Part shown: positions 1 through 64,000 of the stretch, piece by piece
Layout: every line of letters starts with the position of its first letter
How positions within the stretch are numbered: the stretch's first letter is position 1
From: Bacteroidia bacterium
Lineage (GTDB): Bacteria > Bacteroidota > Bacteroidia > Flavobacteriales > Flavobacteriaceae
Assembly (NCBI GenBank): GCA_030425285.1
Contig: JAUIAY010000002.1
Span: 1-64,000, forward strand
Length of the DNA stretch: 64,000 nt
Direction: 5' to 3'
The notes under the pieces: model-generated
Database searches by the model: none
What the model saw: only the letters and a program-made list of their open reading frames with translations
Told to the model about the DNA's origin: nothing
Program-made: the position numbers and the translations under genes

Positions 1-1
1 T

Positions 2-1070
2 GAGACGGTAACAGCCAATGCAGGAAATGATGTTTCCATCTGCGAAGGTGAGAGTACAACCTTGACAGCTTCTGGAGGTTCCAACTATGAATGGAGTACA
101 GGAGAAATCACACAAAGTATAACAGTAAGTCCAAATAATACAACAACTTATACAGTAACCGTAAGTGAAGGAGATGTATCTGATTCAGATTCAGTGACTG
201 TAACGGTCAATCCATTGCCAGCTGCCAATGCAGGAAACGACGTGACGATAACCGAAGGCGAGAGCACAACCTTGACAGCTTCTGGAGGATCGGATTACGA
301 GTGGAGTAACGGAGAAACAGCCCAAAGTATCACGGTGAATCCAAGCGAGACCACTGTCTATAGTGTTGAAGTGACATCAAATGGCTGTACGAGCAGTGAC
401 TCGGTAACGGTAACTGTAGAGCCAAGTGTAACGGTAATAGCCAATGCAGGAAATGATGTTTCCATCTGCGAAGGTGAGAGTACAACCTTGACAGCTTCTG
501 GAGGTTCCAACTATGAATGGAGTACAGGAGAAACGACACAAAGCATAACGGTCAGTCCAAATAATACAACAACTTATACAGTAACCGTAAGTGAAGGAGA
601 TGTATCCGATTCAGATTCTGTAACTGTAACGGTCAATCCATTACCAACTGCCAATGCAGGAAATGATGTAACTATTGAAAATGGGGCGTCAGCGACGTTA
701 GTAGCCTCTGGAGGAACAAGTTATGTGTGGAGTAATGGAGAAACTTCTAATAATATTATTGTAAGCCCGAACGAAACAATAACTTATTCGGTTAATGTTT
801 ATTCAAATGGTTGCTTTAGTACAGATTCTGTTACTGTAACTGTTGTAGAGCCTGTTAATGCCTATGCAGGTGAAGATGAAGAGATATGTATTGGAGATAC
901 AGTTGTTTTAACAGCTTCTGGGGGAATTGAATATTTATGGAGTACTGGTGAGACTACGCAAAGTATAGAAGTGTCTCCAGTTGAGCATATAAACGAATAT
1001 TCAGTAATTGTTTCAAATGGAATTTCTTCTGAAACGGCAACAGTAAACGTTATAGTTAACAATTGTCAAG
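2..1070 (+). repeat. Tandem 210-216 bp coding repeats
   Basis: The GCAGGA(A/T) start of each unit lies at about 20, 230, 446, 656 and 866, giving periods of 210, 216, 210 and 210 bases. Bases 2-230 and 428-656 are nearly identical over a 426-base offset, so the recent duplication event copied a pair of units; the last units are much more diverged. This is typical of repeat adhesins that change length by recombination. Confidence 0.85.
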
Positions 1071-1357
1071 ATGGATTAGAAGTTGATGAAGAGGCAGAAC
1101 CAAACCCAATAACAGCTATTAATATATATCCAAATCCGGCGCAAAGCACTGTTAGCATAAAAATGATAGGCTTCACAGGTGTTTCCAGTTTGCAATTATT
1201 TGATATGGCAGGAAGAATATTGATAAATAAAGCAATTCAGCCAACAGGTAGGTCTGTTGTTGAAGAATTAAATGTAAGTAATTTGCCTAGAGGATTTTAT
1301 CTAGTATCTGTATTGCAGAATGGTAAATCTTATTCAAAAAGATTGATTTTGAATTAA
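2..1357 (+). CDS. T9SS-secreted repeat adhesin, 5' end outside window
   Basis: The frame is open from the window edge (codon phase at base 2), so this is the C-terminal part of a longer protein. It consists of five Ig/PKD-like beta repeats of 70-72 residues, each opening with an (A/Y)NAGxD-type motif and containing a YxWSTGE or YxWSNGE core, with an SVTVTV end strand. The last ~75 residues are a type A T9SS sorting domain: an IYPNP motif, a LFDMAGR strand, a LPRGFYLVSV strand and a terminal KRLILN. Such proteins are exported by the Sec and type IX systems and attached to the cell surface, where repeats serve as stalks or adhesins. Ligand unknown. A terminator follows the stop by about 30 bases. 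PorX, which controls T9SS genes, is encoded 3 kb downstream. Confidence 0.9.
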   Translation, partial: ETVTANAGNDVSICEGESTTLTASGGSNYEWSTGEITQSITVSPNNTTTYTVTVSEGDVSDSDSVTVTVNPLPAANAGNDVTITEGESTTLTASGGSDYEWSNGETAQSITVNPSETTVYSVEVTSNGCTSSDSVTVTVEPSVTVIANAGNDVSICEGESTTLTASGGSNYEWSTGETTQSITVSPNNTTTYTVTVSEGDVSDSDSVTVTVNPLPTANAGNDVTIENGASATLVASGGTSYVWSNGETSNNIIVSPNETITYSVNVYSNGCFSTDSVTVTVVEPVNAYAGEDEEICIGDTVVLTASGGIEYLWSTGETTQSIEVSPVEHINEYSVIVSNGISSETATVNVIVNNCQDGLEVDEEAEPNPITAINIYPNPAQSTVSIKMIGFTGVSSLQLFDMAGRILINKAIQPTGRSVVEELNVSNLPRGFYLVSVLQNGKSYSKRLILN

Positions 1358-1385
1358 ACAGATTATTAAATTAACCATAAAATAG

Positions 1386-1419
1386 AAAAGACCTGAAATT
1401 AAAAATCAGGTCTTTTTTT
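1386..1419 (+). terminator. Rho-independent terminator, bidirectional
   Basis: AAAAGACCTGA and TCAGGTCTTTT form an 11-bp stem around a 9-base loop, followed by a T run. It lies between convergent genes (adhesin on plus, small anchored protein on minus) and has an A run on the other side, so it could serve both. Confidence 0.85.
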
Positions 1420-1443
1420 ATTCTTATTGAATGAAATGTTGAG

Positions 1444-1815
1444 CTATTTCCAAATAATTTCAGTAATAGTGGCTAAACTGTCACAATTTTCAATTTTAAT
1501 ATCCATTTTCGCGCTATCAGAAGTGTTCTCTAAATAATAAATACCACAAGGTTCCTTGCGTGTATCGCTTTTAGAGAATTGAATGTTGGCGTACTTTAAA
1601 ACGTTACTAATTTCCAGTGAGTCAATGTTATGTTTTTTAAAATCAGCTTCAATATCTGTAGGTATTTGTAATTTTTTTGAATTGATGTTTTTTAGAACAC
1701 GTGCTTCAGGACCGTAATCACAAGAAACTTTCTTTCCGTTTAAAAAAAATGCCAAAATAATAAGACCAATTGAAAAACCGCCTAGGTAATACCCTATTCT
1801 GTGTAATAATTTCAC
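1444..1815 (-). CDS. Small N-terminally anchored protein, DUF4258-like
   Basis: 123 residues. One membrane segment at about residues 8-26 (YYLGGFSIGLIILAFFL) is followed by a small soluble domain with SCDYGPEARVLKNI and a KEPCGIYYLE segment. I recall similar short proteins next to alanine dehydrogenase genes in Flavobacteriaceae, annotated with the DUF4258 family; that assignment is from memory. It sits 29 bases after the ald stop on the same strand, so co-transcription is likely. The soluble part would face the periplasm or cytoplasm depending on topology; I cannot tell which. No function is known. Confidence 0.75.
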   Translation of the reverse strand: MKLLHRIGYYLGGFSIGLIILAFFLNGKKVSCDYGPEARVLKNINSKKLQIPTDIEADFKKHNIDSLEISNVLKYANIQFSKSDTRKEPCGIYYLENTSDSAKMDIKIENCDSLATITEIIWK

Positions 1816-1844
1816 GTAATGTAGTTTGTGTTAGATATTCCTAT

Positions 1845-3044
1845 TTAAAAAATAAGCAAATTAATATCGCTATGTTTTAAATCGAACCATTCGCCAACAG
1901 ATTTGTTGGTCAAAATGCCGTGGTAAAAATACAACCCATTTTTTAAACCCCTATCAAAACGTAAAGAATTTTCCAAGCCGCCTTCTTCACCAATTTTTAG
2001 AAGATAAGGCGTAAAGATATTGCTTATGGAAATAGAAGCAGATCGAGAATAACGAGCAGGAATATTAGGGACACAATAGTGAGTAACACCATGTTTTACA
2101 AAGGTTGGATTTTTGTGAGTAGTTACTTCACTGGTTTCAAAACAGCCACCCATATCAATACTAACATCAATAATGACTGCTCCAGATTTCATATTTTCGA
2201 CCATAGATTCTCCTACAATAACAGGTGCTCTATTTTTTCCCCTGACAGCTCCAATAGCAACATCACAACGTTTTAAGGCTTTCGATAGGTTTTTAGGCTG
2301 TAAGGTAGATGTGAATATAGTACGGCCTAAATTAGTTTGAACACAACGAAGCTTGGTAATTGAATTATCAAACACTTTTACATTTGCCCCAAGGCCAATG
2401 GCACTTCTAGCAGCAAATTCACCTACGGTTCCAGCTCCCAAAATTACTACTTCAACAGGTGGTACGCCACTAATGTTTCCAAACATAAGACCATTACCGT
2501 TATTGACATTGCTCAATAATTCCGAAGCAATCAAGACAGATGCGGTCCCTGCTATTTCACTTAAAGATCTAACGGCTGGATAAGCACCATCTTCATCGCG
2601 AATGAATTCAAAAGCCAAAGCCGTTATGCGTTTGGCGGCCAAAGCTTCAAAATATTTTTTGGATTGCGTTTTTAATTGCAATGCAGAAATGAGAATGGTC
2701 TGCGGATTGATAAGTTTTATTTGCTCAAGAGTAGGAGGTTCTACTTTAAGAATTATAGGACATCCATATACCTTGGCAGCATCATTAGATATTTCAGCAC
2801 CTGCTTCACTATAATCCTTATCACTAAAATTGGCACCTTTCCCTGCGCCTGATTCCAATAAGATTCTATGTCCATTAGTTACCAGAGCTGAAACAGCATC
2901 TGGTGTCAAACACACACGTTTTTCCTGGTAAGCAGTTTCCTTGGGAATACCAATAAATAATTCACCTTTTTGCTTTAAAATTTCAAGAGTCTCTTCTTGA
3001 GGTAGTAGTTGCTGTTTTGTGAATGGCGATAAGGATTTCGACAT
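1845..3044 (-). CDS. ald: Alanine dehydrogenase
   Basis: NAD-dependent deamination of L-alanine to pyruvate and ammonia, cytoplasmic. The N-terminal substrate domain contains GIPKE and the EKRVCLTPDAV stretch with the conserved arginine and lysine region. The Rossmann core is seen as VVILGAGTVGEFAA, followed by the VIIDVSIDMGGCFETS segment and a THYCVPNIPARYSRSAS motif, all typical of the Ald/PntA family. About 399 residues from the ATG at 3044, which is the long form usual in flavobacteria; an in-frame ATG at 3071 would add nine residues (MTNYLTSQT) and cannot be excluded. It precedes the small anchored protein and follows the membrane protein gene at 3107-3655 on the same strand. Confidence 0.93.
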   Translation of the reverse strand: MSKSLSPFTKQQLLPQEETLEILKQKGELFIGIPKETAYQEKRVCLTPDAVSALVTNGHRILLESGAGKGANFSDKDYSEAGAEISNDAAKVYGCPIILKVEPPTLEQIKLINPQTILISALQLKTQSKKYFEALAAKRITALAFEFIRDEDGAYPAVRSLSEIAGTASVLIASELLSNVNNGNGLMFGNISGVPPVEVVILGAGTVGEFAARSAIGLGANVKVFDNSITKLRCVQTNLGRTIFTSTLQPKNLSKALKRCDVAIGAVRGKNRAPVIVGESMVENMKSGAVIIDVSIDMGGCFETSEVTTHKNPTFVKHGVTHYCVPNIPARYSRSASISISNIFTPYLLKIGEEGGLENSLRFDRGLKNGLYFYHGILTNKSVGEWFDLKHSDINLLIF

Positions 3045-3106
3045 AGTTTGACTAGTTAAATAGTTAGTCAAATTACGAATTAATTTTTGAAATTATAAAA
3101 TGTAAA

Positions 3107-3655
3107 TTAAAAATACTGCTTAATTTTCCCCCAAAGCGTAGTAGGCTTAATTTTAAACTCGTCTTCCAATTCTTCCAGTGATTTGTTAGCTGTATTGAGC
3201 TTATCAAACATTTGAGCTCTGATAAGATAAATGGAAGGAATAACAACAGCCATAACAGGAAGCATGTAAAGAATTAAATTTTCAGTATCTATAATATATA
3301 GATCACTATTTAGAGTTTCAATTGTTTGGTATATGAACATGGCAATTGGAACTAACAATGTATGATACCACCAATGACGACATGTGAAAAACCAAATAAG
3401 CATTAATATTAATGGAATTACTCTTCCTGCTAAAGTCCATGCTAAAACAAAAACACTTTCATAATATTTACTGTCATATTGAAATAAAAAAGTGTCCCAA
3501 ACTTTAATGTCTGGAACACTTTGATATAAATTAAATAAGAAAGGAGTACATGCTATAATTGTAGCAAAAATACTGCCTAGAATTAACTCTTTACGACTAT
3601 GACTGTCTTGGAGTTTTAATTCTACTTTTTTCAATTTGTGTTGTTTGTTGTCCAT
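3107..3655 (-). CDS. Unknown inner-membrane protein, four helices
   Basis: 182 residues with hydrophobic segments at roughly 26-45, 68-88, 95-112 and 126-146, a basic N-terminus (KLKKVELKLQDSHSRKE) and a charged C-terminal tail. No family recognised. Its start codon lies inside the upstream small-peptide gene (59-base overlap in another frame), which suggests translational coupling. The gap to ald is 62 bases on the same strand. A role in sensing or in maturation of the neighbouring exported peptide would fit the arrangement, but nothing in the sequence shows it. Confidence 0.75.
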   Translation of the reverse strand: MDNKQHKLKKVELKLQDSHSRKELILGSIFATIIACTPFLFNLYQSVPDIKVWDTFLFQYDSKYYESVFVLAWTLAGRVIPLILMLIWFFTCRHWWYHTLLVPIAMFIYQTIETLNSDLYIIDTENLILYMLPVMAVVIPSIYLIRAQMFDKLNTANKSLEELEDEFKIKPTTLWGKIKQYF

Positions 3656-3743
3656 CTATTAAGTCAATCAAATTTGTTGCTTGAACTGTAAACAACGCAC
3701 CGCCAAAAATTGCGATTGCTAGTACATACTTTTTTGCTTTCAT
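3597..3743 (-). CDS. 48-residue secreted peptide overlapping next gene
   Basis: Starts with ATG at 3743 and stops with TAG at 3597. The product begins MKAKKYVLAIAIFGGALFTV, a clear signal peptide with an alanine-rich cleavage region (VQATN), followed by about 25 polar residues ending IKTPRQS. Short exported peptides of this shape, often in families, are common in Flavobacteriaceae. The 3' 59 bases overlap the membrane protein gene in a different frame. The upstream region on the minus strand holds the TTACGG palindrome at 3853-3869. The Sec signal makes it more than a chance frame, but the tail has no known domain, so function is unknown. Confidence 0.6.
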   Translation of the reverse strand: MKAKKYVLAIAIFGGALFTVQATNLIDLIDGQQTTQIEKSRIKTPRQS

Positions 3744-3852
3744 TTTATTAAGGGATTAATTAATTAATAATCCAAATGTATAGCCGAAGCATGTACTATA
3801 TAATGGTGAAATGTTAAAATTATGTTAAAATCAACGATTTCGAATTTTTTCG

Positions 3853-3869
3853 TTACGGTTTTTCCGTAA
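3853..3869. promoter_or_regulatory. TTACGG-N5-CCGTAA palindrome, candidate operator
   Basis: Perfect 6-bp inverted repeat with a 5-base A/T centre, 110 bases upstream of the small secreted peptide on the minus strand and downstream of tsaE. Geometry fits a dimeric response-regulator or HTH site. It lacks a U tract directly after the stem on either strand, so it is a poor terminator. Regulator unknown. Confidence 0.4.
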
Positions 3870-3919
3870 AACGAGACAATTTAGGGCAATTTGTTGTTTC
3901 TAATCTTATAAAAAACTTG

Positions 3920-4342
3920 TTATTTCAGTGTTACTTTTCGTTTATTATTATCTGATATTGATAACCAAATTTCTTGGTAATCACTATCAAGATGGTTTTC
4001 AATTATTTCAGGCCATTCTATAAAAAGCCATCCAGTTGTTTGCAAATAATCTTCAATTCCAAAATCATATGCTTCTTCAACTGACTTTAAGCGATATAAG
4101 TCAAAATGATAGATTATATCTTGGTTTAAAGCATATTCGTTGACCAGAGAGTAAGTTGGGCTGCTAACTTCATCATCACTCCCTAATGCCTTTATGAGCG
4201 CTTTTATTAATGTTGTTTTACCAGTTCCCATTTCACCATGAAATAAAATCGTTTTTGATTTCACAGTTTCAAGGATCTGATTGACAACATTATCTAGCTC
4301 ATTTAAACTATATTCTATAGTCAAATCACATCTTGTTTGCAT
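3920..4342 (-). CDS. tsaE: tRNA threonylcarbamoyladenosine ATPase TsaE
   Basis: 140 residues, usual length for TsaE. The Walker A loop is GEMGTGKTT at residues 36-44, followed by the SSPTYSLVNEY segment, the YHFDLYRLKS motif and the LFIEWPE segment, all hallmarks of the family. TsaE powers the TsaBD complex that makes t6A37 in ANN-decoding tRNAs; it is cytoplasmic. It lies 74 bases downstream of porX on the same strand, a pairing often kept in Flavobacteriaceae, probably for transcription rather than shared function. Confidence 0.93.
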   Translation of the reverse strand: MQTRCDLTIEYSLNELDNVVNQILETVKSKTILFHGEMGTGKTTLIKALIKALGSDDEVSSPTYSLVNEYALNQDIIYHFDLYRLKSVEEAYDFGIEDYLQTTGWLFIEWPEIIENHLDSDYQEIWLSISDNNKRKVTLK

Positions 4343-4416
4343 GCAATATTAAGTATAAATATTGAGAAAAACTAATAAAAAGTGTATTTCATCGGATTTT
4401 TTTGCATTACACGGAG

Positions 4417-5970
4417 TTATTTCGGACTTAAAACCACAAATGGAATTATCATTTCTTCAAGTGAAACACCACCATGTTGATAGGTGTTTCTGTAGTAACT
4501 GACATAGTGATTGTAGTTATTTGGGTAGGCAAAAAACAAATCATTTTTTGCAAAAATAAAGGAACTGCTCATGGTTATAGAGGGTAAATGAATAGTTTTT
4601 GGGTCTTTAGCAACTAAAACATCTTTGTCTTCATAAGTAAGACTTCTACCTGTTTTATAGCGCAAGTTTAAACTAGTGTCTTTGTCTCCAATTACTTTTG
4701 ATGGGTTTTTAACATTAATTGTTCCGTGGTCTGTTGTCATAATAAGCTTAAAGCCCAGTTGTTGCGCTTGCTGTACCATTTCTAATAATGGTGAGTTCTT
4801 AAACCAACTTTGGGTTAATGAACGATAGGCTTTATCGTTGCTCGCTAATTCTTTAACTACATCCATTTCGGTTTTGGAATGGGAGAGCATATCTACAAAG
4901 TTGTAAACAACCACAGTAAGGTCATTATCTTTAAGTCCTTTAAAATTTTCAACTAACTTCTTACCATTTTTCAAATTGGTAATTTTATAGTACTCGTGTT
5001 TTAAATGCGATAATCCCAATCGTTTCATTTGTGCTTCTAGAAAGTCAGCCTCGTGAAGATTTTTACCGCCTTCATCTGTATCGTTTTTCCATAAATTGGG
5101 ATGCATCTTTTCCATATCAGCTGGCATTAAACCAGAGAAAATGGCATTACGCGCATATTGTGTAGCTGTCGGTAGAATACTGTAAAAAGGGGTTTCCTGT
5201 TCCTTTTTATAATAATTGTTCACAATGGGCTCAAAGGCTTTCCATTGATCATAGCGTAAATTATCAATAACTACCAATAGTGTAGGTTGTTCTTTGCTTA
5301 ACTCTGGAACGATTTTGTTTTTAAATAAAGTGTGCGACATAGTTGGTGCATCAACATGTGGTTCAAACCAACTTGGGTAGTTTTTGTCAATAAACTTTCC
5401 GAATTGCGTATTGGCTTCATTTTTTTGTGATTCTAGAATCTCAAACATACCAGTATCTTCAATATCTTCTAATTGCATTTCCCAATATATCAACTTTTGA
5501 TACAAATTTACCCATTCTTCAAATGAATTCACCATGGTTAAATCCATAGCTATCTTTCTAAATTCTTGTTGATAGTTTGAGGTGGTTTTTTCTGAAACTA
5601 ATCTGGAATGATCCAAATTCTTTTTAATACTCAATAATATCTGATTGGGGTTCACGGGCTTAATAAGGTAATCGGCTATTTTATTACCTATGGCTTCTTC
5701 CATAATATATTCTTCTTCGCTTTTAGTAATCATCACAACAGGCAGTGTGTCACGTCTTTCCTTGATTTCATTCAGGGTTTCCAAACCAGTTAATCCCGGC
5801 ATGTTTTCATCCAAGAAGACAATATCAAAGTTTTTATCATCTAAAATTTCTACCGCTTCGGTTCCACTTTTGCAGGTAGTTACCTTGTAGTTTTTTTGTT
5901 CCAAAAAGAGAATATGGGGTTTTAATAAATCGATTTCATCATCAACCCAAAGAATATTTATATTGTTCAT
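4417..5970 (-). CDS. porX: T9SS response regulator PorX (receiver plus PglZ domain)
   Basis: 517 residues. Receiver domain at 1-120: acidic D10-D11-E12, phospho-acceptor D54 in FLDENMPG, T82 and K104 in LIKP. The C-terminal two thirds is a PglZ/alkaline-phosphatase-superfamily domain with VVIDNLRYDQW, ATQYARNAIFSG and TTDHGT metal-site motifs. This is the architecture of PorX, which with the kinase PorY and SigP controls type IX secretion genes, and which has been reported to have phosphodiesterase activity on cyclic or linear oligonucleotides. No kinase gene is adjacent. The window also holds T9SS cargo genes at both 1 kb and 32-36 kb. Divergent from the HD gene with only 37 bases between the starts. 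Confidence 0.95.
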   Translation of the reverse strand: MNNINILWVDDEIDLLKPHILFLEQKNYKVTTCKSGTEAVEILDDKNFDIVFLDENMPGLTGLETLNEIKERRDTLPVVMITKSEEEYIMEEAIGNKIADYLIKPVNPNQILLSIKKNLDHSRLVSEKTTSNYQQEFRKIAMDLTMVNSFEEWVNLYQKLIYWEMQLEDIEDTGMFEILESQKNEANTQFGKFIDKNYPSWFEPHVDAPTMSHTLFKNKIVPELSKEQPTLLVVIDNLRYDQWKAFEPIVNNYYKKEQETPFYSILPTATQYARNAIFSGLMPADMEKMHPNLWKNDTDEGGKNLHEADFLEAQMKRLGLSHLKHEYYKITNLKNGKKLVENFKGLKDNDLTVVVYNFVDMLSHSKTEMDVVKELASNDKAYRSLTQSWFKNSPLLEMVQQAQQLGFKLIMTTDHGTINVKNPSKVIGDKDTSLNLRYKTGRSLTYEDKDVLVAKDPKTIHLPSITMSSSFIFAKNDLFFAYPNNYNHYVSYYRNTYQHGGVSLEEMIIPFVVLSPK

Positions 5971-6007
5971 GTATATTTGTTTAGATAATTAAAGTAAAAA
6001 AGAAAGC

Positions 6008-7237
6008 TTGATTCCAAAAAACAAACTTAAAATATTTAACGACCCAATTTACGGTTTTATTACGATACCCAATTCGGATATATTTAATTTAATTGAGCAT
6101 AAATATTTTCAAAGACTTCGCCGAATTTCCCAAATGGGCATGTCTTATTTAGTCTACCCAGGTGCTCACCACACACGATTTCATCATGCCTTGGGTTGTA
6201 TGCATTTAATGCAAAAAGCAGTCCAGACACTTCGTTTTAAAGGTGTTAGCATTTCCAAGGAAGAGGAAGAAGCTTTATACATTGCGATTTTGTTGCACGA
6301 TATTGGCCATGGGCCTTTTTCGCATGCCATGGAGCACAGTATTGTAAATGGTGTGAGTCATGAGCAAATTTCATTGCTTTTTATGGAGTATTTGAATGCC
6401 GAATTTAACGGAACTTTAACGCTTGCGATAGAAATTTTTAAGGGAAGCTACAAACGACGGTTTTTATGCCAGCTTATTTCAGGGCAGTTGGATATGGATC
6501 GTGCCGATTATCTTAAGCGCGATAGTTTTTATACTGGTGTATCGGAAGGCAATATAAATACGGAACGCTTAATAACCATGTTAAATGTGGTTGATGATTC
6601 TTTAGTTGTTGAGGAAAAAGGTATTTATAGTGTGGAGAAGTTTTTGGTTGCTAGGCGTTTTATGTATTGGCAGGTTTATTTGCATAAAACGGGATTGGTA
6701 GCCGAACAGTTGCTAACCAGAATGCTACAACGAGCCAAAGAATTAACCACTGAAGGTGTGAAGCTCCAGGCTAGTGAGGCCTTAGAGTACTTTTTAGAGC
6801 ATAATGTTTCAATCAATGAATTTGACGCAAAGACTTTAAACTTGTTTTCGCAACTTGATGATTATGATATTATTTCGGCTATGAAAGCGTGGCAATTTCA
6901 TGATGATTTTGTGCTTCGCAATTTAAGTGAAATGATTATCAACAGGGACCTTTTGAAAATTAAAATTAAAAAGAAACCTATCAAAAAGCAATTGTTGGAT
7001 GAGCACCTTCAAAAATTGATGGATAAGTACCAAATTTCAAAAGAAGAGGCTAGATATTTTGTTTTTAAGGGAGAAATTTCCAACCAGGCTTATGAAGAAA
7101 AGTCGCAAAACATCAACATTTTGTTTAAGACGGGTAAAATTCAGGATATTGTTAAAGCATCAGACCAGTTAAACCTGAAAGCACTTACAAAACCAGTTAC
7201 AAAATATTTTATATGCTATCCCAAAGATAAAATGTGA
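6008..7237 (+). CDS. HD-domain phosphohydrolase, TTG start
   Basis: 409 residues. The metal-binding HD pattern is visible: H54/H55 in [10 protein letters not shown]97-D98 in [12 protein letters not shown], and a downstream [11 protein letters not shown] motif with the distal aspartate. The family resembles dNTP triphosphohydrolases (SAMHD1/dGTPase-like), so hydrolysis of a nucleotide phosphoester is likely but substrate is open. The start is TTG at 6008: no in-frame ATG occurs before the conserved [13 protein letters not shown]-terminus and the first internal ATG would remove it. It is followed 25 bases later by lpxD; this HD-lpxD order is usual in flavobacteria. Confidence 0.88.
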
Positions 7238-7262
7238 CACATTTTTTCTATTTTTGCGCTTA

Positions 7263-8291
7263 ATGAAATTCACAGCAGAACAAATAGCAGGTATATTAGA
7301 GGGTGATATTGTGGGCAATGCTCAAGTCGAAGTCTCAAGTTTATCTAAAATAGAGGAAGGGACCGAGGGTTCACTAACCTTTTTGGCCAATCCTAAATAT
7401 ACACCATATATATACACGACTAAAGCATCCATTGCGATTGTTAACAAAAGCTTTCAACCGGAACATACTATAAGTTCTACCTTGATAAAGGTTGATGATG
7501 CTTACAAATCGTTTTCCAAATTATTAGAGTATTACAATCAGATTAAATTAAATAAATCTGGAATAGACCAACCGACTTCAGTTTCTGATTCAGCTCAATT
7601 AGGAGAAAACATTTATTTAGGGGCTTTTACTTATGTTGGTGACAATGTAAAAATAGGAGATAATGTAAAGATTTTTCCAAATTGTTACATTGGTGATAAT
7701 GTGGTTATAAAAGATAATACCATTGTTTTTTCAGGTGCCAAAATTTATTCTGAATGTATAGTAGGGAGTAATTGTGTTATTAATTCGGGTGCTATAATTG
7801 GTGCCGACGGATTTGGTTTTACACCTAATGAAAAAGGAGAATACAGTAAGGTTCCTCAAATAGGCAATGTTATTCTGGAGGATTTTGTTGATATTGGTGC
7901 GGCAACTACGATTGACAGAGCTACTTTGGGTTCTACTATAATTAGACAAGGCGTAAAACTGGATAATCAAATTCAAATTGCCCATAATGTTGAAATTGGT
8001 AAGAATACGGTTATCGCAGCTCAAACAGGTATTGCTGGATCGACCAAAATAGGTGAAAATTGCCAAATAGGTGGTCAGGTTGGTATTGTTGGACATATCA
8101 CTATTGGAAACAATGTTAGAATTCAAGCACAATCTGGTATAGGTCGAAATGTACATGATAATGAAGTGTTGCAAGGTTCGCCTGCATTGAACTATGGAGA
8201 TTATAACAAATCTTACGTGCATTTCAAAAATTTACCTAAACTCGTAAAATCTGTAAACGAAATAGAAAAAAAAGTAAATGGGAATAATTAA
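7263..8291 (+). CDS. lpxD: UDP-3-O-acylglucosamine N-acyltransferase LpxD
   Basis: Third acyl step of lipid A synthesis: transfers a 3-hydroxyacyl chain from ACP to the amino group of UDP-3-O-acyl-GlcN. N-terminal LpxD-specific domain (LTFLANPKY near residue 40) is followed from about residue 105 by left-handed beta-helix hexapeptides ([I/V]GxN repeats) and the HNVEIGKN segment carrying the catalytic histidine, with a C-terminal coil. ATG at 7263 is chosen over an upstream in-frame TTG at 7254. The 3' end overlaps the lpxC-fabZ start by 14 bases, so translation is coupled. Length 342 residues, normal for LpxD. Confidence 0.95.
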
Positions 8292-9684
8292 TACTGGAAT
8301 AAAACAAAAAACCATTGAGAGTGAAGTTTCTCTTAAAGGTGTTGGGTTGCATACAGGAAAGGATGTGACATTGACATTTAAACCAGCTCCTGAAAATACT
8401 GGATTTGCATTTAAACGTATTGATTTAGAAGGGAACCCAATTATAGAAGCTGATGCCGTTTATGTTACAAACACCCAAAGAGGAACCTGTTTGGAAAAAA
8501 ATGGTGTAACCATTCAAACATGCGAGCATGTATTGGCTGCATTAGTCGGTTTAGATGTTGACAATGCTATTTTGGAATTAGATGCTTCAGAACCACCAAT
8601 CATGGATGGATCATCCAAGTTTTTTGTTGAAGCATTAGAGAAAGCTGGTATTGTTGAACAAGAATCAACAAGAGAGGTTTATGAAGTGACCGATGTTATT
8701 TCTTACACTGATGAAGAATCAGGCAGTGAAATTTTGGTCATGCCTTCTACTGAATATCAAATCACAACTATGGTTGATTTTGGCACGAAAGTTTTGGGTA
8801 CGCAGAACGCTTCCATTAAAACTATTTCTGAATTTAAAGACGAAATATCTGATTCCAGAACATTCAGTTTTTTACATGAAATAGAAATGCTCCTGGAACA
8901 TGGCCTTATAAAAGGTGGAGACCTCAATAATGCCATTGTTTATGTGGATAAAGAATTGTCTCCCAAAACGATGGAGAAATTACGTGTGGCATTTAATAAG
9001 GATAACATTGCAGTAAAACCAAACGGAATTCTTGATAATTTAACTCTTCACCATCCTAATGAAGCGGCAAGACATAAATTATTGGATGTTGTTGGTGATT
9101 TAGCGCTTATCAGAACACACATAAAAGGCAAGGTTATTGCTAACAAACCTGGACATTTTGTGAACACGCAGTTTGCAAAAAAAATGTCTAAAATTATTAA
9201 GAACGAACGTCGTAATAACGTTCCAAGCATCGATTTGAACCAAGATCCATTGATGGATGTCAATCAAATCATGAACATGTTACCACATAGACAGCCATTT
9301 TTATTAATTGATAAAATATTTGAGTTAAGTGAGTCGCATGTTATAGGTGTCAAAAACGTTACCATGAATGAACCGTTTTTTGCGGGACATTTTCCAGGAG
9401 CGCCTGTCATGCCTGGCGTTTTGATTGTTGAAGCTATGGCTCAAACGGGTGGTATTTTGGTTTTAAGTACTGTTCCCGATCCAGAAAACTACTTGACCTT
9501 TTTTATGAAAATCGATAACGTCAAGTTTAAACAAAAAGTAGTGCCTGGTGACACCCTAATTTTTAAATGTGATTTAATATCACCTATTCGTCGTGGTATT
9601 TGCCACATGCAAGGCTATGCTTATGCCAATGGTAAGCTTTGCGCTGAAGCAGAACTTATGGCACAAATTTCAAAAGTTAAATAA
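8278..9684 (+). CDS. lpxC: Fused LpxC deacetylase / FabZ dehydratase
   Basis: 468 residues with two enzymes. Residues 1 to ~305 are LpxC, the zinc UDP-3-O-acyl-GlcNAc deacetylase that commits to lipid A: H84 in [12 protein letters not shown] in PPIMDGSS, and a distal [12 protein letters not shown] zinc histidine-aspartate motif. Residues ~320-468 are FabZ, the hotdog 3-hydroxyacyl-ACP dehydratase: [10 protein letters not shown] and the catalytic [15 protein letters not shown] with EAMAQ. The fusion is standard in Bacteroidota and links the branch point between lipid A and fatty acids in one polypeptide. It overlaps lpxD and is separated from lpxA by one base. Confidence 0.96.
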
Positions 9685-9685
9685 A

Positions 9686-10471
9686 ATGAACCAACCTTTA
9701 GCATACGTTCATCCAGGAGCAAAAATTGCAAAAAATGTAGTCATTGAACCTTTCACAACCATTCACAATAATGTTGTAATTGGTGAAGGAACCTGGATTG
9801 GTAGTAATGTCACCATTATGGAAGGTGCCAGAATTGGAAAGAATTGTAATATTTTTCCAGGTGCTGTCATTTCTGCCGTTCCACAGGATTTAAAATATAA
9901 TGACGAAGACACTACTGTTGAAATAGGCGATAATGTAACCATTCGTGAGTGTGTAACGATAAACAGAGGTACTACCGACAAAATGAAGACGGTTATCGGA
10001 AACAATTGCCTGATCATGGCCTATTGCCATATTGCTCACGATTGTATCGTAGGTAACAACTGTATCTTTTCCAATAACAGTACCTTGGCTGGCCACATTA
10101 CAGTAGGCGATTATGTTGTTTTGGCTGGAATGACGGCAGTTCATCAATTCTGCTCTGTAGGAAATCATGCTTTTGTTACAGGTGGTTCTTTGGTTAGAAA
10201 AGACGTGCCTCCTTTTGTTAAAGCTGCTCGTGAGCCTTTATCATATGTTGGAATAAACTCAGTAGGATTAAGAAGACGTGGCTTTTCAACCGAAAAAATT
10301 AGAGAAATTCAAGATATATATAGAATCTTATATCAAAAAAACTATAACAATACCCAAGCTGCAGAAATAATTGAAGCCGAAATGGAAGCTACTCCAGAAC
10401 GAGATGAAATTCTTCAATTCATAAAAGATTCGCAGCGTGGTATTATGAAAGGATATTTTAAATCAAATTAA
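9686..10471 (+). CDS. lpxA: UDP-GlcNAc O-acyltransferase LpxA
   Basis: 261 residues, normal length. Left-handed beta-helix with hexapeptides from residue 8 onward, the AHDCIVGNN segment with the catalytic histidine, and the C-terminal helical domain with NSVGLRRRGFS. It catalyses the first acyl transfer to UDP-GlcNAc in lipid A synthesis, in the cytoplasm. The start is the ATG at 9686, one base after the fabZ stop; a longer open frame upstream is only read-through of the fabZ region. Part of the lpxD-lpxC/fabZ-lpxA-efp-lpxD2 block. Confidence 0.95.
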   Translation: MNQPLAYVHPGAKIAKNVVIEPFTTIHNNVVIGEGTWIGSNVTIMEGARIGKNCNIFPGAVISAVPQDLKYNDEDTTVEIGDNVTIRECVTINRGTTDKMKTVIGNNCLIMAYCHIAHDCIVGNNCIFSNNSTLAGHITVGDYVVLAGMTAVHQFCSVGNHAFVTGGSLVRKDVPPFVKAAREPLSYVGINSVGLRRRGFSTEKIREIQDIYRILYQKNYNNTQAAEIIEAEMEATPERDEILQFIKDSQRGIMKGYFKSN

Positions 10472-10474
10472 TTT

Positions 10475-11041
10475 ATGGCTAGTACTTCAGATATTAGAAA
10501 CGGATTGTGTATAAGATACAATCATGATATTTATAAAATTATTGAGTTTTTACATGTAAAACCAGGTAAAGGACCTGCTTTTGTTAGAACTAAATTAAAA
10601 AGTGTAACCACAGGTAAAGTTATCGATAATACCTTTTCTGCAGGCCACAAAATTGAAGATGTACGTGTTGAAACACACAAGTTTCAATTTTTATATCATG
10701 ATGGAGAGTTTTATCACTTTATGAATCAAGAAGATTATACTCAAATCAGATTAATGGAAGCTGCATTAGACAGACCTGATTTAATGAAGGAAGGCGAAGT
10801 TGTGACTATTTTGATTAATTCGGAAGACAATATGCCACTTTCAGTTGAAATGCCGGCTAGTGTTATTTTAGAAGTAACACACACAGAACCTGGTGTTAAA
10901 GGAAACACGGCTACCAATGCTACCAAACCTGCAACTGTTGAAACAGGAGCAGAAGTGAATGTGCCTTTATTCATCAATGAAGGTGATAAGATAAAAATCG
11001 AAACAGAAAAAGGCACTTACAAAGAGCGTATTAAGGAATAG
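10475..11041 (+). CDS. efp: Translation elongation factor P
   Basis: 188 residues, three beta-barrel domains. The loop that reaches the peptidyl-transferase centre is KPGKGPAF with K32 at the tip, the position that is modified in many bacteria; no EpmA-type enzyme is nearby. C-terminal signature: PASVILEVTHTEPGVKG and the VPLFINEGDKIKIET segment. EF-P relieves stalls at polyproline. It starts three bases after lpxA and is followed after one base by the second lpxD-like gene, so it is co-transcribed with lipid A genes. Confidence 0.96.
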   Translation: MASTSDIRNGLCIRYNHDIYKIIEFLHVKPGKGPAFVRTKLKSVTTGKVIDNTFSAGHKIEDVRVETHKFQFLYHDGEFYHFMNQEDYTQIRLMEAALDRPDLMKEGEVVTILINSEDNMPLSVEMPASVILEVTHTEPGVKGNTATNATKPATVETGAEVNVPLFINEGDKIKIETEKGTYKERIKE

Positions 11042-11042
11042 G

Positions 11043-11978
11043 GTGAAATTTCCTCGTAAACATACTTTAAAAGAAATAGCAAACATAATTAATGCTGATT
11101 ATGTAGGAGCAGACGATTTTCCAGTTTTAGGTATGAATGAGATTCATGTTGTTGAATCTGGAGATATTGTATTTGTTGACCATCCTAAATACTATGACAA
11201 AGCTTTAAATTCAGCTGCTACCATAGTCTTAATCAACAAAAAAGTTGATTGCCCTGATGGTAAGGCTTTGTTGGTTAGTGATGATCCGTTTCGTGATTTC
11301 AATAAATTAACTCAACATTTTAAACCATTTAAATCGTCTAGCAGTAATATTTCTGAAAGTGCTAAGATTGGTTCTGGTACAGTTATTCAGCCAAATTGCT
11401 TTATAGGTAACAATGTGGTCATTGGTAAAAATTGTGTCATTCATTCTAATGTTAGTATTTATGATGATGCTGTTATTGGTGATAATGTCACGATTCATTC
11501 TGGTACTGTTTTGGGAGCCAATGCTTTTTACTACAAGAAAAGACCTGAAGGCTATGATAGATTATTATCTGGTGGAAGGGTCATTATTAAAGACCATGTA
11601 GATATTGGTGCGCTTTGCACCATTGATCGTGGTGTAACTGGTGATACCACAATTGGTGAAGGTTCAAAACTAGACAACCTCATTCAAATAGGTCACGATA
11701 CTGTTCTTGGTAAAAAATGCCTCATTGCTTCTCAAGTAGGTATTGCTGGTTGTGTTGTGGTTGAAGATGAAGTAACACTATGGGGACAGGTAGGTGTGAA
11801 GAGTGGTATTACAATCTCAAAAGGCACAGTTTTATATGCACAATCAGGTTTAGGCCATACTACCGAACCTGGTAAAACATATTTTGGTTCACCAGCTGGT
11901 GAAGCTCGTGAAAAATTTAAAGAAATGGCCTATATCAAGCAGATACCAGATATTCTCAAAAAATTAAAGGATAAGTAA
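11043..11978 (+). CDS. LpxD-like N-acyltransferase paralogue, GTG start
   Basis: 311 residues with the same plan as LpxD: an N-terminal domain (GDIVFVDHPKYYDKAL near residue 40), then beta-helix hexapeptides from about residue 100, a DIGALCTIDRGVTGDT stretch and the GHDTVLGKKCLIAS segment with the candidate catalytic histidine. It differs clearly from the first LpxD and is shorter at the C-terminus. The start is GTG at 11043, one base after the efp stop. Flavobacteria often carry this second copy here. It may acylate another UDP-amino sugar or use a different acyl chain; that is inference. Confidence 0.85.
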   Translation: MKFPRKHTLKEIANIINADYVGADDFPVLGMNEIHVVESGDIVFVDHPKYYDKALNSAATIVLINKKVDCPDGKALLVSDDPFRDFNKLTQHFKPFKSSSSNISESAKIGSGTVIQPNCFIGNNVVIGKNCVIHSNVSIYDDAVIGDNVTIHSGTVLGANAFYYKKRPEGYDRLLSGGRVIIKDHVDIGALCTIDRGVTGDTTIGEGSKLDNLIQIGHDTVLGKKCLIASQVGIAGCVVVEDEVTLWGQVGVKSGITISKGTVLYAQSGLGHTTEPGKTYFGSPAGEAREKFKEMAYIKQIPDILKKLKDK

Positions 11979-12368
11979 ATGAGTGCTAAAAAAATCATTA
12001 CAGAATTTTTCAATTCAGATTTAGCCAATGATATCAGTCTTATAGAAAAGTATTATCATAAAGATTCTGAAGTTCATTGGAATAGCAGTAAAGGTTATCA
12101 GTTCAGGGATTTTAATGGTACGCTGAATTTTTTTAAAGGTGTTACAGAGTCTTACAATAATTTAAGGTTTGATTTATCTCATTTATTGGAGGATAAAAAC
12201 ACGGTTGTGGCTCGATATACACTTTGTGCAACAACCATTGAGTCTTCTGATGAAATTCCTCTAGCATATTACGTTTCAATCATTGAAATGAAGGACGATA
12301 AAATATTCAGAGTATATGAAATGAGTCAACCAGTAGATTCTGATACTCTTGAATCCAATTCATTTTAA
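11979..12368 (+). CDS. SnoaL/NTF2-like small protein
   Basis: 129 residues, directly adjoining the previous stop. Pattern of an NTF2-like cone fold: an N-terminal helix (IITEFFNSDLANDISLIEKYY), HKDSEVHW, an FNGTLNFFKGV helix and strands ending VYEMSQPV. Members may be small-molecule isomerases, polyketide cyclases or non-enzymatic binders; no catalytic residues can be named here. Last gene of the lipid A run before an 82-base gap to sucD. Confidence 0.75.
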   Translation: MSAKKIITEFFNSDLANDISLIEKYYHKDSEVHWNSSKGYQFRDFNGTLNFFKGVTESYNNLRFDLSHLLEDKNTVVARYTLCATTIESSDEIPLAYYVSIIEMKDDKIFRVYEMSQPVDSDTLESNSF

Positions 12369-12450
12369 AGAAATTCTAAAAATACTTTTATAAATACTAT
12401 CCAAAAGATTACTTTTGTAACGTTTTAAAAACAATAAAAATTCAAACTTA

Positions 12451-13323
12451 ATGAGCGTTTTAGTTAATAAAAATTCAAAAATAATAGTACAAGGTTTTAC
12501 AGGTAGCGAAGGAACTTTCCACGCTGGCCAAATGATAGAATATGGTACCAATGTTGTTGGTGGTGTAACACCAGGAAAAGGTGGTCAAACTCATCTAGAC
12601 AAGCCTGTTTTTAACACGGTTGAAGAAGCCGTTAAGGAAGTTGGCGCTGATACCAGTATCATTTTTGTACCACCAGCTTTTGCAGCCGATGCTATTATGG
12701 AAGCTGCTGACGCTGGCATTAAGGTAATTATCACAATAACTGAAGGAATTCCTGTGGCTGACATGATCAAAGCTTCAGATTACATAAAAGGTAAGGATTG
12801 TCGACTTATAGGCCCTAACTGTCCTGGAGTTATTACTCCTGAAGAAGCTAAAGTTGGTATTATGCCTGGTTTCGTTTTCAAAAAAGGAAAAGTGGGTATT
12901 GTATCTAAATCTGGTACATTAACATATGAAGCAGCGGATCAAGTTGTAAAACAAGGATTGGGAATTACAACCGCTATTGGTATTGGTGGCGACCCAATTA
13001 TTGGTACAACAACCAAGGAAGCTGTTGAATTGTTAATCAATGACCCAGAAACTGAAGCTGTGGTAATGATTGGAGAAATAGGTGGTCAATTGGAAGCTGA
13101 TGCTGCCAATTGGTACAAGGAAAGTGGCAGTAAAAAACCAGTTGTAGGATTTATTGCTGGAGAAACCGCACCTGCTGGTCGTACTATGGGACATGCTGGT
13201 GCTATTGTTGGAGGAAGTGATGATACTGCTCAAGCCAAAAAGAAAATTATGAGAGCTTGTGGTATTCATGTGGTAGATTCTCCTGCGGAAATAGGAAAGA
13301 AAGTAGCCGAAGTTATGGCTTAA
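12451..13323 (+). CDS. sucD: Succinyl-CoA ligase alpha subunit
   Basis: 290 residues. TCA-cycle substrate-level phosphorylation. CoA-binding fold at the N-terminus ([13 protein letters not shown]), [21 protein letters not shown], and the phosphohistidine H248 in GHAGAIVGG. The beta subunit gene is not adjacent, which is common in flavobacteria. It has its own leader gap upstream and a terminator after the stop, so it is probably a single-gene unit. Confidence 0.96.
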
Positions 13324-13345
13324 AATCATAAACTGAAAAGTGTTA

Positions 13346-13376
13346 AAAACCTTACAAAATCTTGTAGGGTTTTTTT
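13346..13376 (+). terminator. Rho-independent terminator after sucD
   Basis: AAACCTTACAA pairs with TTGTAGGGTTT (one G-U) around a 4-base loop, followed by a T run. It begins 22 bases past the sucD stop. Confidence 0.88.
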
Positions 13377-13433
13377 ATTTGGTGCAACTTGTATTTATTA
13401 TATTTGACAAACAACTAATCTCAACAACATAAA

Positions 13434-14180
13434 ATGAAAATATTAGAAGGTAAAACAGCTATAATTACTGGGGCAAGTAGAGGAATAGGACGAGGTATTG
13501 CTCAAGTATTTGCACAACAAGGTGCCAATGTTGCCTTTACGTATAGCTCTTCTGTTGAAGCCGCTAACGAATTGGAGAAAGAATTGAATGCTTTGGGTGT
13601 TAAGGCTAAAGGATATAAAAGTAATGCTGCCAGTTTTCAGGAAGCGCAAGATTTAGCTGACTCGGTAGTAAGCGAATTTGGATCTATAGATATTTTGGTC
13701 AATAATGCTGGAATTACCAAGGATAATCTATTAATGCGTATCAGCGAAGAAGATTTTGATACAGTTATTGAGGTTAACTTAAAATCGGTTTTTAATATGA
13801 CCAAAGCTGTTCAACGTACCATGTTGAAGCAGCGTCAAGGCTCTATTATTAATATGAGTTCTGTTGTGGGTGTGAAAGGTAATGCAGGTCAGACCAACTA
13901 TGCGGCTTCAAAAGCTGGGATTATTGGCTTTTCTAAATCAGTAGCATTGGAATTAGGGTCTAGAAATATTAGAAGTAATGTCATTGCACCAGGTTTTATT
14001 GAAACGGAAATGACTGCTAAATTAGACGAAGATACTGTTAAAGGTTGGAGAGATTCTATTCCTTTAAAACGTGGAGGAACTCCTGAAGACATAGCTAATG
14101 CCTGCGTATTTTTGGCTAGTGATATGTCTGCTTACATTACAGGACAAACCCTGAATGTAGATGGAGGCATGCTAACATAA
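13434..14180 (+). CDS. fabG: 3-oxoacyl-ACP reductase FabG
   Basis: 248 residues, short-chain dehydrogenase. NADP site GASRGIGRG at residues 13-21, NNAGIT, and the catalytic triad with MSSVVG and Y156-x3-K160 in NYAASKAG. The C-terminal IAPGFIETEMTAKL and DVGGM-like end (NVDGGMLT) match FabG closely. It reduces 3-oxoacyl-ACP in fatty acid elongation and would supply the 3-hydroxyacyl chains used by the upstream Lpx enzymes. 13 bases separate it from the VWA gene, so they may be co-transcribed. Confidence 0.94.
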   Translation: MKILEGKTAIITGASRGIGRGIAQVFAQQGANVAFTYSSSVEAANELEKELNALGVKAKGYKSNAASFQEAQDLADSVVSEFGSIDILVNNAGITKDNLLMRISEEDFDTVIEVNLKSVFNMTKAVQRTMLKQRQGSIINMSSVVGVKGNAGQTNYAASKAGIIGFSKSVALELGSRNIRSNVIAPGFIETEMTAKLDEDTVKGWRDSIPLKRGGTPEDIANACVFLASDMSAYITGQTLNVDGGMLT

Positions 14181-14193
14181 TTATTAGGTTTTA

Positions 14194-16227
14194 ATGGGTT
14201 TATCAACTCTTTTATGGATAATATTATCTGGAATTATAGCGCTATTACTAGCGCTTTTTCAGTATTGGTATCAATCAAAAAAGAGATCGATTACCTTTAA
14301 GCTTTTAGCATTTTTACGTTTTGCGACTATTTTTATGATTCTGTTGCTGCTCATTAATCCAAAAGTTGAAAAAGAAACCTTTTATAATGAAAAGCCCAAG
14401 TTGGTTGTCGCTGTTGATAATTCAAGCTCTATTTCTTTTTTGAATCAAGAGGATACAATTTCTCAAATTATAGAAGCCTTTAAGGGGCATAAAGATCTAA
14501 ACGATAAATTTGATATAGATTTTTTTGCATTTAGTGATGATGTTGTGATGTCCGATAGTCTTGATTATTCAGGTGGACAAACAAATGTATCCAATGCTTT
14601 TAGAAAGCTTCAAGATATTTATAAAAGCGATATAGCACCAACTATTTTATTATCCGATGGTAATCAGACTTATGGTTCCGATTACGAATATGAATCCCTC
14701 AAATATAAGCAGCCAATTTTTTCAATAACCATAGGTGATACGACTGCTCATGCCGATCTTAAATTACAGCAGCTCAATGTCAATAAGTATGCTTTTTATA
14801 AAAACAAGTTTCCTGTTGAGGCCATTCTAACATATAATGGCGATACAGAAATCACAACTGCTTTTAAGATACTGAATGGTAATACAACGGTTTGGTCGCA
14901 AAATATAACGTTTGATAAAACCAATAACTCTAAAGTTGTTAATCTCACGCTTCCTGCCAATCAAGTAGGTCTGTTTACTTATAAAGCTATGGTAGATCCG
15001 CTTGAAGGCGAAAAAAACACCATTAATAATGTCAAGGATTTTGCCATAGAAGTGGTTAATGAAAAATCGAATATAGCTATTGTAAGTGACTTTATCCATC
15101 CCGATTTGGGTATGCTCAAGAAGAGTGTAGAAAGTAATGAACAACGTACGGCAACTATTTTGGATATTAATGAGTTTGTATCAAAAGCTACAGATTTTCA
15201 AATGGTTATCCTGTATCAACCAAACAATAAATTTAGACCTGTTTTTGATGCATTGAATGCCAATCCTATGAACAGATTTGTAATTGCAGGAACTAAAACG
15301 GATTGGAATTTACTGAACAATATCACTAACGAGTATAAGCATGATATCAACTCTCAAGTCGAAGATTATCTTGCCATTTCGAATACTAATTATTCTGAAT
15401 TCATTGTACCAGATTTAGACTTTCAATCATTTCCACCATTAAAAGGTAAGTTTGGTAACTTAAATATTTCAGTACCATTTCAAAGTATTCTTAATAAGCA
15501 GATAGGCAGTGTTGTAACTGATCATGTGCTTTTGGCAACGTTTGAGCAAAATGCTTCGCGACAAGCCATATTATTGGGAGAAGATATTTGGCGATGGCGT
15601 GCGCAAAGTTATTTGAATAAAGAGTCGTTTAATGAGTTTGATGATTTTATAGGGAAGATCATTCAATATTTGGCTTCTAAAAAACGAAAGGAACGTTTGA
15701 ATGTTGAGTTTGAGTCCTTTTATAACGGAAGTACCAATGTTATTATAAACGCGCAATATTTTAATAAAAATTACGAGTTTGATAATCGAGAGAGTTTGAG
15801 CATTATTGTTACTGATGATGTTTCGGGTGATACTCAAACATTCCCTTTTGTACTTAAAAACAATAATTATGAAGTTGATTTAAGCAGCCTAAAAGCATCC
15901 GATTATAGTTTTACGGTTAAAGCGACCAATAGTAATATTTCAAAATCAGGAAAGTTTAAAATACTGGCTTATAATATTGAAGAACAATTTTTGAACGCAA
16001 ATGTTTCAAAGTTGAAAACCATTGCTTCCAACACCAACGGAAGCTTATATTTTCCGGATAAGACAACTAATTTAATAGATAATTTATTGAGTGATACACG
16101 GTTTGCTATTATTGAAAAAAGTACAAAAAATACAGTATCTTTGATAAATTGGAAATACCTACTTGCACTAATAGCCTTATGTCTAGCTTCAGAATGGTTT
16201 ATTAGAAAGTATAACGGACTTATTTAA
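14194..16227 (+). CDS. VWA-domain membrane protein
   Basis: 677 residues. Two N-terminal helices (about 7-26 and 39-58), a von Willebrand A-like region (LVVAVDNSSSISF with the DxSxS metal site near residue 75, then a TILLSDGNQTYGSD strand), a long beta-rich extracytoplasmic region, and one C-terminal helix (about 650-668). The layout resembles Bacteroidota VWA proteins related to BatA/B and glutamine-amidotransferase-like membrane proteins, whose role is unclear. The MIDAS motif suggests metal-dependent protein binding in the periplasm. Lies between fabG and the prohibitin gene, tightly spaced (13 and 14 bases). Confidence 0.82.
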   Translation: MGLSTLLWIILSGIIALLLALFQYWYQSKKRSITFKLLAFLRFATIFMILLLLINPKVEKETFYNEKPKLVVAVDNSSSISFLNQEDTISQIIEAFKGHKDLNDKFDIDFFAFSDDVVMSDSLDYSGGQTNVSNAFRKLQDIYKSDIAPTILLSDGNQTYGSDYEYESLKYKQPIFSITIGDTTAHADLKLQQLNVNKYAFYKNKFPVEAILTYNGDTEITTAFKILNGNTTVWSQNITFDKTNNSKVVNLTLPANQVGLFTYKAMVDPLEGEKNTINNVKDFAIEVVNEKSNIAIVSDFIHPDLGMLKKSVESNEQRTATILDINEFVSKATDFQMVILYQPNNKFRPVFDALNANPMNRFVIAGTKTDWNLLNNITNEYKHDINSQVEDYLAISNTNYSEFIVPDLDFQSFPPLKGKFGNLNISVPFQSILNKQIGSVVTDHVLLATFEQNASRQAILLGEDIWRWRAQSYLNKESFNEFDDFIGKIIQYLASKKRKERLNVEFESFYNGSTNVIINAQYFNKNYEFDNRESLSIIVTDDVSGDTQTFPFVLKNNNYEVDLSSLKASDYSFTVKATNSNISKSGKFKILAYNIEEQFLNANVSKLKTIASNTNGSLYFPDKTTNLIDNLLSDTRFAIIEKSTKNTVSLINWKYLLALIALCLASEWFIRKYNGLI

Positions 16228-16241
16228 CTAAAAATTTCACA

Positions 16242-17057
16242 ATGGAAAAATTACCAAAAATTGGCATACCAATTATTGCCACACTTGTATTCTTACTCAT
16301 TTTAATAGCAAAATCTGCAGTAACCATAGATTCTGGTCATGCTGCTGTACTGTATGAAACCTTGAAAGATGGAGTAGATTCAGATAAAGAGCCTTTAGGA
16401 CCTGGATTTCATATTATTGCGCCTTGGAATCGCGTGATTGATTACGAAACACGTCAACAAGAAATTCCAGAAAAGATGTCGGTATTATCTTCAAACGGAT
16501 TGGATATTAAGTTAGATGCGTCTGTACTTTATGAGCCAGATGAGAAAAATTTGGGAAAGCTACATAATGAAAAAGGTGAGGATTACTTGACTCGTGTACT
16601 TCAACCAGCTATTAGAAGTGCTGCTCGTAGTGTAGTAGGGCGTTATACACCTGAACAATTATATTCTAGTAAGCGAGATGCCATTCAAGAAGAGATTTTT
16701 GAAGAAACTAAAAAAATTGTTGAAAGCCAGTATATTCAATTGAACAGTGTTTTAATTAGAGACGTTACGTTACCTCCAACTATTAAAGAAGCTATTGAAA
16801 GAAAATTGAAGCAAGAGCAGGAATCATTGGAGTATGAATTTAGATTGGTTACTGCTCAAAAGGAAGCTGAGCGCCAACGAATTGAGGCACAAGGTAAAGC
16901 AGATGCAAACAAAATTTTAAGCGCCTCACTAACCGATAAAATTTTGCAGGATAAAGGTATTGAAGCAACCATTAAACTGTCTGAATCAAGCAATAGTAAA
17001 GTTATTGTAATTGGTTCTGGCGATTCGGGAATGCCTATTATTCTTGGGAATCAATAA
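16242..17057 (+). CDS. Prohibitin-family SPFH membrane protein
   Basis: 271 residues. One N-terminal membrane segment (about 8-26), then an SPFH domain with GFHIIAPWNRV and TRQQEIPEKM, then a charged helical region (about 175-235, KLKQEQESLEYEFRLVTAQK) and an alanine-rich tail. Prohibitin-like proteins form ring scaffolds at the inner membrane, in some bacteria with the FtsH protease; no such partner is adjacent here. Starts 14 bases after the VWA gene. Confidence 0.88.
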   Translation: MEKLPKIGIPIIATLVFLLILIAKSAVTIDSGHAAVLYETLKDGVDSDKEPLGPGFHIIAPWNRVIDYETRQQEIPEKMSVLSSNGLDIKLDASVLYEPDEKNLGKLHNEKGEDYLTRVLQPAIRSAARSVVGRYTPEQLYSSKRDAIQEEIFEETKKIVESQYIQLNSVLIRDVTLPPTIKEAIERKLKQEQESLEYEFRLVTAQKEAERQRIEAQGKADANKILSASLTDKILQDKGIEATIKLSESSNSKVIVIGSGDSGMPIILGNQ

Positions 17058-17123
17058 ATTTTTCTAAAACTATTTGGATTTATAAATATTTTTTTTGAAA
17101 ATTTGTTCAGTAAAAATCAGAAC

Positions 17124-17180
17124 ATGACATTTATTCAATTACATCATCATCATTTTCATACTTGCACTCAAGCGAGCTGA
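17124..17180 (+). CDS. His operon leader peptide, 18 residues
   Basis: ATG at 17124 to TGA at 17178 encodes MTFIQLHHHHFHTCTQAS: five histidines in a window of six codons (17142-17159). Such runs sense charged tRNA-His by ribosome stalling. It lies between the prohibitin gene and hisG and is followed by an attenuator with all expected alternative helices. Translation of this short frame is inferred from the codon content and RNA structure. Confidence 0.9.
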   Translation: MTFIQLHHHHFHTCTQAS

Positions 17181-17247
17181 AAATGTATTGAATAAATCTA
17201 AATATATTTTAAACCCGTTTGAGTAAATCAAGCGGGTTTATTTTTAT
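17129..17247 (+). promoter_or_regulatory. Histidine attenuator with alternative helices
   Basis: Three pairings can be read. Pause helix: 17129-17144 with 17183-17197, 15 bp with one bulged T; its 5' side overlaps the first His codon. Antiterminator: ACTCAAGCG at 17166-17174 with CGTTTGAGT at 17216-17224, 9 bp with one G-U. Terminator: 17211-17222 with 17228-17239 followed by TATTTTTATA. A ribosome stalled on the His codons covers the pause helix 5' side and leaves 17166-17174 free, so the antiterminator blocks the terminator. A ribosome at the stop codon covers 17166-17174 and lets the terminator form. This is textbook attenuation logic, deduced from sequence. Confidence 0.88.
17211..17247 (+). 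terminator. Attenuator terminator hairpin
   Basis: AAACCCGTTTGA and TCAAGCGGGTTT form a 12-bp stem with one G-U and a GTAAA loop, followed by ATTTTTATATA. It would stop transcription before hisG when histidine is plentiful. Confidence 0.88.
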
Positions 17248-17313
17248 ATATAAAACACTCCTAAAGGTTTACTCAAGCACAAACAAAAGATTCCCGCTTT
17301 CTCGGGATATTGT

Positions 17314-18171
17314 ATGAGTAAATTAAAAATAGCGGTTCAAAAATCAGGAAGACTTCACGAGGATTCAATGAAAATCCTAAAAGACGTAGGCATTTCAATA
17401 GATAATGGTAAAGATCAACTCAAAGCTTCAGCTAGGAATTTTCCTTTAGAAGTTTTTTATTTACGTAATGGAGATATTCCGCAATACTTGCGTGATGGTG
17501 TTGTAGATGCAGCAATAATTGGTGAAAATGTGCTTATTGAAAAAGGACAAGATATAGCTATTATTGAAAAGCTAGGTTTCTCAACTTGTAAAGTATCAGT
17601 TGCTGTTCCAAAATCTTTTAAATACGAAAACATTAGCGACTTACAAGGAAAGCGCTTTGCTACATCTTATCCTAATACAGTTAATCAATTTTTAAAGTCA
17701 AATAAGGTAGAAGCTAATCTTCATATCATAAACGGCTCTGTTGAAATTGCTCCTAATATCGGACTTGCCGATGCTATTGTAGATATTGTTTCTAGTGGTA
17801 GTACGCTTTTTAAGAACAACTTAAAAGAAGTTGAAGTCATTTTAAAATCTGAAGCTGTTTTGGCTGCTTCGCCATTAATTTCTGAAGAAAATCAAGCTAT
17901 TCTAGATAGATTACAATTTCGATTTCAATCGGTTTTAAAAGGGAGACAATCAAAGTATGTGTTACTAAATGCTCCTGATGAAAAACTTAATGATATAATA
18001 AAAATATTACCAGGTATGAAAAGCCCAACGGTTTTACCTTTAGCAGAAAAGGGTTGGAGCTCGATACACTCAGTAATTAATAAAAATGAATTTTGGGAGA
18101 TTATAGATGAGCTTAAGGCTAACGGAGCTCAAGGAATTCTTGTTTGTCCAATTGATAATATGGTAATTTAA
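17314..18171 (+). CDS. hisG: ATP phosphoribosyltransferase (long form)
   Basis: 285 residues; first step of histidine synthesis, joining ATP and PRPP. The length and the C-terminal ACT-like domain (SPTVLPLAEKGWSSIHSV region) identify the long HisG form, which is self-sufficient and inhibited by histidine, so no HisZ is needed. N-terminal KIAVQKSGRL and the SSGSTL phosphate-binding loop near residue 150 fit. First structural gene after the attenuator. A small TCCCG/CGGGA hairpin lies 6 bases upstream of the ATG. Confidence 0.95.
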   Translation: MSKLKIAVQKSGRLHEDSMKILKDVGISIDNGKDQLKASARNFPLEVFYLRNGDIPQYLRDGVVDAAIIGENVLIEKGQDIAIIEKLGFSTCKVSVAVPKSFKYENISDLQGKRFATSYPNTVNQFLKSNKVEANLHIINGSVEIAPNIGLADAIVDIVSSGSTLFKNNLKEVEVILKSEAVLAASPLISEENQAILDRLQFRFQSVLKGRQSKYVLLNAPDEKLNDIIKILPGMKSPTVLPLAEKGWSSIHSVINKNEFWEIIDELKANGAQGILVCPIDNMVI

Positions 18172-18172
18172 T

Positions 18173-19456
18173 ATGAAAACACTTATAAACCCTAAAAGAG
18201 AAAATTGGTCTGACATATTACAAAGACCAACTCAAACAGTTGAAAACATTGAAAATACTGTAAATCAAATTTTTATTGATGTTAAGCGAAATGGTGACAA
18301 AGCTATATCAAAATATACAGCGCTATTTGACGGTGTTAAACTAACTAATAGTGTGGTTACTACAGATGAAATTAATGCAGCTTGCAGTCAAATTTCAAAC
18401 GAACTAAAGTTAGCCATTTCAACAGCAAAACAGAATATTGAAAGCTTTCACGCTGCTCAAAAAACAAGTAAAATTCAAATAGAAACAACACCAAGTGTTA
18501 GTTGTTGGCAAGAAAAACGCCCAATTCAAAAAGTTGGTTTGTACATTCCAGGTGGAACAGCACCTTTGTTTTCAACCGTATTAATGCTTGCTATTCCTGC
18601 CCAAATTGCGGGTTGTAAAGACATTGTTTTATGTTCGCCTCCAAATAAAGAAGGCCAGATTGCTAACGAAATATTATATGCAGCACAACTTTGTGGAGTC
18701 ACAAAAATTATAAAGGTTGGTGGTATTCAAGCCATAGCTGGTTTAACCTTTGGTACAGAAACCATTCCTAAAGTATATAAAATTTTCGGTCCTGGAAACC
18801 AGTTTGTAACTGTTGCAAAACAGCTAGCAACCAAATTTAATGTCGCTATTGATATGCCTGCTGGACCAAGCGAACTTTTAGTTTTTGCGGATGATTCTGC
18901 CAATGCAAGTTATGTAGCTTCTGATTTATTAAGCCAAGCTGAGCATGGTACAGATAGCCAAGTTGTTTTAGTTTCTACATCAAAAACGCTTATTACAAAC
19001 GTTGAAACCGAAATAGAAAAGCAAATACGTGAATTACCAAGACTAGACATAGCCAAGCAAGCCATTGCTAACTCAAAATTAATTTATGTCGAATCAGATG
19101 TTGTTGCGCTTGATTTAATTAATGATTATGCTCCTGAACATTTTATTATTTGTTCTAAAAATGAAACGTACTTTATTGATGGTATTCAAAATGCAGGTTC
19201 TGTTTTTATAGGGAATTACACACCAGAAAGCGCGGGCGATTATGCTTCAGGAACCAATCACACATTACCTACAAACGGCTTTAGTAAAGCCTATTCAGGT
19301 GTCAATTTAGATAGTTTTACAAAGAGTATTACTTTTCAAAAAATAACCTCTGAAGGCTTGAAAAATATAGGAAACACTATTGAGCTTATGGCCGAAGCAG
19401 AAGGACTTCAGGCACACAAAAATGCTGTATCAATTAGATTAAAAGACTTGAAATAA
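18173..19456 (+). CDS. hisD: Histidinol dehydrogenase
   Basis: 427 residues; oxidises histidinol to histidine in two NAD-dependent steps with zinc. Motifs: KVGLYIPGGTAPL, the PGNQFV segment, AEHGTDSQ with a zinc histidine, and the YAPEHFII segment with the catalytic Glu-His pair, then a GTNHTLPT stretch. One base separates it from hisG and one from hisC, showing a tight operon. Confidence 0.96.
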   Translation: MKTLINPKRENWSDILQRPTQTVENIENTVNQIFIDVKRNGDKAISKYTALFDGVKLTNSVVTTDEINAACSQISNELKLAISTAKQNIESFHAAQKTSKIQIETTPSVSCWQEKRPIQKVGLYIPGGTAPLFSTVLMLAIPAQIAGCKDIVLCSPPNKEGQIANEILYAAQLCGVTKIIKVGGIQAIAGLTFGTETIPKVYKIFGPGNQFVTVAKQLATKFNVAIDMPAGPSELLVFADDSANASYVASDLLSQAEHGTDSQVVLVSTSKTLITNVETEIEKQIRELPRLDIAKQAIANSKLIYVESDVVALDLINDYAPEHFIICSKNETYFIDGIQNAGSVFIGNYTPESAGDYASGTNHTLPTNGFSKAYSGVNLDSFTKSITFQKITSEGLKNIGNTIELMAEAEGLQAHKNAVSIRLKDLK

Positions 19457-19457
19457 T

Positions 19458-20510
19458 ATGAATGCACTTTTTGATATAAACAAGTTGGTAAGATCTAATA
19501 TTAAAACCATTAAGCCATATGCTTCAGCTAGAGATGAATACAAGGATTTACGTTCTGATATGATGTTTCTAGATGCCAATGAAAACCCATTTGATAATGG
19601 TGTAAATAGATATCCAGATCCGCAACAAACGGCTTTAAAACAGAGTTTGGCAGACATAAAGAAAATACCACAGTCGCAAATTCTGTTAGGAAATGGAAGC
19701 GATGAAGTGTTAGATTTAATTTTTAGAGCATTTTGTGAACCCAATTGTGATAAAATTATCACATTGCCACCAACGTACGGAATGTATAGTGTTTTAGCAG
19801 ACATTAATGCTGTTGAAAATATAGAAGTGCCGCTAAACTCACTTGATTTTCAACCAAAAGTCGATGATGTTTTACGAGCATCAAATGAGCAAACCAAACT
19901 ATTGTTTTTATGTTCACCAAACAATCCGACTGCTAATAGTTTTGAATCTTCTAAAATTGAAAAACTATTAAGTAATTTCAGAGGCATTGTTGTGATTGAT
20001 GAAGCATATATTGATTTTTCTAAAAATGAAAGTTGGTTGAATAGAATAAATGAATTTCCAAATTTAATAGTAACACAAACACTCTCAAAAGCTTACGGTT
20101 TAGCTGGAATTAGGCTTGGTGTATGCTATGCTTCAGTTGAGATTATTTCGGTTTTAAATAAAATTAAGCCACCTTATAATGTTAATGAACTAACACAAAA
20201 GCGCGCTTTAAAACAACTTAATGATTTAAACGAAGTTAATGAACAAATTCAAACGTTATTAAAATCAAGAAAGTGCATAATAGAAGCATTAAAATCGATT
20301 AGTTTTATTAATAAAATCTATACATCTGATGCTAATTTCATCTTAATCAAGGTAGATAATGCAACAGCACGTTATAATCAGTTAATAAAAACAGGAACTG
20401 TTGTTCGTAACAGAACAAATCAATTAGGATGTGAAAACTGCTTACGAATTACAGTTGGCACAAATGAAGAAAACAACAAGCTTATACAAGCACTAAAATC
20501 CATAGCATGA
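19458..20510 (+). CDS. hisC: Histidinol-phosphate aminotransferase
   Basis: 350 residues, PLP fold type I. Nucleophile K214 in [10 protein letters not shown], substrate/PLP motifs [26 protein letters not shown] and [10 protein letters not shown], and the C-terminal RITVGT arginine. Converts imidazole-acetol phosphate to histidinol phosphate using glutamate. The stop overlaps the hisB ATG by four bases. Confidence 0.95.
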
Positions 20511-21643
20511 GCAAAAAAGTATTATTTATAGACCGCGATGGTACACTTATAAAAGAATCTGCTGATGAGCAAATAGATGCATTTAGCAAACTTATTTTTT
20601 ACCCTAAAGTGTTTCAGTTTTTAAGCAAAATCGCCAAAGAATTAGATTATGAAATCGTCATGATTACTAATCAAGATGGTTTAGGAACTGCTGTTTTTCC
20701 TGAAGAAACTTTTTGGCCTGTTCATAATTTCATCATTGAAACATTTAAAAACGAAGGCATAACGTTTGATGAGCAGTTTATTGATAAAACGTTTGCTAAA
20801 GATAATGCACCAACAAGAAAGCCAAATACAGGTTTGCTGACCAAGTATTTCTCTAAAGATTATGATTTAGAAAACTCTTTTGTTATAGGCGATCGCTTAA
20901 CTGATGTAGAATTAGCTAAAAATTTAGGAGCAAAAGGTATTTACATAAATGATAATACGTTTTTAGGAACAGATGAAGTTACTGTAAATCAAAACGATTT
21001 AAATAGTTTCATTGCGTTAGAAACTAACGATTGGGAAAAAATATACACGTTCTTAAAAGCCGAAGATAGAACCGCGAGCATAGAAAGAAACACTAATGAA
21101 ACTCAAATGAAAATTGCTCTTAATCTTGATGGTACTGGGAAAAGCAAAATAAAGACAGGTATTGTGTTTTTTGACCATATGCTAGATCAAATAGCACGTC
21201 ATGGTCAACTTGATTTAGATATTCATGTAAAAGGCGATTTAGAAGTTGATGAACACCACACTATAGAAGACACAGCCATAGCTTTAGGCGAGGTTTTTAA
21301 TAAGGCATTAGCAAATAAATTAGGTATAGAACGTTATGGGTTTTGCTTACCAATGGATGACTGCTATGCTCAAGCAGCTATTGATTTTGGCGGAAGAAAT
21401 TGGCTTGTTTGGGAAGCTGATTTTAAACGTGAAATGATAGGGAAGATGCCTACAGAAATGTTTTATCACTTTTTTAAATCATTTACTGATGGTGCCAAAT
21501 GCAACTTAAACATTAAAGCAGAAGGAACCAATGAGCATCACAAAATTGAAGCAATATTTAAGGCTTTTGCAAAAGCAATTAAAATGGCTATAAAACGTGA
21601 TGTTGAGAAAATGATTTTACCATCAACAAAAGGAATGCTTTAA
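20507..21643 (+). CDS. hisB: Bifunctional histidinol-phosphatase / IGP dehydratase
   Basis: 378 residues, two domains. Residues 1-165: HAD phosphatase with D9 and D11 in FIDRDGT and the [12 protein letters not shown] motif, removing phosphate from histidinol phosphate. Residues ~180-378: imidazoleglycerol-phosphate dehydratase with [26 protein letters not shown] and a second [12 protein letters not shown] metal motif. This fusion is the enterobacterial-type HisB also found in Bacteroidota. Translation is coupled to hisC through an ATGA overlap. Confidence 0.96.
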
Positions 21644-21654
21644 AAACAATTTTT

Positions 21655-22236
21655 ATGAAAGTAGTAATAATAGATTATGGAGCAGGAAACATAAAGAGTG
21701 TACAGTTTGCTTTCAAGCGTATTGGTTTAGATGCTGCGTTATCAAAAGACTCTGAAACTATACAGCAAGCAGATAAGCTTGTTTTTCCTGGAGTTGGTGA
21801 AGCTAGCAGTGCCATGAAAAAATTAAAAGAATCTCAACTTGATTTGATAATCCCCAAGTTAAAACAACCTGTATTAGGTATTTGTTTAGGTATGCAACTT
21901 ATGTGCAACGAAACAGAAGAAGGCAACACTATAGGTTTAGGGATTTTTGATGTATCTGTAAAAAAGTTTTCAAATCAACTTAAAGTTCCTCAAATGGGTT
22001 GGAATAACGTGTTTGATTTAAAATCAGAATTGTTCTCAAACTTAAATGATCAAGAATATATGTATTTAGTGCATAGCTACTATGTGGAGCAATGTGAATA
22101 TGAAATTGCAAGCACCAATTATGGCGTCAACTATGCATCAGCATTACAAAAAGATAATTTTTATGGTGTACAATTCCATCCAGAAAAGAGTAGTGTGGCA
22201 GGAGAGAAAATATTAAAAAACTTTATTGAATTATAA
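21655..22236 (+). CDS. hisH: IGP synthase glutaminase subunit
   Basis: 193 residues, class I glutamine amidotransferase. N-terminal IIDYGAGN, nucleophile C77 in GICLGMQL, and the HPEKSS catalytic histidine-glutamate near residue 178. Supplies ammonia to HisF through the HisHF tunnel. Eleven bases after hisB and two before hisA. Confidence 0.95.
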
Positions 22237-22238
22237 TT

Positions 22239-22970
22239 ATGAGAATTATTCCAGCAATAGATATTATAGATAGCAAATGTGTGCGATTGACAAAAGGTGA
22301 TTACAGCACAAAAAAAATATACAATGAAAACCCTATTGAGGTTGCTAAACAGTTTGAAGGAGCTGGCATTGAGTATTTGCATTTGGTAGATTTAGACGGA
22401 GCTAAAGCAAAGCATATAGTAAACTACAGGGTGTTAGAGCAAATAGCCTCTAAAACAAGTTTAAAAATTGATTTTGGCGGTGGTTTGAAGTCTAACGAAG
22501 ATTTACACATAGCATTTAATTCTGGAGCCAAACAAGTAACAGGAGGAAGTATTGCGGTAACTAATACAGAATTGTTTGAGGGTTGGCTAGAAAAATATGG
22601 CAGTTCAAGAATTATTTTGGGTGCAGACTGTAAAAATTACAAGGTTGCAGTTAACGGTTGGCAAAAGAGTAGCCAATTAGAAGTTCTTCCATTTATTAAA
22701 GATTATCAAAAAAAGGGTATACGCTATGTAATTTGTACTGACATATCTAAAGACGGCATGTTACAAGGACCTTCATATGATTTATATAATGATATTATAC
22801 AGAACTGCTCTAATAGTAATGGTCAGTCTGTGAAGTTAATTGCATCAGGTGGTGTAACAACTTTAGATGATTTGAATAGGTTAGAAAGTTTAGGTTGCGA
22901 GGCAGTTATAATCGGAAAGGCTATATATGAAGGTCATATTCAGCTAAGGGATTTAGAAAAACAATATTAA
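22239..22970 (+). CDS. hisA: ProFAR isomerase
   Basis: 243 residues, (beta/alpha)8 barrel. Catalytic D8 in [16 protein letters not shown], the FGGGLKS phosphate loop and the [10 protein letters not shown] segment with the second aspartate. Isomerises ProFAR to PRFAR. Two bases either side of its neighbours. Confidence 0.95.
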
Positions 22971-22972
22971 CC

Positions 22973-23728
22973 ATGCTTACAAAGAGAATTATACCATGTT
23001 TAGATATAAAAAATGGTCGTACAGTAAAAGGTGTGAATTTTGTTAATTTACGCGATGCTGGAGATCCTGTGGTTTTGGCAAAACAATATGCTCTTAATGG
23101 TGCTGATGAATTGGTCTTTTTAGACATATCTGCTACGCAAGAAGCCAGAAAAACTACAAGAGATATGGTTTTAAAAATAGCAGAACAAGTCAATATACCA
23201 TTTACAGTTGGTGGTGGTATTTCTTCAGTAGAAGATGTTGATATATTGCTTAAAAATGGTGCAGATAAAATATCAGTAAATTCTTCAGCAATAAAACGTC
23301 CAGAGTTAATAAACGAATTGGCAAATAAATTCGGAAGCCAATGTGTTGTCGTGGCTATTGATGCAAAGCAAATTGATGGTAAATGGAAAGTGCATTTAGC
23401 AGGAGGAATCATTCCTACAAATCTCGATTTATTTGTTTGGGCAAAAGAAGTAGAACAACGAGGCGCAGGAGAGATTTTATTTACCTCAATGGACCATGAT
23501 GGCACAAAAAACGGATTTGCCAATGAAGCGCTTTCAGCGTTGTCACAAGAATTATGCATTCCAATAATTGCTTCTGGTGGCGCCGGCTCTAAACAGCACT
23601 TTGTAGATGCGTTTAAAAAAGGTAAGGCAGACGCTGCTTTAGCTGCTAGTGTATTTCATTTTGGAGATATTCCAATTATAGATTTAAAGCAAGAATTAAA
23701 AAACAATAATATAGAAGTTAGATTGTAA
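22973..23728 (+). CDS. hisF: IGP synthase cyclase subunit
   Basis: 251 residues, (beta/alpha)8 barrel. D11 in [32 protein letters not shown] (second catalytic aspartate near residue 130) and [11 protein letters not shown]. Forms imidazole-glycerol phosphate with HisH. Its stop shares one base with the hisI start (TAATG). Confidence 0.96.
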
Positions 23729-24324
23729 TGACTATTAATTTTGATAAAAATAAAGACGGACTTGTTCCAGCCATTATACAAGATGTTGAAACAAAAACAG
23801 TATTAATGTTAGGTTACATGAATGATGAAGCCTATAAAAAAACACTAAAAACTGGATTGGTAACATTTTATAGTAGAACAAAACAACGATTATGGACAAA
23901 AGGAGAAGAAAGTGGTAATGTGTTACAATTAGAAAACATTAAAATAGATTGTGATAATGACACCTTATTGGTTCAAGTAAAACCATCTGGACCAACATGT
24001 CATACAGGAAGCGATACCTGTTGGAATGAAGAAAACACATCATCATTTGGTTTTATTTCAAAGTTAGAAGCAACTATAAAAGACCGAAAGGAAAATTTTA
24101 AATCTAATGAATCTTATGTAGCTTCATTATTTGAAAAAGGTATTAATAAAATTGCTCAAAAAGTAGGAGAGGAAGCCGTAGAAGTTGTTATTGAAGCAAA
24201 AGACACTAATGATGCATTGTTTTTAAGCGAAAGCGCAGACTTACTATTTCACTATTTGATTTTGCTACAAGCAAAAGGTTTTTCTTTGTCAGATGTGATA
24301 AAAGAGTTAAAAAAAAGGCATTAG
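23728..24324 (+). CDS. hisI: Fused PR-AMP cyclohydrolase / PR-ATP pyrophosphatase
   Basis: 198 residues covering two steps. HisI domain 1 to ~110: DGLVPAIIQD, MLGYMN, and the SGPTCHTGSDTC zinc cysteines. HisE domain ~115-198: a helical pyrophosphatase with KVGEEAVEVVIEAK and the SADLLFHYLILL helix. Last his gene; the terminator stem includes the stop codon. Confidence 0.96.
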   Translation: MTINFDKNKDGLVPAIIQDVETKTVLMLGYMNDEAYKKTLKTGLVTFYSRTKQRLWTKGEESGNVLQLENIKIDCDNDTLLVQVKPSGPTCHTGSDTCWNEENTSSFGFISKLEATIKDRKENFKSNESYVASLFEKGINKIAQKVGEEAVEVVIEAKDTNDALFLSESADLLFHYLILLQAKGFSLSDVIKELKKRH

Positions 24325-24342
24325 ATTTCTAATGCCTTTTTT
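24311..24342 (+). terminator. Terminator of the his operon
   Basis: AAAAAAGGCATTAG pairs perfectly with CTAATGCCTTTTTT around an ATTT loop. The 5' arm contains the hisI stop codon. The A/T symmetry could also terminate the convergent gene on the minus strand. Confidence 0.92.
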
Positions 24343-24361
24343 GTTTAGATTTTTAAAATTT

Positions 24362-24796
24362 CTACGATATCCATCCTTTGGATATTGACTTATTTGAAAA
24401 TAAAATTAGATAAACACTGATTACTAATACCATAATAGGCATAATCATGCCACCTGGTCCATAAACATCCATTGCACCACTAATAAAGAGGTTGTAAATC
24501 ATTTGAACTATTACACCAATCAATGATAGTAATAATAATGATTTGGCCCATTTTTTTCGCATTAATAAGGCAATACATCCTAATGCACCGGCAAAGACTC
24601 CGATAGCAAAGGCAGCAGTTGCCCACGCTGGAACGTTTTCATAAAGTGCTTGTTCAGCTTCTGGTAAAGCAGCTAGGTCAGCTTCAGTCATATAGGCTTG
24701 GCCCAAATAGGCCATAACACCCATTAAATTCCAAATAAGTGCAACAACACTTACAATCCAAAACCACATAGGTGGCTTGATAGATGAATTTGTCAT
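24362..24796 (-). CDS. Unknown four-helix membrane protein
   Basis: 144 residues with hydrophobic segments at about 11-31, 60-78, 86-106 and 114-132. N-terminus KPPMWFWIVSVVALIWNLMG followed by an acidic loop (LAALPEAEQALYENVPAW). This family is frequent in Bacteroidota and is sometimes annotated as a sugar transporter without support; length is far too short for a typical one. Function unknown. Convergent with the his operon. Confidence 0.75.
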   Translation of the reverse strand: MTNSSIKPPMWFWIVSVVALIWNLMGVMAYLGQAYMTEADLAALPEAEQALYENVPAWATAAFAIGVFAGALGCIALLMRKKWAKSLLLLSLIGVIVQMIYNLFISGAMDVYGPGGMIMPIMVLVISVYLILFSNKSISKGWIS

Positions 24797-24892
24797 AATG
24801 ATTTAATTTAGTTAGTTAATATATAACAAGGTATAAAAAATTTGTGAGATGTTTAAAATACAGTAATTTCGAAGCTTGAAAACAATTATATA

Positions 24893-25678
24893 GTGTTCGG
24901 AAAACAACGATATTATTATCTAGTTAAATGTCAGTATTTGGGCTATAGATTTCATGGCTGGCAAAAACAGCCCAATCTAAAGACCTTACACCTAATGATT
25001 GATAAAACCCTTCGATATATATTGGAGGGGAAAGAATTCAAAACCCTAACAGCAGGAAGAACCGATGCCATGGTTTCTGCAAATGAAGCAGCCTTCGAAC
25101 TTTTTCTTTATCATCAAATTGAAGATGTTGATGCGTTTCTGGAGCTTTTCAACTACAATTTACCACAGGATATCAGAGCCCTGAGCATTGAGGATGTTCC
25201 TAAAGAATTCAATATCATTCAAGGTTCTAAAGTTAAGGAGTATATTTATGTTTTCGCTTTTGGAGGTAAGTTCCATCCATTTTGTGCACCATTAATGACT
25301 ACAATTCTAGATGATTTGGATATACAGTTAATGCAAAAAGGAGCCAAACTGTTTGAAGGTAAGCATTACTTCAAATCCTATTGTTATAAGCCTACAGACA
25401 AAGGCATTTATGATAGAGAGATCGATGTTTGTGAAATTGTTGAAAACACGTTGCTTACAGCAAATTTTTTTCCTGATCAATCATATGTTCTACGCGTTAA
25501 GGGCAAAGGCTTTATGCGCAATCAAATCAGATTGATGATGGGTGCCTTAATTAAACTTGGGAAAGGTGAACTATCGCTTGAAGATATAGAGGATAGTTTG
25601 TTGCCAAATAATAATATTACCATAGATTATATTGCTCCAGCATCAGGATTAATACTGAACAAGACTGAATTTTTATAG
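24893..25678 (+). CDS. truA: TruA-family tRNA pseudouridine synthase, GTG start
   Basis: 261 residues. Catalytic D58 in TAGRTDAMVSA, with the GYRFHGWQKQP N-terminal motif, a YIYVFAFGG strand, and RVKGKGFMRNQIRLMMGAL. TruA modifies U38-40 in tRNA anticodon arms. The usual GRTDAGVHA motif is changed to GRTDAMVSA and the protein is divergent, so it may be a TruA paralogue with another site. Start is GTG at 24893; no earlier in-frame ATG is seen. Confidence 0.85.
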   Translation: MFGKQRYYYLVKCQYLGYRFHGWQKQPNLKTLHLMIDKTLRYILEGKEFKTLTAGRTDAMVSANEAAFELFLYHQIEDVDAFLELFNYNLPQDIRALSIEDVPKEFNIIQGSKVKEYIYVFAFGGKFHPFCAPLMTTILDDLDIQLMQKGAKLFEGKHYFKSYCYKPTDKGIYDREIDVCEIVENTLLTANFFPDQSYVLRVKGKGFMRNQIRLMMGALIKLGKGELSLEDIEDSLLPNNNITIDYIAPASGLILNKTEFL

Positions 25679-25728
25679 GAATTCACAAACGTTTTTTTGT
25701 TAAATTCCATTAAGAAATAGCTTTATCG

Positions 25729-25749
25729 TTTAACATAATTTATGTTAAA
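25729..25749. promoter_or_regulatory. 21-bp palindrome upstream of dps
   Basis: TTTAACATAA-T-TTATGTTAAA is a perfect 10-bp inverted repeat with one central base, 100 bases upstream of dps and 51 bases after the truA stop. Further GTTAAA half-sites lie on each side (about 25699 and 25768). The geometry fits an operator for a dimeric repressor or peroxide regulator. There is no T run after it, so terminator function is less likely. Regulator not identified. Confidence 0.5.
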
Positions 25750-25848
25750 TAAAACTTAATACCGTTAAAGCCTGTTAAACTACTTGACTTTCCACATCCA
25801 GCCCATAGTTTATAACCGTAATTAATTATAAATCAACAAAAAACAATT

Positions 25849-26352
25849 ATGAGTTATTTAAACATGAAAGATGAAAAGTTAATACCTGTGGTGGTGGAAT
25901 TAAATACTCTATTAGCAGATTACCACATTTATTACCAAAAACTACGTAGTAATCACTGGAACATTTTAGGTCAGAATTTCTTTGATCTCCACAACAAGTT
26001 TGAAGAAATGTATAATGATGCTAAAATTAAAATTGATGAAATAGCAGAACGTATTCTGACCTTGCGATTTCACCCGATGAGTACATTCAAGGATTATTTT
26101 AAAGTATCGGCCATTACCGAAAAAGATGATCTAAATACCGATGTAGAAATGGTGAAAGAAACGCTCAATGACCACAAAATTCTTTTAAAGCAAATGAATA
26201 AGGTCATTGAAAAAGCTGAAACCATTTCAGATGAAGGAACAATTGATTTAATTGGTGCCTACATAAGAGAACTGGAAAAAACAAGCTGGATGCTTCATGC
26301 TTGGAGTAAAGACACAAAAGACTCCTTCAAAAAAACACCAATTGAAGTGTAA
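25849..26352 (+). CDS. dps: Dps ferritin-like DNA-protection protein
   Basis: 167 residues. The ferroxidase residues line up with the Dps pattern at exact spacing: H36 (NHWN), H48 (DLHN), D63 and E67 (KIDEIAERI), found at subunit interfaces in the dodecamer. It oxidises Fe(II) with peroxide and stores iron, protecting DNA in stationary phase. It heads a run of small stress or envelope genes on the same strand. The palindrome at 25729 may be its operator. Confidence 0.94.
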   Translation: MSYLNMKDEKLIPVVVELNTLLADYHIYYQKLRSNHWNILGQNFFDLHNKFEEMYNDAKIKIDEIAERILTLRFHPMSTFKDYFKVSAITEKDDLNTDVEMVKETLNDHKILLKQMNKVIEKAETISDEGTIDLIGAYIRELEKTSWMLHAWSKDTKDSFKKTPIEV

Positions 26353-26452
26353 AAGACTAAAAAATTGCTATAAAAAAGAAGAAGCAAACATCTCTAAAAG
26401 CTAGAGAGGATTATTCTTAATAATCTGTTTTAAAAACTTTAAAACTAAAATT

Positions 26453-26617
26453 ATGTTACGTTGGACAATCACATTTGTAATTATTGCAATTATTGCAGGA
26501 ATATTAGGTTTTGGCGGTATCGCTGGAGCTTCAGCAGGAATTGCCAAAATATGTTTCTTTATTTTCTTGGTACTATTTGTTTTATCATTATTTAAAGGTG
26601 CCTTGAGCAAGAAATAG
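26453..26617 (+). CDS. DUF1328 small membrane protein
   Basis: 54 residues: [20 protein letters not shown] then a [12 protein letters not shown] turn and a second hydrophobic helix ending LFKGALSKK. Two membrane helices and a glycine-rich link match the DUF1328/YtjA family, which is widespread and often stress-induced; function unknown. Located 100 bases after dps and 48 before a small lipoprotein gene. Confidence 0.85.
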
Positions 26618-26665
26618 AATGCAAAAATAAGTAACGACAATTATTAACCATTAAAAATTAAAATC

Positions 26666-26848
26666 ATGAAAAAAGTAATAATAGCCCTTGTATTTTTATT
26701 TAGCCTGTCAACAGTATTTACTGGTTGTAGAGATGAAAAAGATCCAGGTGAGAAAATTGAGGAAACTGTAGATGAAGTAGGAGATGGTGTAGAAGAAGCA
26801 GCCGATGAAGTTGAAGATGCAGTAGAAGACATCACTGATGATCACTAG
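26666..26848 (+). CDS. Small acidic lipoprotein
   Basis: 60 residues. Signal peptide with lipobox FTGC (C21), then a mature part almost entirely of E, D, V, A in heptad-like VEEAADEVEDAVED repeats. It probably forms one amphipathic anionic helix tethered to a membrane. Similar small acidic entericidin-like or stress lipoproteins accompany DUF1328 genes. Function unknown. Confidence 0.8.
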   Translation: MKKVIIALVFLFSLSTVFTGCRDEKDPGEKIEETVDEVGDGVEEAADEVEDAVEDITDDH

Positions 26849-26905
26849 AAACAGATTGATTAAAAAAAGAAATCGATTTAATTATTAACCTTTAAAACAA
26901 AAACA

Positions 26906-27463
26906 ATGAAAAATTTAATATATATAGGCATATTTCTGTTTTCTGTGAGCTTTTATGCTCAAGACAAACCAAGGAGTATGTCCGAAACAACAGAAGTTAA
27001 AACCGTAAAAATAGATAACGGAAAAGAAGTGGTAGAGAACAAAGTAAAAGTAACTACCCGAGAAGAAAAAAGCATTAAACTAGACAAGAATGATGCTGGA
27101 AAAGTGAATCAGGATATGGTGGTGGACAATGATAAAACCGTTACCAAGACTATTCAAATAGATAACGATAATGATCCATTTTATGATTCTGAAATTGAGT
27201 TAGTGACTTATTTAAGAGATAATAGAGAATATAGTTTTATTAAAAATTCAAATGGATTTTCAGTTACTGCAAAATCTTCCAAAAAGAATTTTGGTACGGC
27301 ATTTCGCTCTAATCTAAATGACAATTATTATATTTTCAATAATTCAGACTATTCAGGTGTTGGGTATTTTGATAAAAGTGGAAATTTTATAATCGAGTAT
27401 TATGATACAGATAGTAATTCGTTGATGACCACAAAATTTATGACTGTAAAAGAGTCTAAATAA
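26906..27463 (+). CDS. Secreted protein of unknown function
   Basis: 185 residues. Signal peptide MKNLIYIGIFLFSVSFYAQ with probable cleavage after YAQ. The mature N-terminal half is rich in lysine and TVK/KTI strands (residues 30-85), the C-terminal half is beta-rich with a GVGYFDKSGNFIIEYYD stretch. No domain recognised. Last gene of the dps-DUF1328-lipoprotein run; terminator follows 24 bases after the stop. Confidence 0.75.
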   Translation: MKNLIYIGIFLFSVSFYAQDKPRSMSETTEVKTVKIDNGKEVVENKVKVTTREEKSIKLDKNDAGKVNQDMVVDNDKTVTKTIQIDNDNDPFYDSEIELVTYLRDNREYSFIKNSNGFSVTAKSSKKNFGTAFRSNLNDNYYIFNNSDYSGVGYFDKSGNFIIEYYDTDSNSLMTTKFMTVKESK

Positions 27464-27486
27464 TCAGATTTTTGATTGATGAAAGA

Positions 27487-27515
27487 AAAGCTCCAATTTA
27501 TTTGGGGCTTTTTTT
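27487..27515 (+). terminator. Terminator after the dps gene run
   Basis: AAAGCTCCAA pairs with TTGGGGCTTT (one G-U), with a 5-base loop and a following T run. Confidence 0.85.
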
Positions 27516-27543
27516 ATAACTTTAACCAAATAAAACCTTAACA

Positions 27544-28221
27544 ATGAACGAAACAATACCAAGAGAAACCTTTGATTTTTTTAAACGTTTGGAAAAGAAC
27601 AATAATAGGGATTGGTTTAATGAAAATAAAAAGGAGTTCAAAGAAATAGAATCTGAAGTAAAACAAGTCTACAATCAATTACTTCAATTGCTTAATGGAC
27701 ATGACGATATTGATAAAATGAAAATGTTTCGCATCTATAGAGACGTTAGATTTTCAAAGAATAAATTGCCTTACAAGACACATTTTGGAGGTTCATTTCA
27801 CCGTAGAAAACCGGAATTGAGAGGTGGTTACTACCTACATGTCCAACCGAATAATGAATCGTTTATAGCTACAGGATTCTGGGAGCCAAACAAAGATGAT
27901 TTGTTACGTATTAGAAAGGAATTTGAAATGGACGATCAAGAAATCAGAAAAATTATTGATAATAAAAAATTTAAATCTATTTGGGGTGAATTTGTTGGAG
28001 ATGAAGTAAAAACTGCTCCCAAAGGCTTCAGTAAAGAACATAAGGCCATTGGTTTGATTAAGAAAAAGCAGTACATTTTCGTTAAAAAATATACCGACAA
28101 GGAGGTGCTTTCCAATAATTTTATTGAAGATGTCAATAAAGCGTTTAAAGCCGTAAGGCCTTACTTTGACTATATGAGTGATGTGCTGACTACCAATTTA
28201 AATGGCGAATCTATTATTTAA
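27544..28221 (+). CDS. DUF2461 family protein
   Basis: 225 residues. The family signatures are clear: FFKRLEKNNNRDWFNENK at the N-terminus, FRIYRDVRFSKNKLPYKTH, then a GGYYLHVQPN strand and the ATGFWEPN motif. Cytoplasmic, biochemical role unknown. The stop overlaps the convergent GreA-like gene by 8 bases. Confidence 0.88.
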   Translation: MNETIPRETFDFFKRLEKNNNRDWFNENKKEFKEIESEVKQVYNQLLQLLNGHDDIDKMKMFRIYRDVRFSKNKLPYKTHFGGSFHRRKPELRGGYYLHVQPNNESFIATGFWEPNKDDLLRIRKEFEMDDQEIRKIIDNKKFKSIWGEFVGDEVKTAPKGFSKEHKAIGLIKKKQYIFVKKYTDKEVLSNNFIEDVNKAFKAVRPYFDYMSDVLTTNLNGESII

Positions 28222-28660
28222 TTTCAATAATAGTATGCTTGTTACCATTGAACTCAACAGTATCACCAACTTCTTTGTTTTTGAGTAATTGTCCAATAGG
28301 CGAAAGAAGCGATATGCCAAAATAAGTTGTACCGTCTATTTCTATAGAACCAATACTGGTTGAAATAAAAAAGTTTGAGGTATTGGTTTTGACGATACTG
28401 CCCAAAACCACAGTAGAATAGCTTGACTTCGGATTTATTAACTTTAACGTATCTAACGTTTTGGTAGCTTCGCTTAGATGCTGGGCATTCTTTTCTAAAT
28501 CATTGTAAAGCTTTCCATTTCCTGAATCGTCATCTTCATCATTACTCTTGTCATTATTTTCAAGAGAATCCTTTATGGTTTCAATCTCATCCTTGTAACT
28601 AGCAATACGCTTATTGGCGTAGTCATAACAAATAGCTAGTAATTGTTCCTTGATGGTCAT
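28214..28660 (-). CDS. GreA/GreB-type C-terminal domain protein
   Basis: 148 residues. A short helical N-terminal part (with an acidic DDDSGNGK break) replaces the usual Gre coiled coil; the C-terminal ~75 residues have the FKBP-like Gre fold with VVLGSIVKTN, FFISTSIGSIEI and the SPIGQLLKNKEVGDTVEF motif. It may bind RNA polymerase like Gre or Rnk factors. The coiled coil is atypical, so transcript cleavage stimulation is uncertain. It directly follows the next gene on the minus strand with no gap. Confidence 0.8.
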   Translation of the reverse strand: MTIKEQLLAICYDYANKRIASYKDEIETIKDSLENNDKSNDEDDDSGNGKLYNDLEKNAQHLSEATKTLDTLKLINPKSSYSTVVLGSIVKTNTSNFFISTSIGSIEIDGTTYFGISLLSPIGQLLKNKEVGDTVEFNGNKHTIIEIK

Positions 28661-29062
28661 TTAGGCAACCAGTTCCTGGAAAACTTGGATATTATCAATT
28701 AAACGTTCCTTAACGATGTTCATCATGCGTTTGTTCAATGATGACGAATTAGTAATGTAGAAGCGGTATTCTTCAACAGTGAACTGTCCGATAACCATAC
28801 CTTTCAGGGAATTTCTGAATTTCATATCCTTCTGAATAGCATTTTCAATGTAGTCCATTTGCTTTTCAACAGTCAAGTGATAAAAAACATTTTTATGTTT
28901 ATCCACATAGTTTTTGAACACTTCAACAAATAAATCATTTTGTAGTTTTATGATAGGCCTTAACGTTGCGTTTTGAAAACGTTCATCAGGACTCATAGTA
29001 TCAAAAAATAATGCCGTAGAAACTTCTGGACGACATTGCAATAGGTCTGTAGATCGGTTCAT
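28661..29062 (-). CDS. Unknown small helical cytoplasmic protein
   Basis: 133 residues without signal or membrane segment. Contains MSPDERFQNATLRPIIKLQN and SLKGMVIGQFTVEEY, segments I recall as highly conserved in flavobacterial homologues, often labelled glyoxalase with no visible glyoxalase motif. Probably mostly helical. Paired head-to-tail with the GreA-like gene (adjacent stop and start), hinting at a joint role in transcription or stress; inference only. Confidence 0.78.
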   Translation of the reverse strand: MNRSTDLLQCRPEVSTALFFDTMSPDERFQNATLRPIIKLQNDLFVEVFKNYVDKHKNVFYHLTVEKQMDYIENAIQKDMKFRNSLKGMVIGQFTVEEYRFYITNSSSLNKRMMNIVKERLIDNIQVFQELVA

Positions 29063-29235
29063 GAATTTAGTTTTAATAAAAATAAAAATTACGATAACCT
29101 ATAAATGTTCAGACTATTTAGAATATTAACAGTGTTATTAACAAATAGGTTTTTGCCATACGGCTATTGAACTTAATTATATTATCTGTTTTAGATTATA
29201 GCTATTAAAAACTATATTTGGTAAAAACAAGACTT

Positions 29236-30123
29236 ATGAAGTTTGGAAGTGTAGAAAACCCTGAAAGTATTGATTTCACTTTACCTCAAGATCATATTGA
29301 TACGGCAAGAGTATTGAATAAGGTGAAGGATGACAATCTGCCCGAAATATATGTTGGTTGTGCCAAGTGGAACAAAGCCGATTTGAAGGGTTTTTACCCA
29401 AGAGGAACCAAGGATGAGTTGGGTTATTATTCCAAGCAATTTAATTCCATTGAGTTGAATGCCACGTTCTATAGAATTTTTCCAGCAGAACAGTTTGCAA
29501 CTTGGTATGATAAAACACCGAAAGGATTTAAGTTCTTTCCTAAACTTAATCAAGAAATAAGCCATTGGAAACGATTAAATGAGGTTCAAGCAGTTGTGGA
29601 AAATTATTTGTATAATGCTTCCAACTTAAAAGAAAAATTAGGAACTATTTTTCTGCAAATGCACAACAACTTTGCACCAAAGGACTTTGATAGAGTGGTC
29701 AATTTTGTTGAAAATTGGCCAAAAGAAATACCATTGGCCATTGAATTTAGACATACCAATTGGTATAATGATGAATCGGTATCCAACCAGTTATATGATT
29801 TGTTGGAAAGTAATAATGTTTCAAATGTCATAGTAGATACAGCAGGAAGACGCGACCTTATGCACATGCGTTTAACCAACCCAACAGCTTTCGTTCGTTA
29901 TGTGGGAGCTAACCATCCTAGTGATTATGAACGATTGGACGATTGGGTATTGCGTTTAAAAGATTGGCAAGATCAAGGCATTAAAGAGATTGATTTCTTT
30001 GTTCATCAAAATATAGAAAAAGAATCACCCTTGCTTTCGGCTTACTTTATTAAAAAGTTCAATGAAACTTTGGGTTGTCAATTAAAAATTCCAAATGAAG
30101 ATTCCCAACAAACATTATTATAA
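29236..30123 (+). CDS. DUF72 family TIM-barrel-like protein
   Basis: 295 residues from the ATG at 29236 (an in-frame TTG at 29218 is less likely). Signatures: VGCAKWNKADLKGFYP, FNSIELNATFYRIFP, FKFFPKLNQEISHWKRL and the LAIEFRHTNWY strand. DUF72 proteins have a TIM-barrel fold and are broadly distributed; activity unknown. Three bases separate it from the thioesterase gene. Confidence 0.88.
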   Translation: MKFGSVENPESIDFTLPQDHIDTARVLNKVKDDNLPEIYVGCAKWNKADLKGFYPRGTKDELGYYSKQFNSIELNATFYRIFPAEQFATWYDKTPKGFKFFPKLNQEISHWKRLNEVQAVVENYLYNASNLKEKLGTIFLQMHNNFAPKDFDRVVNFVENWPKEIPLAIEFRHTNWYNDESVSNQLYDLLESNNVSNVIVDTAGRRDLMHMRLTNPTAFVRYVGANHPSDYERLDDWVLRLKDWQDQGIKEIDFFVHQNIEKESPLLSAYFIKKFNETLGCQLKIPNEDSQQTLL

Positions 30124-30126
30124 TAT

Positions 30127-30516
30127 ATGAGATTTCACACACGAAAATGGGTAAAACCCGAAGACTTAAATCCAAACGAAACACTTTTTGGTGGTAGACT
30201 ATTGGCCTGGATTGATGAAGAAGTGGCTCTTTATACACTTATTCAATTAGAGAACAAACGTATTGTGACCAAGTTTATGTCTGAAATAAATTTTATGAGT
30301 TCGGCAAAACAAGGTGATATTGTAGAGTTGGGAATAGAAGTTGTTCGCTTTGGTAAATCATCTTTAACGCTTAAATGTGAAGCAAGAAATAAAATGACTA
30401 GAGAAACCATTTTGACAGTAGACAATATTATTATGGTTAATCTGGATGAAGACGGTAAACCTGCTCCTCACGGAAAAACCCAAATCGAGTTTGTAAAAGA
30501 CCGGTTAGGGGAGTAG
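30127..30516 (+). CDS. Acyl-CoA thioesterase, hotdog fold
   Basis: 129 residues. NPNETLFGGRLLAWIDEEVAL is cut by the usual YciA/BFIT-type pattern: LFGG, then the catalytic aspartate in WIDE, followed by FMSSAKQGDIVELG. Cleaves acyl-CoA to free acid and CoA; chain length preference unknown. Converges with the MscS gene with only one base between the stops. Confidence 0.88.
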   Translation: MRFHTRKWVKPEDLNPNETLFGGRLLAWIDEEVALYTLIQLENKRIVTKFMSEINFMSSAKQGDIVELGIEVVRFGKSSLTLKCEARNKMTRETILTVDNIIMVNLDEDGKPAPHGKTQIEFVKDRLGE

Positions 30517-30517
30517 T

Positions 30518-31765
30518 CTAATTTTCAGAAGTTTCAATTCCTGTAGACAACTCAAATATCTCCAGGTCAAAATAAGGAACAGCAGCCAAGGCGTGATCAA
30601 ATATATCCGACATGATATATTCGTAGTTCTCCCAACGTTTGTCACTACTAAACGCATAAATCTCCAAAGGCAATCCGTGAGCTGTTGGAGCAAGTTGCCT
30701 GACCATAATAAACATATCTTTGTTGATAGCCGAATGATTCGCAATATAACTGTTTAAGTATTTTCTAAAAACACCAATATTGGTCAAGTTTCTACCATTA
30801 ATTAATGTAGCTTTATCAATATTGTTTGAAGAATTATAATTGTCAATATCATTCTGTCTTGAGGTTAAGTACTCTGTAATTAACTGAATTTTTTTAAGCT
30901 TTTCAATATCTTCCTTGTTCAAATAATGAACACTCTTGGCCTTTAAAATAATAGAACGTTTTATACGTCTGCCACCAGAGGATTGCATACCACGCCAGTT
31001 CTTAAAGGAGTCGGAAATAAGAGCGTAGGTTGGGATATGAGTAATAGTCATATCAAAATTCTGTACCTGAACTGTAGAGAGATTTATTTCTATGACATCA
31101 CCATCTGCGCCGTACTTTTCCATGGTAATCCAATCGCCAATACGCACACTATCATTCACTGCAACTTGAATACTAGCTACAAAACCAAGTATGGTATCCT
31201 TAAATATTAATAATAGTATGGCGGAAGCCGCACCAAGTGTTGTAAAGAACTTGATAAAGGATAGGTTAATAACAACTGCCAAACAAGAAGCAATGGCTAT
31301 TATCCAAACGAATAACATCACGACTTGTATATAACTATCAATGGGTTTGTCTTTTAAACGTGGTAAAGTTTTAAAATAGGATTCAAAAGTTTTTAGAATA
31401 CTACGAATAATCCATACCGTAAGGATAATTCCATATACCTTAAGAATGGTAACAATATAACTTTCAAAATGAGGAAAATCGTAAAAGACATAAGGAAAGA
31501 GCTTAATGGTCAATATCAGCGGAACAATATGGGCGATGTTTCTAGGTGCTTTATGATTTACCAATAAGTCATCAAAATGCGTTTTGGATTTTTCTGAAAA
31601 TTTACTAAAAGCGTTGATTAGTAGTCTACGCGCTACAAAATCGGTTATATAGATAATTATAAATAGTGCAATTAAAAGCACCAACAAGTTTAAGTACTTG
31701 GCTGTGGTTTCGTTTACATCCAGAGATACTAAATAATCATAAACAAAGCATTGAATGTCTCTCAT
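30518..31765 (-). CDS. Mechanosensitive channel, MscS family
   Basis: 415 residues. Four or five N-terminal helices (about 25-45, 70-88, 100-118, 140-165, 170-195), with the pore-lining helix (FTTLGAASAILLLIFKDTILGF) and the beta domain with DSVRIGDWI and EINLSTVQVQNFD, then a cytoplasmic region. It resembles the YbdG/MscM-type branch of MscS. Opens on membrane tension to release osmolytes. Four bases upstream on the minus strand lies a DUF3817 gene, likely co-transcribed. Confidence 0.9.
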   Translation of the reverse strand: MRDIQCFVYDYLVSLDVNETTAKYLNLLVLLIALFIIIYITDFVARRLLINAFSKFSEKSKTHFDDLLVNHKAPRNIAHIVPLILTIKLFPYVFYDFPHFESYIVTILKVYGIILTVWIIRSILKTFESYFKTLPRLKDKPIDSYIQVVMLFVWIIAIASCLAVVINLSFIKFFTTLGAASAILLLIFKDTILGFVASIQVAVNDSVRIGDWITMEKYGADGDVIEINLSTVQVQNFDMTITHIPTYALISDSFKNWRGMQSSGGRRIKRSIILKAKSVHYLNKEDIEKLKKIQLITEYLTSRQNDIDNYNSSNNIDKATLINGRNLTNIGVFRKYLNSYIANHSAINKDMFIMVRQLAPTAHGLPLEIYAFSSDKRWENYEYIMSDIFDHALAAVPYFDLEIFELSTGIETSEN

Positions 31766-31769
31766 AAAT

Positions 31770-32045
31770 CTATTGCTTCAAAAACTTTTTGTCTACATAA
31801 AAGGTTCCAAAAGGAATAATAGACGCTAATAAAACAGTACGCATGGTCTTGGAGTTCCATTTTAGATTGCTACCAATAATTACTGCCAATACAATGTAAG
31901 CTATAAATAATAGCCCATGTGGCATTCCCAATAGCTTCACGTATTTGGGCTCGTTCATAAAATATTTGATAGGAGTAGCAATAAACAATAATAGAATATA
32001 GGACACACCCTCTAACAATGCAATAATTCTAAAAAATGGTAACAT
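31770..32045 (-). CDS. DUF3817 small membrane protein
   Basis: 91 residues, three helices (about 5-24, 43-60, 69-84), with LEGVSYILLL near the N-terminus and KLLGMPHGLLFIAY in the middle, the DUF3817 signature. Family members are integral membrane proteins of unknown role, sometimes fused to transporters. First gene of the pair with the MscS channel. Confidence 0.88.
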   Translation of the reverse strand: MLPFFRIIALLEGVSYILLLFIATPIKYFMNEPKYVKLLGMPHGLLFIAYIVLAVIIGSNLKWNSKTMRTVLLASIIPFGTFYVDKKFLKQ

Positions 32046-32223
32046 ATTTCAAAAGTTTCGTGCAAAAATACAATTCATTATACTATTATTTTACACTTTT
32101 CGCAAATTACATGCTAGAAATTATCCTATGCAATTTTATGTTTTAAGTAGCTTAACGATAAAAAGTTACAAATAACGATTTTAATCTTTGCGAAAGGTAT
32201 TTAATAATACTTTTAATCTGTAA

Positions 32224-33594
32224 ATGATATTTTATTATAGTTTGGCCTCAACAAAATCTACAATAAATTTTAGAAAAATCGCCATAATATCTTGTGCGAT
32301 AATACTTTTATGCGCTAATGTTTCTGCGCAAACCACGCCTATTCCTGATTCAAGTTTTGAGCAAGCGCTTATTGATTATAACATAGATACTAATGGATTG
32401 AATGGAAATATACTGAATAGTGATGCCGAAAGCGTAGAAACCCTTAATATTTTCAGTAAAAATATTACCGACTTAACAGGAATAGAAGCATTCGTCAATC
32501 TAAAATATTTATACTGCTATTTCAATAATGTTCAAGAACTGGATTTACAGTATAATTTAGAGCTTGAAGTTTTGGATATTGAGAATAATAGCTTGATTAA
32601 TTTGAATATTTCACAAAATTCTGAACTCAAGGAATTATATGTAAGCAATAACCATTTATCCAATTTAGATGTTTCCAACAATTTAGATTTAGAGGTACTT
32701 TCTTGCAACCTTAATAATCTTAATGAACTTAACGTAGAAAACAATGTTGACTTATCAGTTCTTTGGTGCTATTCAAATAGTTTAAGCAATATTGATTTGG
32801 GACAGAATGTACTATTGGAATCTTTATTTTGTGGAGACAATAATTTGAATAATTTGAATATTGCCAACAACTTGTTGTTAGAATCTATTTCATGTGGTCA
32901 AAATAATCTTTCGGAATTAATATTTAGCAATTGTCAAGATTTATCCTATTTAGATGTCAGCGGAAATAATTTAAACCAAATAGATGTTAGTTCCAATCAT
33001 TCTTTGAGACGCTTATTGTGCAATAACAACAATCTTCAAGAATTAGATATATCGCACAATCCTGAACTTATGTTATTCTATGCAGGTTTCAATGCGTTAC
33101 GAAACATCGATTTAGCTATTAACGATGAACTTAAATATGTTAGGTTGGAAAGTAATGAATTGCAAAGTATTGATTTAAGAAATGGTCAAAATAGTATAAT
33201 TTCCGATTTCAATGCAACTAGCAATCCTGCATTAACATGTATTTATGTTGATAATACCAATATGGCCTATTTATTAAATTGGCTTATCGACAATTCAACA
33301 AACTTTGTAGTTGATGAAGCTTCTTGTAATGCATTAACCAGCGAGGACGTCAAAGCAGATATTGTAACCTTCGAAATGTATCCCAACCCAGTTGTTGATT
33401 ACTTAAACATTACAACAACACATGGTAAATCAGCTATTAATCTCTATACTGTAAATGGTCAACCGGTACTTACTAGCCATTTATCTTTAGGAGTTAATAA
33501 GCTCGATTTTACAAGCTTAAGTTCTGGTGTGTATTTTGCTGAAATAATTACTTCTAACCAAACAACTTTAGTCAAAAAAATAATTATCCAGTAA
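32224..33594 (+). CDS. Leucine-rich-repeat T9SS cargo protein
   Basis: 456 residues. Signal peptide to about residue 36 (ending VSAQ). PIPDSSFEQALIDYNID is the common start of flavobacterial LRR proteins, followed by about thirteen 21-residue LRR units (pattern LxxLxCxxNxLxxLDxSxN) between residues 65 and 345. Residues ~378-456 form a type A T9SS sorting domain (MYPNPVVDYLNI, LYTVNGQPV, GVYFAEI, KKIIIQ). It is secreted to the surface and may bind partners or substrates through the repeat face. It faces the haloperoxidase-like gene, stops 12 bases apart. Confidence 0.9.
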   Translation: MIFYYSLASTKSTINFRKIAIISCAIILLCANVSAQTTPIPDSSFEQALIDYNIDTNGLNGNILNSDAESVETLNIFSKNITDLTGIEAFVNLKYLYCYFNNVQELDLQYNLELEVLDIENNSLINLNISQNSELKELYVSNNHLSNLDVSNNLDLEVLSCNLNNLNELNVENNVDLSVLWCYSNSLSNIDLGQNVLLESLFCGDNNLNNLNIANNLLLESISCGQNNLSELIFSNCQDLSYLDVSGNNLNQIDVSSNHSLRRLLCNNNNLQELDISHNPELMLFYAGFNALRNIDLAINDELKYVRLESNELQSIDLRNGQNSIISDFNATSNPALTCIYVDNTNMAYLLNWLIDNSTNFVVDEASCNALTSEDVKADIVTFEMYPNPVVDYLNITTTHGKSAINLYTVNGQPVLTSHLSLGVNKLDFTSLSSGVYFAEIITSNQTTLVKKIIIQ

Positions 33595-33605
33595 ATATTA
33601 AATGT

Positions 33606-35789
33606 TTATTGTTTGATTATTTTCTGAATTTCTAAAGTAGTATTACTTTCACTATTTAAGATTTTTAATAAGTACAGACCGCTTTGTATGTGTCCAAGTT
33701 GAACTGTTTCTTGACTGTTTATAATCCCTTCAGCTAACAATTTCCCATCCAAACTATATAATTCATAGCTGGTTTTTTCTCCCAAGTTATGTTTGATATT
33801 TAATTCATTATAAAAAGGATTTGGATACACATTAACAAAATTAGTTTCTGATGAATCCGGAGTTGATAAAGTGTTATTAAAATACTGAATAGCCAAATCA
33901 TAAGCTTCAACACCAATTTCGGCACCTATCAAACGTCCTCCAATATCATCTATGGGTGGGTGTATGCCTCCCCAAATTCTTGATAAACTACATTGATCTG
34001 AGGCATCTCTATAAGTTGCCCATTGTAGTTGAAATGTTTCACTAGGACCTTCCTCAAAAACTAAAAACTCATTTTGAACCGCATCAAAAGTCCCCATGCC
34101 TCCTGGAAAAAACGAATCACCAGTCAATAAAGTCAATACTTCGGCTGCTGCTCTTGAAAAAGTTGAATGCCCAGAAACATATCCTGCAAAAGGAGGTGTT
34201 ACAAATGTTGGTCGTTGATATGGCCACCAATGACTTCCCAATATCCAGTCTACACCAGCTACATCTGTATCTGGATTAGCAATATAATCAGGCCCTTTCC
34301 AAGCGTAAATTTTTACTTCACCAACATTCTCATCGGAATCACCTGCTAGAGGATCACCAGATTCTATGAGCTCTATACGCCCAGGAACTAATGGTAATCC
34401 GTGTGGGTCATAGTTGGGTAGTGAAGCATCACTACTTTGTCCTTTTGCGGCCATATAACGAATAGCCGAAATAGGTCTAACGTAATCATAGTATCCCTTT
34501 ACGCCCCATGTTGTCACTGCACAATCATGCATGGCGCCTCCAAGTGCTAGGTAGCATTTAACATCCCATTCTAGATCACTCAATACAGGTCCTTGTCCAT
34601 TTAAGCGTTTTTCAAGAAGAGGATGATCACTTACATAATTAATAATAGTGAACCAATGTCCAGGAGGTGTTTCAGAATCGGGCCCGTCTGCCCAAAATTC
34701 AGCTAAAACACGTGTATAGTCAGCGCGTTTGACCATTTGAGAGGCATAAGGCGCGTTGGTAATAGGGTTCAAATCATGACCTGTTCCAGGATCGCCGCCT
34801 TCCATATAATCATAAAATGCTCGGTATTCTTCAAACGTTTCTGGCATGTCATCAATACTCAATCCACCAATACCGTTAGGTGATGCATCAATCATTGTGT
34901 TGTCGGCAGGATCTAAATGGGATGACCAAGAGGCCACTAAAGTAAAATACCACTTATAAGGGTCATCAAAACCATCTTCATTTGAATTTTGAATTAATGG
35001 AGGTTGTCCTGGATTATGATAAATGTAGCTATCAAATCCGTTATTTAAAATCTCCAAATCATCTGAAGACAAACTAAATGGGACTACTTCTCCCCATTCA
35101 GGGCTTACAAAATTAGGGGTGTTTAAGGGATAAGGATTCCCACTTTGATCTATAAAAACATCAAAAGCAAGTGGTTGCCATCTATTTGGATTAATATTAG
35201 AGTTGTCTTCATATAATTCAAGTATCAATGGTTCGTTAACAGGTGAATAGTAGAGACTATTATAACCAGTCTGCTCATGTGAACCATCCTGTAAGCCAAA
35301 AGTTATTATCTCACTAGCAATATAATTTCCCAAAGCTGCGTATGATCCTGTGCTATAATCAGTTGAATTAAAACTATTGTCATAACCATAAGACGCAAAA
35401 TGTGAACTTAAGTCATTTAAAGTTTCAGTAGCATTTGGTGAATTTTGAAATCTATGGGTTAAAATCCTGTAGGCTGCATAGCTAATAACTTCGTGTCTAG
35501 CGGCATCAATATCGGTTGGTGTTGTTATTCCTTCAAAACTGCAATTAAATCCTCCAAATTCCTTTCCAAGAAAAACAGTTTCTGCTTCATTGTCAAATAC
35601 AGCCCAAGCATCGTACATGGCCATTGAAAGATGAAATAAATTTCTAGCATGAACGGTTGGCCTTGCAAAATCCTTTCTTATAGCATCCAAAAGTTCTTCG
35701 TTCCACTCTCTAGCAACTGAATGTTGTGACCAAGCATTGCTTGTGAATATTACAATAGCAAACAGTATAAATCGTGTAATTTTTTTCAT
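33606..35789 (-). CDS. Vanadium-haloperoxidase-like PAP2 protein, T9SS cargo
   Basis: 727 residues. Signal peptide of ~21 residues (ending AWSQ). The core is a PAP2/vanadium haloperoxidase fold: a WWPYQRPTFVTPPFAG stretch, the GYVSGHSTFSRAAAEVL motif with the catalytic histidine region, and SRIWGGIHPPIDDIGG for the distal vanadate histidine. The last ~75 residues are a type A T9SS domain (NVYPNPFYNELNI ... QKIIKQ). Such enzymes either oxidise halides with peroxide or act as acid phosphatases; which applies cannot be read with certainty. Surface or extracellular. Confidence 0.87.
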   Translation of the reverse strand: MKKITRFILFAIVIFTSNAWSQHSVAREWNEELLDAIRKDFARPTVHARNLFHLSMAMYDAWAVFDNEAETVFLGKEFGGFNCSFEGITTPTDIDAARHEVISYAAYRILTHRFQNSPNATETLNDLSSHFASYGYDNSFNSTDYSTGSYAALGNYIASEIITFGLQDGSHEQTGYNSLYYSPVNEPLILELYEDNSNINPNRWQPLAFDVFIDQSGNPYPLNTPNFVSPEWGEVVPFSLSSDDLEILNNGFDSYIYHNPGQPPLIQNSNEDGFDDPYKWYFTLVASWSSHLDPADNTMIDASPNGIGGLSIDDMPETFEEYRAFYDYMEGGDPGTGHDLNPITNAPYASQMVKRADYTRVLAEFWADGPDSETPPGHWFTIINYVSDHPLLEKRLNGQGPVLSDLEWDVKCYLALGGAMHDCAVTTWGVKGYYDYVRPISAIRYMAAKGQSSDASLPNYDPHGLPLVPGRIELIESGDPLAGDSDENVGEVKIYAWKGPDYIANPDTDVAGVDWILGSHWWPYQRPTFVTPPFAGYVSGHSTFSRAAAEVLTLLTGDSFFPGGMGTFDAVQNEFLVFEEGPSETFQLQWATYRDASDQCSLSRIWGGIHPPIDDIGGRLIGAEIGVEAYDLAIQYFNNTLSTPDSSETNFVNVYPNPFYNELNIKHNLGEKTSYELYSLDGKLLAEGIINSQETVQLGHIQSGLYLLKILNSESNTTLEIQKIIKQ

Positions 35790-35907
35790 AATAGAAGTTT
35801 TTAATAAATGTATAAAAAAATGTTAATAAAAGTCATTTTTTTATGTTTCTATCGATAAATGTTTGAAATTTATAGATTAACTTATAACTATATCAAAAAC
35901 TTAAACT

Positions 35908-38748
35908 ATGCGTATTTTTAAATGGAGTGTGTTTATAATATGCTTGATTATAGTTTCTTGTCAAAAAGACAAAGAGACCGTTCAAGTAACTGAAGACACA
36001 AATGATTTTGCAATTGACTATGAAAAATTCACTTTAGATAATGGTTTGGAGGTTGTCTTACATAAGGATGATAGTGATCCTATCGTAGCAGTTGCCACCA
36101 TTATGCATGTGGGATCCAACAGGGAGAAACCTGGAAAAACTGGATTTGCCCATTTCTTTGAACACATGAGCTTTAACGATTCGGAAAACGTACCCGTTGG
36201 AGCCAACCGGAAAATGATTCCCGAATGGGGAGGAAGCCGAAATGGTGGAACTTCAAATGATTACACCGTTTATTATGAAGTGGTGCCAAAAGATGCTTTT
36301 GAAAAAATTATGTGGATTGATTCTGATCGTTTTGGCTACATGATCAACACGGTTACCAAAGCCGCTTTGGAGCGTGAAAAACAAGTGGTGAAAAATGAAA
36401 AGCGCCAACGTGTTGATAACGCACCCTATGGCTATACCGATGAAATAATTAGATCTAATTTGTATCCAGAAGGACACCCTTATAACTGGACAGTTATTGG
36501 GTCCTTACCTGATTTACAAGCCGCTACAATAGATGATGTCAAGGAGTTTTATGACATGTATTATGGTGCATCCAATGCCACATTGGTTATTGCAGGTGAT
36601 ATTGATTTTGAGGAAACCAAAAAACTCGTAACACAATGGTTTGGTGAAATTCCTAGTGGTCCAGAAGTTGAAATACAAAACCCTATGCCTGTTACCTTAT
36701 CAGAAACTAAATCATTATACTTTGAAGACAACTTTGCAAAACTACCTGAATTACGTATGGTTTATCCAACCGTTGAAGAATACAATAATGATAGTTATGC
36801 TTTACAAATTTTAGGACAATTGTTAAGCGGTAGTAAAAAATCACCTTTGTACCAAGTGGTTGTAGAAGAAGCTAAATTGGCACCTGACATTGGAACCTAT
36901 CAAAGCAGTAGCGAATTGGCTGGAGAATTTATTTTTAGAGTTCGCGCCAACGCTGGAGCTGATTTGGATTCAGTTAAAATGGCTATTGATAACGGATTGA
37001 AACGCTTTGAGAATGATGGTGTTAATGAACGCGATTTAAAGCGCATAAAGGCTGAATTGGAAACCAGTTTATACCAAGGCGTAAGTACCGTTTTAAACAA
37101 GGCATTTCAATTAGGTATGGACAATGAATTTGGAGGAGATCCGAGTTATATTTCTAAAACAGCAAAATTAACCAATGCTGTTACAGCTGATGATGTAATG
37201 CGTGTTTACAATAAATACCTTAAAGGGCAGAACTATGTTATGACCAGTGTTGTGCCAAAGGGGCAATTGGATTTGGCTGTTGCTAGCTCTCAAGAGGCAA
37301 CTGTTTGGATTGAAGAAGTTAAGCAGAACGTTGCCAACGAAGAAGTCAGTCAAGGTGAAGAAGCGGAATATGAAAAAACGCCAAGTAAATACGATAGAAG
37401 CGAACCTGCTTTTGGCGATTTGCCAAAGTTTAAAATGCCAGATATATGGACATCAGAATTAAACAACGGGATGAAGTTGTATGGCATTGAAAACAACGAA
37501 ATTCCTTTGGTGCAATTTGACATTACTATTCCAGGAGGTCATGTTTTAGACCCAGAAGGCAAAGCTGGAGTAGCGAATTTGTTAAGCGATTTAATGATGG
37601 AAGGTACAGCGAATAAAACGCCTGCCGAACTGGAAGAAGCTATAGGCCTAATAGGTGCAAGTATTGGTATGTATAGTAGTAATGAGGAATTTCATATTAC
37701 AGGCTCTTGTTTAACTAAAAACTTTGAAGAGACTATAGCATTAGTAAAAGAAATTGTTCTGGAACCACGTTGGGACGAAAAGGAGTATACACGATTAAAA
37801 CAGGCTTTAGAAACGAGCTTAAAAGATCGAGAAGCCAATCCGAATGCGATTGCTAGCCTGGCCTATAACAAATTATTGTATGGGGATGGTCATCCATTTG
37901 CAGTACCAGGAAGTGGTATGCTGAATACTGTTGAGAACATTACAATGGACGATTTAAAAACCTATTATAAAAACTTGGTTCCGGCTAACGCTTCATTTCA
38001 TATAGCAGGAGCTATTACTCCTGAAAATACTAAAACTATTTTAGCAACTTTAAACGACTGGACAGGAGAAGTACCAGAAATTACTAATTACACCATTTCA
38101 GGTAACGATAAAAAAGATTTGCTATTCTTTATAGATGTGCCAGATTCTAAACAATCGGTTTTAAATATTGGAAAACTAGCTTTGTCAGCTAAAAATCCTG
38201 AAGCCAATAACCTGGATTTTGCCAACGAAATTATAGGTGGTGGCTCAAGTGGCCGCTTGTTTCAAACATTGCGTATAGAAAAAGGATATACCTATGGGGC
38301 GTATTCAGGAGTTGGAAGCAGTTTAGAAATTGCACCATATACAGTCCGTTCAAGTGTACGTGCTAATGCCACATTAAAATCTTTGGGAATTATTGAAGAT
38401 ATGTTGGCAACCTATGCTGAAAGTTTTGGAGCGGAAGAGGTAGAACTAACCAAAAACAAACTTTTAAAAGCCAATACAAGAGCTTACGAAAGTTTAGGTG
38501 CTAAACTTTCTATACTACGTAATATCAGTAAGTATGGTTATGCAATGGATTATATTGAAAAAGACCAAGAGGAGCTTATTGCCATGACTGTTGATGACTA
38601 TAAAAATATTATCAATAAATATTTAACTGAACCAGATATGATTTATGTGGTTGTAGGAGATAAAGCGACGCAATGGGACGAAGTTCAAAAACTGGGTAAA
38701 ACTGTTATTGAATTGGATATATTTGGAAATCCAGTAGTTTCTCAATAA
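35908..38748 (+). CDS. M16 family zinc metallopeptidase lipoprotein
   Basis: 946 residues. Lipobox IVSC with C18. Two M16 (pitrilysin/insulinase) halves: the active N-terminal one carries the inverted zinc motif H82-F-F-E85-H86 with the distal glutamate in the LEREKQVVKNE helix; the C-terminal half (from about residue 510) lacks HxxEH and keeps the GGGSSGRLFQTLR arginine-tyrosine substrate region (GYTYGAYS). Digests peptides in a clamshell chamber, probably in the periplasm or at the surface. Divergent from the haloperoxidase gene. Confidence 0.93.
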   Translation: MRIFKWSVFIICLIIVSCQKDKETVQVTEDTNDFAIDYEKFTLDNGLEVVLHKDDSDPIVAVATIMHVGSNREKPGKTGFAHFFEHMSFNDSENVPVGANRKMIPEWGGSRNGGTSNDYTVYYEVVPKDAFEKIMWIDSDRFGYMINTVTKAALEREKQVVKNEKRQRVDNAPYGYTDEIIRSNLYPEGHPYNWTVIGSLPDLQAATIDDVKEFYDMYYGASNATLVIAGDIDFEETKKLVTQWFGEIPSGPEVEIQNPMPVTLSETKSLYFEDNFAKLPELRMVYPTVEEYNNDSYALQILGQLLSGSKKSPLYQVVVEEAKLAPDIGTYQSSSELAGEFIFRVRANAGADLDSVKMAIDNGLKRFENDGVNERDLKRIKAELETSLYQGVSTVLNKAFQLGMDNEFGGDPSYISKTAKLTNAVTADDVMRVYNKYLKGQNYVMTSVVPKGQLDLAVASSQEATVWIEEVKQNVANEEVSQGEEAEYEKTPSKYDRSEPAFGDLPKFKMPDIWTSELNNGMKLYGIENNEIPLVQFDITIPGGHVLDPEGKAGVANLLSDLMMEGTANKTPAELEEAIGLIGASIGMYSSNEEFHITGSCLTKNFEETIALVKEIVLEPRWDEKEYTRLKQALETSLKDREANPNAIASLAYNKLLYGDGHPFAVPGSGMLNTVENITMDDLKTYYKNLVPANASFHIAGAITPENTKTILATLNDWTGEVPEITNYTISGNDKKDLLFFIDVPDSKQSVLNIGKLALSAKNPEANNLDFANEIIGGGSSGRLFQTLRIEKGYTYGAYSGVGSSLEIAPYTVRSSVRANATLKSLGIIEDMLATYAESFGAEEVELTKNKLLKANTRAYESLGAKLSILRNISKYGYAMDYIEKDQEELIAMTVDDYKNIINKYLTEPDMIYVVVGDKATQWDEVQKLGKTVIELDIFGNPVVSQ

Positions 38749-38766
38749 ATAAATTTATTAGAATTT

Positions 38767-38800
38767 AAAATGCACAGTGATTTTGTTGCTGTGCATTTTT
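38767..38800 (+). terminator. Terminator after the M16 peptidase
   Basis: AAAATGCACAG and CTGTGCATTTT form an 11-bp stem followed by T-rich sequence, 19 bases past the stop. Confidence 0.88.
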
Positions 38801-38830
38801 TATTTTTGAAAACGGAATAATTAGATTGCT

Positions 38831-40054
38831 TTGAAAGATACTTTGAATATACTTGATTACAATAGACCTATTTCTCGTTTGGCTATCAAACTCAACAGTA
38901 ATGGTGAACGCAGCGTATTACAAGGTCATCCTTGGGTGTTTGAAAACAGTATTATCAAACAGAACAAGGAAGGGCAAACAGGCGATATTTGTATCATTTT
39001 TAGAAAACGTGATGATTCGGTTATTGGTATTGGGTTGTTGGATAATTCATCACCCATTCGTGTAAAAATGCTGCATCATGGTGGCTCACAAAAAATTGAT
39101 GATGTCTTTTTTAACAAGGCTATTCAAAGGGCGTTTAAAAAAAGGGAATCGCTCTTAAAAACCAATACTAACAGTTATCGTTTACTTTTTGGAGAGAATG
39201 ATGGATTTCCAGGACTTATTGCAGATGTTTATGCCAGCGTACTAGTTGTAAAGTTGTATTCAGCTATTTGGTTTCCTTATTTAAGGTCAATTATACAAAG
39301 TTTAATCGATATCTCTAAAGCAGAAACTGTAGTATTAAGATTAAGTCGTAGTTTACAGCAATCGGCTTCTATTTTAAAGGATGGTCAAGTTATTTACGGT
39401 GAATTGGAGAATGAGGTTGTTCGGTTTGTTGAGCATGGTGTTCATTTTTCAGCTAATGTCATTAAAGGGCATAAAACCGGTTATTTTTTAGATCATAGAC
39501 ACAATAGAAAACGAGTTGGCGAATTAAGTAAAGGCAAAACAGTTTTAGATGTGTTTTCGTATGCTGGAGGTTTTTCGGTTCATGCCTTGGCCAATCAAGC
39601 CAAAGAAGTCACAAGCTTGGATATAAGTAAGCAGGCTCTTGATATTGCAGTAGAAAATGGCAAACTCAATGACTTTTCAGGAAAACATACTACCATTACA
39701 GGTGATGCGTTTGAAGAAATGGAAAAACTTATTCAAGCAAAAAAAACCTTTGATGTGGTTGTTATAGATCCACCAAGTTTTGCCAAGCAACAATCTGAAA
39801 TTCCGCTTGCCAAGAAAAAGTATGCACAATTGGCTAGGTTAGGAGAGAAGCTAACTACAAGAAAAGGGCTATTGGTTTTAGCGTCGTGCTCGTCTCGTGT
39901 TTTAGCCGATTCATTTTTTGATATTAATCAGCAGGTTTTAAAAGCCTCAAAACGGCCATTTAAAGTAGTTTTAAAAACGCAACATGATACCGATCATCCC
40001 ATTGGGTTTCCTGAAGGAGCCTACTTAAAGTGTGGGTATTATCGGCTAGATTGA
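38831..40054 (+). CDS. RlmI-like class I rRNA methyltransferase
   Basis: 407 residues. N-terminal PUA domain (RSVLQGHPWVFENSI), central RlmI-type domain (YRLLFGENDGFPGLIADVY), and a Rossmann methyltransferase with VLDVFSYAGGFSVHAL for SAM and VVIDPPSFAK as the catalytic motif. RlmI makes m5C1962 in 23S rRNA; Bacteroidota homologues may differ in target. The likely start is TTG at 38831, since no in-frame ATG precedes the conserved N-terminus. Single gene after a terminator. Confidence 0.88.
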   Translation: MKDTLNILDYNRPISRLAIKLNSNGERSVLQGHPWVFENSIIKQNKEGQTGDICIIFRKRDDSVIGIGLLDNSSPIRVKMLHHGGSQKIDDVFFNKAIQRAFKKRESLLKTNTNSYRLLFGENDGFPGLIADVYASVLVVKLYSAIWFPYLRSIIQSLIDISKAETVVLRLSRSLQQSASILKDGQVIYGELENEVVRFVEHGVHFSANVIKGHKTGYFLDHRHNRKRVGELSKGKTVLDVFSYAGGFSVHALANQAKEVTSLDISKQALDIAVENGKLNDFSGKHTTITGDAFEEMEKLIQAKKTFDVVVIDPPSFAKQQSEIPLAKKKYAQLARLGEKLTTRKGLLVLASCSSRVLADSFFDINQQVLKASKRPFKVVLKTQHDTDHPIGFPEGAYLKCGYYRLD

Positions 40055-40077
40055 TTTGTAAATAACGTATAGCAATC

Positions 40078-40977
40078 ATGAATAAAATGCCACGATATAA
40101 GTTACTGATAGTACTGGCTTTTTTTGCCATTTATGTTATTTGGGGCTCTACCTATTTGCTTAATAAGATTGCTGTTTCTGAAATAGCACCGTTGTTATTG
40201 GCTGCATACCGATTTATAAGTGCAGGAATTATAGTGGTCATAATTGCTCTTTTACTCAAGTTGAAACTTCAAATAACCAAAAGACAATTAATAAATTGTG
40301 TTATTGCCGGATTTTTATTTCTTACGTATGGCAACGGTATATTTGTTTGGGCTCTTAAATATGTGGATAGTGGATTTGCAGCTTTAGAAGCTGCTACACA
40401 GCCATTGTTTGTCATTTTGTTGATGCGTGTACTTTATGGTGTAAAAATGGCTCCAAAGTCCATTTTGGGAGTTTTCTTGGGAATAGTTGGCATGTTTTTA
40501 TTGGTTTATCAAGATGGATTGGAACTAAACGAAAATAGTATCATTGGTATCCTAATGATTCTTTCAGCAGTCATAAGCTGGAGTTATGGTAGTATTTTTG
40601 TTTCTAAAGCCGATTTACCTTCCAATTTTTTTGTGAGTACTGCCTATCAAATGATTTTTGGTGGCCTGATGTTATTGTTATTAAGCTTGGCTGTGAACGA
40701 AACTTGGTCAACTCCTGTTTTTTGGAGCTATAATGTTCAAGCGTCCATGATTTTATTGGTGATTTTTGGAAGTATTGTTGCCTTCACCGCGTTCAATTAT
40801 TTGTTGAAAGTAGTATCAACTGAAAAAGTAGCTACTTCAGCTTATGTTAATCCTGTTATAGCATTGCTTTTAGGCTGGTATGTATTAGGTGAACATATTT
40901 CTATTCAATCACTTGTAGCTGCTGCCATATTGCTTACAGGAGTATATTTCATTAATTCAAACAAACCCAAAATATAA
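40078..40977 (+). CDS. EamA/DMT superfamily transporter
   Basis: 299 residues with ten hydrophobic segments in two EamA halves; AIYVIWGSTYLLNKIAV at the start and the second-half FTAFNYLLKVVSTEKVATSA motif with LGWYVLGE are typical. Probably an exporter of amino acids or metabolites driven by ion gradient; substrate not predictable. 23 bases after RlmI-like gene, 74 before arsR. Confidence 0.88.
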   Translation: MNKMPRYKLLIVLAFFAIYVIWGSTYLLNKIAVSEIAPLLLAAYRFISAGIIVVIIALLLKLKLQITKRQLINCVIAGFLFLTYGNGIFVWALKYVDSGFAALEAATQPLFVILLMRVLYGVKMAPKSILGVFLGIVGMFLLVYQDGLELNENSIIGILMILSAVISWSYGSIFVSKADLPSNFFVSTAYQMIFGGLMLLLLSLAVNETWSTPVFWSYNVQASMILLVIFGSIVAFTAFNYLLKVVSTEKVATSAYVNPVIALLLGWYVLGEHISIQSLVAAAILLTGVYFINSNKPKI

Positions 40978-41004
40978 CATAACTAAAATTCTTCACCTTT
41001 AGGC

Positions 41005-41038
41005 ATTGCAATTAATTTATTTATCGTAATATTGCAAT
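41005..41038. promoter_or_regulatory. Paired ATTGCAAT palindromes upstream of arsR
   Basis: ATTGCAAT, itself an 8-bp palindrome, occurs at 41005-41012 and 41031-41038, centre spacing 26 bases, ending 13 bases before the arsR ATG. The position is right for an autoregulatory ArsR operator overlapping the promoter. Not a known consensus that I can name. Confidence 0.5.
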
Positions 41039-41051
41039 AAACAAATTAAAT

Positions 41052-41384
41052 ATGGGTATCACCAAAAAAGAAATATTTACAGAACAGCAAAACAGGATAG
41101 CTTCTTTAGCGAAAGCCATTGGTCATCCGGCTAGAGTGGCTATACTACAACAACTATTTAAATCAAATGCTTGTATTTGTGGTGATTTGGTAAACGAAAT
41201 AGGTTTAGCACAACCTACAATTTCACAGCACTTGAAAGAGTTGAAAAATATGAAAATCATTAAGGGCAATATCGAAGGCACAAGTGTTTGCTATTGTATA
41301 GACCAAGAAACTTGGTCAGAAATTGAAACATTGTTCAAAACCTTTTTTACTCAAAAAGTGAATAGAGCAGGTGATTGTTGCTAA
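41052..41384 (+). CDS. arsR: ArsR-family metalloregulator
   Basis: 110 residues, winged helix. Cysteines C41 and C43 (ACICGDLV) sit in the classical alpha-3 arsenic site position, before the recognition helix LAQPTISQHLKEL. The C-terminus ends DCC, a possible third ligand. It represses in the absence of arsenite or antimonite. First gene of an operon with the arsenate reductase-like protein and ACR3 pump; the ATTGCAAT pair lies just upstream. Confidence 0.92.
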   Translation: MGITKKEIFTEQQNRIASLAKAIGHPARVAILQQLFKSNACICGDLVNEIGLAQPTISQHLKELKNMKIIKGNIEGTSVCYCIDQETWSEIETLFKTFFTQKVNRAGDCC

Positions 41385-41406
41385 TAAACTATAAAACTTT
41401 AGAATT

Positions 41407-41875
41407 ATGAAACTATCAGAAATTAAAAAGCATTTACAGCATTTAAAAACCATTGGTTTTCAATTGCCTAATGGTGACATGGTTGCCAGTCATTTTCATG
41501 TTACAGAAGTAGGTAAAATAAATAAACACTTTATTGATTGTGGTGGAACTGTAAGAAAAGAGGATGTTATTAGTTTTCAATTATGGGAAGCTAATGATTA
41601 TAATCACAGATTACATCCTGAAAAACTAATTCACATTATAGAACTTTCAGTGCGCGTACTGGAGTTGCCGGATTCGGAAATAGAGGTTGAGTACCAAGGA
41701 AATACCATTGGAAAATATGGGTTAGATTTTGATGGAGTAAACTTCCTCTTGACAACAAAAAAAAACGGATTGTCTAGCAAAAGACAATTGTGGTATTCCA
41801 AAAGTAAAGCCAAAAGTTAGATTAGCAGAATTAAATAACGAACCGTGTTGCTTACCAGACGGAAATTGCTGTTAA
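41407..41875 (+). pseudogene. DUF6428 family gene with frameshift in A9 run
   Basis: As read, the frame stops at 41820 (137 residues, ending KAKS). The family part is normal up to NFLLTTKK. Beyond the A9 run at 41757-41765 the original frame gives an unlike tail, while removing one A gives TDCLAKDNCGIPKVKPKV, then RLAELNNEPCCLPDGNCC and a stop at 41873-41875. I recall arsenic-operon homologues ending with the CLAKDxCGIP and CC motifs, so the restored frame is the ancestral one. The product would have a cysteine-rich tail suited to arsenite binding. Cause may be a sequencing error, a real mutation, or slippage on A9. The restored end leaves 20 bases to the next gene. Confidence 0.82.
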
Positions 41876-41895
41876 ATCCTAAAATGAATTAAACT

Positions 41896-42528
41896 ATGAT
41901 ACAGACTCAAAATTCGTTGTTTCAAGCCATAGAAGACACCATTGAAAAACTTAATATCGAAACCGTTTCTAGTGAAAGAAAAGCAGTTTTAGAACCTTTA
42001 ATAAATTATATTCAGGATAAAGTTTCTAATAACGAACCCATCCGTATTAACTTTATTTGCACACACAACTCCCGAAGAAGTCATTTGTCACAGATATGGG
42101 CACAAACATTGGCAAAATATTACAACATAAATACTGTGGAATGTTACTCTGGTGGGACAGAAGCTACAGCATTGTTTCCCATGGTTGCGAAAATACTTAA
42201 GAAATCAGGATTTGAAATAGAAACGTTATCGAATTCCCAAAACCCCATTTATGCCATTCGTTATAGTGACAATGATCATCCCATAATAGGGTTTTCAAAA
42301 ACTTTGGACGATTCATTCAACCCTAAATCACATTTTGCAGCAGTAATGACCTGCTCTCAAGCCGATGAAGGTTGCCCATTTGTTTCAGGAGCCGAAAAAC
42401 GGATTCCCATTACTTTTGATGATCCAAAAGCTTTTGATGGTACACCAGAGCAACAAGCTAAATATTTAGAGAGAAGCCTGCAAATTGCTACAGAGCTCAA
42501 ATATGTATTCTCTCAAATCAAAAAGTAA
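41896..42528 (+). CDS. Arsenate reductase-like LMW phosphatase protein
   Basis: 210 residues. LMW protein tyrosine phosphatase fold with a C-x5-R P-loop, CTHNSRRSH near residue 56, and the later [13 protein letters not shown] segment with two cysteines that could relay the disulfide in a thioredoxin-type mechanism. Relative to ArsC of Gram-positives it has a longer N-terminus. In this operon it would reduce arsenate to arsenite for export by ACR3. The third gene of the ars operon. Confidence 0.87.
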
Positions 42529-42536
42529 GATACTTC

Positions 42537-43565
42537 ATGAAAAAGTTAAGCTTCCTAAATCAATACCTAACATTATGGATTTTTTTAGCAATGGCAATAG
42601 GTGTTGCTTTGGGCTATTTAGTACCTACTTTACCCGAAAAGATTAATGCATTAAGTAGTGGAACTACAAACATTCCAATTGCAATTGGCTTAATACTAAT
42701 GATGTACCCACCATTAGCTAAAGTTGATTATACACTTTTACCAAAGGTTTTTTCGGATGTTAAAACCTTATCCATTTCATTGGTTTTAAACTGGATTATT
42801 GGTCCGGTATTAATGTTTGTTTTGGCATTGATATTCTTACATGATTATCCGGAATACATGGTTGGATTAATTTTAATTGGTTTAGCCAGATGTATTGCCA
42901 TGGTTTTGGTTTGGAATGATCTTGCTGAAGGCAGTAGCGAATATGGAGCAGGTTTGGTGGCTCTAAACAGCGTTTTTCAAGTGTTTGCCTACAGTTTTTA
43001 TGCTTGGTTATTTATTACCGTGTTACCACCTTACTTTGGGTTTGAGGGAGCTATTGTAGACATTTCTATAGCTACAGTCGCTGAAAGTGTCGCTATTTAT
43101 CTGGGCGTTCCATTCTTGATGGGTATTTTCAGTAGACAGATTTTAGTTCGTATAAAAGGGGAGAAGTGGTACTCTGATCAGTTTATTCCAATCATTTCGC
43201 CACTCACATTAATAGCTTTATTGTTCACTATAATTGTTATGTTTTCACTTAAGGGAGAATTAATTGTAGAAATACCAATGGATATCATTATTATAGCAAT
43301 GCCTCTGATTATTTACTTTGTTATCATGTTCCTAATAGGATTTGGAATTAGCAAAATGATGGGTGCACCTTATGACAAAAACGCGGCTATCGCCTTTACA
43401 GCAGCCGGTAATAACTTTGAATTAGCCATTGCTGTCGCTATTGCTGTTTTCGGGTTAAACTCTGGTCAGGCATTTACAGGAGTTGTGGGGCCATTAATTG
43501 AAGTTCCTGCTTTGATACTTTTAGTTCGTGTGGCCTTTTGGTTAAGGAAACGATACTATAATTAA
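42537..43565 (+). CDS. ACR3 family arsenite efflux transporter
   Basis: 342 residues with ten membrane helices. ACR3 hallmarks: [17 protein letters not shown] with the essential cysteine, and [18 protein letters not shown] with the conserved glutamate. Exports arsenite, probably driven by the proton motive force. Last gene of the operon, eight bases after the reductase-like gene and followed at once by a terminator. Confidence 0.94.
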
Positions 43566-43595
43566 AAAAAGCGAGACAAGAGTCTCGCTTTTTTT
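43564..43595 (+). terminator. Bidirectional terminator after ACR3
   Basis: AAAAAAAGCGAGAC pairs perfectly with GTCTCGCTTTTTTT around AAGA. It lies between convergent genes and is symmetric (A run and T run), so it can end transcripts from both sides. Confidence 0.93.
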
Positions 43596-43614
43596 ATAAC
43601 ATTTTAAAATTATA

Positions 43615-44157
43615 CTACTTGCAATTATTAGATTTTTCAGCTCGGGCTATGTAATAGTTTTTGCTGTATGTTTTTATACATTCATCTTTTTTGCTATTGT
43701 ACCAAAGCTTATAAGTAACACCATCTTCTTCAAATGTTTTGGTGTTGCTAAAACCATGTTGTTCCAACTTTGCATAAGCAGATTTAGATTTCATGCCTTT
43801 CAATTCTAGCATACCAAAATCACCACCATTACCACCATTACCTGTGCAACCACTTGAATTTTCAGCACGAGCTATATAATAATTCTTACTATATGTTTTT
43901 ATACATTGGTCTTTTTTGCTGTTATACCAAAGTTTATAGGTAACACCATCTTCCTCAAATGTTTTGGTGTTATTAAAACCATGCTGTTCTAAACTAGCAT
44001 AACCTGCTTTAGACTTCATACCTTTTATTTCGTTAACATCAAACTTTTCACGAGTATTCGAGTTTTTGTTAATTTTAGAGGCTATTTGTGCTGTAGAAGA
44101 AGACACTGCAAACAAGAATAGAACAAAGAAAACGGTGTTGAAATTAATATTTTTCAT
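43615..44157 (-). CDS. Secreted protein with two near-identical repeats
   Basis: 180 residues. Signal peptide of 24 residues (ending STAQ). The rest is two copies of a ~62-residue unit (about 43-104 and 118-179) sharing KGMKSKxxYAxLEQHGF, NTKTFEEDGVTYKLWYNSKK and CIKTYSKNYYIARAE, each ending in a cysteine pair, joined by a glycine-rich link (GNGGNGGDFG). The unit is a small alpha-beta module I cannot name. The near identity points to recent internal duplication. Location: periplasm or outside. Confidence 0.8.
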   Translation of the reverse strand: MKNINFNTVFFVLFLFAVSSSTAQIASKINKNSNTREKFDVNEIKGMKSKAGYASLEQHGFNNTKTFEEDGVTYKLWYNSKKDQCIKTYSKNYYIARAENSSGCTGNGGNGGDFGMLELKGMKSKSAYAKLEQHGFSNTKTFEEDGVTYKLWYNSKKDECIKTYSKNYYIARAEKSNNCK

Positions 44158-44290
44158 AATTATAGATTATTGGTTTTCACAAATTTACAATAATTAAACT
44201 AGATATTAAGACGTAACGGAATATTTTATCAATTTCTAAATTATCAATATAACCAAAATCAATTTATTGGGTGTGATCTAAAAAAAAAAG

Positions 44291-45211
44291 CTATAGTGTC
44301 TTTTCAATAACCAGTTTCTGACCAATACGTAAAGTGGAATTTTTACGAATGTGGTTGGTTTTGCACAAGGCTGTAATACTCACATTATTTTTTGCTGAAA
44401 TTCGTGAAAGCGTATCGCCTTTTCTAACAATGTAAACCTCGGTAGGTCTTTCAAGATAGGCTTCCAACTCTTCTTCTGTAGTTAAAAGCTCTAATTTACT
44501 TTGACGGCGACTACTGTGTAATTCTGGACGGGTCCATTTTTTAGTGACCCATAATTCCGATGCATTCACATCATTGTTTTCATCAAACTTTAAAAGGTAT
44601 TCTGGATTGATATGAACGCCCTTGTAGGTCATTTCCAAATGCAAATGACTGCCTCGCGCGTTTCCTGAACGGCCTCCTTTACCCAAAAAATCACCTGCTC
44701 TTACCGTATCGTTAGCTTGAACACCGTAACTGGATAAATGAGCATATAAGGTTTCAACACCATTGTAATGTCTTACAACTACCGTGCGACCATGTCCAGA
44801 ACTATAGTTGGCAAAACGTACAATGCCATCAAACATGGCATAAAGGCTGTCGCCTGTTACCAAGTCAATATCAATACCTCTATGGGCTCGTCCCCAACGC
44901 CAACCAAAGCGAGAGGTAATAACTTTGTCTCTTCCTATGGGTGAAACATAATTGGAATCTTTGAAAGCAATCTGTAATGGAAAGCTTGCCTTAGTATCGT
45001 AATCAATCTTGACATTTTCGGTATCCCAGTTTTCTGATGTAATACCATAAACAGAACTGTGTTCGGTTACTTCATCAGACGAAGCGTTCTCAAACTGTTC
45101 AATATTTTCAAACAAGGCCAATATCTTATCGGCTTCTTTTAGCTCTGGACTGTTTTGGGCAAAACCTGTAAGTACAGAACCTAGGAAAAGTAGGTTAAAT
45201 AATGATTTCAT
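44291..45211 (-). CDS. M23 peptidoglycan metallopeptidase with LysM
   Basis: 306 residues. Signal peptide of 18 residues. M23 (LytM) domain at ~95-205: SRFGWRWGRAHRGIDIDL with the HxxxD zinc motif and GNARGSHLHLEM with HxH. A C-terminal LysM (YIVRKGDTLSRISAKNNVS) binds glycan. It cuts peptidoglycan crosslinks or activates amidases; the zinc residues appear complete, so it should be active. Minus strand, single gene. Confidence 0.93.
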   Translation of the reverse strand: MKSLFNLLFLGSVLTGFAQNSPELKEADKILALFENIEQFENASSDEVTEHSSVYGITSENWDTENVKIDYDTKASFPLQIAFKDSNYVSPIGRDKVITSRFGWRWGRAHRGIDIDLVTGDSLYAMFDGIVRFANYSSGHGRTVVVRHYNGVETLYAHLSSYGVQANDTVRAGDFLGKGGRSGNARGSHLHLEMTYKGVHINPEYLLKFDENNDVNASELWVTKKWTRPELHSSRRQSKLELLTTEEELEAYLERPTEVYIVRKGDTLSRISAKNNVSITALCKTNHIRKNSTLRIGQKLVIEKTL

Positions 45212-45481
45212 TTGCTATTAATCTTTTGTTGTTGATTGATGATGATTTTGGTTGATTTTATTTTTAATCGACGAAAATAATAAAAAAAACGACAAAGTGT
45301 GTTAAAATATTGTTAGACCTCCAGAATATTCAGTTTTTTTAACAGTTACCTCTATATGAGTATTTTATCGATGATTTTGACTTCCTTTTCCTATTTAACG
45401 AAAATATTTAGTGTTCATAAGGTTTTTTACAAACTAACATGCTGTGTGTTATAATTTTACCTCAATCAAAAACCTACTATC

Positions 45482-46099
45482 ATGAAAAAGCTTATGCGAA
45501 TTTTAGTATTCATCGTAATTCCAGTTGTTTTTCACACCTTACATGCTCAAGATTCTGCAGCCGTTTTGGAAGAAGTTCCAATTGATTATATGTCTAGAAA
45601 CCCAATCTATGATTATGATGCTGCAACATTAAGCAATACCGATACCATTCCAGATTTCGATTCAAAGGTATCCAAACTGAAAATTACTGGAACTGTTTAT
45701 CAAAGTGATGGTATTACCCCAGCCAAGGATGTAATTTTATATATCTGGCATCAAGACGAAAATGGTTATTATGATATGAAAACGGATAACCATAAGCGTT
45801 ATGTAAACCATAGAGGCTGGATAAAAACCGATGCTGACGGTCAATACACATTTTATACTTTTTTCCCAGGGTCTTATCCTCACAGTAGAGAAAAGCGCCA
45901 TATTCATGTAGAAGTAAAAGAAGCAGGTAAAACGGACTATGCCTTAAATGGTTTCCTATTTGAAGATGATCCATTTTTATCTAAAATCTGTCGTAAACGA
46001 CTAACTAAAAAAGGTATTAATAATATCCTATCTACGCCTAAAAAGGGAGATATACACGTTGCTAATCATGATATCGTCTTAAAAGCTGATAATCAATAG
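45482..46099 (+). CDS. Secreted intradiol-dioxygenase-like protein
   Basis: 205 residues. Signal peptide of 22 residues (ending HAQ). Beta-sandwich with GTVYQSDGITPAKDVILYIW, the candidate Fe(III) tyrosines in HKRYVNHRGW and GQYTFYTFFPGSYPH, and HIHVEV for the paired histidines, the pattern of intradiol ring-cleavage dioxygenases. Secreted homologues are frequent in Bacteroidota. Whether it cleaves catechols or acts on another substrate is unknown. The downstream region is a decayed TPR gene on the other strand. Confidence 0.85.
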   Translation: MKKLMRILVFIVIPVVFHTLHAQDSAAVLEEVPIDYMSRNPIYDYDAATLSNTDTIPDFDSKVSKLKITGTVYQSDGITPAKDVILYIWHQDENGYYDMKTDNHKRYVNHRGWIKTDADGQYTFYTFFPGSYPHSREKRHIHVEVKEAGKTDYALNGFLFEDDPFLSKICRKRLTKKGINNILSTPKKGDIHVANHDIVLKADNQ

Positions 46100-46102
46100 T
46101 AA

Positions 46103-46262
46103 CTATAAGCTTTCCAGTTTTTTTAACATAGCTACCGCGTTACGATTGTTTGGATTGAGCTCCAAAGACTTTTTATAGTTTTCAATGGCTTCCTCGTTTC
46201 GGCCTAATGTCACCAAGGCTTCGACATGACTATCATACAGATTTCCTTTTTGAGGAAATTAA
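46103..46262 (-). pseudogene. Remnant of a TPR protein C-terminus
   Basis: The minus strand from a stop codon at 46260-46262 to the TAG at 46103-46105 is open and encodes FPQKGNLYDSHVEALV, then TLGRNEEAIENYKKSLELNP and NNRNAVAMLKKLESL. This is an intact TPR motif with the typical C-terminus of flavobacterial TPR hydrolases. It has no start codon and is cut off on the 5' side, where a small lipoprotein gene now lies 22 bases away. It is a gene remnant left by deletion. Confidence 0.8.
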
Positions 46263-46283
46263 TCGATACTCAAATTTAATTTT

Positions 46284-46427
46284 TTACTGCGAGTTTAAAA
46301 TATCAAAATGATCTGTATCTATTTTGTTCGCTTTTTGATTTGATGAAATTTTAGTAGGTTGTTTTTGTCTGCACGATAAACCAAGTGTGATAATACAGAA
46401 AACTACAAGTATGAGCTTTTTATTCAT
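46284..46427 (-). CDS. Small lipoprotein of unknown function
   Basis: 47 residues from ATG at 46427: MNKKLILVVFCIITLGLSC is a full lipoprotein signal (lipobox LGLSC), followed by a short polar tail rich in K, S, N, Q. An upstream in-frame ATG (46478) would put 17 non-signal residues first and overlap the next gene, so it is rejected. Function unknown. Confidence 0.6.
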   Translation of the reverse strand: MNKKLILVVFCIITLGLSCRQKQPTKISSNQKANKIDTDHFDILNSQ

Positions 46428-46458
46428 AAGAAATATAAGTTTATGGTAGATTTTGGAA

Positions 46459-47043
46459 TTAGCAGCCAAAGAATTCAAACTTCAAGGTGTTGTTGCTGTA
46501 TTTGATAATAAAAGGCACTTTTTCCATGGTGCAAGCTGGCTCAATAACAAACTGGATATATCCCTTAACTTCAAAGGAGTTTTCTGTAAGTAATGTAATC
46601 TGTTGCGTGTAAGTTGTATTTTCGCGTACCCAGTTAACAGGACCGTTAACAAAAGGATGCAAATCTAATTCCTCTCTAGTTAAAGGATTTTCAATAAGTT
46701 TACCTTCAACAGCAATGGCATCGGAATCATCAATAATCATAGTAAATTTGCCTTTAAAATCCCTGGTAGCATTAGGTGAAACAAAATGCCCATCGTTTTT
46801 CAAACGCATGTCAATAATTAAGTTATGAATCAAAGCATCTTGTTGCTCTGCACGAAATGCCACGGCATAGAGCTCTCTATTAAGATCAGGTTGGTCAAAT
46901 AGGGAATATTCAAGGGGTCCTTTTTTACAAGTTGCTTGAGTTTCGGTTTTGTGTGTGGCCATAGCCAAATCTCGTGATTGGGTATCTTTATTATTGCAAC
47001 CTAATATGGCAACTAAAACAAAAGTTAAGATAAATCGTGTCAT
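46459..47043 (-). CDS. Predicted lipoprotein, possible DsbD-alpha-like fold
   Basis: 194 residues. Lipobox ILGC (C16). Mature beta-rich domain with a TYTQQITLLTENSFEVKGYI run and GYIQFVIEPACTMEKVPFII; the last resembles the strand-C-x-x-x motif in the N-terminal domain of DsbD-type disulfide reductases, though the second cysteine is missing there and cysteines also occur near residue 39 and at the C-terminal residue. Cell-envelope redox or binding role is only a guess. The small lipoprotein gene follows it. Confidence 0.7.
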   Translation of the reverse strand: MTRFILTFVLVAILGCNNKDTQSRDLAMATHKTETQATCKKGPLEYSLFDQPDLNRELYAVAFRAEQQDALIHNLIIDMRLKNDGHFVSPNATRDFKGKFTMIIDDSDAIAVEGKLIENPLTREELDLHPFVNGPVNWVRENTTYTQQITLLTENSFEVKGYIQFVIEPACTMEKVPFIIKYSNNTLKFEFFGC

Positions 47044-47167
47044 GATATATGTTTTTTTAAATTCATCATAAAACTAGGTCTATCAAGTGTTTAAAGTGTC
47101 AAAAAAATGTAAAAGAAGTGCAAACAGTTTCAAAAAGTCCTAAAAAAGTGAGTAATTTACAGACGTT

Positions 47168-48034
47168 ATGAGTAAAAAAGTCTTTTGCATTGCTGTGGGG
47201 TTGCTTATGGCTATCATTTCAGTAGTAAACCTACTTCGCCCAGAAACCCAAACTGCCAACTTTCCAGAAAAGGTTAAAATAGCTTTGCGTGATGCCGGAA
47301 ACCAACTGCTTTTGAATAATCAGGATTCTACTTCATTAATTCTTCCCATAAAGGAGTTGGAGCCCTTGAAATATGAATTATCTTTTGAAAGACCACTTAA
47401 AATTGAGCCAGACAGCCTCGTGAGTATTCTAGATAGGAGCCTTAAAAAAACCGAACTACCCAATGAGTATCTAACCGAAGTTTTGCAGTGCATAGATAAC
47501 GAAGTGGCCTATAGCTTTGACATGAAAAAAAGTATCGACACCGTTGTCATTCCATGTGGCACACGCGATTTACCAAACAACTGCTACACCATTACCGTAA
47601 AGTTTACCAATAGTCAATTGGCATCTTCCCATAGTTCCTTATGGTGGTATCTGCTATTGACAATGGGTTTTATTATGATGGCTTTTGGGTTTATGAATAC
47701 TAAACCCCAACTTCAAGAAGCTATAGCAACCAATCATGTGGAACTGGGCAGCTTTTATTTCTATCCCGATCAAAACAAACTGGTTAAGCAGGCCACGGAA
47801 ATTAGCTTATCCAAAAAGGAGTGTGAAATATTAGCGCTTTTTGTTGAACGTCCTAATCAAATTATCAAACGTGATGAACTGACCAAAACTGTTTGGGAAG
47901 ATAATGGTGTTTTTGTGGGTCGTAGTCTAGATACCTACATTTCCAAACTTCGGAAGAAACTTAAAAGCGATAAAAGTATTAAGCTAACCAACGTACATGG
48001 TGTGGGTTACAAATTAGAAGTTAATTCGCAATAA
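47168..48034 (+). CDS. Membrane-anchored winged-helix regulator
   Basis: 288 residues in inverted order compared with CadC/ToxR. A helix at 5-23, a ~135-residue extracytoplasmic part with cysteines in EVLQCIDNE and IPCGTRDLPNNCYT, a second helix at ~160-180 and then a cytoplasmic OmpR-type winged helix at ~195-288 (SLSKKECEILALFVERPNQI, RSLDTYISKLRKKL, NVHGVGYKL). It would bind DNA directly in response to an envelope signal, without a phosphorelay. Divergent from the lipoprotein gene at 46459, a natural target. Confidence 0.88.
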   Translation: MSKKVFCIAVGLLMAIISVVNLLRPETQTANFPEKVKIALRDAGNQLLLNNQDSTSLILPIKELEPLKYELSFERPLKIEPDSLVSILDRSLKKTELPNEYLTEVLQCIDNEVAYSFDMKKSIDTVVIPCGTRDLPNNCYTITVKFTNSQLASSHSSLWWYLLLTMGFIMMAFGFMNTKPQLQEAIATNHVELGSFYFYPDQNKLVKQATEISLSKKECEILALFVERPNQIIKRDELTKTVWEDNGVFVGRSLDTYISKLRKKLKSDKSIKLTNVHGVGYKLEVNSQ

Positions 48035-48040
48035 GTATTT

Positions 48041-48053
48041 CAGTATATTTATA
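48041..48053 (+). promoter_or_regulatory. CAGTATATTTATA promoter-like element, copy 1
   Basis: Thirteen-base element 18 bases before the ATG of the YdeI-CDGSH gene; the same sequence (with one change) recurs before the next two genes. The TATATTTAT core is compatible with a flavobacterial -7 region. Confidence 0.5.
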
Positions 48054-48070
48054 CCTAAATCTTATATAGT

Positions 48071-48709
48071 ATGGATTCAAGGGTTGACGATTTTATAAAT
48101 CAGCAGGATAAGTGGCAGGACGAGCTTCGTATGTTACGACAGATAGCATTGGACTGCGACTTGACAGAAACTTTTAAGTGGAAACAGCCTTGTTATATGA
48201 CACGTGGCAAGAATATTGGGCTATTAGGTTCCTTTAAGGCACATGCCTTTATGAGTTTTTTTAAAGGTTCTCTCATAACCGATTCCGAAAACATTCTGAC
48301 CAAACCAGGCGAAAATACCCGAGCAGGTAGAATAGCAGCTTTCACTAATGAAGAGGACATAAAAAAGCATACCCAGACACTAAAATTCTATATCTATCAG
48401 GCTATAGAACTAGAAGATAGCGGTATTAAGGTCCCAAAAACAAAGGAAGCTATGGAGATTCCACAGGAATTACAGCTGGCTTTCAAAACCGATTCCGATT
48501 TAAAGGAAGCCTTCTTCAACTTAACACCTGGACGCCAACGCGGGTATATTTTGAACTTTACAGCACCCAAACAATCCAAAACCCGTACAACACGTATTAA
48601 TAAGTATCGTGACCGTATTTTGAAAGGTAAGGGCATCCATGATTGTGTCTGTGGCCACTCCAAGAAAATGCCCAATTGTGATGGCTCGCATAAGTTTGTG
48701 GGACTTTAA
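48071..48709 (+). CDS. DUF1801/YdeI-like protein with C-terminal CDGSH motif
   Basis: 212 residues. Residues ~10-110 have the DUF1801 pattern (ETFKWKQPCYMTRGKNIGLL) and 120-185 the YdeI-type helical part with LTPGRQRGYILNF, the bacteriocin-protection family. The C-terminus CVCGHSKKMPNCDGSH fits the CDGSH iron-sulfur signature C-x-C-x2-S-x3-P-x-C-D-G-S-H exactly, so a 2Fe-2S cluster is likely. I recall similar tails in Bacteroidota homologues. Redox or iron-stress role is inferred. Cytoplasmic. Confidence 0.85.
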   Translation: MDSRVDDFINQQDKWQDELRMLRQIALDCDLTETFKWKQPCYMTRGKNIGLLGSFKAHAFMSFFKGSLITDSENILTKPGENTRAGRIAAFTNEEDIKKHTQTLKFYIYQAIELEDSGIKVPKTKEAMEIPQELQLAFKTDSDLKEAFFNLTPGRQRGYILNFTAPKQSKTRTTRINKYRDRILKGKGIHDCVCGHSKKMPNCDGSHKFVGL

Positions 48710-48717
48710 AGATTCTT

Positions 48718-48730
48718 CTGTATATTTATA
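48718..48730 (+). promoter_or_regulatory. CTGTATATTTATA promoter-like element, copy 2
   Basis: Second copy of the 13-base element, nine bases after the YdeI-CDGSH stop and 17 bases before the ATG of the DUF6134-like gene. Confidence 0.5.
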
Positions 48731-48746
48731 TTCCAAAAGACTACTT

Positions 48747-49334
48747 ATGTTAAAATTACCGTGTTATATAATGCTACTCGTTGCTTGGACTTTTCAGGCG
48801 CAAACCCAAACCCATAATTTTGAAGTCATTCACGATAGTAAGCATTTGGGAACGCTCCAAGCCACCAAAACGGTTACTGGAGACCAGATTGTCTATACTA
48901 GTCATACCGATATTCAGTTTAACTTAATGGTAAATATTAGGGTGGTATACGATTACGATGTAACTTATAAAAATGGAGAACTTCAGGAGGCCAAGGCTCA
49001 CATTACCGTAAGAGGAAACGACAAGACCAAAGTCAATACTATAAAAAAGGGTAGTGGCTATGAATTCTATTCAGAAGGTGAGTTGGAGAAAACCATACCT
49101 GGAACCATTAACCACAGCATTATCCAATTGTTGTTTGAGGAACCTTTGGGTGTCGATAAAATTTATGCCGAAGAACATGGCGAGTATCATAATCTACGGG
49201 AATTGGCTACTCACACCTATCTAAAAACAGCACCTAACGGTAATAAAAATACCTATTTCTACCAAAACGGTGTTTTAAGGAAGTCGGATGTTAATGCAGG
49301 TATCATTAAGTTTTCCATAATCCTAAAAGATTAA
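48747..49334 (+). CDS. DUF6134-like secreted protein
   Basis: 195 residues from the ATG at 48747, which begins a signal peptide (MLKLPCYIMLLVAWTFQAQ). Mature part is beta-rich: FEVIHDSKHLGTLQATKTV, IQFNLMVNIRVVYDYDVTY, then a TYFYQNGVLRK end. I recognise the shape of DUF6134, periplasmic proteins with a lipid- or polymer-binding beta fold; assignment from memory. An upstream in-frame start would run into the previous gene in a different frame and is rejected. Function unknown. Confidence 0.78.
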   Translation: MLKLPCYIMLLVAWTFQAQTQTHNFEVIHDSKHLGTLQATKTVTGDQIVYTSHTDIQFNLMVNIRVVYDYDVTYKNGELQEAKAHITVRGNDKTKVNTIKKGSGYEFYSEGELEKTIPGTINHSIIQLLFEEPLGVDKIYAEEHGEYHNLRELATHTYLKTAPNGNKNTYFYQNGVLRKSDVNAGIIKFSIILKD

Positions 49335-49364
49335 GGATTTCGTAATACCGTCTCCCGTTTTTTT

Positions 49365-49377
49365 CAGTATATTTATA
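49365..49377 (+). promoter_or_regulatory. CAGTATATTTATA promoter-like element, copy 3
   Basis: Third identical element, 52 bases before the alcohol dehydrogenase ATG, in the gap after the DUF6134-like gene. Confidence 0.5.
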
Positions 49378-49429
49378 GTCCCTTCATTTACTGCTTCTTA
49401 CTGCGTATTAATCAAACTTTTTAAAGACT

Positions 49430-50488
49430 ATGAATACACAATCCGTTAAGGCTTACGGAACGGAGTCTCCAGAAGCCGATTTAAAACAATTACAAATAGA
49501 CCGTCGTACCGTTCTGCCAAAGGACGTAGAAATAGATATCCTGTATTGTGGCGTTTGCCATTCTGATTTACACTTCGCCCGAAACGATTGGGGCATGACC
49601 CAATATCCCGTAGTACCAGGCCACGAAATAGTGGGGCGTGTCACCCAAGTAGGTGGTGAGGTATCTAAACATAAAGTAAGCGACCTAGTAGCTGTAGGGT
49701 GTTTGGTAGATTCCTGTAGAACCTGTAGTAACTGTGAAGCCGATTTAGAACAATACTGTACTGGTGGCTGGGTAGGTACCTATGGAGGTTACGACAAACA
49801 TTTGGATACTAATACCCATGGAGGTTATTCAGAAACTATTGTAGTAGATGAAGCCTTTGTATTGCGTGTTCCTGAAAACTTGGACAAAGCAGGCATTGCT
49901 CCGGTTCTGTGTGCTGGTATTACTACATGGTCACCACTGCGCCATTGGAATGTGGGTAAGGATAGCAAAGTGGCTGTTGTCGGATTGGGTGGCTTGGGCC
50001 ACATGGCTATTAAATTAGCATCAGCTTTGGGTGCGCATGTGACCTTGTTTTCGCGTTCAACCAATAAAATAGATGATGCCAAGCAACTAGGTGCTAACGA
50101 AGTAGTTATATCAACAGACCCAGATGCTATGGAAGCTGCTGCAGGACGCTTTGATGTCATCTTGGATACGGTACCCTATGCGCATGATTTCAATCCCTAT
50201 ATCAATACTTTAAGTACAAACGGAACGCTAGTGGTCTTGGGTTATTTAGGGCCTATAGACCCAGCATTAATTACGGTACCTATGATTATGGGGCGTAAAA
50301 CTGTAGCGGGTTCTCTAATTGGCGGTATTGCCGAAACACAGGAGCTATTAGACTTCTGCGGTAAGCATAACATCACATCCGATATTGAGGTTATCAATAT
50401 GCAGGATATCAACAACGCCTATGAACGAATGCTGAAGAGCGACGTCAAATACCGTTTTGTGATTGATATGAAGTCTTTGAAAGCCTGA
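49430..50488 (+). CDS. Zinc alcohol dehydrogenase, NAD(P)-dependent
   Basis: 352 residues, medium-chain dehydrogenase of the cinnamyl alcohol/YahK group. Catalytic zinc site CGVCHSDLHFARNDWG and GHEIVGRV; structural zinc CRTCSNCEADLEQYC; cofactor fold VVGLGGLGHMAIKLA, with FSRSTNK after it suggesting NADP preference. Reduces aldehydes or oxidises alcohols. The stop overlaps the next ATG (TGATG). A second copy of its last 12 codons lies at 51857-51895, beyond the next gene. Confidence 0.92.
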   Translation: MNTQSVKAYGTESPEADLKQLQIDRRTVLPKDVEIDILYCGVCHSDLHFARNDWGMTQYPVVPGHEIVGRVTQVGGEVSKHKVSDLVAVGCLVDSCRTCSNCEADLEQYCTGGWVGTYGGYDKHLDTNTHGGYSETIVVDEAFVLRVPENLDKAGIAPVLCAGITTWSPLRHWNVGKDSKVAVVGLGGLGHMAIKLASALGAHVTLFSRSTNKIDDAKQLGANEVVISTDPDAMEAAAGRFDVILDTVPYAHDFNPYINTLSTNGTLVVLGYLGPIDPALITVPMIMGRKTVAGSLIGGIAETQELLDFCGKHNITSDIEVINMQDINNAYERMLKSDVKYRFVIDMKSLKA

Positions 50489-51843
50489 TGATTTTGCTTC
50501 AGCAGATGGGTCTTATAAAAAACAATATACTCTATTTATCCGTAGCACTGGTGTTTGTAATGTCTTTGTCAGTAAAGGCTCAAAATGAGTTTGGTTGTGA
50601 CTTTTTTCCAAAAGATTCCCTAATAAGCCAACGTTATACTGAAACTACCACAGGAGGTTTATTGGGAGACAGTTTTAAAACCTTTGAAATCAAATATGTC
50701 TACCAAGGCAAACGTGATATTGATGGCCGTAGTTATCGTGTGTACAATAAGTATGTAGATGATGCCATTCCAGAAGTCAACCAACATGTTTTGATTTATT
50801 GTGTTGATAATAGTTTGGTAATAGGTAATGAGATTTATGCATTTAATAGGGAAGTGGTAGGCGAACTAAGAGACATCACAAAAGTGGTCGATTTTTATGC
50901 CACGCCCATTTATTACGTCAGTATGCAGCCCACGGGGCAATTTTATCTACCTACGGTATTGAAGCCTAAAAATGAGATTGGGCAATCATGGACCAATGAT
51001 GCTGAACTTCATGGTAGTTTGGTGTCTATTGTCAGCAATTTGGTTGAAAAGGATGTAACTATAGAAATCAATGGCGAAAAATACACTAATGTATATCAAG
51101 TAAACCAAAAATTCTATAACCAAAAAGCCTTGATTTCAGAAAAAGATATCTTCTTCGCCAAGAATATAGGCATGATCAAAACAGTCTCAATTTCAAACAT
51201 ATTGGGTAGGGAAATTAAAAACACTATTGAGCTGTATAATCCAGACAATAACAATATGCTTATTGCTGAAATTGAAAAAGACATACAGCAGTTACCAAAA
51301 GATTCACGAATTTATAAAGATTTCTACAGAATGATAGATCTTAAGGATTTATTACCGCCTGAAGATTTTAAAAAGTTTTTAACGGATTTCAAAAGAGGAC
51401 TTGCTTCCGAGATTGACAAACAAAACGAAAAGATAAAAAGGGAAGAAATCCAGGCCAAATACCAGAAGGATTTTGAACAATTAAAAAGTAGCATACAGTC
51501 TAATCCTGTTCTAAAACCAGAACTTATTGGAACATGGAGAGAATTAAAAAGGGATGTTTATAAAATAACATTCTATGAAAATGGTACCTTAAAAATATTT
51601 GGTGCAATGAGACCTAGTAACACAAAAGATAGGTATTGGTATACCATTACCAATGGAGATATTTTGGAAACTCTTTTTGAAAGACCACATTCTATCAGTA
51701 TGGCTCCTATGTATGATAAATACCGTATTACAATAAATAACAACAAACAAATTACACTCGAATGTATAGAAACTTACGATAATGATGGTGGTTGTTACTT
51801 GGGATCTATTGGTGCCAAACGTGAGTTTATCAGGCAAAAATAA
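50488..51843 (+). CDS. Unknown secreted protein between ADH tail copies
   Basis: 451 residues, or 445 from the ATG at 50506. Signal peptide ending VKAQ near residue 32. Mature N-terminal ~240 residues are beta-rich; a charged helix follows (about 295-345, FKRGLASEIDKQNEKIKREE), and the C-terminal ~100 residues have LIGTWRELKRDVYKITFYEN, like lipocalin-type domains. No family named. AT-richer than the ADH before it. It sits exactly between the ADH stop and a second, diverged ADH 3' end, so it may be an inserted cassette. Confidence 0.75.
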   Translation: MILLQQMGLIKNNILYLSVALVFVMSLSVKAQNEFGCDFFPKDSLISQRYTETTTGGLLGDSFKTFEIKYVYQGKRDIDGRSYRVYNKYVDDAIPEVNQHVLIYCVDNSLVIGNEIYAFNREVVGELRDITKVVDFYATPIYYVSMQPTGQFYLPTVLKPKNEIGQSWTNDAELHGSLVSIVSNLVEKDVTIEINGEKYTNVYQVNQKFYNQKALISEKDIFFAKNIGMIKTVSISNILGREIKNTIELYNPDNNNMLIAEIEKDIQQLPKDSRIYKDFYRMIDLKDLLPPEDFKKFLTDFKRGLASEIDKQNEKIKREEIQAKYQKDFEQLKSSIQSNPVLKPELIGTWRELKRDVYKITFYENGTLKIFGAMRPSNTKDRYWYTITNGDILETLFERPHSISMAPMYDKYRITINNNKQITLECIETYDNDGGCYLGSIGAKREFIRQK

Positions 51844-51856
51844 AGGCACCTTGACT

Positions 51857-51895
51857 TATCGCTTTGTGATTGATATGAAGTCCTTAAAAGGCTAG
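51857..51895 (+). pseudogene. Diverged copy of the ADH 3' end
   Basis: Encodes YRFVIDMKSLKG plus stop, against YRFVIDMKSLKA at the end of the dehydrogenase (50450-50488). Thirty-two or so of 39 bases agree; most changes are silent. No further upstream homology is visible, and the intervening 1.4 kb belongs to the unknown gene. It is the tail of a former paralogue or a duplicated target site. Confidence 0.75.
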
Positions 51896-51896
51896 T

Positions 51897-52418
51897 TTAA
51901 AACAAGCGTTCAGCTACTTCCAACCAATTGTGTACACGGGTATAGTCCGTGTCATGCACATTGTGAGGCGAATCAAAGAGTAGGATATCTCCTTGGAACT
52001 TGTCCAGGTTATAGCTGCGGTCATCTATTAAAAGGTCACCGTTTAATATAAACTTGTGCCCACACATTATGCGATGTTGCCAGGTTATAAATGGAAAGTG
52101 TTCATCCAGCCAGTCGCTTTTTTCCTTTAAGGAATTGGGAAATTGGGTAGCTGCTGTAGCAATGTATACCTCATGCTTGTGCCAAAGGGCTTCCATAACT
52201 TGTTGACTGTCCTTTATAGGTTCCAAATCTCTAAAGAAGCCCGTGCGGTTCACATGATCGTGAATACTCATTTGGTGCTGTTCGGGTACATTCTGCCAGA
52301 CTTCACCGCCGTTTATATGGGCTAAAGTAAGTTTCTGTTGGTGTTCTTGGTTATAAAGTTCAATGTGTTTGCCATAAGTATCGGCTAGCACATCATCCAT
52401 GTCTACAAAAATGGTCAT
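51897..52418 (-). CDS. 5'(3')-deoxyribonucleotidase-like HAD protein
   Basis: 173 residues. HAD nucleophile and acid D6 and D8 in FVDMDDVLAD, IATAATQFPNSLKEK with motif II threonine, and LLIDDRSYNLDKF as motif III. This matches the NT5C/YorS-like family that dephosphorylates deoxynucleoside monophosphates. Cytoplasmic, nucleotide salvage or pool control. Two bases from the ADH remnant on the other strand. Confidence 0.87.
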   Translation of the reverse strand: MTIFVDMDDVLADTYGKHIELYNQEHQQKLTLAHINGGEVWQNVPEQHQMSIHDHVNRTGFFRDLEPIKDSQQVMEALWHKHEVYIATAATQFPNSLKEKSDWLDEHFPFITWQHRIMCGHKFILNGDLLIDDRSYNLDKFQGDILLFDSPHNVHDTDYTRVHNWLEVAERLF

Positions 52419-52562
52419 AGGTTTCTTTTTTGCAAACTAACAAGCTTTTAAAACAACAGGCAAACAATTCACAAAATCTTAATTATTAGATAATATGTAA
52501 AAACTTTTCAGGAGTTTTTAAACTTGGGTTGTTATATAGCTATAAACCAAAAATCAATAAAC

Positions 52563-53240
52563 ATGAAAAAGTTACTCTTGATGCTTGGAGCAGTAGCATT
52601 GTTCAACTGCTCATCTGATGACAACACCATTCAAAATCCACCTGTAGACCAAACCCGTTACAATCCCGATCTCACCATTGTTGAGAATTTGGACAATGGC
52701 GTAGCGGTATTGGATATTACTGCCGAACTGGGCGATGAAGCCTTATACGGTATTGAATATGGCGGTGGTTATATTTTTCATGTAGATGAAACCGATGGCA
52801 AGCTGATGGTTGCCACCGATTATTCTTCTATAGGAAGAAAGTCCTGGGGCGATCATTTTGATTTATCCAATAGTGCCGAAATAGGAGCAGGGCAGGACAA
52901 TACCCAGCAGATTGTAGATGGCAACCTAGCCGATAACAGTGGTGTGCCTAACGGTCTGGAGTTTGGAAGTGATGACTATGCCTTTAAAATAGTATGGGAT
53001 TTGGAACACGCCGGTTATGACGATTGGTTTGTACCAAGTAAAGGCGCTATGGAAGCTATTTTTGATAATGTACACATGCGTGGCATGGGCAATTTTGATG
53101 AAACCCAGTTCTACTGGACATCAACTAAAGAGGGTTACCAGCCTTACGTCATGACTTTTAACCCAAACACCTTTAATGGCGATTGCTTTTTGGGCACCTG
53201 TTTTGCCTCTAATGCGGTTGTTATTGTAAGGATGTTTTAG
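52563..53240 (+). CDS. DUF1566-like lipoprotein
   Basis: 225 residues from ATG at 52563, chosen because it begins the lipoprotein signal (MKKLLLMLGAVALFNCSSDD, C16). The body resembles the DUF1566/Lcl fold: GIEYGGGYIFHVDETDGKLM, SSIGRKSWGD, HAGYDDWFVPSKGAMEAIF and FYWTSTKEGYQPYVM, a C-type-lectin-like surface domain. Surface-exposed ligand binding is possible. An upstream ATG at 52524 would delay the signal and is rejected. Confidence 0.85.
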   Translation: MKKLLLMLGAVALFNCSSDDNTIQNPPVDQTRYNPDLTIVENLDNGVAVLDITAELGDEALYGIEYGGGYIFHVDETDGKLMVATDYSSIGRKSWGDHFDLSNSAEIGAGQDNTQQIVDGNLADNSGVPNGLEFGSDDYAFKIVWDLEHAGYDDWFVPSKGAMEAIFDNVHMRGMGNFDETQFYWTSTKEGYQPYVMTFNPNTFNGDCFLGTCFASNAVVIVRMF

Positions 53241-53286
53241 AATATACGACCATTGAAAAAGAAATAGTTAATTAGTTAGTTAGTCC

Positions 53287-53326
53287 AAAATGGTGCTTGA
53301 GCAGTTTGTTTGAGCACCATTTTTTA
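53287..53326 (+). terminator. Terminator after the DUF1566-like gene
   Basis: AAAATGGTGCT pairs with AGCACCATTTT, followed by a T run. The 15-base loop contains further pairing potential. A REP-like hairpin starts three bases later. Confidence 0.85.
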
Positions 53327-53328
53327 TT

Positions 53329-53355
53329 TGTCATGCTGAACTCGTTTCAGCATCT
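53329..53355. repeat. REP-like hairpin, single arm
   Basis: TGTC then ATGCTGAA-CTCGT-TTCAGCAT: a perfect 8-bp stem with 5-base loop. Same family as the arrays at 53.7-56.2 and 61.3 kb. It lies 22 bases before the GIY-YIG start. Confidence 0.85.
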
Positions 53356-53376
53356 AAAAATTTGTTACATTTAGTT

Positions 53377-53673
53377 ATGGTAAAAAGAGCCTATCATAAC
53401 TATTGGGTATATATCCTAACAAATAAACCTCAAGGAACACTATATATAGGAGTTACTGGTGGGATTGATGACCGAATGGAACGCCATATAATTGGAGAAG
53501 GTAGCAGCTTCACTTCCAAATATAAATTGAACATGCTGGTTTACTTTGAAGAGTTTCAATACATACATGATGCCATCGCTAGAGAAAAACAACTAAAAAG
53601 ATGGCACCGACAATGGAAAATAAATCTTATTGAAAGTGAAAATCCAGAATGGAATAATCTTTTGAAATCCTAA
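53377..53673 (+). CDS. GIY-YIG domain nuclease
   Basis: 98 residues from ATG at 53377. GIY-YIG core: YWVYILTNKPQGTLYIGVTG with the two tyrosine motifs (VYI and YIG), followed by the conserved arginine (DRMERH) and the IAREKQLKRWHRQWK segment with the catalytic glutamate. Short URI/YhbQ-like stand-alone domain; likely nicks or cleaves DNA, role in repair or mobility unknown. Embedded among REP-like repeats on both sides. Confidence 0.9.
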   Translation: MVKRAYHNYWVYILTNKPQGTLYIGVTGGIDDRMERHIIGEGSSFTSKYKLNMLVYFEEFQYIHDAIAREKQLKRWHRQWKINLIESENPEWNNLLKS

Positions 53674-53680
53674 TGCACTA

Positions 53681-53851
53681 GGCCCTGAAACAAGTTCAGG
53701 GTGACAAACCCGGTAGGTCATAGAACTGTCATGCTGAACTCGTATCAGCATCTATTCTTTTGTCATTGAATTCGTTGAATCTTCGATTTCAGCATCTCTA
53801 TCTAGTTCGTCATACACATGGCCTTGTCATGCTGAATTTATTTCAGCATCT
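53681..53851. repeat. REP-like repeat cluster after GIY-YIG
   Basis: Three recognisable arms: CCCTGAA/TTCAGGG arm at 53681-53706, ATGCTGAA/(A)TCAGCAT arm at 53727-53753 and a third at 53825-53851; a degenerate arm lies near 53760-53797. The block 53697-53736 recurs almost unchanged at 55998-56037. No coding frame; sits between GIY-YIG and ohr. Confidence 0.8.
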
Positions 53852-53944
53852 AATCATCCCAATTTAAGACAACTTTATGACAATTCCCTTTACTATCAAA
53901 ACAGAGCTTATTATCTTTAGCTTATAACCTTAAAATAAAAAACA

Positions 53945-54373
53945 ATGAAAACATTATATGAAGCTACCACCGAAGCGGTTGGTGGGCGTAAAGGCTACGT
54001 AAAATCAGAGAACAGTCCGATTGACTTTAGCTTGTCTGTCCCTAAATCTATGGGTGGCGATGGCGGTAACGGTGCCAACCCGGAACAATTGTTTGGAGCA
54101 GCCTATGCAGCCTGTTTTGGTGGCGCCATACAGGCAGTAGCACAAAGTAAAAGTATAGAGATTGACGAGGACGCGTTGAGCGTCACGGCCGTAATTGGTT
54201 TTTGTCAAGATGATGATGGTTTCTTTTTGGAAGCTACGTTGGACTGCTATATACCAGGTGTAGATTTAAAGACCGGAGAGAAACTGGTTGAAAGTGCCCA
54301 TGTGGTTTGCCCGTTTAGTAAGGCAACCCGTGATAATATTACGGTGACCTTAAACTTGTTACTGGACGAATAA
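53945..54373 (+). CDS. ohr: Organic hydroperoxide resistance protein, Ohr/OsmC
   Basis: 142 residues, usual for Ohr. Peroxidatic C57 in YAACFGGAI and resolving C122 in HVVCPFSKATR, plus the GGDGGNGANPEQLF segment before them. Reduces organic hydroperoxides using lipoyl or dihydrolipoamide partners. No OhrR gene nearby. Flanked by REP-like repeats. Confidence 0.95.
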   Translation: MKTLYEATTEAVGGRKGYVKSENSPIDFSLSVPKSMGGDGGNGANPEQLFGAAYAACFGGAIQAVAQSKSIEIDEDALSVTAVIGFCQDDDGFFLEATLDCYIPGVDLKTGEKLVESAHVVCPFSKATRDNITVTLNLLLDE

Positions 54374-54770
54374 CTTTCAAACTTTGTCATGCTGAATTCA
54401 TTTCAGCATCTCATGAGATATCGTAAAAAGAGACCCTGAACCAAGTTCAGGGTGACAAGTCTAGTTTAAACCAGTTTTGTCATGCTGAACTTGTTTCAGC
54501 ATCTATTTAAATAGGTGTCTAAATTTTAGGTTTGGGCGCCTTTTTTTGTGCCTTGTCATGCTGAACTCGTTTCAGCATCCAGTCTTTTGTCATTCTCACA
54601 ACGAAGAATCTTTAAAACTAACATTCAACATCTTAAAAAAATCACTATCTTTATAAGGCACTTATAGTATCTAGTGCAACTCCCTCTAAAACTTCTCTAA
54701 TAGCGTAAAGCTATATCCTTCACATGGGATATGGCCATATATAGTTTCGTAATCAAAAAAACTAAAAGAT
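54374..54770. repeat. REP-like repeats in a 397-base gene-free gap
   Basis: Arms at 54385-54411, 54431-54457 (opposite orientation), 54478-54504 and 54554-54580. The first two form one composite: two hairpins facing each other, TGTCA at one end and TGACA at the other, linked by CATGAGATATCGTAAAAAG. The remainder to 54770 is AT-rich leader of the exonuclease-family gene with a small ATATCC/GGATAT hairpin near 54714. No coding frame seen. Confidence 0.8.
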
Positions 54771-55907
54771 ATGTGGTACAACGATTTACGCCCAGACAAC
54801 GAGCTAACCAATGACCGCTATGCACTCATCATGTTAGACGAAGTCAACAATTACAGTCGCATGCTCACCCAAGCCGACAAAAAAAGAACCCTGTCCAACC
54901 TCCTAAAACTACGAGCAGGACTCAAAGAAAAGATTCCGCCCAAAACCGTCGATACCAATTTGCTCCTCTGCTCGTGGAACATCAAAAACTTTGGCACACT
55001 CAAGGACCGTACGGCCGAGTCCCTATATTACATTGCCGAGATTATTAATGCTTTCGATATTGTGGCTGTACAAGAAGTGAATACCAACTTAAGCGACTTT
55101 AAAAAAGTACTCCGCCTATTAGGTAGCCATTGGAAACACGTGCTTACTGATACCACCGAAGGCAACGCTGGTAACGACGAACGCTTTGGTTTTATTTACG
55201 ATTCCCGTCGTGTTACCCATTCAGGGTTATCAGGTGAAATTGTCATTTCTCCAGAGCTTATTCAAAACAACCCTATAATAAGCCAGTTAAAGCGTACGCC
55301 CATCTTTACAGGTTTTGAGAGTGGTTGGCGCAAGTTCTCCATTGTTAGTGTGCACCTGCATCCTGGAGATGGTACCAATGACAAGGCTATCCGTAAGGAG
55401 GAAGTGCGCTTGCTCATTGAGGTGCTCAAGAAAAAGCTTAAAGTGCCTGAAACCGAATATCTCAATATGATTATCTTGGGCGATACCAACCTCTATGAAG
55501 ACGATACCGATATTGTAAAAATCATTACCGATACCCAATTTGAAGAAAGTAACGGACTCATAGGCAAGTTCACCAATACCAGTTTGAACCAGATTTACGA
55601 CCGTATCTTTCTAAATGTAGACGACTATTTTAAAATAGCTACCGACGAGAACGGCACCGAAAAGGGTGGGGTATTCAACCTGTTTGAATATGTATACCAA
55701 AACACACCCGCTGAAATTGCCCAATACCACCACCTTATGTTGGAGCATAAAGACGATCCCAGCACGCTCACATCAGATGCCAAATTCCAGTCGTATTTCA
55801 ATGCCCATTGGAAACGCAACCAAATAAGTGACCATTTGCCTGTTTGGCTGGAAATACAAACAGAAAGTAGTGATGAGTTTTTGGCTATTAAACTGAATAA
55901 GATGTAA
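54771..55907 (+). CDS. Endonuclease/exonuclease/phosphatase family protein
   Basis: 378 residues, no signal peptide. EEP fold: LLLCSWNIKNFGT (N motif), IVAVQEVNTNL with the catalytic glutamate, a VSVHLHPGDG strand, MIILGDTNLYEDD and a C-terminal QISDHLPVWL histidine-aspartate. These support a DNase-I-like phosphodiesterase acting on nucleic acid or other phosphodiesters. Higher GC and different codon use than the nuclease island downstream. Between two REP-rich gaps. Confidence 0.9.
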   Translation: MWYNDLRPDNELTNDRYALIMLDEVNNYSRMLTQADKKRTLSNLLKLRAGLKEKIPPKTVDTNLLLCSWNIKNFGTLKDRTAESLYYIAEIINAFDIVAVQEVNTNLSDFKKVLRLLGSHWKHVLTDTTEGNAGNDERFGFIYDSRRVTHSGLSGEIVISPELIQNNPIISQLKRTPIFTGFESGWRKFSIVSVHLHPGDGTNDKAIRKEEVRLLIEVLKKKLKVPETEYLNMIILGDTNLYEDDTDIVKIITDTQFEESNGLIGKFTNTSLNQIYDRIFLNVDDYFKIATDENGTEKGGVFNLFEYVYQNTPAEIAQYHHLMLEHKDDPSTLTSDAKFQSYFNAHWKRNQISDHLPVWLEIQTESSDEFLAIKLNKM

Positions 55908-55914
55908 TAGTTAT

Positions 55915-56163
55915 TGTCATGCTGAACGGACATTGAGGTTCTCGAAATGCAATTCAGCACCTCATGAGATATCGTAATAAGAGACCCTGAACCAAGTTCA
56001 GGGTGACAAACTCGGTAGTCATAGAACTGTCATGCTGAACGGACATTGAGGTTCTCGAAATGCATTTCAGCATCTTGTATTATATCTAAATTAGGAGACC
56101 CTGAATCAAGTTCAGGGTGACAAATCAAAAACTATCTGTCATGCTGAATTTATTTCAGCATCT
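55915..56163. repeat. REP-like composite repeats after the exonuclease gene
   Basis: Arms at 55915-55962 (long loop), 55982-56008, 56028-56075 (long loop), 56096-56122 and 56137-56163. The long-loop arms contain CGGACATTGAGGTTCTCG between the stem halves. 55915-56008 and 56028-56122 are two composites of opposed arms. The spacer CATGAGATATCGTAA is shared with the composite at 54385. The rest of the 386-base gap to 56293 holds the palindromic element listed next. Confidence 0.85.
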
Positions 56164-56176
56164 CAATAATCTAAAC

Positions 56177-56272
56177 GTCATTGCGATGCTGACGTTTACT
56201 GTCAGCAGAAGCAATCTCTATGGGGATAGGTAAACAAACGGATTGCTTCGTTCGTGCCTCACTCGCAATGAC
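56177..56272. repeat. MITE-like palindromic element, 96 bases
   Basis: Ends GTCATTGCGA and TCGCAATGAC are perfect 10-bp inverted repeats; inner GAAGCAATC (56208-56216) and GATTGCTTC (56241-56249) also pair. This shape resembles a dispersed element I recall from many Bacteroidota genomes. No transposase gene in the window. Lies just before the DUF6266 stop. Confidence 0.75.
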
Positions 56273-56293
56273 CCACACAGAATGGTCAATGAT

Positions 56294-56932
56294 CTACAAC
56301 AAGTATGAACCCAAATACGTACTGGTAGCTGTCATACCAGTTGCTGTATTGGTAAAGGTAGCCCAAAGCTCCACATGATGATCCCGAAAGGAATCTGGGA
56401 ATTCCAAAATAGCTTGGGTATCCTCACGAAGTGCTGTTTCCAAGAACAGTTCAAAAGTATGTAAAATAGGTGAGTAGGCTATCACTAAAAGACTATCATC
56501 TGCATAGGCCATACCTTGGTTGCTATTATCTGCCCACTGAAGGCGTAAGGTACGCGGTGCCAATACTGTTACTTCTGTTTGGGCGATACCGCATAGTGGG
56601 CCTTGACCTATCAGTACTTTAGGATATGCCATATAAAACCCGTTAGCATGATGCTGTACTGCTTCTTTTAAATGATAGGACAGGGCATTGTTAAAAGGTG
56701 TTTTGGTACTTTGGTTTTCACCAAAGGTTTCCATAAGTAATGCTTTTATGGGATTTAAAAATTGCAGAGCAAAAGCAAATTTATCGCGTTGTAGCTGTTG
56801 TGCTGGGCTTGGAGCTTTGTTACTTTTGGTTGGTTTAGACCGTATTACGGACTTACCACGCCATTGTGAACCAATTACGGGGCCTATAGTTCCAGAGAAA
56901 CTTCCTAATATGCCATTGTTATAAGTTGCCAT
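56294..56932 (-). CDS. DUF6266 family protein
   Basis: 212 residues. N-terminus with NGILGSFSGTIGPVIGSQWR and GKSVIRSKPTKSNKAPSPAQ, then a helix (QLQRDKFAFALQFLNPIKAL) and a beta-rich second half with LRLQWADNSNQGMAYADDSL. This matches DUF6266, a Bacteroidota family of unknown function that often occurs in accessory, repeat-rich regions. No signal peptide or membrane helix. It is divergent from the nuclease island, 370 bases away. Confidence 0.85.
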   Translation of the reverse strand: MATYNNGILGSFSGTIGPVIGSQWRGKSVIRSKPTKSNKAPSPAQQLQRDKFAFALQFLNPIKALLMETFGENQSTKTPFNNALSYHLKEAVQHHANGFYMAYPKVLIGQGPLCGIAQTEVTVLAPRTLRLQWADNSNQGMAYADDSLLVIAYSPILHTFELFLETALREDTQAILEFPDSFRDHHVELWATFTNTATGMTATSTYLGSYLL

Positions 56933-57040
56933 ACCATGATGTTTTTTTAGGGGTTAGCATATCAAATATAATCAAATAATCGATAAAGTGTATAAAAATA
57001 TCGATTAAATGTAATTATCTGTATAACTCATGTTCGGGAA

Positions 57041-57196
57041 TCCTTCGGGAATTGTTCGGGTTTTCTCCGTAAAATAAGGGCTTTTGCGAAGAATTCCCGA
57101 AGGAATGTGGTATTTGTCCCGAAGAAAATAGTAACAGATTAAGATTGTGTTTAGTAAACCCGCTTTGGTTTTGGAGAGAGCCAGAGTGGGTTTTTT
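57041..57196 (+). ncRNA. Candidate structured RNA in the DUF6266-HNH gap
   Basis: The 370-base gap 56933-57302 has no coding frame. It contains a 13-bp inverted repeat (57041-57053 with 57092-57104, core CCTTCGGGAATT) and, 52 bases on, a strong terminator at 57156-57196. No plus-strand gene lies upstream for that terminator to serve, since DUF6266 is transcribed leftward. A small RNA, or the leftover end of a deleted gene, would explain it. Weakly supported. Confidence 0.3.
57156..57196 (+). terminator. Strong terminator upstream of the HNH gene
   Basis: AAACCCGCTTTGG pairs with CCAGAGTGGGTTT (13 bp, two G-U), 12-base loop, then TTTT. It may insulate the island from upstream transcription. 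Confidence 0.8.
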
Positions 57197-57302
57197 GGAT
57201 TACTTTTTTTTAACATATGAAGTGTTCAATACGTTTAGTATAATTCACTGAATAAATGAATATCTTATATATTTGATTTTAATAATATCCTAGTATTTAT
57301 TT

Positions 57303-59405
57303 ATGAGTAAAGCAAGACAGTACAAAACATCTCACTTAAAAAAGTTATTTGCCTTATCAGGTAATAATTGTGCTATGCCAAATTGTTCTAGAAGTTTAGT
57401 TTCCAAAGATGGTAATACTGTTATTGGAAAAATATGTCATATTGAAGCGGCAAGTGAATTAGGTCCTAGATGGAACATAGATATGACTGAAGATGAAAGA
57501 AGAGATTTTAAGAATTTGATTTTAATGTGTAGTGAGCATCACGATGAAATTGATGATAAAGCTAATATTAAAAAATATACCACAAGTGTCTTAAAAACTA
57601 TGAAAGAGGATCATGAATCTGGAAATAGAATCATGCCTTTTGAAGTAAAAGAAGAGCATATTGAACAAGTTTATAACCAACTTGATGAAATTTTAGATAT
57701 TGTAAAAATTTCTCATAAAGATATACAAATTGTAAAGTCACAAAATGATGAAATGTTTAACTTAATTAAGGAAATCCATATAGCTACTACTGGGAATATC
57801 TCTGCAATCGATAAAGAAAAGATGGCTACTTTAATTGGTGAAAATTTTGATTGGGTGGATTCTAATAAAATGCAAGCGTTTCAAAAGATTCTTGCAAATT
57901 ATAACAAAACTATTTTGGACCGTAGAGAAAAATTCATATTCAGTCAAAAAATAACTCGATCATTATTTGAAATATCTGTTCTAGAAGATATTTCAAAAGC
58001 GTGGTCTAAAGATTCGTGGAATCCAGAAAACTTGGATCATTTGCGTTTTATTCAAGGAGGTATAATGGCATACAATTGTTTAGAACAAATTCCAAAAGAA
58101 ATTATAAATGATTTTAAAATGCTGAATTGGGGTCCAATTCATCATGGGTATTTTGATGGCTATCTAGGATCATTTATTAGTGAAATAAAGCTAAAAATGA
58201 AGCTCAATATTAATTTGGTTGACGCATATCGTAATGATAGATATTTATTTGAAAACCTAAACAGAATTTTTATTTCATTGCAAGGATATCTTAAATTTGA
58301 TGTTAATGATTTATATGTTGAAAAAGAAGAAGCGCTCATTATAAAAAAGCTTCCCCGAAATTTTCTTCTTTTAAATAGTTCTAATAAGATAACCATAAGA
58401 AAAACTACCGATTTTGATTTTGTTTTAGCAAGTCTTCCACTAAATAAGCTATTTAGAGTAATAAAAACAGAAGTCATACGAAATAAAGATAAAGTTGTAA
58501 TATTTGGCTTCTATGGTGGTGAGTGTTTTTATTGGAACCCTGAAGAAGATATTACATCAAAAGTTCTCTATAAATCCGAAGAAAATGAAAAAATAACTAA
58601 TATGTTTTGCGAGTCCATGATTTCGGGTAAGATAGAGTGTTATGTTCAAATAAAGAATAAATTAGTTCATTTTATCGATTTTAAGGAAAATGAAACGATC
58701 TTTTTTGAAAAAAAATTAGACTTAATTAAATCTGGAAAAAAATTCATTGGAGTAAATATTCAGTTATACAATAAGAAAGATGTGATTATTTATTCTATAA
58801 ATGAAAACTTTAAGATTAAACCAATATTAAAATGGGGTGATTTATGGGAAAAAGTTAGGGCAGATGAAAATGTTAAAAGTTGGATTGAAATTAATAAAAG
58901 TGATGACGAGATTTTAAATCATATTAATGACTTAAACAACTTAAGTGTTCAAAAATTAAACTATGATAAAAAAGACTTGTACTTGATAAAAGGTACAATC
59001 TTTAATGCAAATGTTTTAGTAATAATAGAAATCAGTGAAGAAATTGTAGAATACCACAATATTATACTATTAAAAAAATCAAGAACTATAACTATTGACT
59101 CGCAATATAATTCAAATGTTTTAGAATTGTGTTGCGGATATTTAGACTTAAACAGGAAAGATTCAGTATTTGAATATATTAAAATCACAAACTTAGATAA
59201 AGTAGAGTCGATTACAATAAATAAGGAGCGAAATGGGGATTTAAATTGTAGGGATGTTTTTCAAATTTGCTTCGGTGCAACGGATACTATTTATTTAAAT
59301 GAAGAAGGAAATAAACTTTACAAATATTCTTTTTCAAAAAATGAGTTTTTTCTATGTTCAACTGAAGAAAATGAAAAAATTAATGGTATTGAGTATATTA
59401 ACTAA
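57303..59405 (+). CDS. HNH nuclease-domain protein with large beta-rich C-terminus
   Basis: 700 residues. HNH domain at ~10-95: zinc-type cysteines C23 and C28 (CAMPNC), C45-H46 in ICHIEAAS as the likely catalytic histidine, N71 in NLILMCSEHHDEID and H79/H80 for metal. A helical linker with coiled-coil character follows (~110-240), then residues ~330-700 form a series of strands with recurring FGFYGGECFYW-like blades that suggest a beta-propeller or sensor domain; that is inference. Very AT-rich codon use unlike flanking genes. The next gene follows after 27 bases. Probably the first gene of a two-gene defence-like unit. Confidence 0.8.
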   Translation: MSKARQYKTSHLKKLFALSGNNCAMPNCSRSLVSKDGNTVIGKICHIEAASELGPRWNIDMTEDERRDFKNLILMCSEHHDEIDDKANIKKYTTSVLKTMKEDHESGNRIMPFEVKEEHIEQVYNQLDEILDIVKISHKDIQIVKSQNDEMFNLIKEIHIATTGNISAIDKEKMATLIGENFDWVDSNKMQAFQKILANYNKTILDRREKFIFSQKITRSLFEISVLEDISKAWSKDSWNPENLDHLRFIQGGIMAYNCLEQIPKEIINDFKMLNWGPIHHGYFDGYLGSFISEIKLKMKLNINLVDAYRNDRYLFENLNRIFISLQGYLKFDVNDLYVEKEEALIIKKLPRNFLLLNSSNKITIRKTTDFDFVLASLPLNKLFRVIKTEVIRNKDKVVIFGFYGGECFYWNPEEDITSKVLYKSEENEKITNMFCESMISGKIECYVQIKNKLVHFIDFKENETIFFEKKLDLIKSGKKFIGVNIQLYNKKDVIIYSINENFKIKPILKWGDLWEKVRADENVKSWIEINKSDDEILNHINDLNNLSVQKLNYDKKDLYLIKGTIFNANVLVIIEISEEIVEYHNIILLKKSRTITIDSQYNSNVLELCCGYLDLNRKDSVFEYIKITNLDKVESITINKERNGDLNCRDVFQICFGATDTIYLNEEGNKLYKYSFSKNEFFLCSTEENEKINGIEYIN

Positions 59406-59432
59406 TCTTAATGAATAAGAAGATAAAGTAAA

Positions 59433-61193
59433 TTGATAGGAATAATTTTAAAATACTCTAATTTTTATAACAAACCAATACCAGAAAACCCAATTGGATT
59501 AATAACGCATTTACCAAAAAATGAGGTTATTGTAACTATTGCAAAAATAAATACCCTTTTACAGCCACAGGGATATCGTAATTCTGATAATTCTAAAGAA
59601 ACTCAAATAGAATGTCTAAAGGCAATTATATTACAAGACAAAAAAAATACTCCATTAGAGTATCGTAGGACATTTCAAAGGTATAAAGAATATCTAAACA
59701 ATCTACCTGAAGAATATACTGTTTTTACGAGGGGTTGCTGTCTTTATGCATTAAATGAAATACTACAATCAGATAACTTTTTAAAAGTTGACAAAAAAAA
59801 GTATTTACAAGAAGAAAGATTAGGCATATTTGATTATTTGTTATGTTGTAATGAAAGAATTTTGAATTTCTCAAATGTAGAACCGTATGAAAACATTACT
59901 GGGCAAGGGTTAAATTTCTTTGAATTTTTTGCATTTAATCAAATGCCATTCAATCAATATTCAATTACGATAAATAGTTTGACTAAACTTTATAAATCAG
60001 CTATTTTCCTTAAATGTTTAATGAATGATGATTCTACAAAAGACCATTTAGTGAATTATTTTAAAAGCAAGTATGGTCTTGATGATATTGAAGAATTCTT
60101 TAAAGTATTTATTTATTCATTTTTAAAAATGTACGATGAAAAATTAAAAATTTATCATCTAAAAATCGACAATCAACAGAAGGCTATAATAAAAATAATT
60201 AAAGGTTTTAGTGATAATACTCCTATTAAAACAGTAAACCACGATGATGTTAAAATTTTAGATTTTTTAGCTGTTAAAAAGAACCCTATATTTTCATGGG
60301 AAATATTAAGTTCAGATGATTTTACTGGGTTTGTAGTTTTGGATATGGCATTTTTATTAGAAAAAATGGATTCATTCTTTATTAATGATTTTTGGTTTGA
60401 TTACTTAAAGACCCATTCAGACTTCAACCGAAAAGCTTGGGGTAATTTTATTGGTTCAAATTTTTTTGAACCTCTTGTAGAAGATGTTATCTCTAATACA
60501 TTCAGCAACAAATACGATTATTCAATAAAATTACTTGATGATTTAAAAATTACTCTTCCAGGTAAGCCAGAAATAGAAATTGCAGATGTATATATAAGAC
60601 AGAAACAAAAAATTGCTTGTATTGAAGTGAAAAGCAATTTTATTAATATGGTTGATGGATATAAAAGTGTTACTAACATTGAGGAATTTAAGGCATTAGA
60701 TTTAAATAAATTTTATAAAAGCTTTGGGTTAACACAAATGTTGGATACTATGAAAAACTTTCATATATATAAGAACTATCTTAATGATGGGGAATTGAAT
60801 TTGAATCGAAAATTACATTTATATCCTATAATACTTGTTAATGAGCCTATATTGTCAAGTGGTCTATTTAATTTCCCCCTTCGACAACAATTTGAAAATA
60901 TGTTAAGTGAAGAAAATATTGCACAAAAATCTAAAGAGCATATTATTTGGCCACTTGTAATAATTAATATTGAAGAATTCCAGGAGTTAGAGCAATCCAT
61001 TCAAGATGACGACATAGATTTTTTTAAGATTCTAGACTCATTAATTGACAAAACCTCAATACATGGAAAGATTTCAAAGAATAAATACAAAACATTATTG
61101 ACCATGCATAATTTAATTAATGAAAAAATTGAATTTGATAAGTTATTTCCTTCAAGGCTGAAGGATTTTAAATGGACATTTGCCAAAGAATAA
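59433..61193 (+). CDS. Large protein with PD-(D/E)xK-like nuclease motif
   Basis: 586 residues. No whole-length family recognised. In the C-terminal part, D385 (EIEIADVYIRQ) is followed by E398-V-K400 (KIACIEVKSNF) at a strand-turn-strand position, the D-x(n)-E-x-K signature of PD-(D/E)xK restriction-type nucleases; the helix with FFEPLVEDVI upstream could give the extra acidic residue. N-terminal ~340 residues are helical with no motif known to me. Start is TTG at 59433; a nearby ATG at 59411 is in another frame and stops after six codons. Same strand and composition as the HNH gene. Confidence 0.75.
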   Translation: MIGIILKYSNFYNKPIPENPIGLITHLPKNEVIVTIAKINTLLQPQGYRNSDNSKETQIECLKAIILQDKKNTPLEYRRTFQRYKEYLNNLPEEYTVFTRGCCLYALNEILQSDNFLKVDKKKYLQEERLGIFDYLLCCNERILNFSNVEPYENITGQGLNFFEFFAFNQMPFNQYSITINSLTKLYKSAIFLKCLMNDDSTKDHLVNYFKSKYGLDDIEEFFKVFIYSFLKMYDEKLKIYHLKIDNQQKAIIKIIKGFSDNTPIKTVNHDDVKILDFLAVKKNPIFSWEILSSDDFTGFVVLDMAFLLEKMDSFFINDFWFDYLKTHSDFNRKAWGNFIGSNFFEPLVEDVISNTFSNKYDYSIKLLDDLKITLPGKPEIEIADVYIRQKQKIACIEVKSNFINMVDGYKSVTNIEEFKALDLNKFYKSFGLTQMLDTMKNFHIYKNYLNDGELNLNRKLHLYPIILVNEPILSSGLFNFPLRQQFENMLSEENIAQKSKEHIIWPLVIINIEEFQELEQSIQDDDIDFFKILDSLIDKTSIHGKISKNKYKTLLTMHNLINEKIEFDKLFPSRLKDFKWTFAKE

Positions 61194-61262
61194 ATAATTA
61201 TTAATCTTTTATTTTAATCTAATAAAAGACTGACTCCCAACAACCAATTTGTTTGTAGTGTT

Positions 61263-61354
61263 AGACCCTGAAACACATTTCGAGAGCCTCAATGTTAGTT
61301 CAGGATGACAAAGGTGGGCTTGTAATAAGATCCTGAAACAAGTTCAGGATGACA
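61263..61354. repeat. REP-like hairpins after the nuclease island
   Basis: Two arms in the opposite orientation to most others: 61263-61310 (long loop with CGAGAGCCTCAATG) and 61328-61354 (ATCCTGAA/TTCAGGAT). With the repeats at 55.9-56.2 kb they bracket the DUF6266-HNH-nuclease segment. The rest of 61194-61465 is leader of the kinase gene and a weak CTTTTATT/AATAAAAG hairpin at 61206-61228. Confidence 0.8.
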
Positions 61355-61367
61355 AATTGCGTGTGTT

Positions 61368-61431
61368 ATGCCGTTATAGTCTACAACTAACGCTTAACCG
61401 TGATTACGTACGTCCCTGTACTTTTATTTTG
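61368..61431 (+). promoter_or_regulatory. Upstream boxes of the LytS gene
   Basis: ATGCCGTTAT at 61368-61377 and TACGTCCCTGTACTTTTATT beginning at 61409. Both motifs recur before the lipoprotein gene at 63382 (ATGCCGTTAT at 63293; TACGCTCCTGTACTTTTT at 63305). Shared control by the LytTR regulator encoded between them is likely but not shown. Confidence 0.45.
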
Positions 61432-61465
61432 AGTGTTAAAAAGTATTTTGTTGCTTTGTTTTATA

Positions 61466-62554
61466 ATGGCTACTAGCAACACCCTACATACCCGTAAGAA
61501 TAAACTATCGCTTTATTGGTCCTGTCAGCTTCTGGGGTGGAGCCTGGTATCTATCTATTGGGCCTATACGGTGTATACACGCGATAACTATGGAGCCTTT
61601 TACACGCTTATAAACTATGTGCTGGATATTGCCATTGGTATCTTTTTAACGCATGGTTACAGACGGTTTGCTTTACATAGACAATGGAACCAACTGCCGC
61701 TGAAGCGCTTGCTGTATCGGGTGGTGCCCAGTATTCTTGTTTTGGCGGTGTTATATGTGTTGCTAAATAATGTAAAATGGTACGTGTATTGGACTGCCAT
61801 TGCCGGCGAAGACAAAGATTTGGGGCAAGCCCTGGTGTATTGGGATCCTATATTGCTTACGGGTTTACGCTTAATGTCTATCTGGATTCTGGCGTATCAT
61901 CTGTACCATTATTACCAAAAAGAGGTGGCAACGGCCCAAGAAAATGCTCAACTATCTATATTGACCAAACAGATACAGCTGGATAATCTTTCGGCGCAAT
62001 TGAATCCGCATTTTTTGTTCAATTCATTAAACTCCATTAAGTCCTTAATAGAGGAGAACCCTAGTAAGGCCAGACGGGCAATCGATTTGTTATCGGATTT
62101 ATTACGTTCGTCACTTTATGAAACCAATGCCGAATTAATAACGATTAAGGACGAGCTGGCCTTGGTAAGCGATTATATAGAATTGGAGAAACTGCGATTT
62201 GAAGAACGCTTATCTTTAGACATTACATTAGGCCCTGGTCTGGAGCTTGTTAAAATACCGACTTTAAGTATTCAACTATTGGTAGAGAATGCCATTAAAC
62301 ACGGTATTGATAAATCGGTTAAAGGTGGTATTGTGCGCTTGGTGATTAGTCAGCGTGATGACAAACTACTAATCAGTGTACAAAACCCTGGAACGCTGAC
62401 AACAACAAACACGAAAGGGGTAGGGCTAAAGAATTTAAAAGAACGCCTGGCCTTGCAATACAAAACCGCAGCAGCCTGCACCTTAACGGCTTTGGATGAC
62501 CATACCGTAGAGGCGCAGCTCATTTTACCTTTAAATACCCATGAAGACATTTAA
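61466..62554 (+). CDS. LytS-family sensor histidine kinase
   Basis: 362 residues from ATG at 61466 (a GTG at 61433 is possible). Four membrane helices in the first ~155 residues with no periplasmic sensor domain, then the His_kinase motif LNPHFLFNSLNSIKSL with H182 as phospho-acceptor, and a HATPase_c domain (LLVENAIKHGI N-box, KGVGLKNLKERL G-box). The class pairs with LytTR regulators in Bacteroidota. Overlaps the regulator gene by 14 bases. Input signal unknown; probably membrane state or a small molecule. Confidence 0.93.
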   Translation: MATSNTLHTRKNKLSLYWSCQLLGWSLVSIYWAYTVYTRDNYGAFYTLINYVLDIAIGIFLTHGYRRFALHRQWNQLPLKRLLYRVVPSILVLAVLYVLLNNVKWYVYWTAIAGEDKDLGQALVYWDPILLTGLRLMSIWILAYHLYHYYQKEVATAQENAQLSILTKQIQLDNLSAQLNPHFLFNSLNSIKSLIEENPSKARRAIDLLSDLLRSSLYETNAELITIKDELALVSDYIELEKLRFEERLSLDITLGPGLELVKIPTLSIQLLVENAIKHGIDKSVKGGIVRLVISQRDDKLLISVQNPGTLTTTNTKGVGLKNLKERLALQYKTAAACTLTALDDHTVEAQLILPLNTHEDI

Positions 62555-63263
62555 AACCCTAATTATAGACGATGAGCGTTTGGCCCGAGAAGAGGTGAAG
62601 CGTGCTTTAAAGCCACACCAGGAATTTCATGTAGTAGGGGAGGCTTCGCATGTAGATGAGGCTATAAAACTAATAGAAACTGAAGCGCCCGATATTATTT
62701 TTCTGGACATTCACATGCCTGAAAAGTCTGGTTTTGATTTATTGGAGGAGCTGGGTACGGTGCCAGAAGTGGTCTTTACCACGGCCTATGACCAGTATGC
62801 CGTTAAAGCCTTTGAGTTGAACGCATTGGATTATTTAGTTAAACCGTTGCGTGAAGAGCGTTTTGCCAAAACCATTGCGAAGGTAAAACAGGAACTACTC
62901 AAGAAACGTCAGGCGACACCTGATGTATTGCCCATGCACCGGAAGATATTTATTAAGGATGGTGAGGCGTGTTATTTTATTCCGCTGTCGGAGATTCGGT
63001 ATATAGAATCGTTGGAGAATTATGCGCGCTTGTATTTTGGCGAGCAGAAGGCCATGATTAAGCGCTCGTTAAATCTTCTGGAGGAAAAATTGGATCCTAC
63101 GGTGTTTTTTAGAGCAAATAGAAGTCAGATAATCAATACCCATTACATACAAGCGATTCATCCGCATTTTAATAATAGGTTGCAAATTAAACTGACATCG
63201 GGCGAAACGATAGATGTGTCTAGTCGTCAGTCGGTTAAGTTTCGGAATTGGAATAGTCTGTAA
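62541..63263 (+). CDS. LytTR-family response regulator
   Basis: 240 residues. Receiver domain 1-120 with D10/D11, phospho-acceptor D56 in FLDIHMPEKSG, T-A and K106 in YLVKPLRE. LytTR DNA-binding domain ~140-240 with IRYIESLENYARLYF, then a FFRANRSQIINTHYI stretch and SGETIDVSSRQSVKF. Binds short direct repeats upstream of its targets. Translationally coupled to the kinase. Its targets may include the flanking genes carrying the shared boxes. Confidence 0.94.
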   Translation: MKTFKTLIIDDERLAREEVKRALKPHQEFHVVGEASHVDEAIKLIETEAPDIIFLDIHMPEKSGFDLLEELGTVPEVVFTTAYDQYAVKAFELNALDYLVKPLREERFAKTIAKVKQELLKKRQATPDVLPMHRKIFIKDGEACYFIPLSEIRYIESLENYARLYFGEQKAMIKRSLNLLEEKLDPTVFFRANRSQIINTHYIQAIHPHFNNRLQIKLTSGETIDVSSRQSVKFRNWNSL

Positions 63264-63285
63264 TGGTAAAATACCCCAATTATTG

Positions 63286-63342
63286 ACGTTTAATGCCGTT
63301 ATGTTACGCTCCTGTACTTTTTGTTTTTTGCCACGTTTAATG
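63286..63342 (+). promoter_or_regulatory. Candidate LytTR sites upstream of the lipoprotein
   Basis: ACGTTTAATG occurs at 63286-63295 and 63333-63342. ACGTT (63286) and CCGTT (63296) are ten bases apart, one helical turn, as expected for LytTR direct repeats. Between them lies the TACGCTCCTGTACTTTTT box shared with the LytS upstream region. Confidence 0.45.
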
Positions 63343-63381
63343 ACCTTTACTTTGTGTCATTAATCATTAAAAACTAGAATT

Positions 63382-63993
63382 ATGAAACCTTTTTTTATTC
63401 AGAATTACATTGTAACATTCATAGTGGCTTTAACACTATTGGTTTTGGCATCGTGTAAAAGTCATCAGGCAGCAAGCGTGACAAAACAACCCGTATTGTC
63501 TGATTATTCGCTAGGCGAGAAGTGGGTATGGAAATACAAAGGCGTTACTGATGAAGGCGAAGTACGATCGGATGGAACCGACACCAGAAGGATTGTTGAT
63601 TTAAATGGCGCATTAGGCATGACCGTTGGGACGGATACCGTATTGGTATCTGACATTGTAAAGCCCGAAACGAGTGCCACACCACGCTATAAATGGCCTT
63701 TGGAAGTTGGTAAAACATGGACCTATGAAAAGGACTGGACCAGTCAAGATGGTACTACCGGAAAGCAAAGTCAGGACGTAGTCGTGCTATCTTATAAAGA
63801 AGAAACCGTGGGAGCCGGTACGTTTATGGCTTATACCATAGAGTATAAGGGAACCGTTTCCAATTCCAGAGGGTATAGTGCCCAAACAGATGAAGTATGG
63901 GTATATGCTCCAGAAGTCAAGAACTTTATAAGAATGACCCAAGTGCAAGATGGTTTTTCTTATACCGAGGAGTTAATTGAATATTCCAAATAA
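63382..63993 (+). CDS. Lipoprotein of unknown function
   Basis: 203 residues. Lipobox LASC with C25, signal from residue 1. Mature part with SDYSLGEKWVWKYKGVTDEG, PLEVGKTWTYEKDWTSQDG and a repeated beta pattern, ending ELIEYSK. The GEKWVWKY and GKTWTYE units suggest two related beta-sheet modules. Likely outer-membrane or periplasmic. Immediately downstream of LytS/LytTR with shared upstream boxes, so probably a regulon member or the sensed stress output. Confidence 0.8.
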   Translation: MKPFFIQNYIVTFIVALTLLVLASCKSHQAASVTKQPVLSDYSLGEKWVWKYKGVTDEGEVRSDGTDTRRIVDLNGALGMTVGTDTVLVSDIVKPETSATPRYKWPLEVGKTWTYEKDWTSQDGTTGKQSQDVVVLSYKEETVGAGTFMAYTIEYKGTVSNSRGYSAQTDEVWVYAPEVKNFIRMTQVQDGFSYTEELIEYSK

Positions 63994-64000
63994 AAGCAAT

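What the first reader, a model, noticed from the sequence alone, without database searches (positions are those of the whole stretch)
57303..61193. Two-gene nuclease island: HNH protein plus PD-(D/E)xK-like protein
Two long genes, 27 bases apart on one strand, with very AT-rich codon use compared with the neighbours at 54.8-56.9 and 61.4-64 kb. The first carries an HNH motif (C23, C28, H46, N71, H80), the second a D385-x12-E398-V-K400 motif. Neither has a full-length family that I recognise. The pair sits between REP-like repeats and a DUF6266 gene, an accessory setting. The combination of two nuclease-type domains with large unassigned regions fits an anti-phage or anti-plasmid defence module. 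Function is inference; the motifs and composition are seen.
Basis: partly seen in the sequence, partly recalled or inferred. Interest (0 to 1): 0.75.

Follow-up and report, generated by a model that had tools for sequence, protein, structure and literature searches.

The report
Two-nuclease gene pair in defence hotspot
A flavobacterium carries, at a chromosomal site where close relatives keep other cargo (in one of them a virus-defence system), two adjacent genes for different predicted DNA-cutting proteins, which most likely protect it against viruses or other invading DNA.

Summary
Two long AT-rich genes (57303-59405, 700 aa; 59433-61193, 586 aa) lie 27 bases apart between REP-like repeats. 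P1 carries an HNH domain (aa 4-109) whose best profile relatives are anti-phage effectors (PADLOC PDC-M68A 2.8e-31; CBASS, SAVED-HNH, Shedu models). The other ~570 aa match no family; the one relative of that part found, in Kordia algicida, lacks HNH, is split into two frames and has no P2 beside it. P2 belongs to an unnamed family: in 8 aligned sequences E346, D385, K400 and Q435 are invariant and 398 is E (Q in two), as in PD-(D/E/Q)xK nucleases. Of 8 other genomes with a P2 relative, 4 carry known or candidate defence genes nearby (type I RM, Septu-like, C5-methylase with NERD-helicase, Tin) and 2 conjugation genes; none shows P1 in the flanks fetched. One sister species lacks the insert; in another the same gap holds DRT3, and an identical 46-bp hairpin precedes both cargoes. 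Defence cargo is well supported by context; 'one two-gene module' is not, since the partners occur apart. Both structure predictions failed. New variant of a known kind; no function is shown.

The parts
57303..59405 (+). P1: 700-aa HNH protein. aa 4-109 HNH (57312-57629); aa ~117-330 predicted helical; aa ~344-700 predicted mostly strands, no known family
   Evidence: HNH; C-terminal part without a family, one relative; secondary structure from a low-confidence model
59433..61193 (+). P2: 586-aa PD-(D/E/Q)xK-type protein, TTG start; E346, D385, E398-x-K400, Q435; aa 1-330 unassigned
57151..57196 (+). 46-bp element with a 17-pair terminator-like hairpin, 106 nt upstream of P1; 100% identical to a copy 103 nt upstream of the Drt3a frame at the same site of a sister species
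55928..61327 (.). stretch absent from sister species G385 (holds DUF6266, P1, P2)
   Evidence: homology with G385 stops at 55927 and resumes at 61328
55914..56163 (.). REP-like repeats at the left edge
61263..61356 (.). REP-like repeats at the right edge; the G385 copy (L037 reverse complement 13715-13742) matches both edges
56294..56932 (-). DUF6266 gene inside the variable stretch; probably a neighbour, not a component
   Evidence: a 43% relative lies near P2 in G130

Best explanation
This is horizontally acquired, strain-variable defence cargo at a chromosomal site (between an OsmC-like gene at 53945 and the LytS/LytR-type pair at 61433; these two names are recalled from the sequences) of a genome in the same family as Kordia. 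It consists of two nucleases in tandem, probably one transcript. P1 is a sensor-effector fusion: an HNH DNase of the kind found in CBASS Cap5, SAVED-HNH and Shedu-like proteins is held inactive by a ~570-aa C-terminal part, which recognises an infection cue and then lets the HNH cut DNA. P2 is a member of an unnamed PD-(D/E)xK family that recurs in defence islands and mobile elements, and most likely cuts invading DNA on its own. Shown: the genes, the HNH homology, conservation of the PD-(D/E)xK motif, the site variability, the defence neighbours. Inferred: transcription as one unit, nuclease activity, sensing by the C-terminal part, protection, and that each works without the other.
For: HNH of P1: PADLOC PDC-M68A 2.8e-31, CBASS Effector 6.5e-22, SAVED_HNH 4.5e-21, SduA 4e-18; all 15 models hit stay within aa 3-149. 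PDB 9om4 3.2e-10, 8ysq 3.7e-7, 7rwk 1.4e-4, with C23, C28, H46, N71 and H79 kept in these three. Different N-terminus on the same C-terminal part: Kordia relative 50% identical over aa 125-476, no HNH hit. P2 motif: E346, D385, K400, Q435 invariant in 8 sequences, 398 E in six and Q in two (20-39% identity to P2 over the whole length; 23-52% over the motif region). Site: G385 lacks the insert, its Exo_endo_phos gene lying about 240 bp from LytS; G230 has Drt3b 1.7e-189, Drt3a 6.7e-102 and a DUF2779 gene there; G1099 has other cargo. P2 neighbours in other genomes: type I RM plus PDC-M62A/B (G130), type I RM plus PDC-S31 (G182), C5-methylase plus NERD-helicase (G255, one of two copies), Tin plus a PDC-S26-like gene (G1028), conjugation TraG (G659, G1046).
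Against: No activity or phenotype is shown. Both AlphaFold2 models failed (pLDDT 38.4 and 33.4), so neither fold is confirmed. Of the 8 genomes with P2 relatives, G033 and G964 show no known defence gene in the stretch read (in both a contig end lies close to the gene), and the other G255 copy (L012) sits among small cassette genes. No matched random control for the neighbourhoods was run. Profile support for PD-(D/E)xK is weak: one of 8 members hits CARF_PDDEXK at E 0.014, while other weak single-member hits point elsewhere (Pfam PC-Esterase 5.4e-4 and LZ3wCH 0.0039; PADLOC Cas11b 0.011 and HEC-02B 0.037); I take those as chance. The C-terminal part of P1 is rare, so its N-terminal swap rests on one relative, itself split into two frames with about 30 residues missing.
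Confidence: 0.66

Rival explanations
1. P1 and P2 form one obligate two-protein defence system, for example P1 as sensor and first nuclease, P2 as partner nuclease, both needed for protection.
For: Same strand, 27 bases apart, same low GC and GC3, which fits joint transcription and a shared history in this genome.
Against: P1 and its parts are absent from all 9 P2 places in 8 other genomes as far as the fetched flanks reach, and P2 is absent from the Kordia locus. Two nucleases side by side in an island can also be two independent systems.
Confidence: 0.22
2. P1 is a CBASS effector (Cap5-like) that answers a cyclic-nucleotide signal made by a CD-NTase elsewhere in the genome.
For: Its HNH domain is of the Cap5/SAVED-HNH type.
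Against: The C-terminal part alone hits no PADLOC model at E up to 0.1, SAVED models included; no SMODS (PF18144) gene in the own genome, while the same search rings in 3 of 14 control genomes, over the cut-off in 2. CD-NTases outside that Pfam model were not searched.
Confidence: 0.05
3. The pair serves another task, such as competition between mobile elements (anti-plasmid, superinfection exclusion) or DNA uptake and repair, not defence against phages.
For: P2 relatives also sit near conjugation genes (G659, G1046) and in a cassette array (G255).
Against: Known or candidate defence genes near P2 in 4 of 8 other genomes and DRT3 at the same site of a sister species.
Confidence: 0.2
4. The cargo is decaying or silent and has no present function.
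For: The Kordia relative of P1's C-terminal part is split and the G1046 relative of P2 is a fragment with stops.
Against: Both window genes are intact over 700 and 586 codons with their motif residues.
Confidence: 0.07

Closest known systems
Cap5 (CBASS HNH-SAVED effector; PDB 7rwk, 8ysq, 8fm1 are listed only as SAVED domain-containing proteins, the name Cap5 for them is recalled)
   Same: N-terminal HNH of the same subtype, large C-terminal sensing part (PMC8568899, passages seen)
   Different: No SAVED domain detected, no SMODS cyclase found in the genome
PDC-M68A (PADLOC phage-defence candidate)
   Same: Best profile hit to the HNH part, E 2.8e-31, profile positions 2-109 of 253
   Different: Rest of the model not matched; P1 has about 590 further residues
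Shedu (a SduA model with an N-terminal HNH-like stretch)
   Same: HNH part hits an SduA model, E 4e-18
   Different: Only positions 13-114 of 326 match; no DUF4263 hit in P1 or P2
Mrr-nuclease plus 7-bladed beta-propeller defence protein of Vassallo et al. 2022 (PMC9519451; passages seen)
   Same: Single protein with an N-terminal nuclease and a large C-terminal part; P1's C-terminal part is predicted mostly strands (low confidence)
   Different: Different nuclease type; a propeller in P1 is not established (no internal repeats; structure hits unreliable)
CARF-PD-(D/E)xK nucleases (Card1/Can2 type, names recalled)
   Same: One P2 relative (G964) hits PADLOC CARF_PDDEXK over its catalytic region, E 0.014
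   Different: Not significant; no CARF match seen
Septu (PtuAB) and type I restriction-modification
   Same: Neighbours of P2 relatives
   Different: No similarity to P1 or P2 was found in the profile scans beyond both having an HNH in PtuB-like neighbours

Membership tests
HNH nucleases of defence effectors (Cap5/PDC-M68/SduA type) | HNH motif with paired cysteines and histidines | tested here: met
   C23, C28, H46, N71, H79 kept in three PDB relatives, H80 in two
CBASS Cap5 | C-terminal SAVED domain | tested here: not met
   C-terminal part alone: 0 PADLOC families at E up to 0.1
CBASS Cap5 | cognate CD-NTase | tested here: not met
   no SMODS in own genome; other nucleotidyltransferase models not searched
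PDC-M68A | match over the whole model | tested here: not met
   positions 2-109 of 253 only
Shedu SduA | DUF4263 PD-(D/E)xK domain | tested here: not met
   no Pfam DUF4263 hit in P1 or P2, no SduA hit in P2, in P1 only over the HNH part
PD-(D/E)xK superfamily (P2) | conserved acidic and lysine catalytic motif | tested here: met
   E346, D385, K400, Q435 invariant, 398 E in six and Q in two (G182, G1028) of 8 aligned sequences
PD-(D/E)xK superfamily (P2) | alpha-beta core fold | tested here: inconclusive
   model pLDDT 33.4; PDB profile searches gave one chance-level hit each
Defence-island gene | recurrent neighbours from known or candidate defence systems | tested here: met
   4 of 8 other genomes with a P2 relative, without a random control; same-site DRT3
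Any anti-phage system | protection against phage | not testable with these tools
   needs plaque assays
beta-propeller protein (P1 C-terminal part) | repeated four-stranded blades | tested here: inconclusive
   no internal repeats by hhalign; failed model, Foldseek TM-scores 0.04-0.17 in the 50 rows shown of 681

The most novel reading that the evidence does not exclude
P1's ~570-aa C-terminal part is a new type of infection sensor that carries interchangeable effector domains (HNH here, another N-terminus in Kordia), and P2 founds a new single-gene PD-(D/E/Q)xK defence family of Flavobacteria and relatives that travels through RM islands, conjugative elements and integron-like cassette arrays; here the two have been joined into one two-nuclease operon.
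Probability: 0.35. Interest if true: 0.65.

Novelty: new variant of a known kind. Interest (0 to 1): 0.5.

Why it matters
If true, it adds an unnamed nuclease family with repeated defence neighbours (P2), a new sensing part for a widely reused HNH effector (P1), and a testable defence hotspot between OsmC-like and LytS-like genes in a flavobacterial genus, a lineage from which few defence systems have been tested (the last clause is recalled, not searched).

Tried and rejected
Structure: AlphaFold2 on P1 with its Kordia relative (3 rows) gave pLDDT 38.4 and on P2 alone 33.4. A Foldseek search with the P1 model listed many beta-propellers, but TM-scores were 0.04-0.17 in the 50 rows shown of 681, so it is no evidence. 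No structure search was made with the P2 model. P2 relatives came from the genome search, which the rule of the structure tool does not name, so I did not send them. hhalign of P1's C-terminal part against itself found no repeats.

More relatives of P1's C-terminal part: 2 of 397 family genomes, the own one included; 1 of 395 of the phylum, own; 1 of 395 of the order, own; 1 of 11 of the Kordia genus; scan of the 84,980-species collection, but with two short patterns, so insensitive: Kordia only; viral contigs: none. Samples overlap, so the counts cannot be added. P2: none in plasmids or phages or viral contigs. P1 on plasmids: 208 records, 0 covering 80% of it, and the 20 rows listed match only within aa 3-193; on phages 2 records, aa 1-105. 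Kordia's N-terminal domain: Pfam and PADLOC only chance-level hits, no match on plasmids, 0 of 90 genomes in a set without a positive control. Rfam on 56900-57320: nothing. Literature, in the open-access library only: no paper held contains PDC-M68, 9OM4 or DUF6266; searches for HNH with propeller or sensor terms, for Cap5, for flavobacterial defence hotspots and for integrons showed no such fusion or site in the titles and abstract starts listed. PMC8568899, PMC9519451 and PMC10952713 were seen as passages only.

Rejected: CBASS membership; 'homologues only in housekeeping contexts'; full-length PDC-M68A or Shedu membership.
Full report
OBSERVATION. The two open frames, their spacing, AT-richness and the motif residues are as described. 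P1 is 57303-59405 (+), P2 is 59433-61193 (+). P2's TTG start agrees with the ATG starts of the G130 and G033 relatives. GC3 is 20-21% against 32% (DUF6266) to 50% (Exo_endo_phos) in five neighbours.

P1. The first ~109 residues are an HNH domain of a subtype reused in defence effectors. Fifteen PADLOC models hit at E below 1, best PDC-M68A 2.8e-31, then CBASS endonuclease effectors, SAVED_HNH and SduA; every hit stays within aa 3-149. Among solved structures the best are 9om4 (named HNH endonuclease, 3.2e-10), then 8ysq, 7rwk and, weakly, 8fm1 (named SAVED domain-containing proteins). Pfam HNH_2 is below its cut-off (14.7 against 21 bits). The remaining ~570 residues have no hit in Pfam, NCBIfam or PADLOC (the last on that part alone) and only a chance-level one in PHROGs (0.23). 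One relative was found, in Kordia algicida OT-1 (G353, L017; taken as one genome because contig length and place agree): 50% identity over aa 125-476 and 33% over 475-700, with a different, unassigned N-terminus instead of HNH, and the gene split into two frames that overlap by four bases with about 30 residues missing. It may be broken. A swapped N-terminus on a shared C-terminal part is what sensor-effector defence proteins show (recalled), but one case is thin.

P2. Relatives were found in 4 of 298 other family genomes (G255 has two places) and in 4 of 394 other genomes of the order sample (G1028, G964, distant G659 at E 5.8e-7, and a short G1046 fragment with stops), 8 other genomes in all. 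Eight sequences (the window's, one of the two G255 copies, and G130, G033, G182, G1028, G964, G659; the G1046 fragment and the second G255 copy left out) were aligned. E346, D385, K400 and Q435 are among 17 invariant positions; position 398 is E in six and Q in two (G182, G1028). E...D...(E/Q)xK...Q is the pattern of PD-(D/E)xK nucleases, with Q as in Mrr-like members and a later Q as in RecB-like members (both recalled). The fold was not confirmed: the single-sequence model failed (pLDDT 33.4), PDB profile searches gave one chance-level hit each, and family scans of the 8 members gave only scattered single-member hits, CARF_PDDEXK 0.014 among them, PC-Esterase 5.4e-4 the lowest.

SITE. In 4 of 5 genomes of the genus (own included) a LytS relative of at least 90% identity was found; G1100 has none at that level. 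The region beside it was read in the 3 other genomes G385, G1099 and G230. G385: homology to the window stops at 55927 and resumes at 61328, and the Exo_endo_phos gene lies about 240 bp from LytS, so DUF6266, P1 and P2 are absent. A 28-bp REP-like element at that point of G385 matches both edges of the window insert, and also window 54431-54458 and 56096-56123. G385 also has unassigned genes between OsmC and Exo; the two largest, 632 and 471 aa, hit no PADLOC family. G230: the gap holds Drt3a, Drt3b and a DUF2779 gene. G1099: ABC-transporter-like and other genes, named from reading the frames only. A 46-bp hairpin element 106 nt upstream of P1 is 100% identical to one 103 nt upstream of the Drt3a frame in G230, and its 38-bp core occurs once in each of these two genomes and, with up to 3 mismatches, in none of the other three. 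So different cargo has been placed at the same junction of one variable site. I read this as allelic exchange at a defence hotspot; the route of exchange is inferred.

NEIGHBOURS OF P2 ELSEWHERE. G130: hsdR, hsdM, hsdS-like, P2, then PDC-M62A and PDC-M62B (Septu-like). G182: hsdM, hsdS-like, PDC-S31, hsdR, then P2. G255, L013 copy: C5-methylase and NERD-helicase about 1 kb and 2.7 kb downstream. G1028: Tin (1.8e-48) upstream, divergent, and a PDC-S26-like gene (3.4e-9) downstream. G659 and G1046: TraG-type conjugation genes. G255, L012 copy: small cassette genes. G033: a small unassigned gene without a PADLOC hit and housekeeping-like genes named from reading; the contig ends on the other side. 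G964: no known defence gene seen, contig end close by (hsdS named from reading). Known or candidate defence genes thus lie near P2 in 4 of 8 other genomes. There was no matched random control, so enrichment is a judgement. P1 or its HNH was found at none of the 9 places, as far as the fetched flanks reach.

MECHANISM. Shown: genes, homology, motif conservation, site variability, defence neighbours. Inferred: P1 senses an infection cue through its C-terminal part and its HNH then cuts DNA; P2 cuts DNA by itself; both serve defence. The low-confidence P1 model has helices to about residue 330 and mostly strands from 344 on, which would fit a propeller-like sensor, and a published defence protein joins an Mrr nuclease to a 7-bladed propeller (PMC9519451, passages seen). 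This remains a lead: no repeats were found and the structure search is unreliable. CBASS is disfavoured because no SAVED domain and no SMODS gene were found.

VERDICT. Real, accessory, very probably defence.

Noticed in passing
L012, L013, L052 (G255 contig 1, stretches read: 2060000-2090000 and 2134000-2150000): Array of small same-strand genes separated by ~140-bp imperfect palindromes that look like attC sites of an integron; two copies of a P2 relative ride in it. Two sites folded on both strands, z-scores -2.25 to -3.93. No integron integrase over its cut-off; a short weak integrase-like remnant (E 5.6e-4, a family that also rings below cut-off in all 14 controls) lies at 2063188-2063292, at the start of the array.
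   Followed up: partly
L039 5204-10967 (G230): DRT3 (Drt3a and Drt3b) plus a DUF2779 gene in the same OsmC-LytS gap that holds P1-P2 in the window.
   Followed up: yes
window 53330-54575, 55981-56158, 61333-61353: REP-like palindromic repeats: 14 pattern matches, 0.02 expected; a GIY-YIG gene (53362-53673) lies inside the first cluster.
   Followed up: partly
window 56294-56932; L014 5130-5771: DUF6266 genes lie near the P2 gene both here and in G130 (43% identity); DUF6266 may mark such variable sites. No paper held contains the name.
   Followed up: partly
L017 6581-7030 (Kordia algicida): Unassigned N-terminal domain on a P1-type C-terminal part; only chance-level family hits, 0 of 90 genomes.
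   Followed up: partly
window 54771-55907: Exo_endo_phos gene (MnuA-family hit 1.4e-18, below that model's cut-off), 97% identical in G385 but without a match in the regions read in G230 and G1099; itself variable cargo.
   Followed up: partly
L037 5828-9204 (G385): Two unassigned genes (632 and 471 aa) in the same hotspot; candidates for unknown defence genes.
   Followed up: partly
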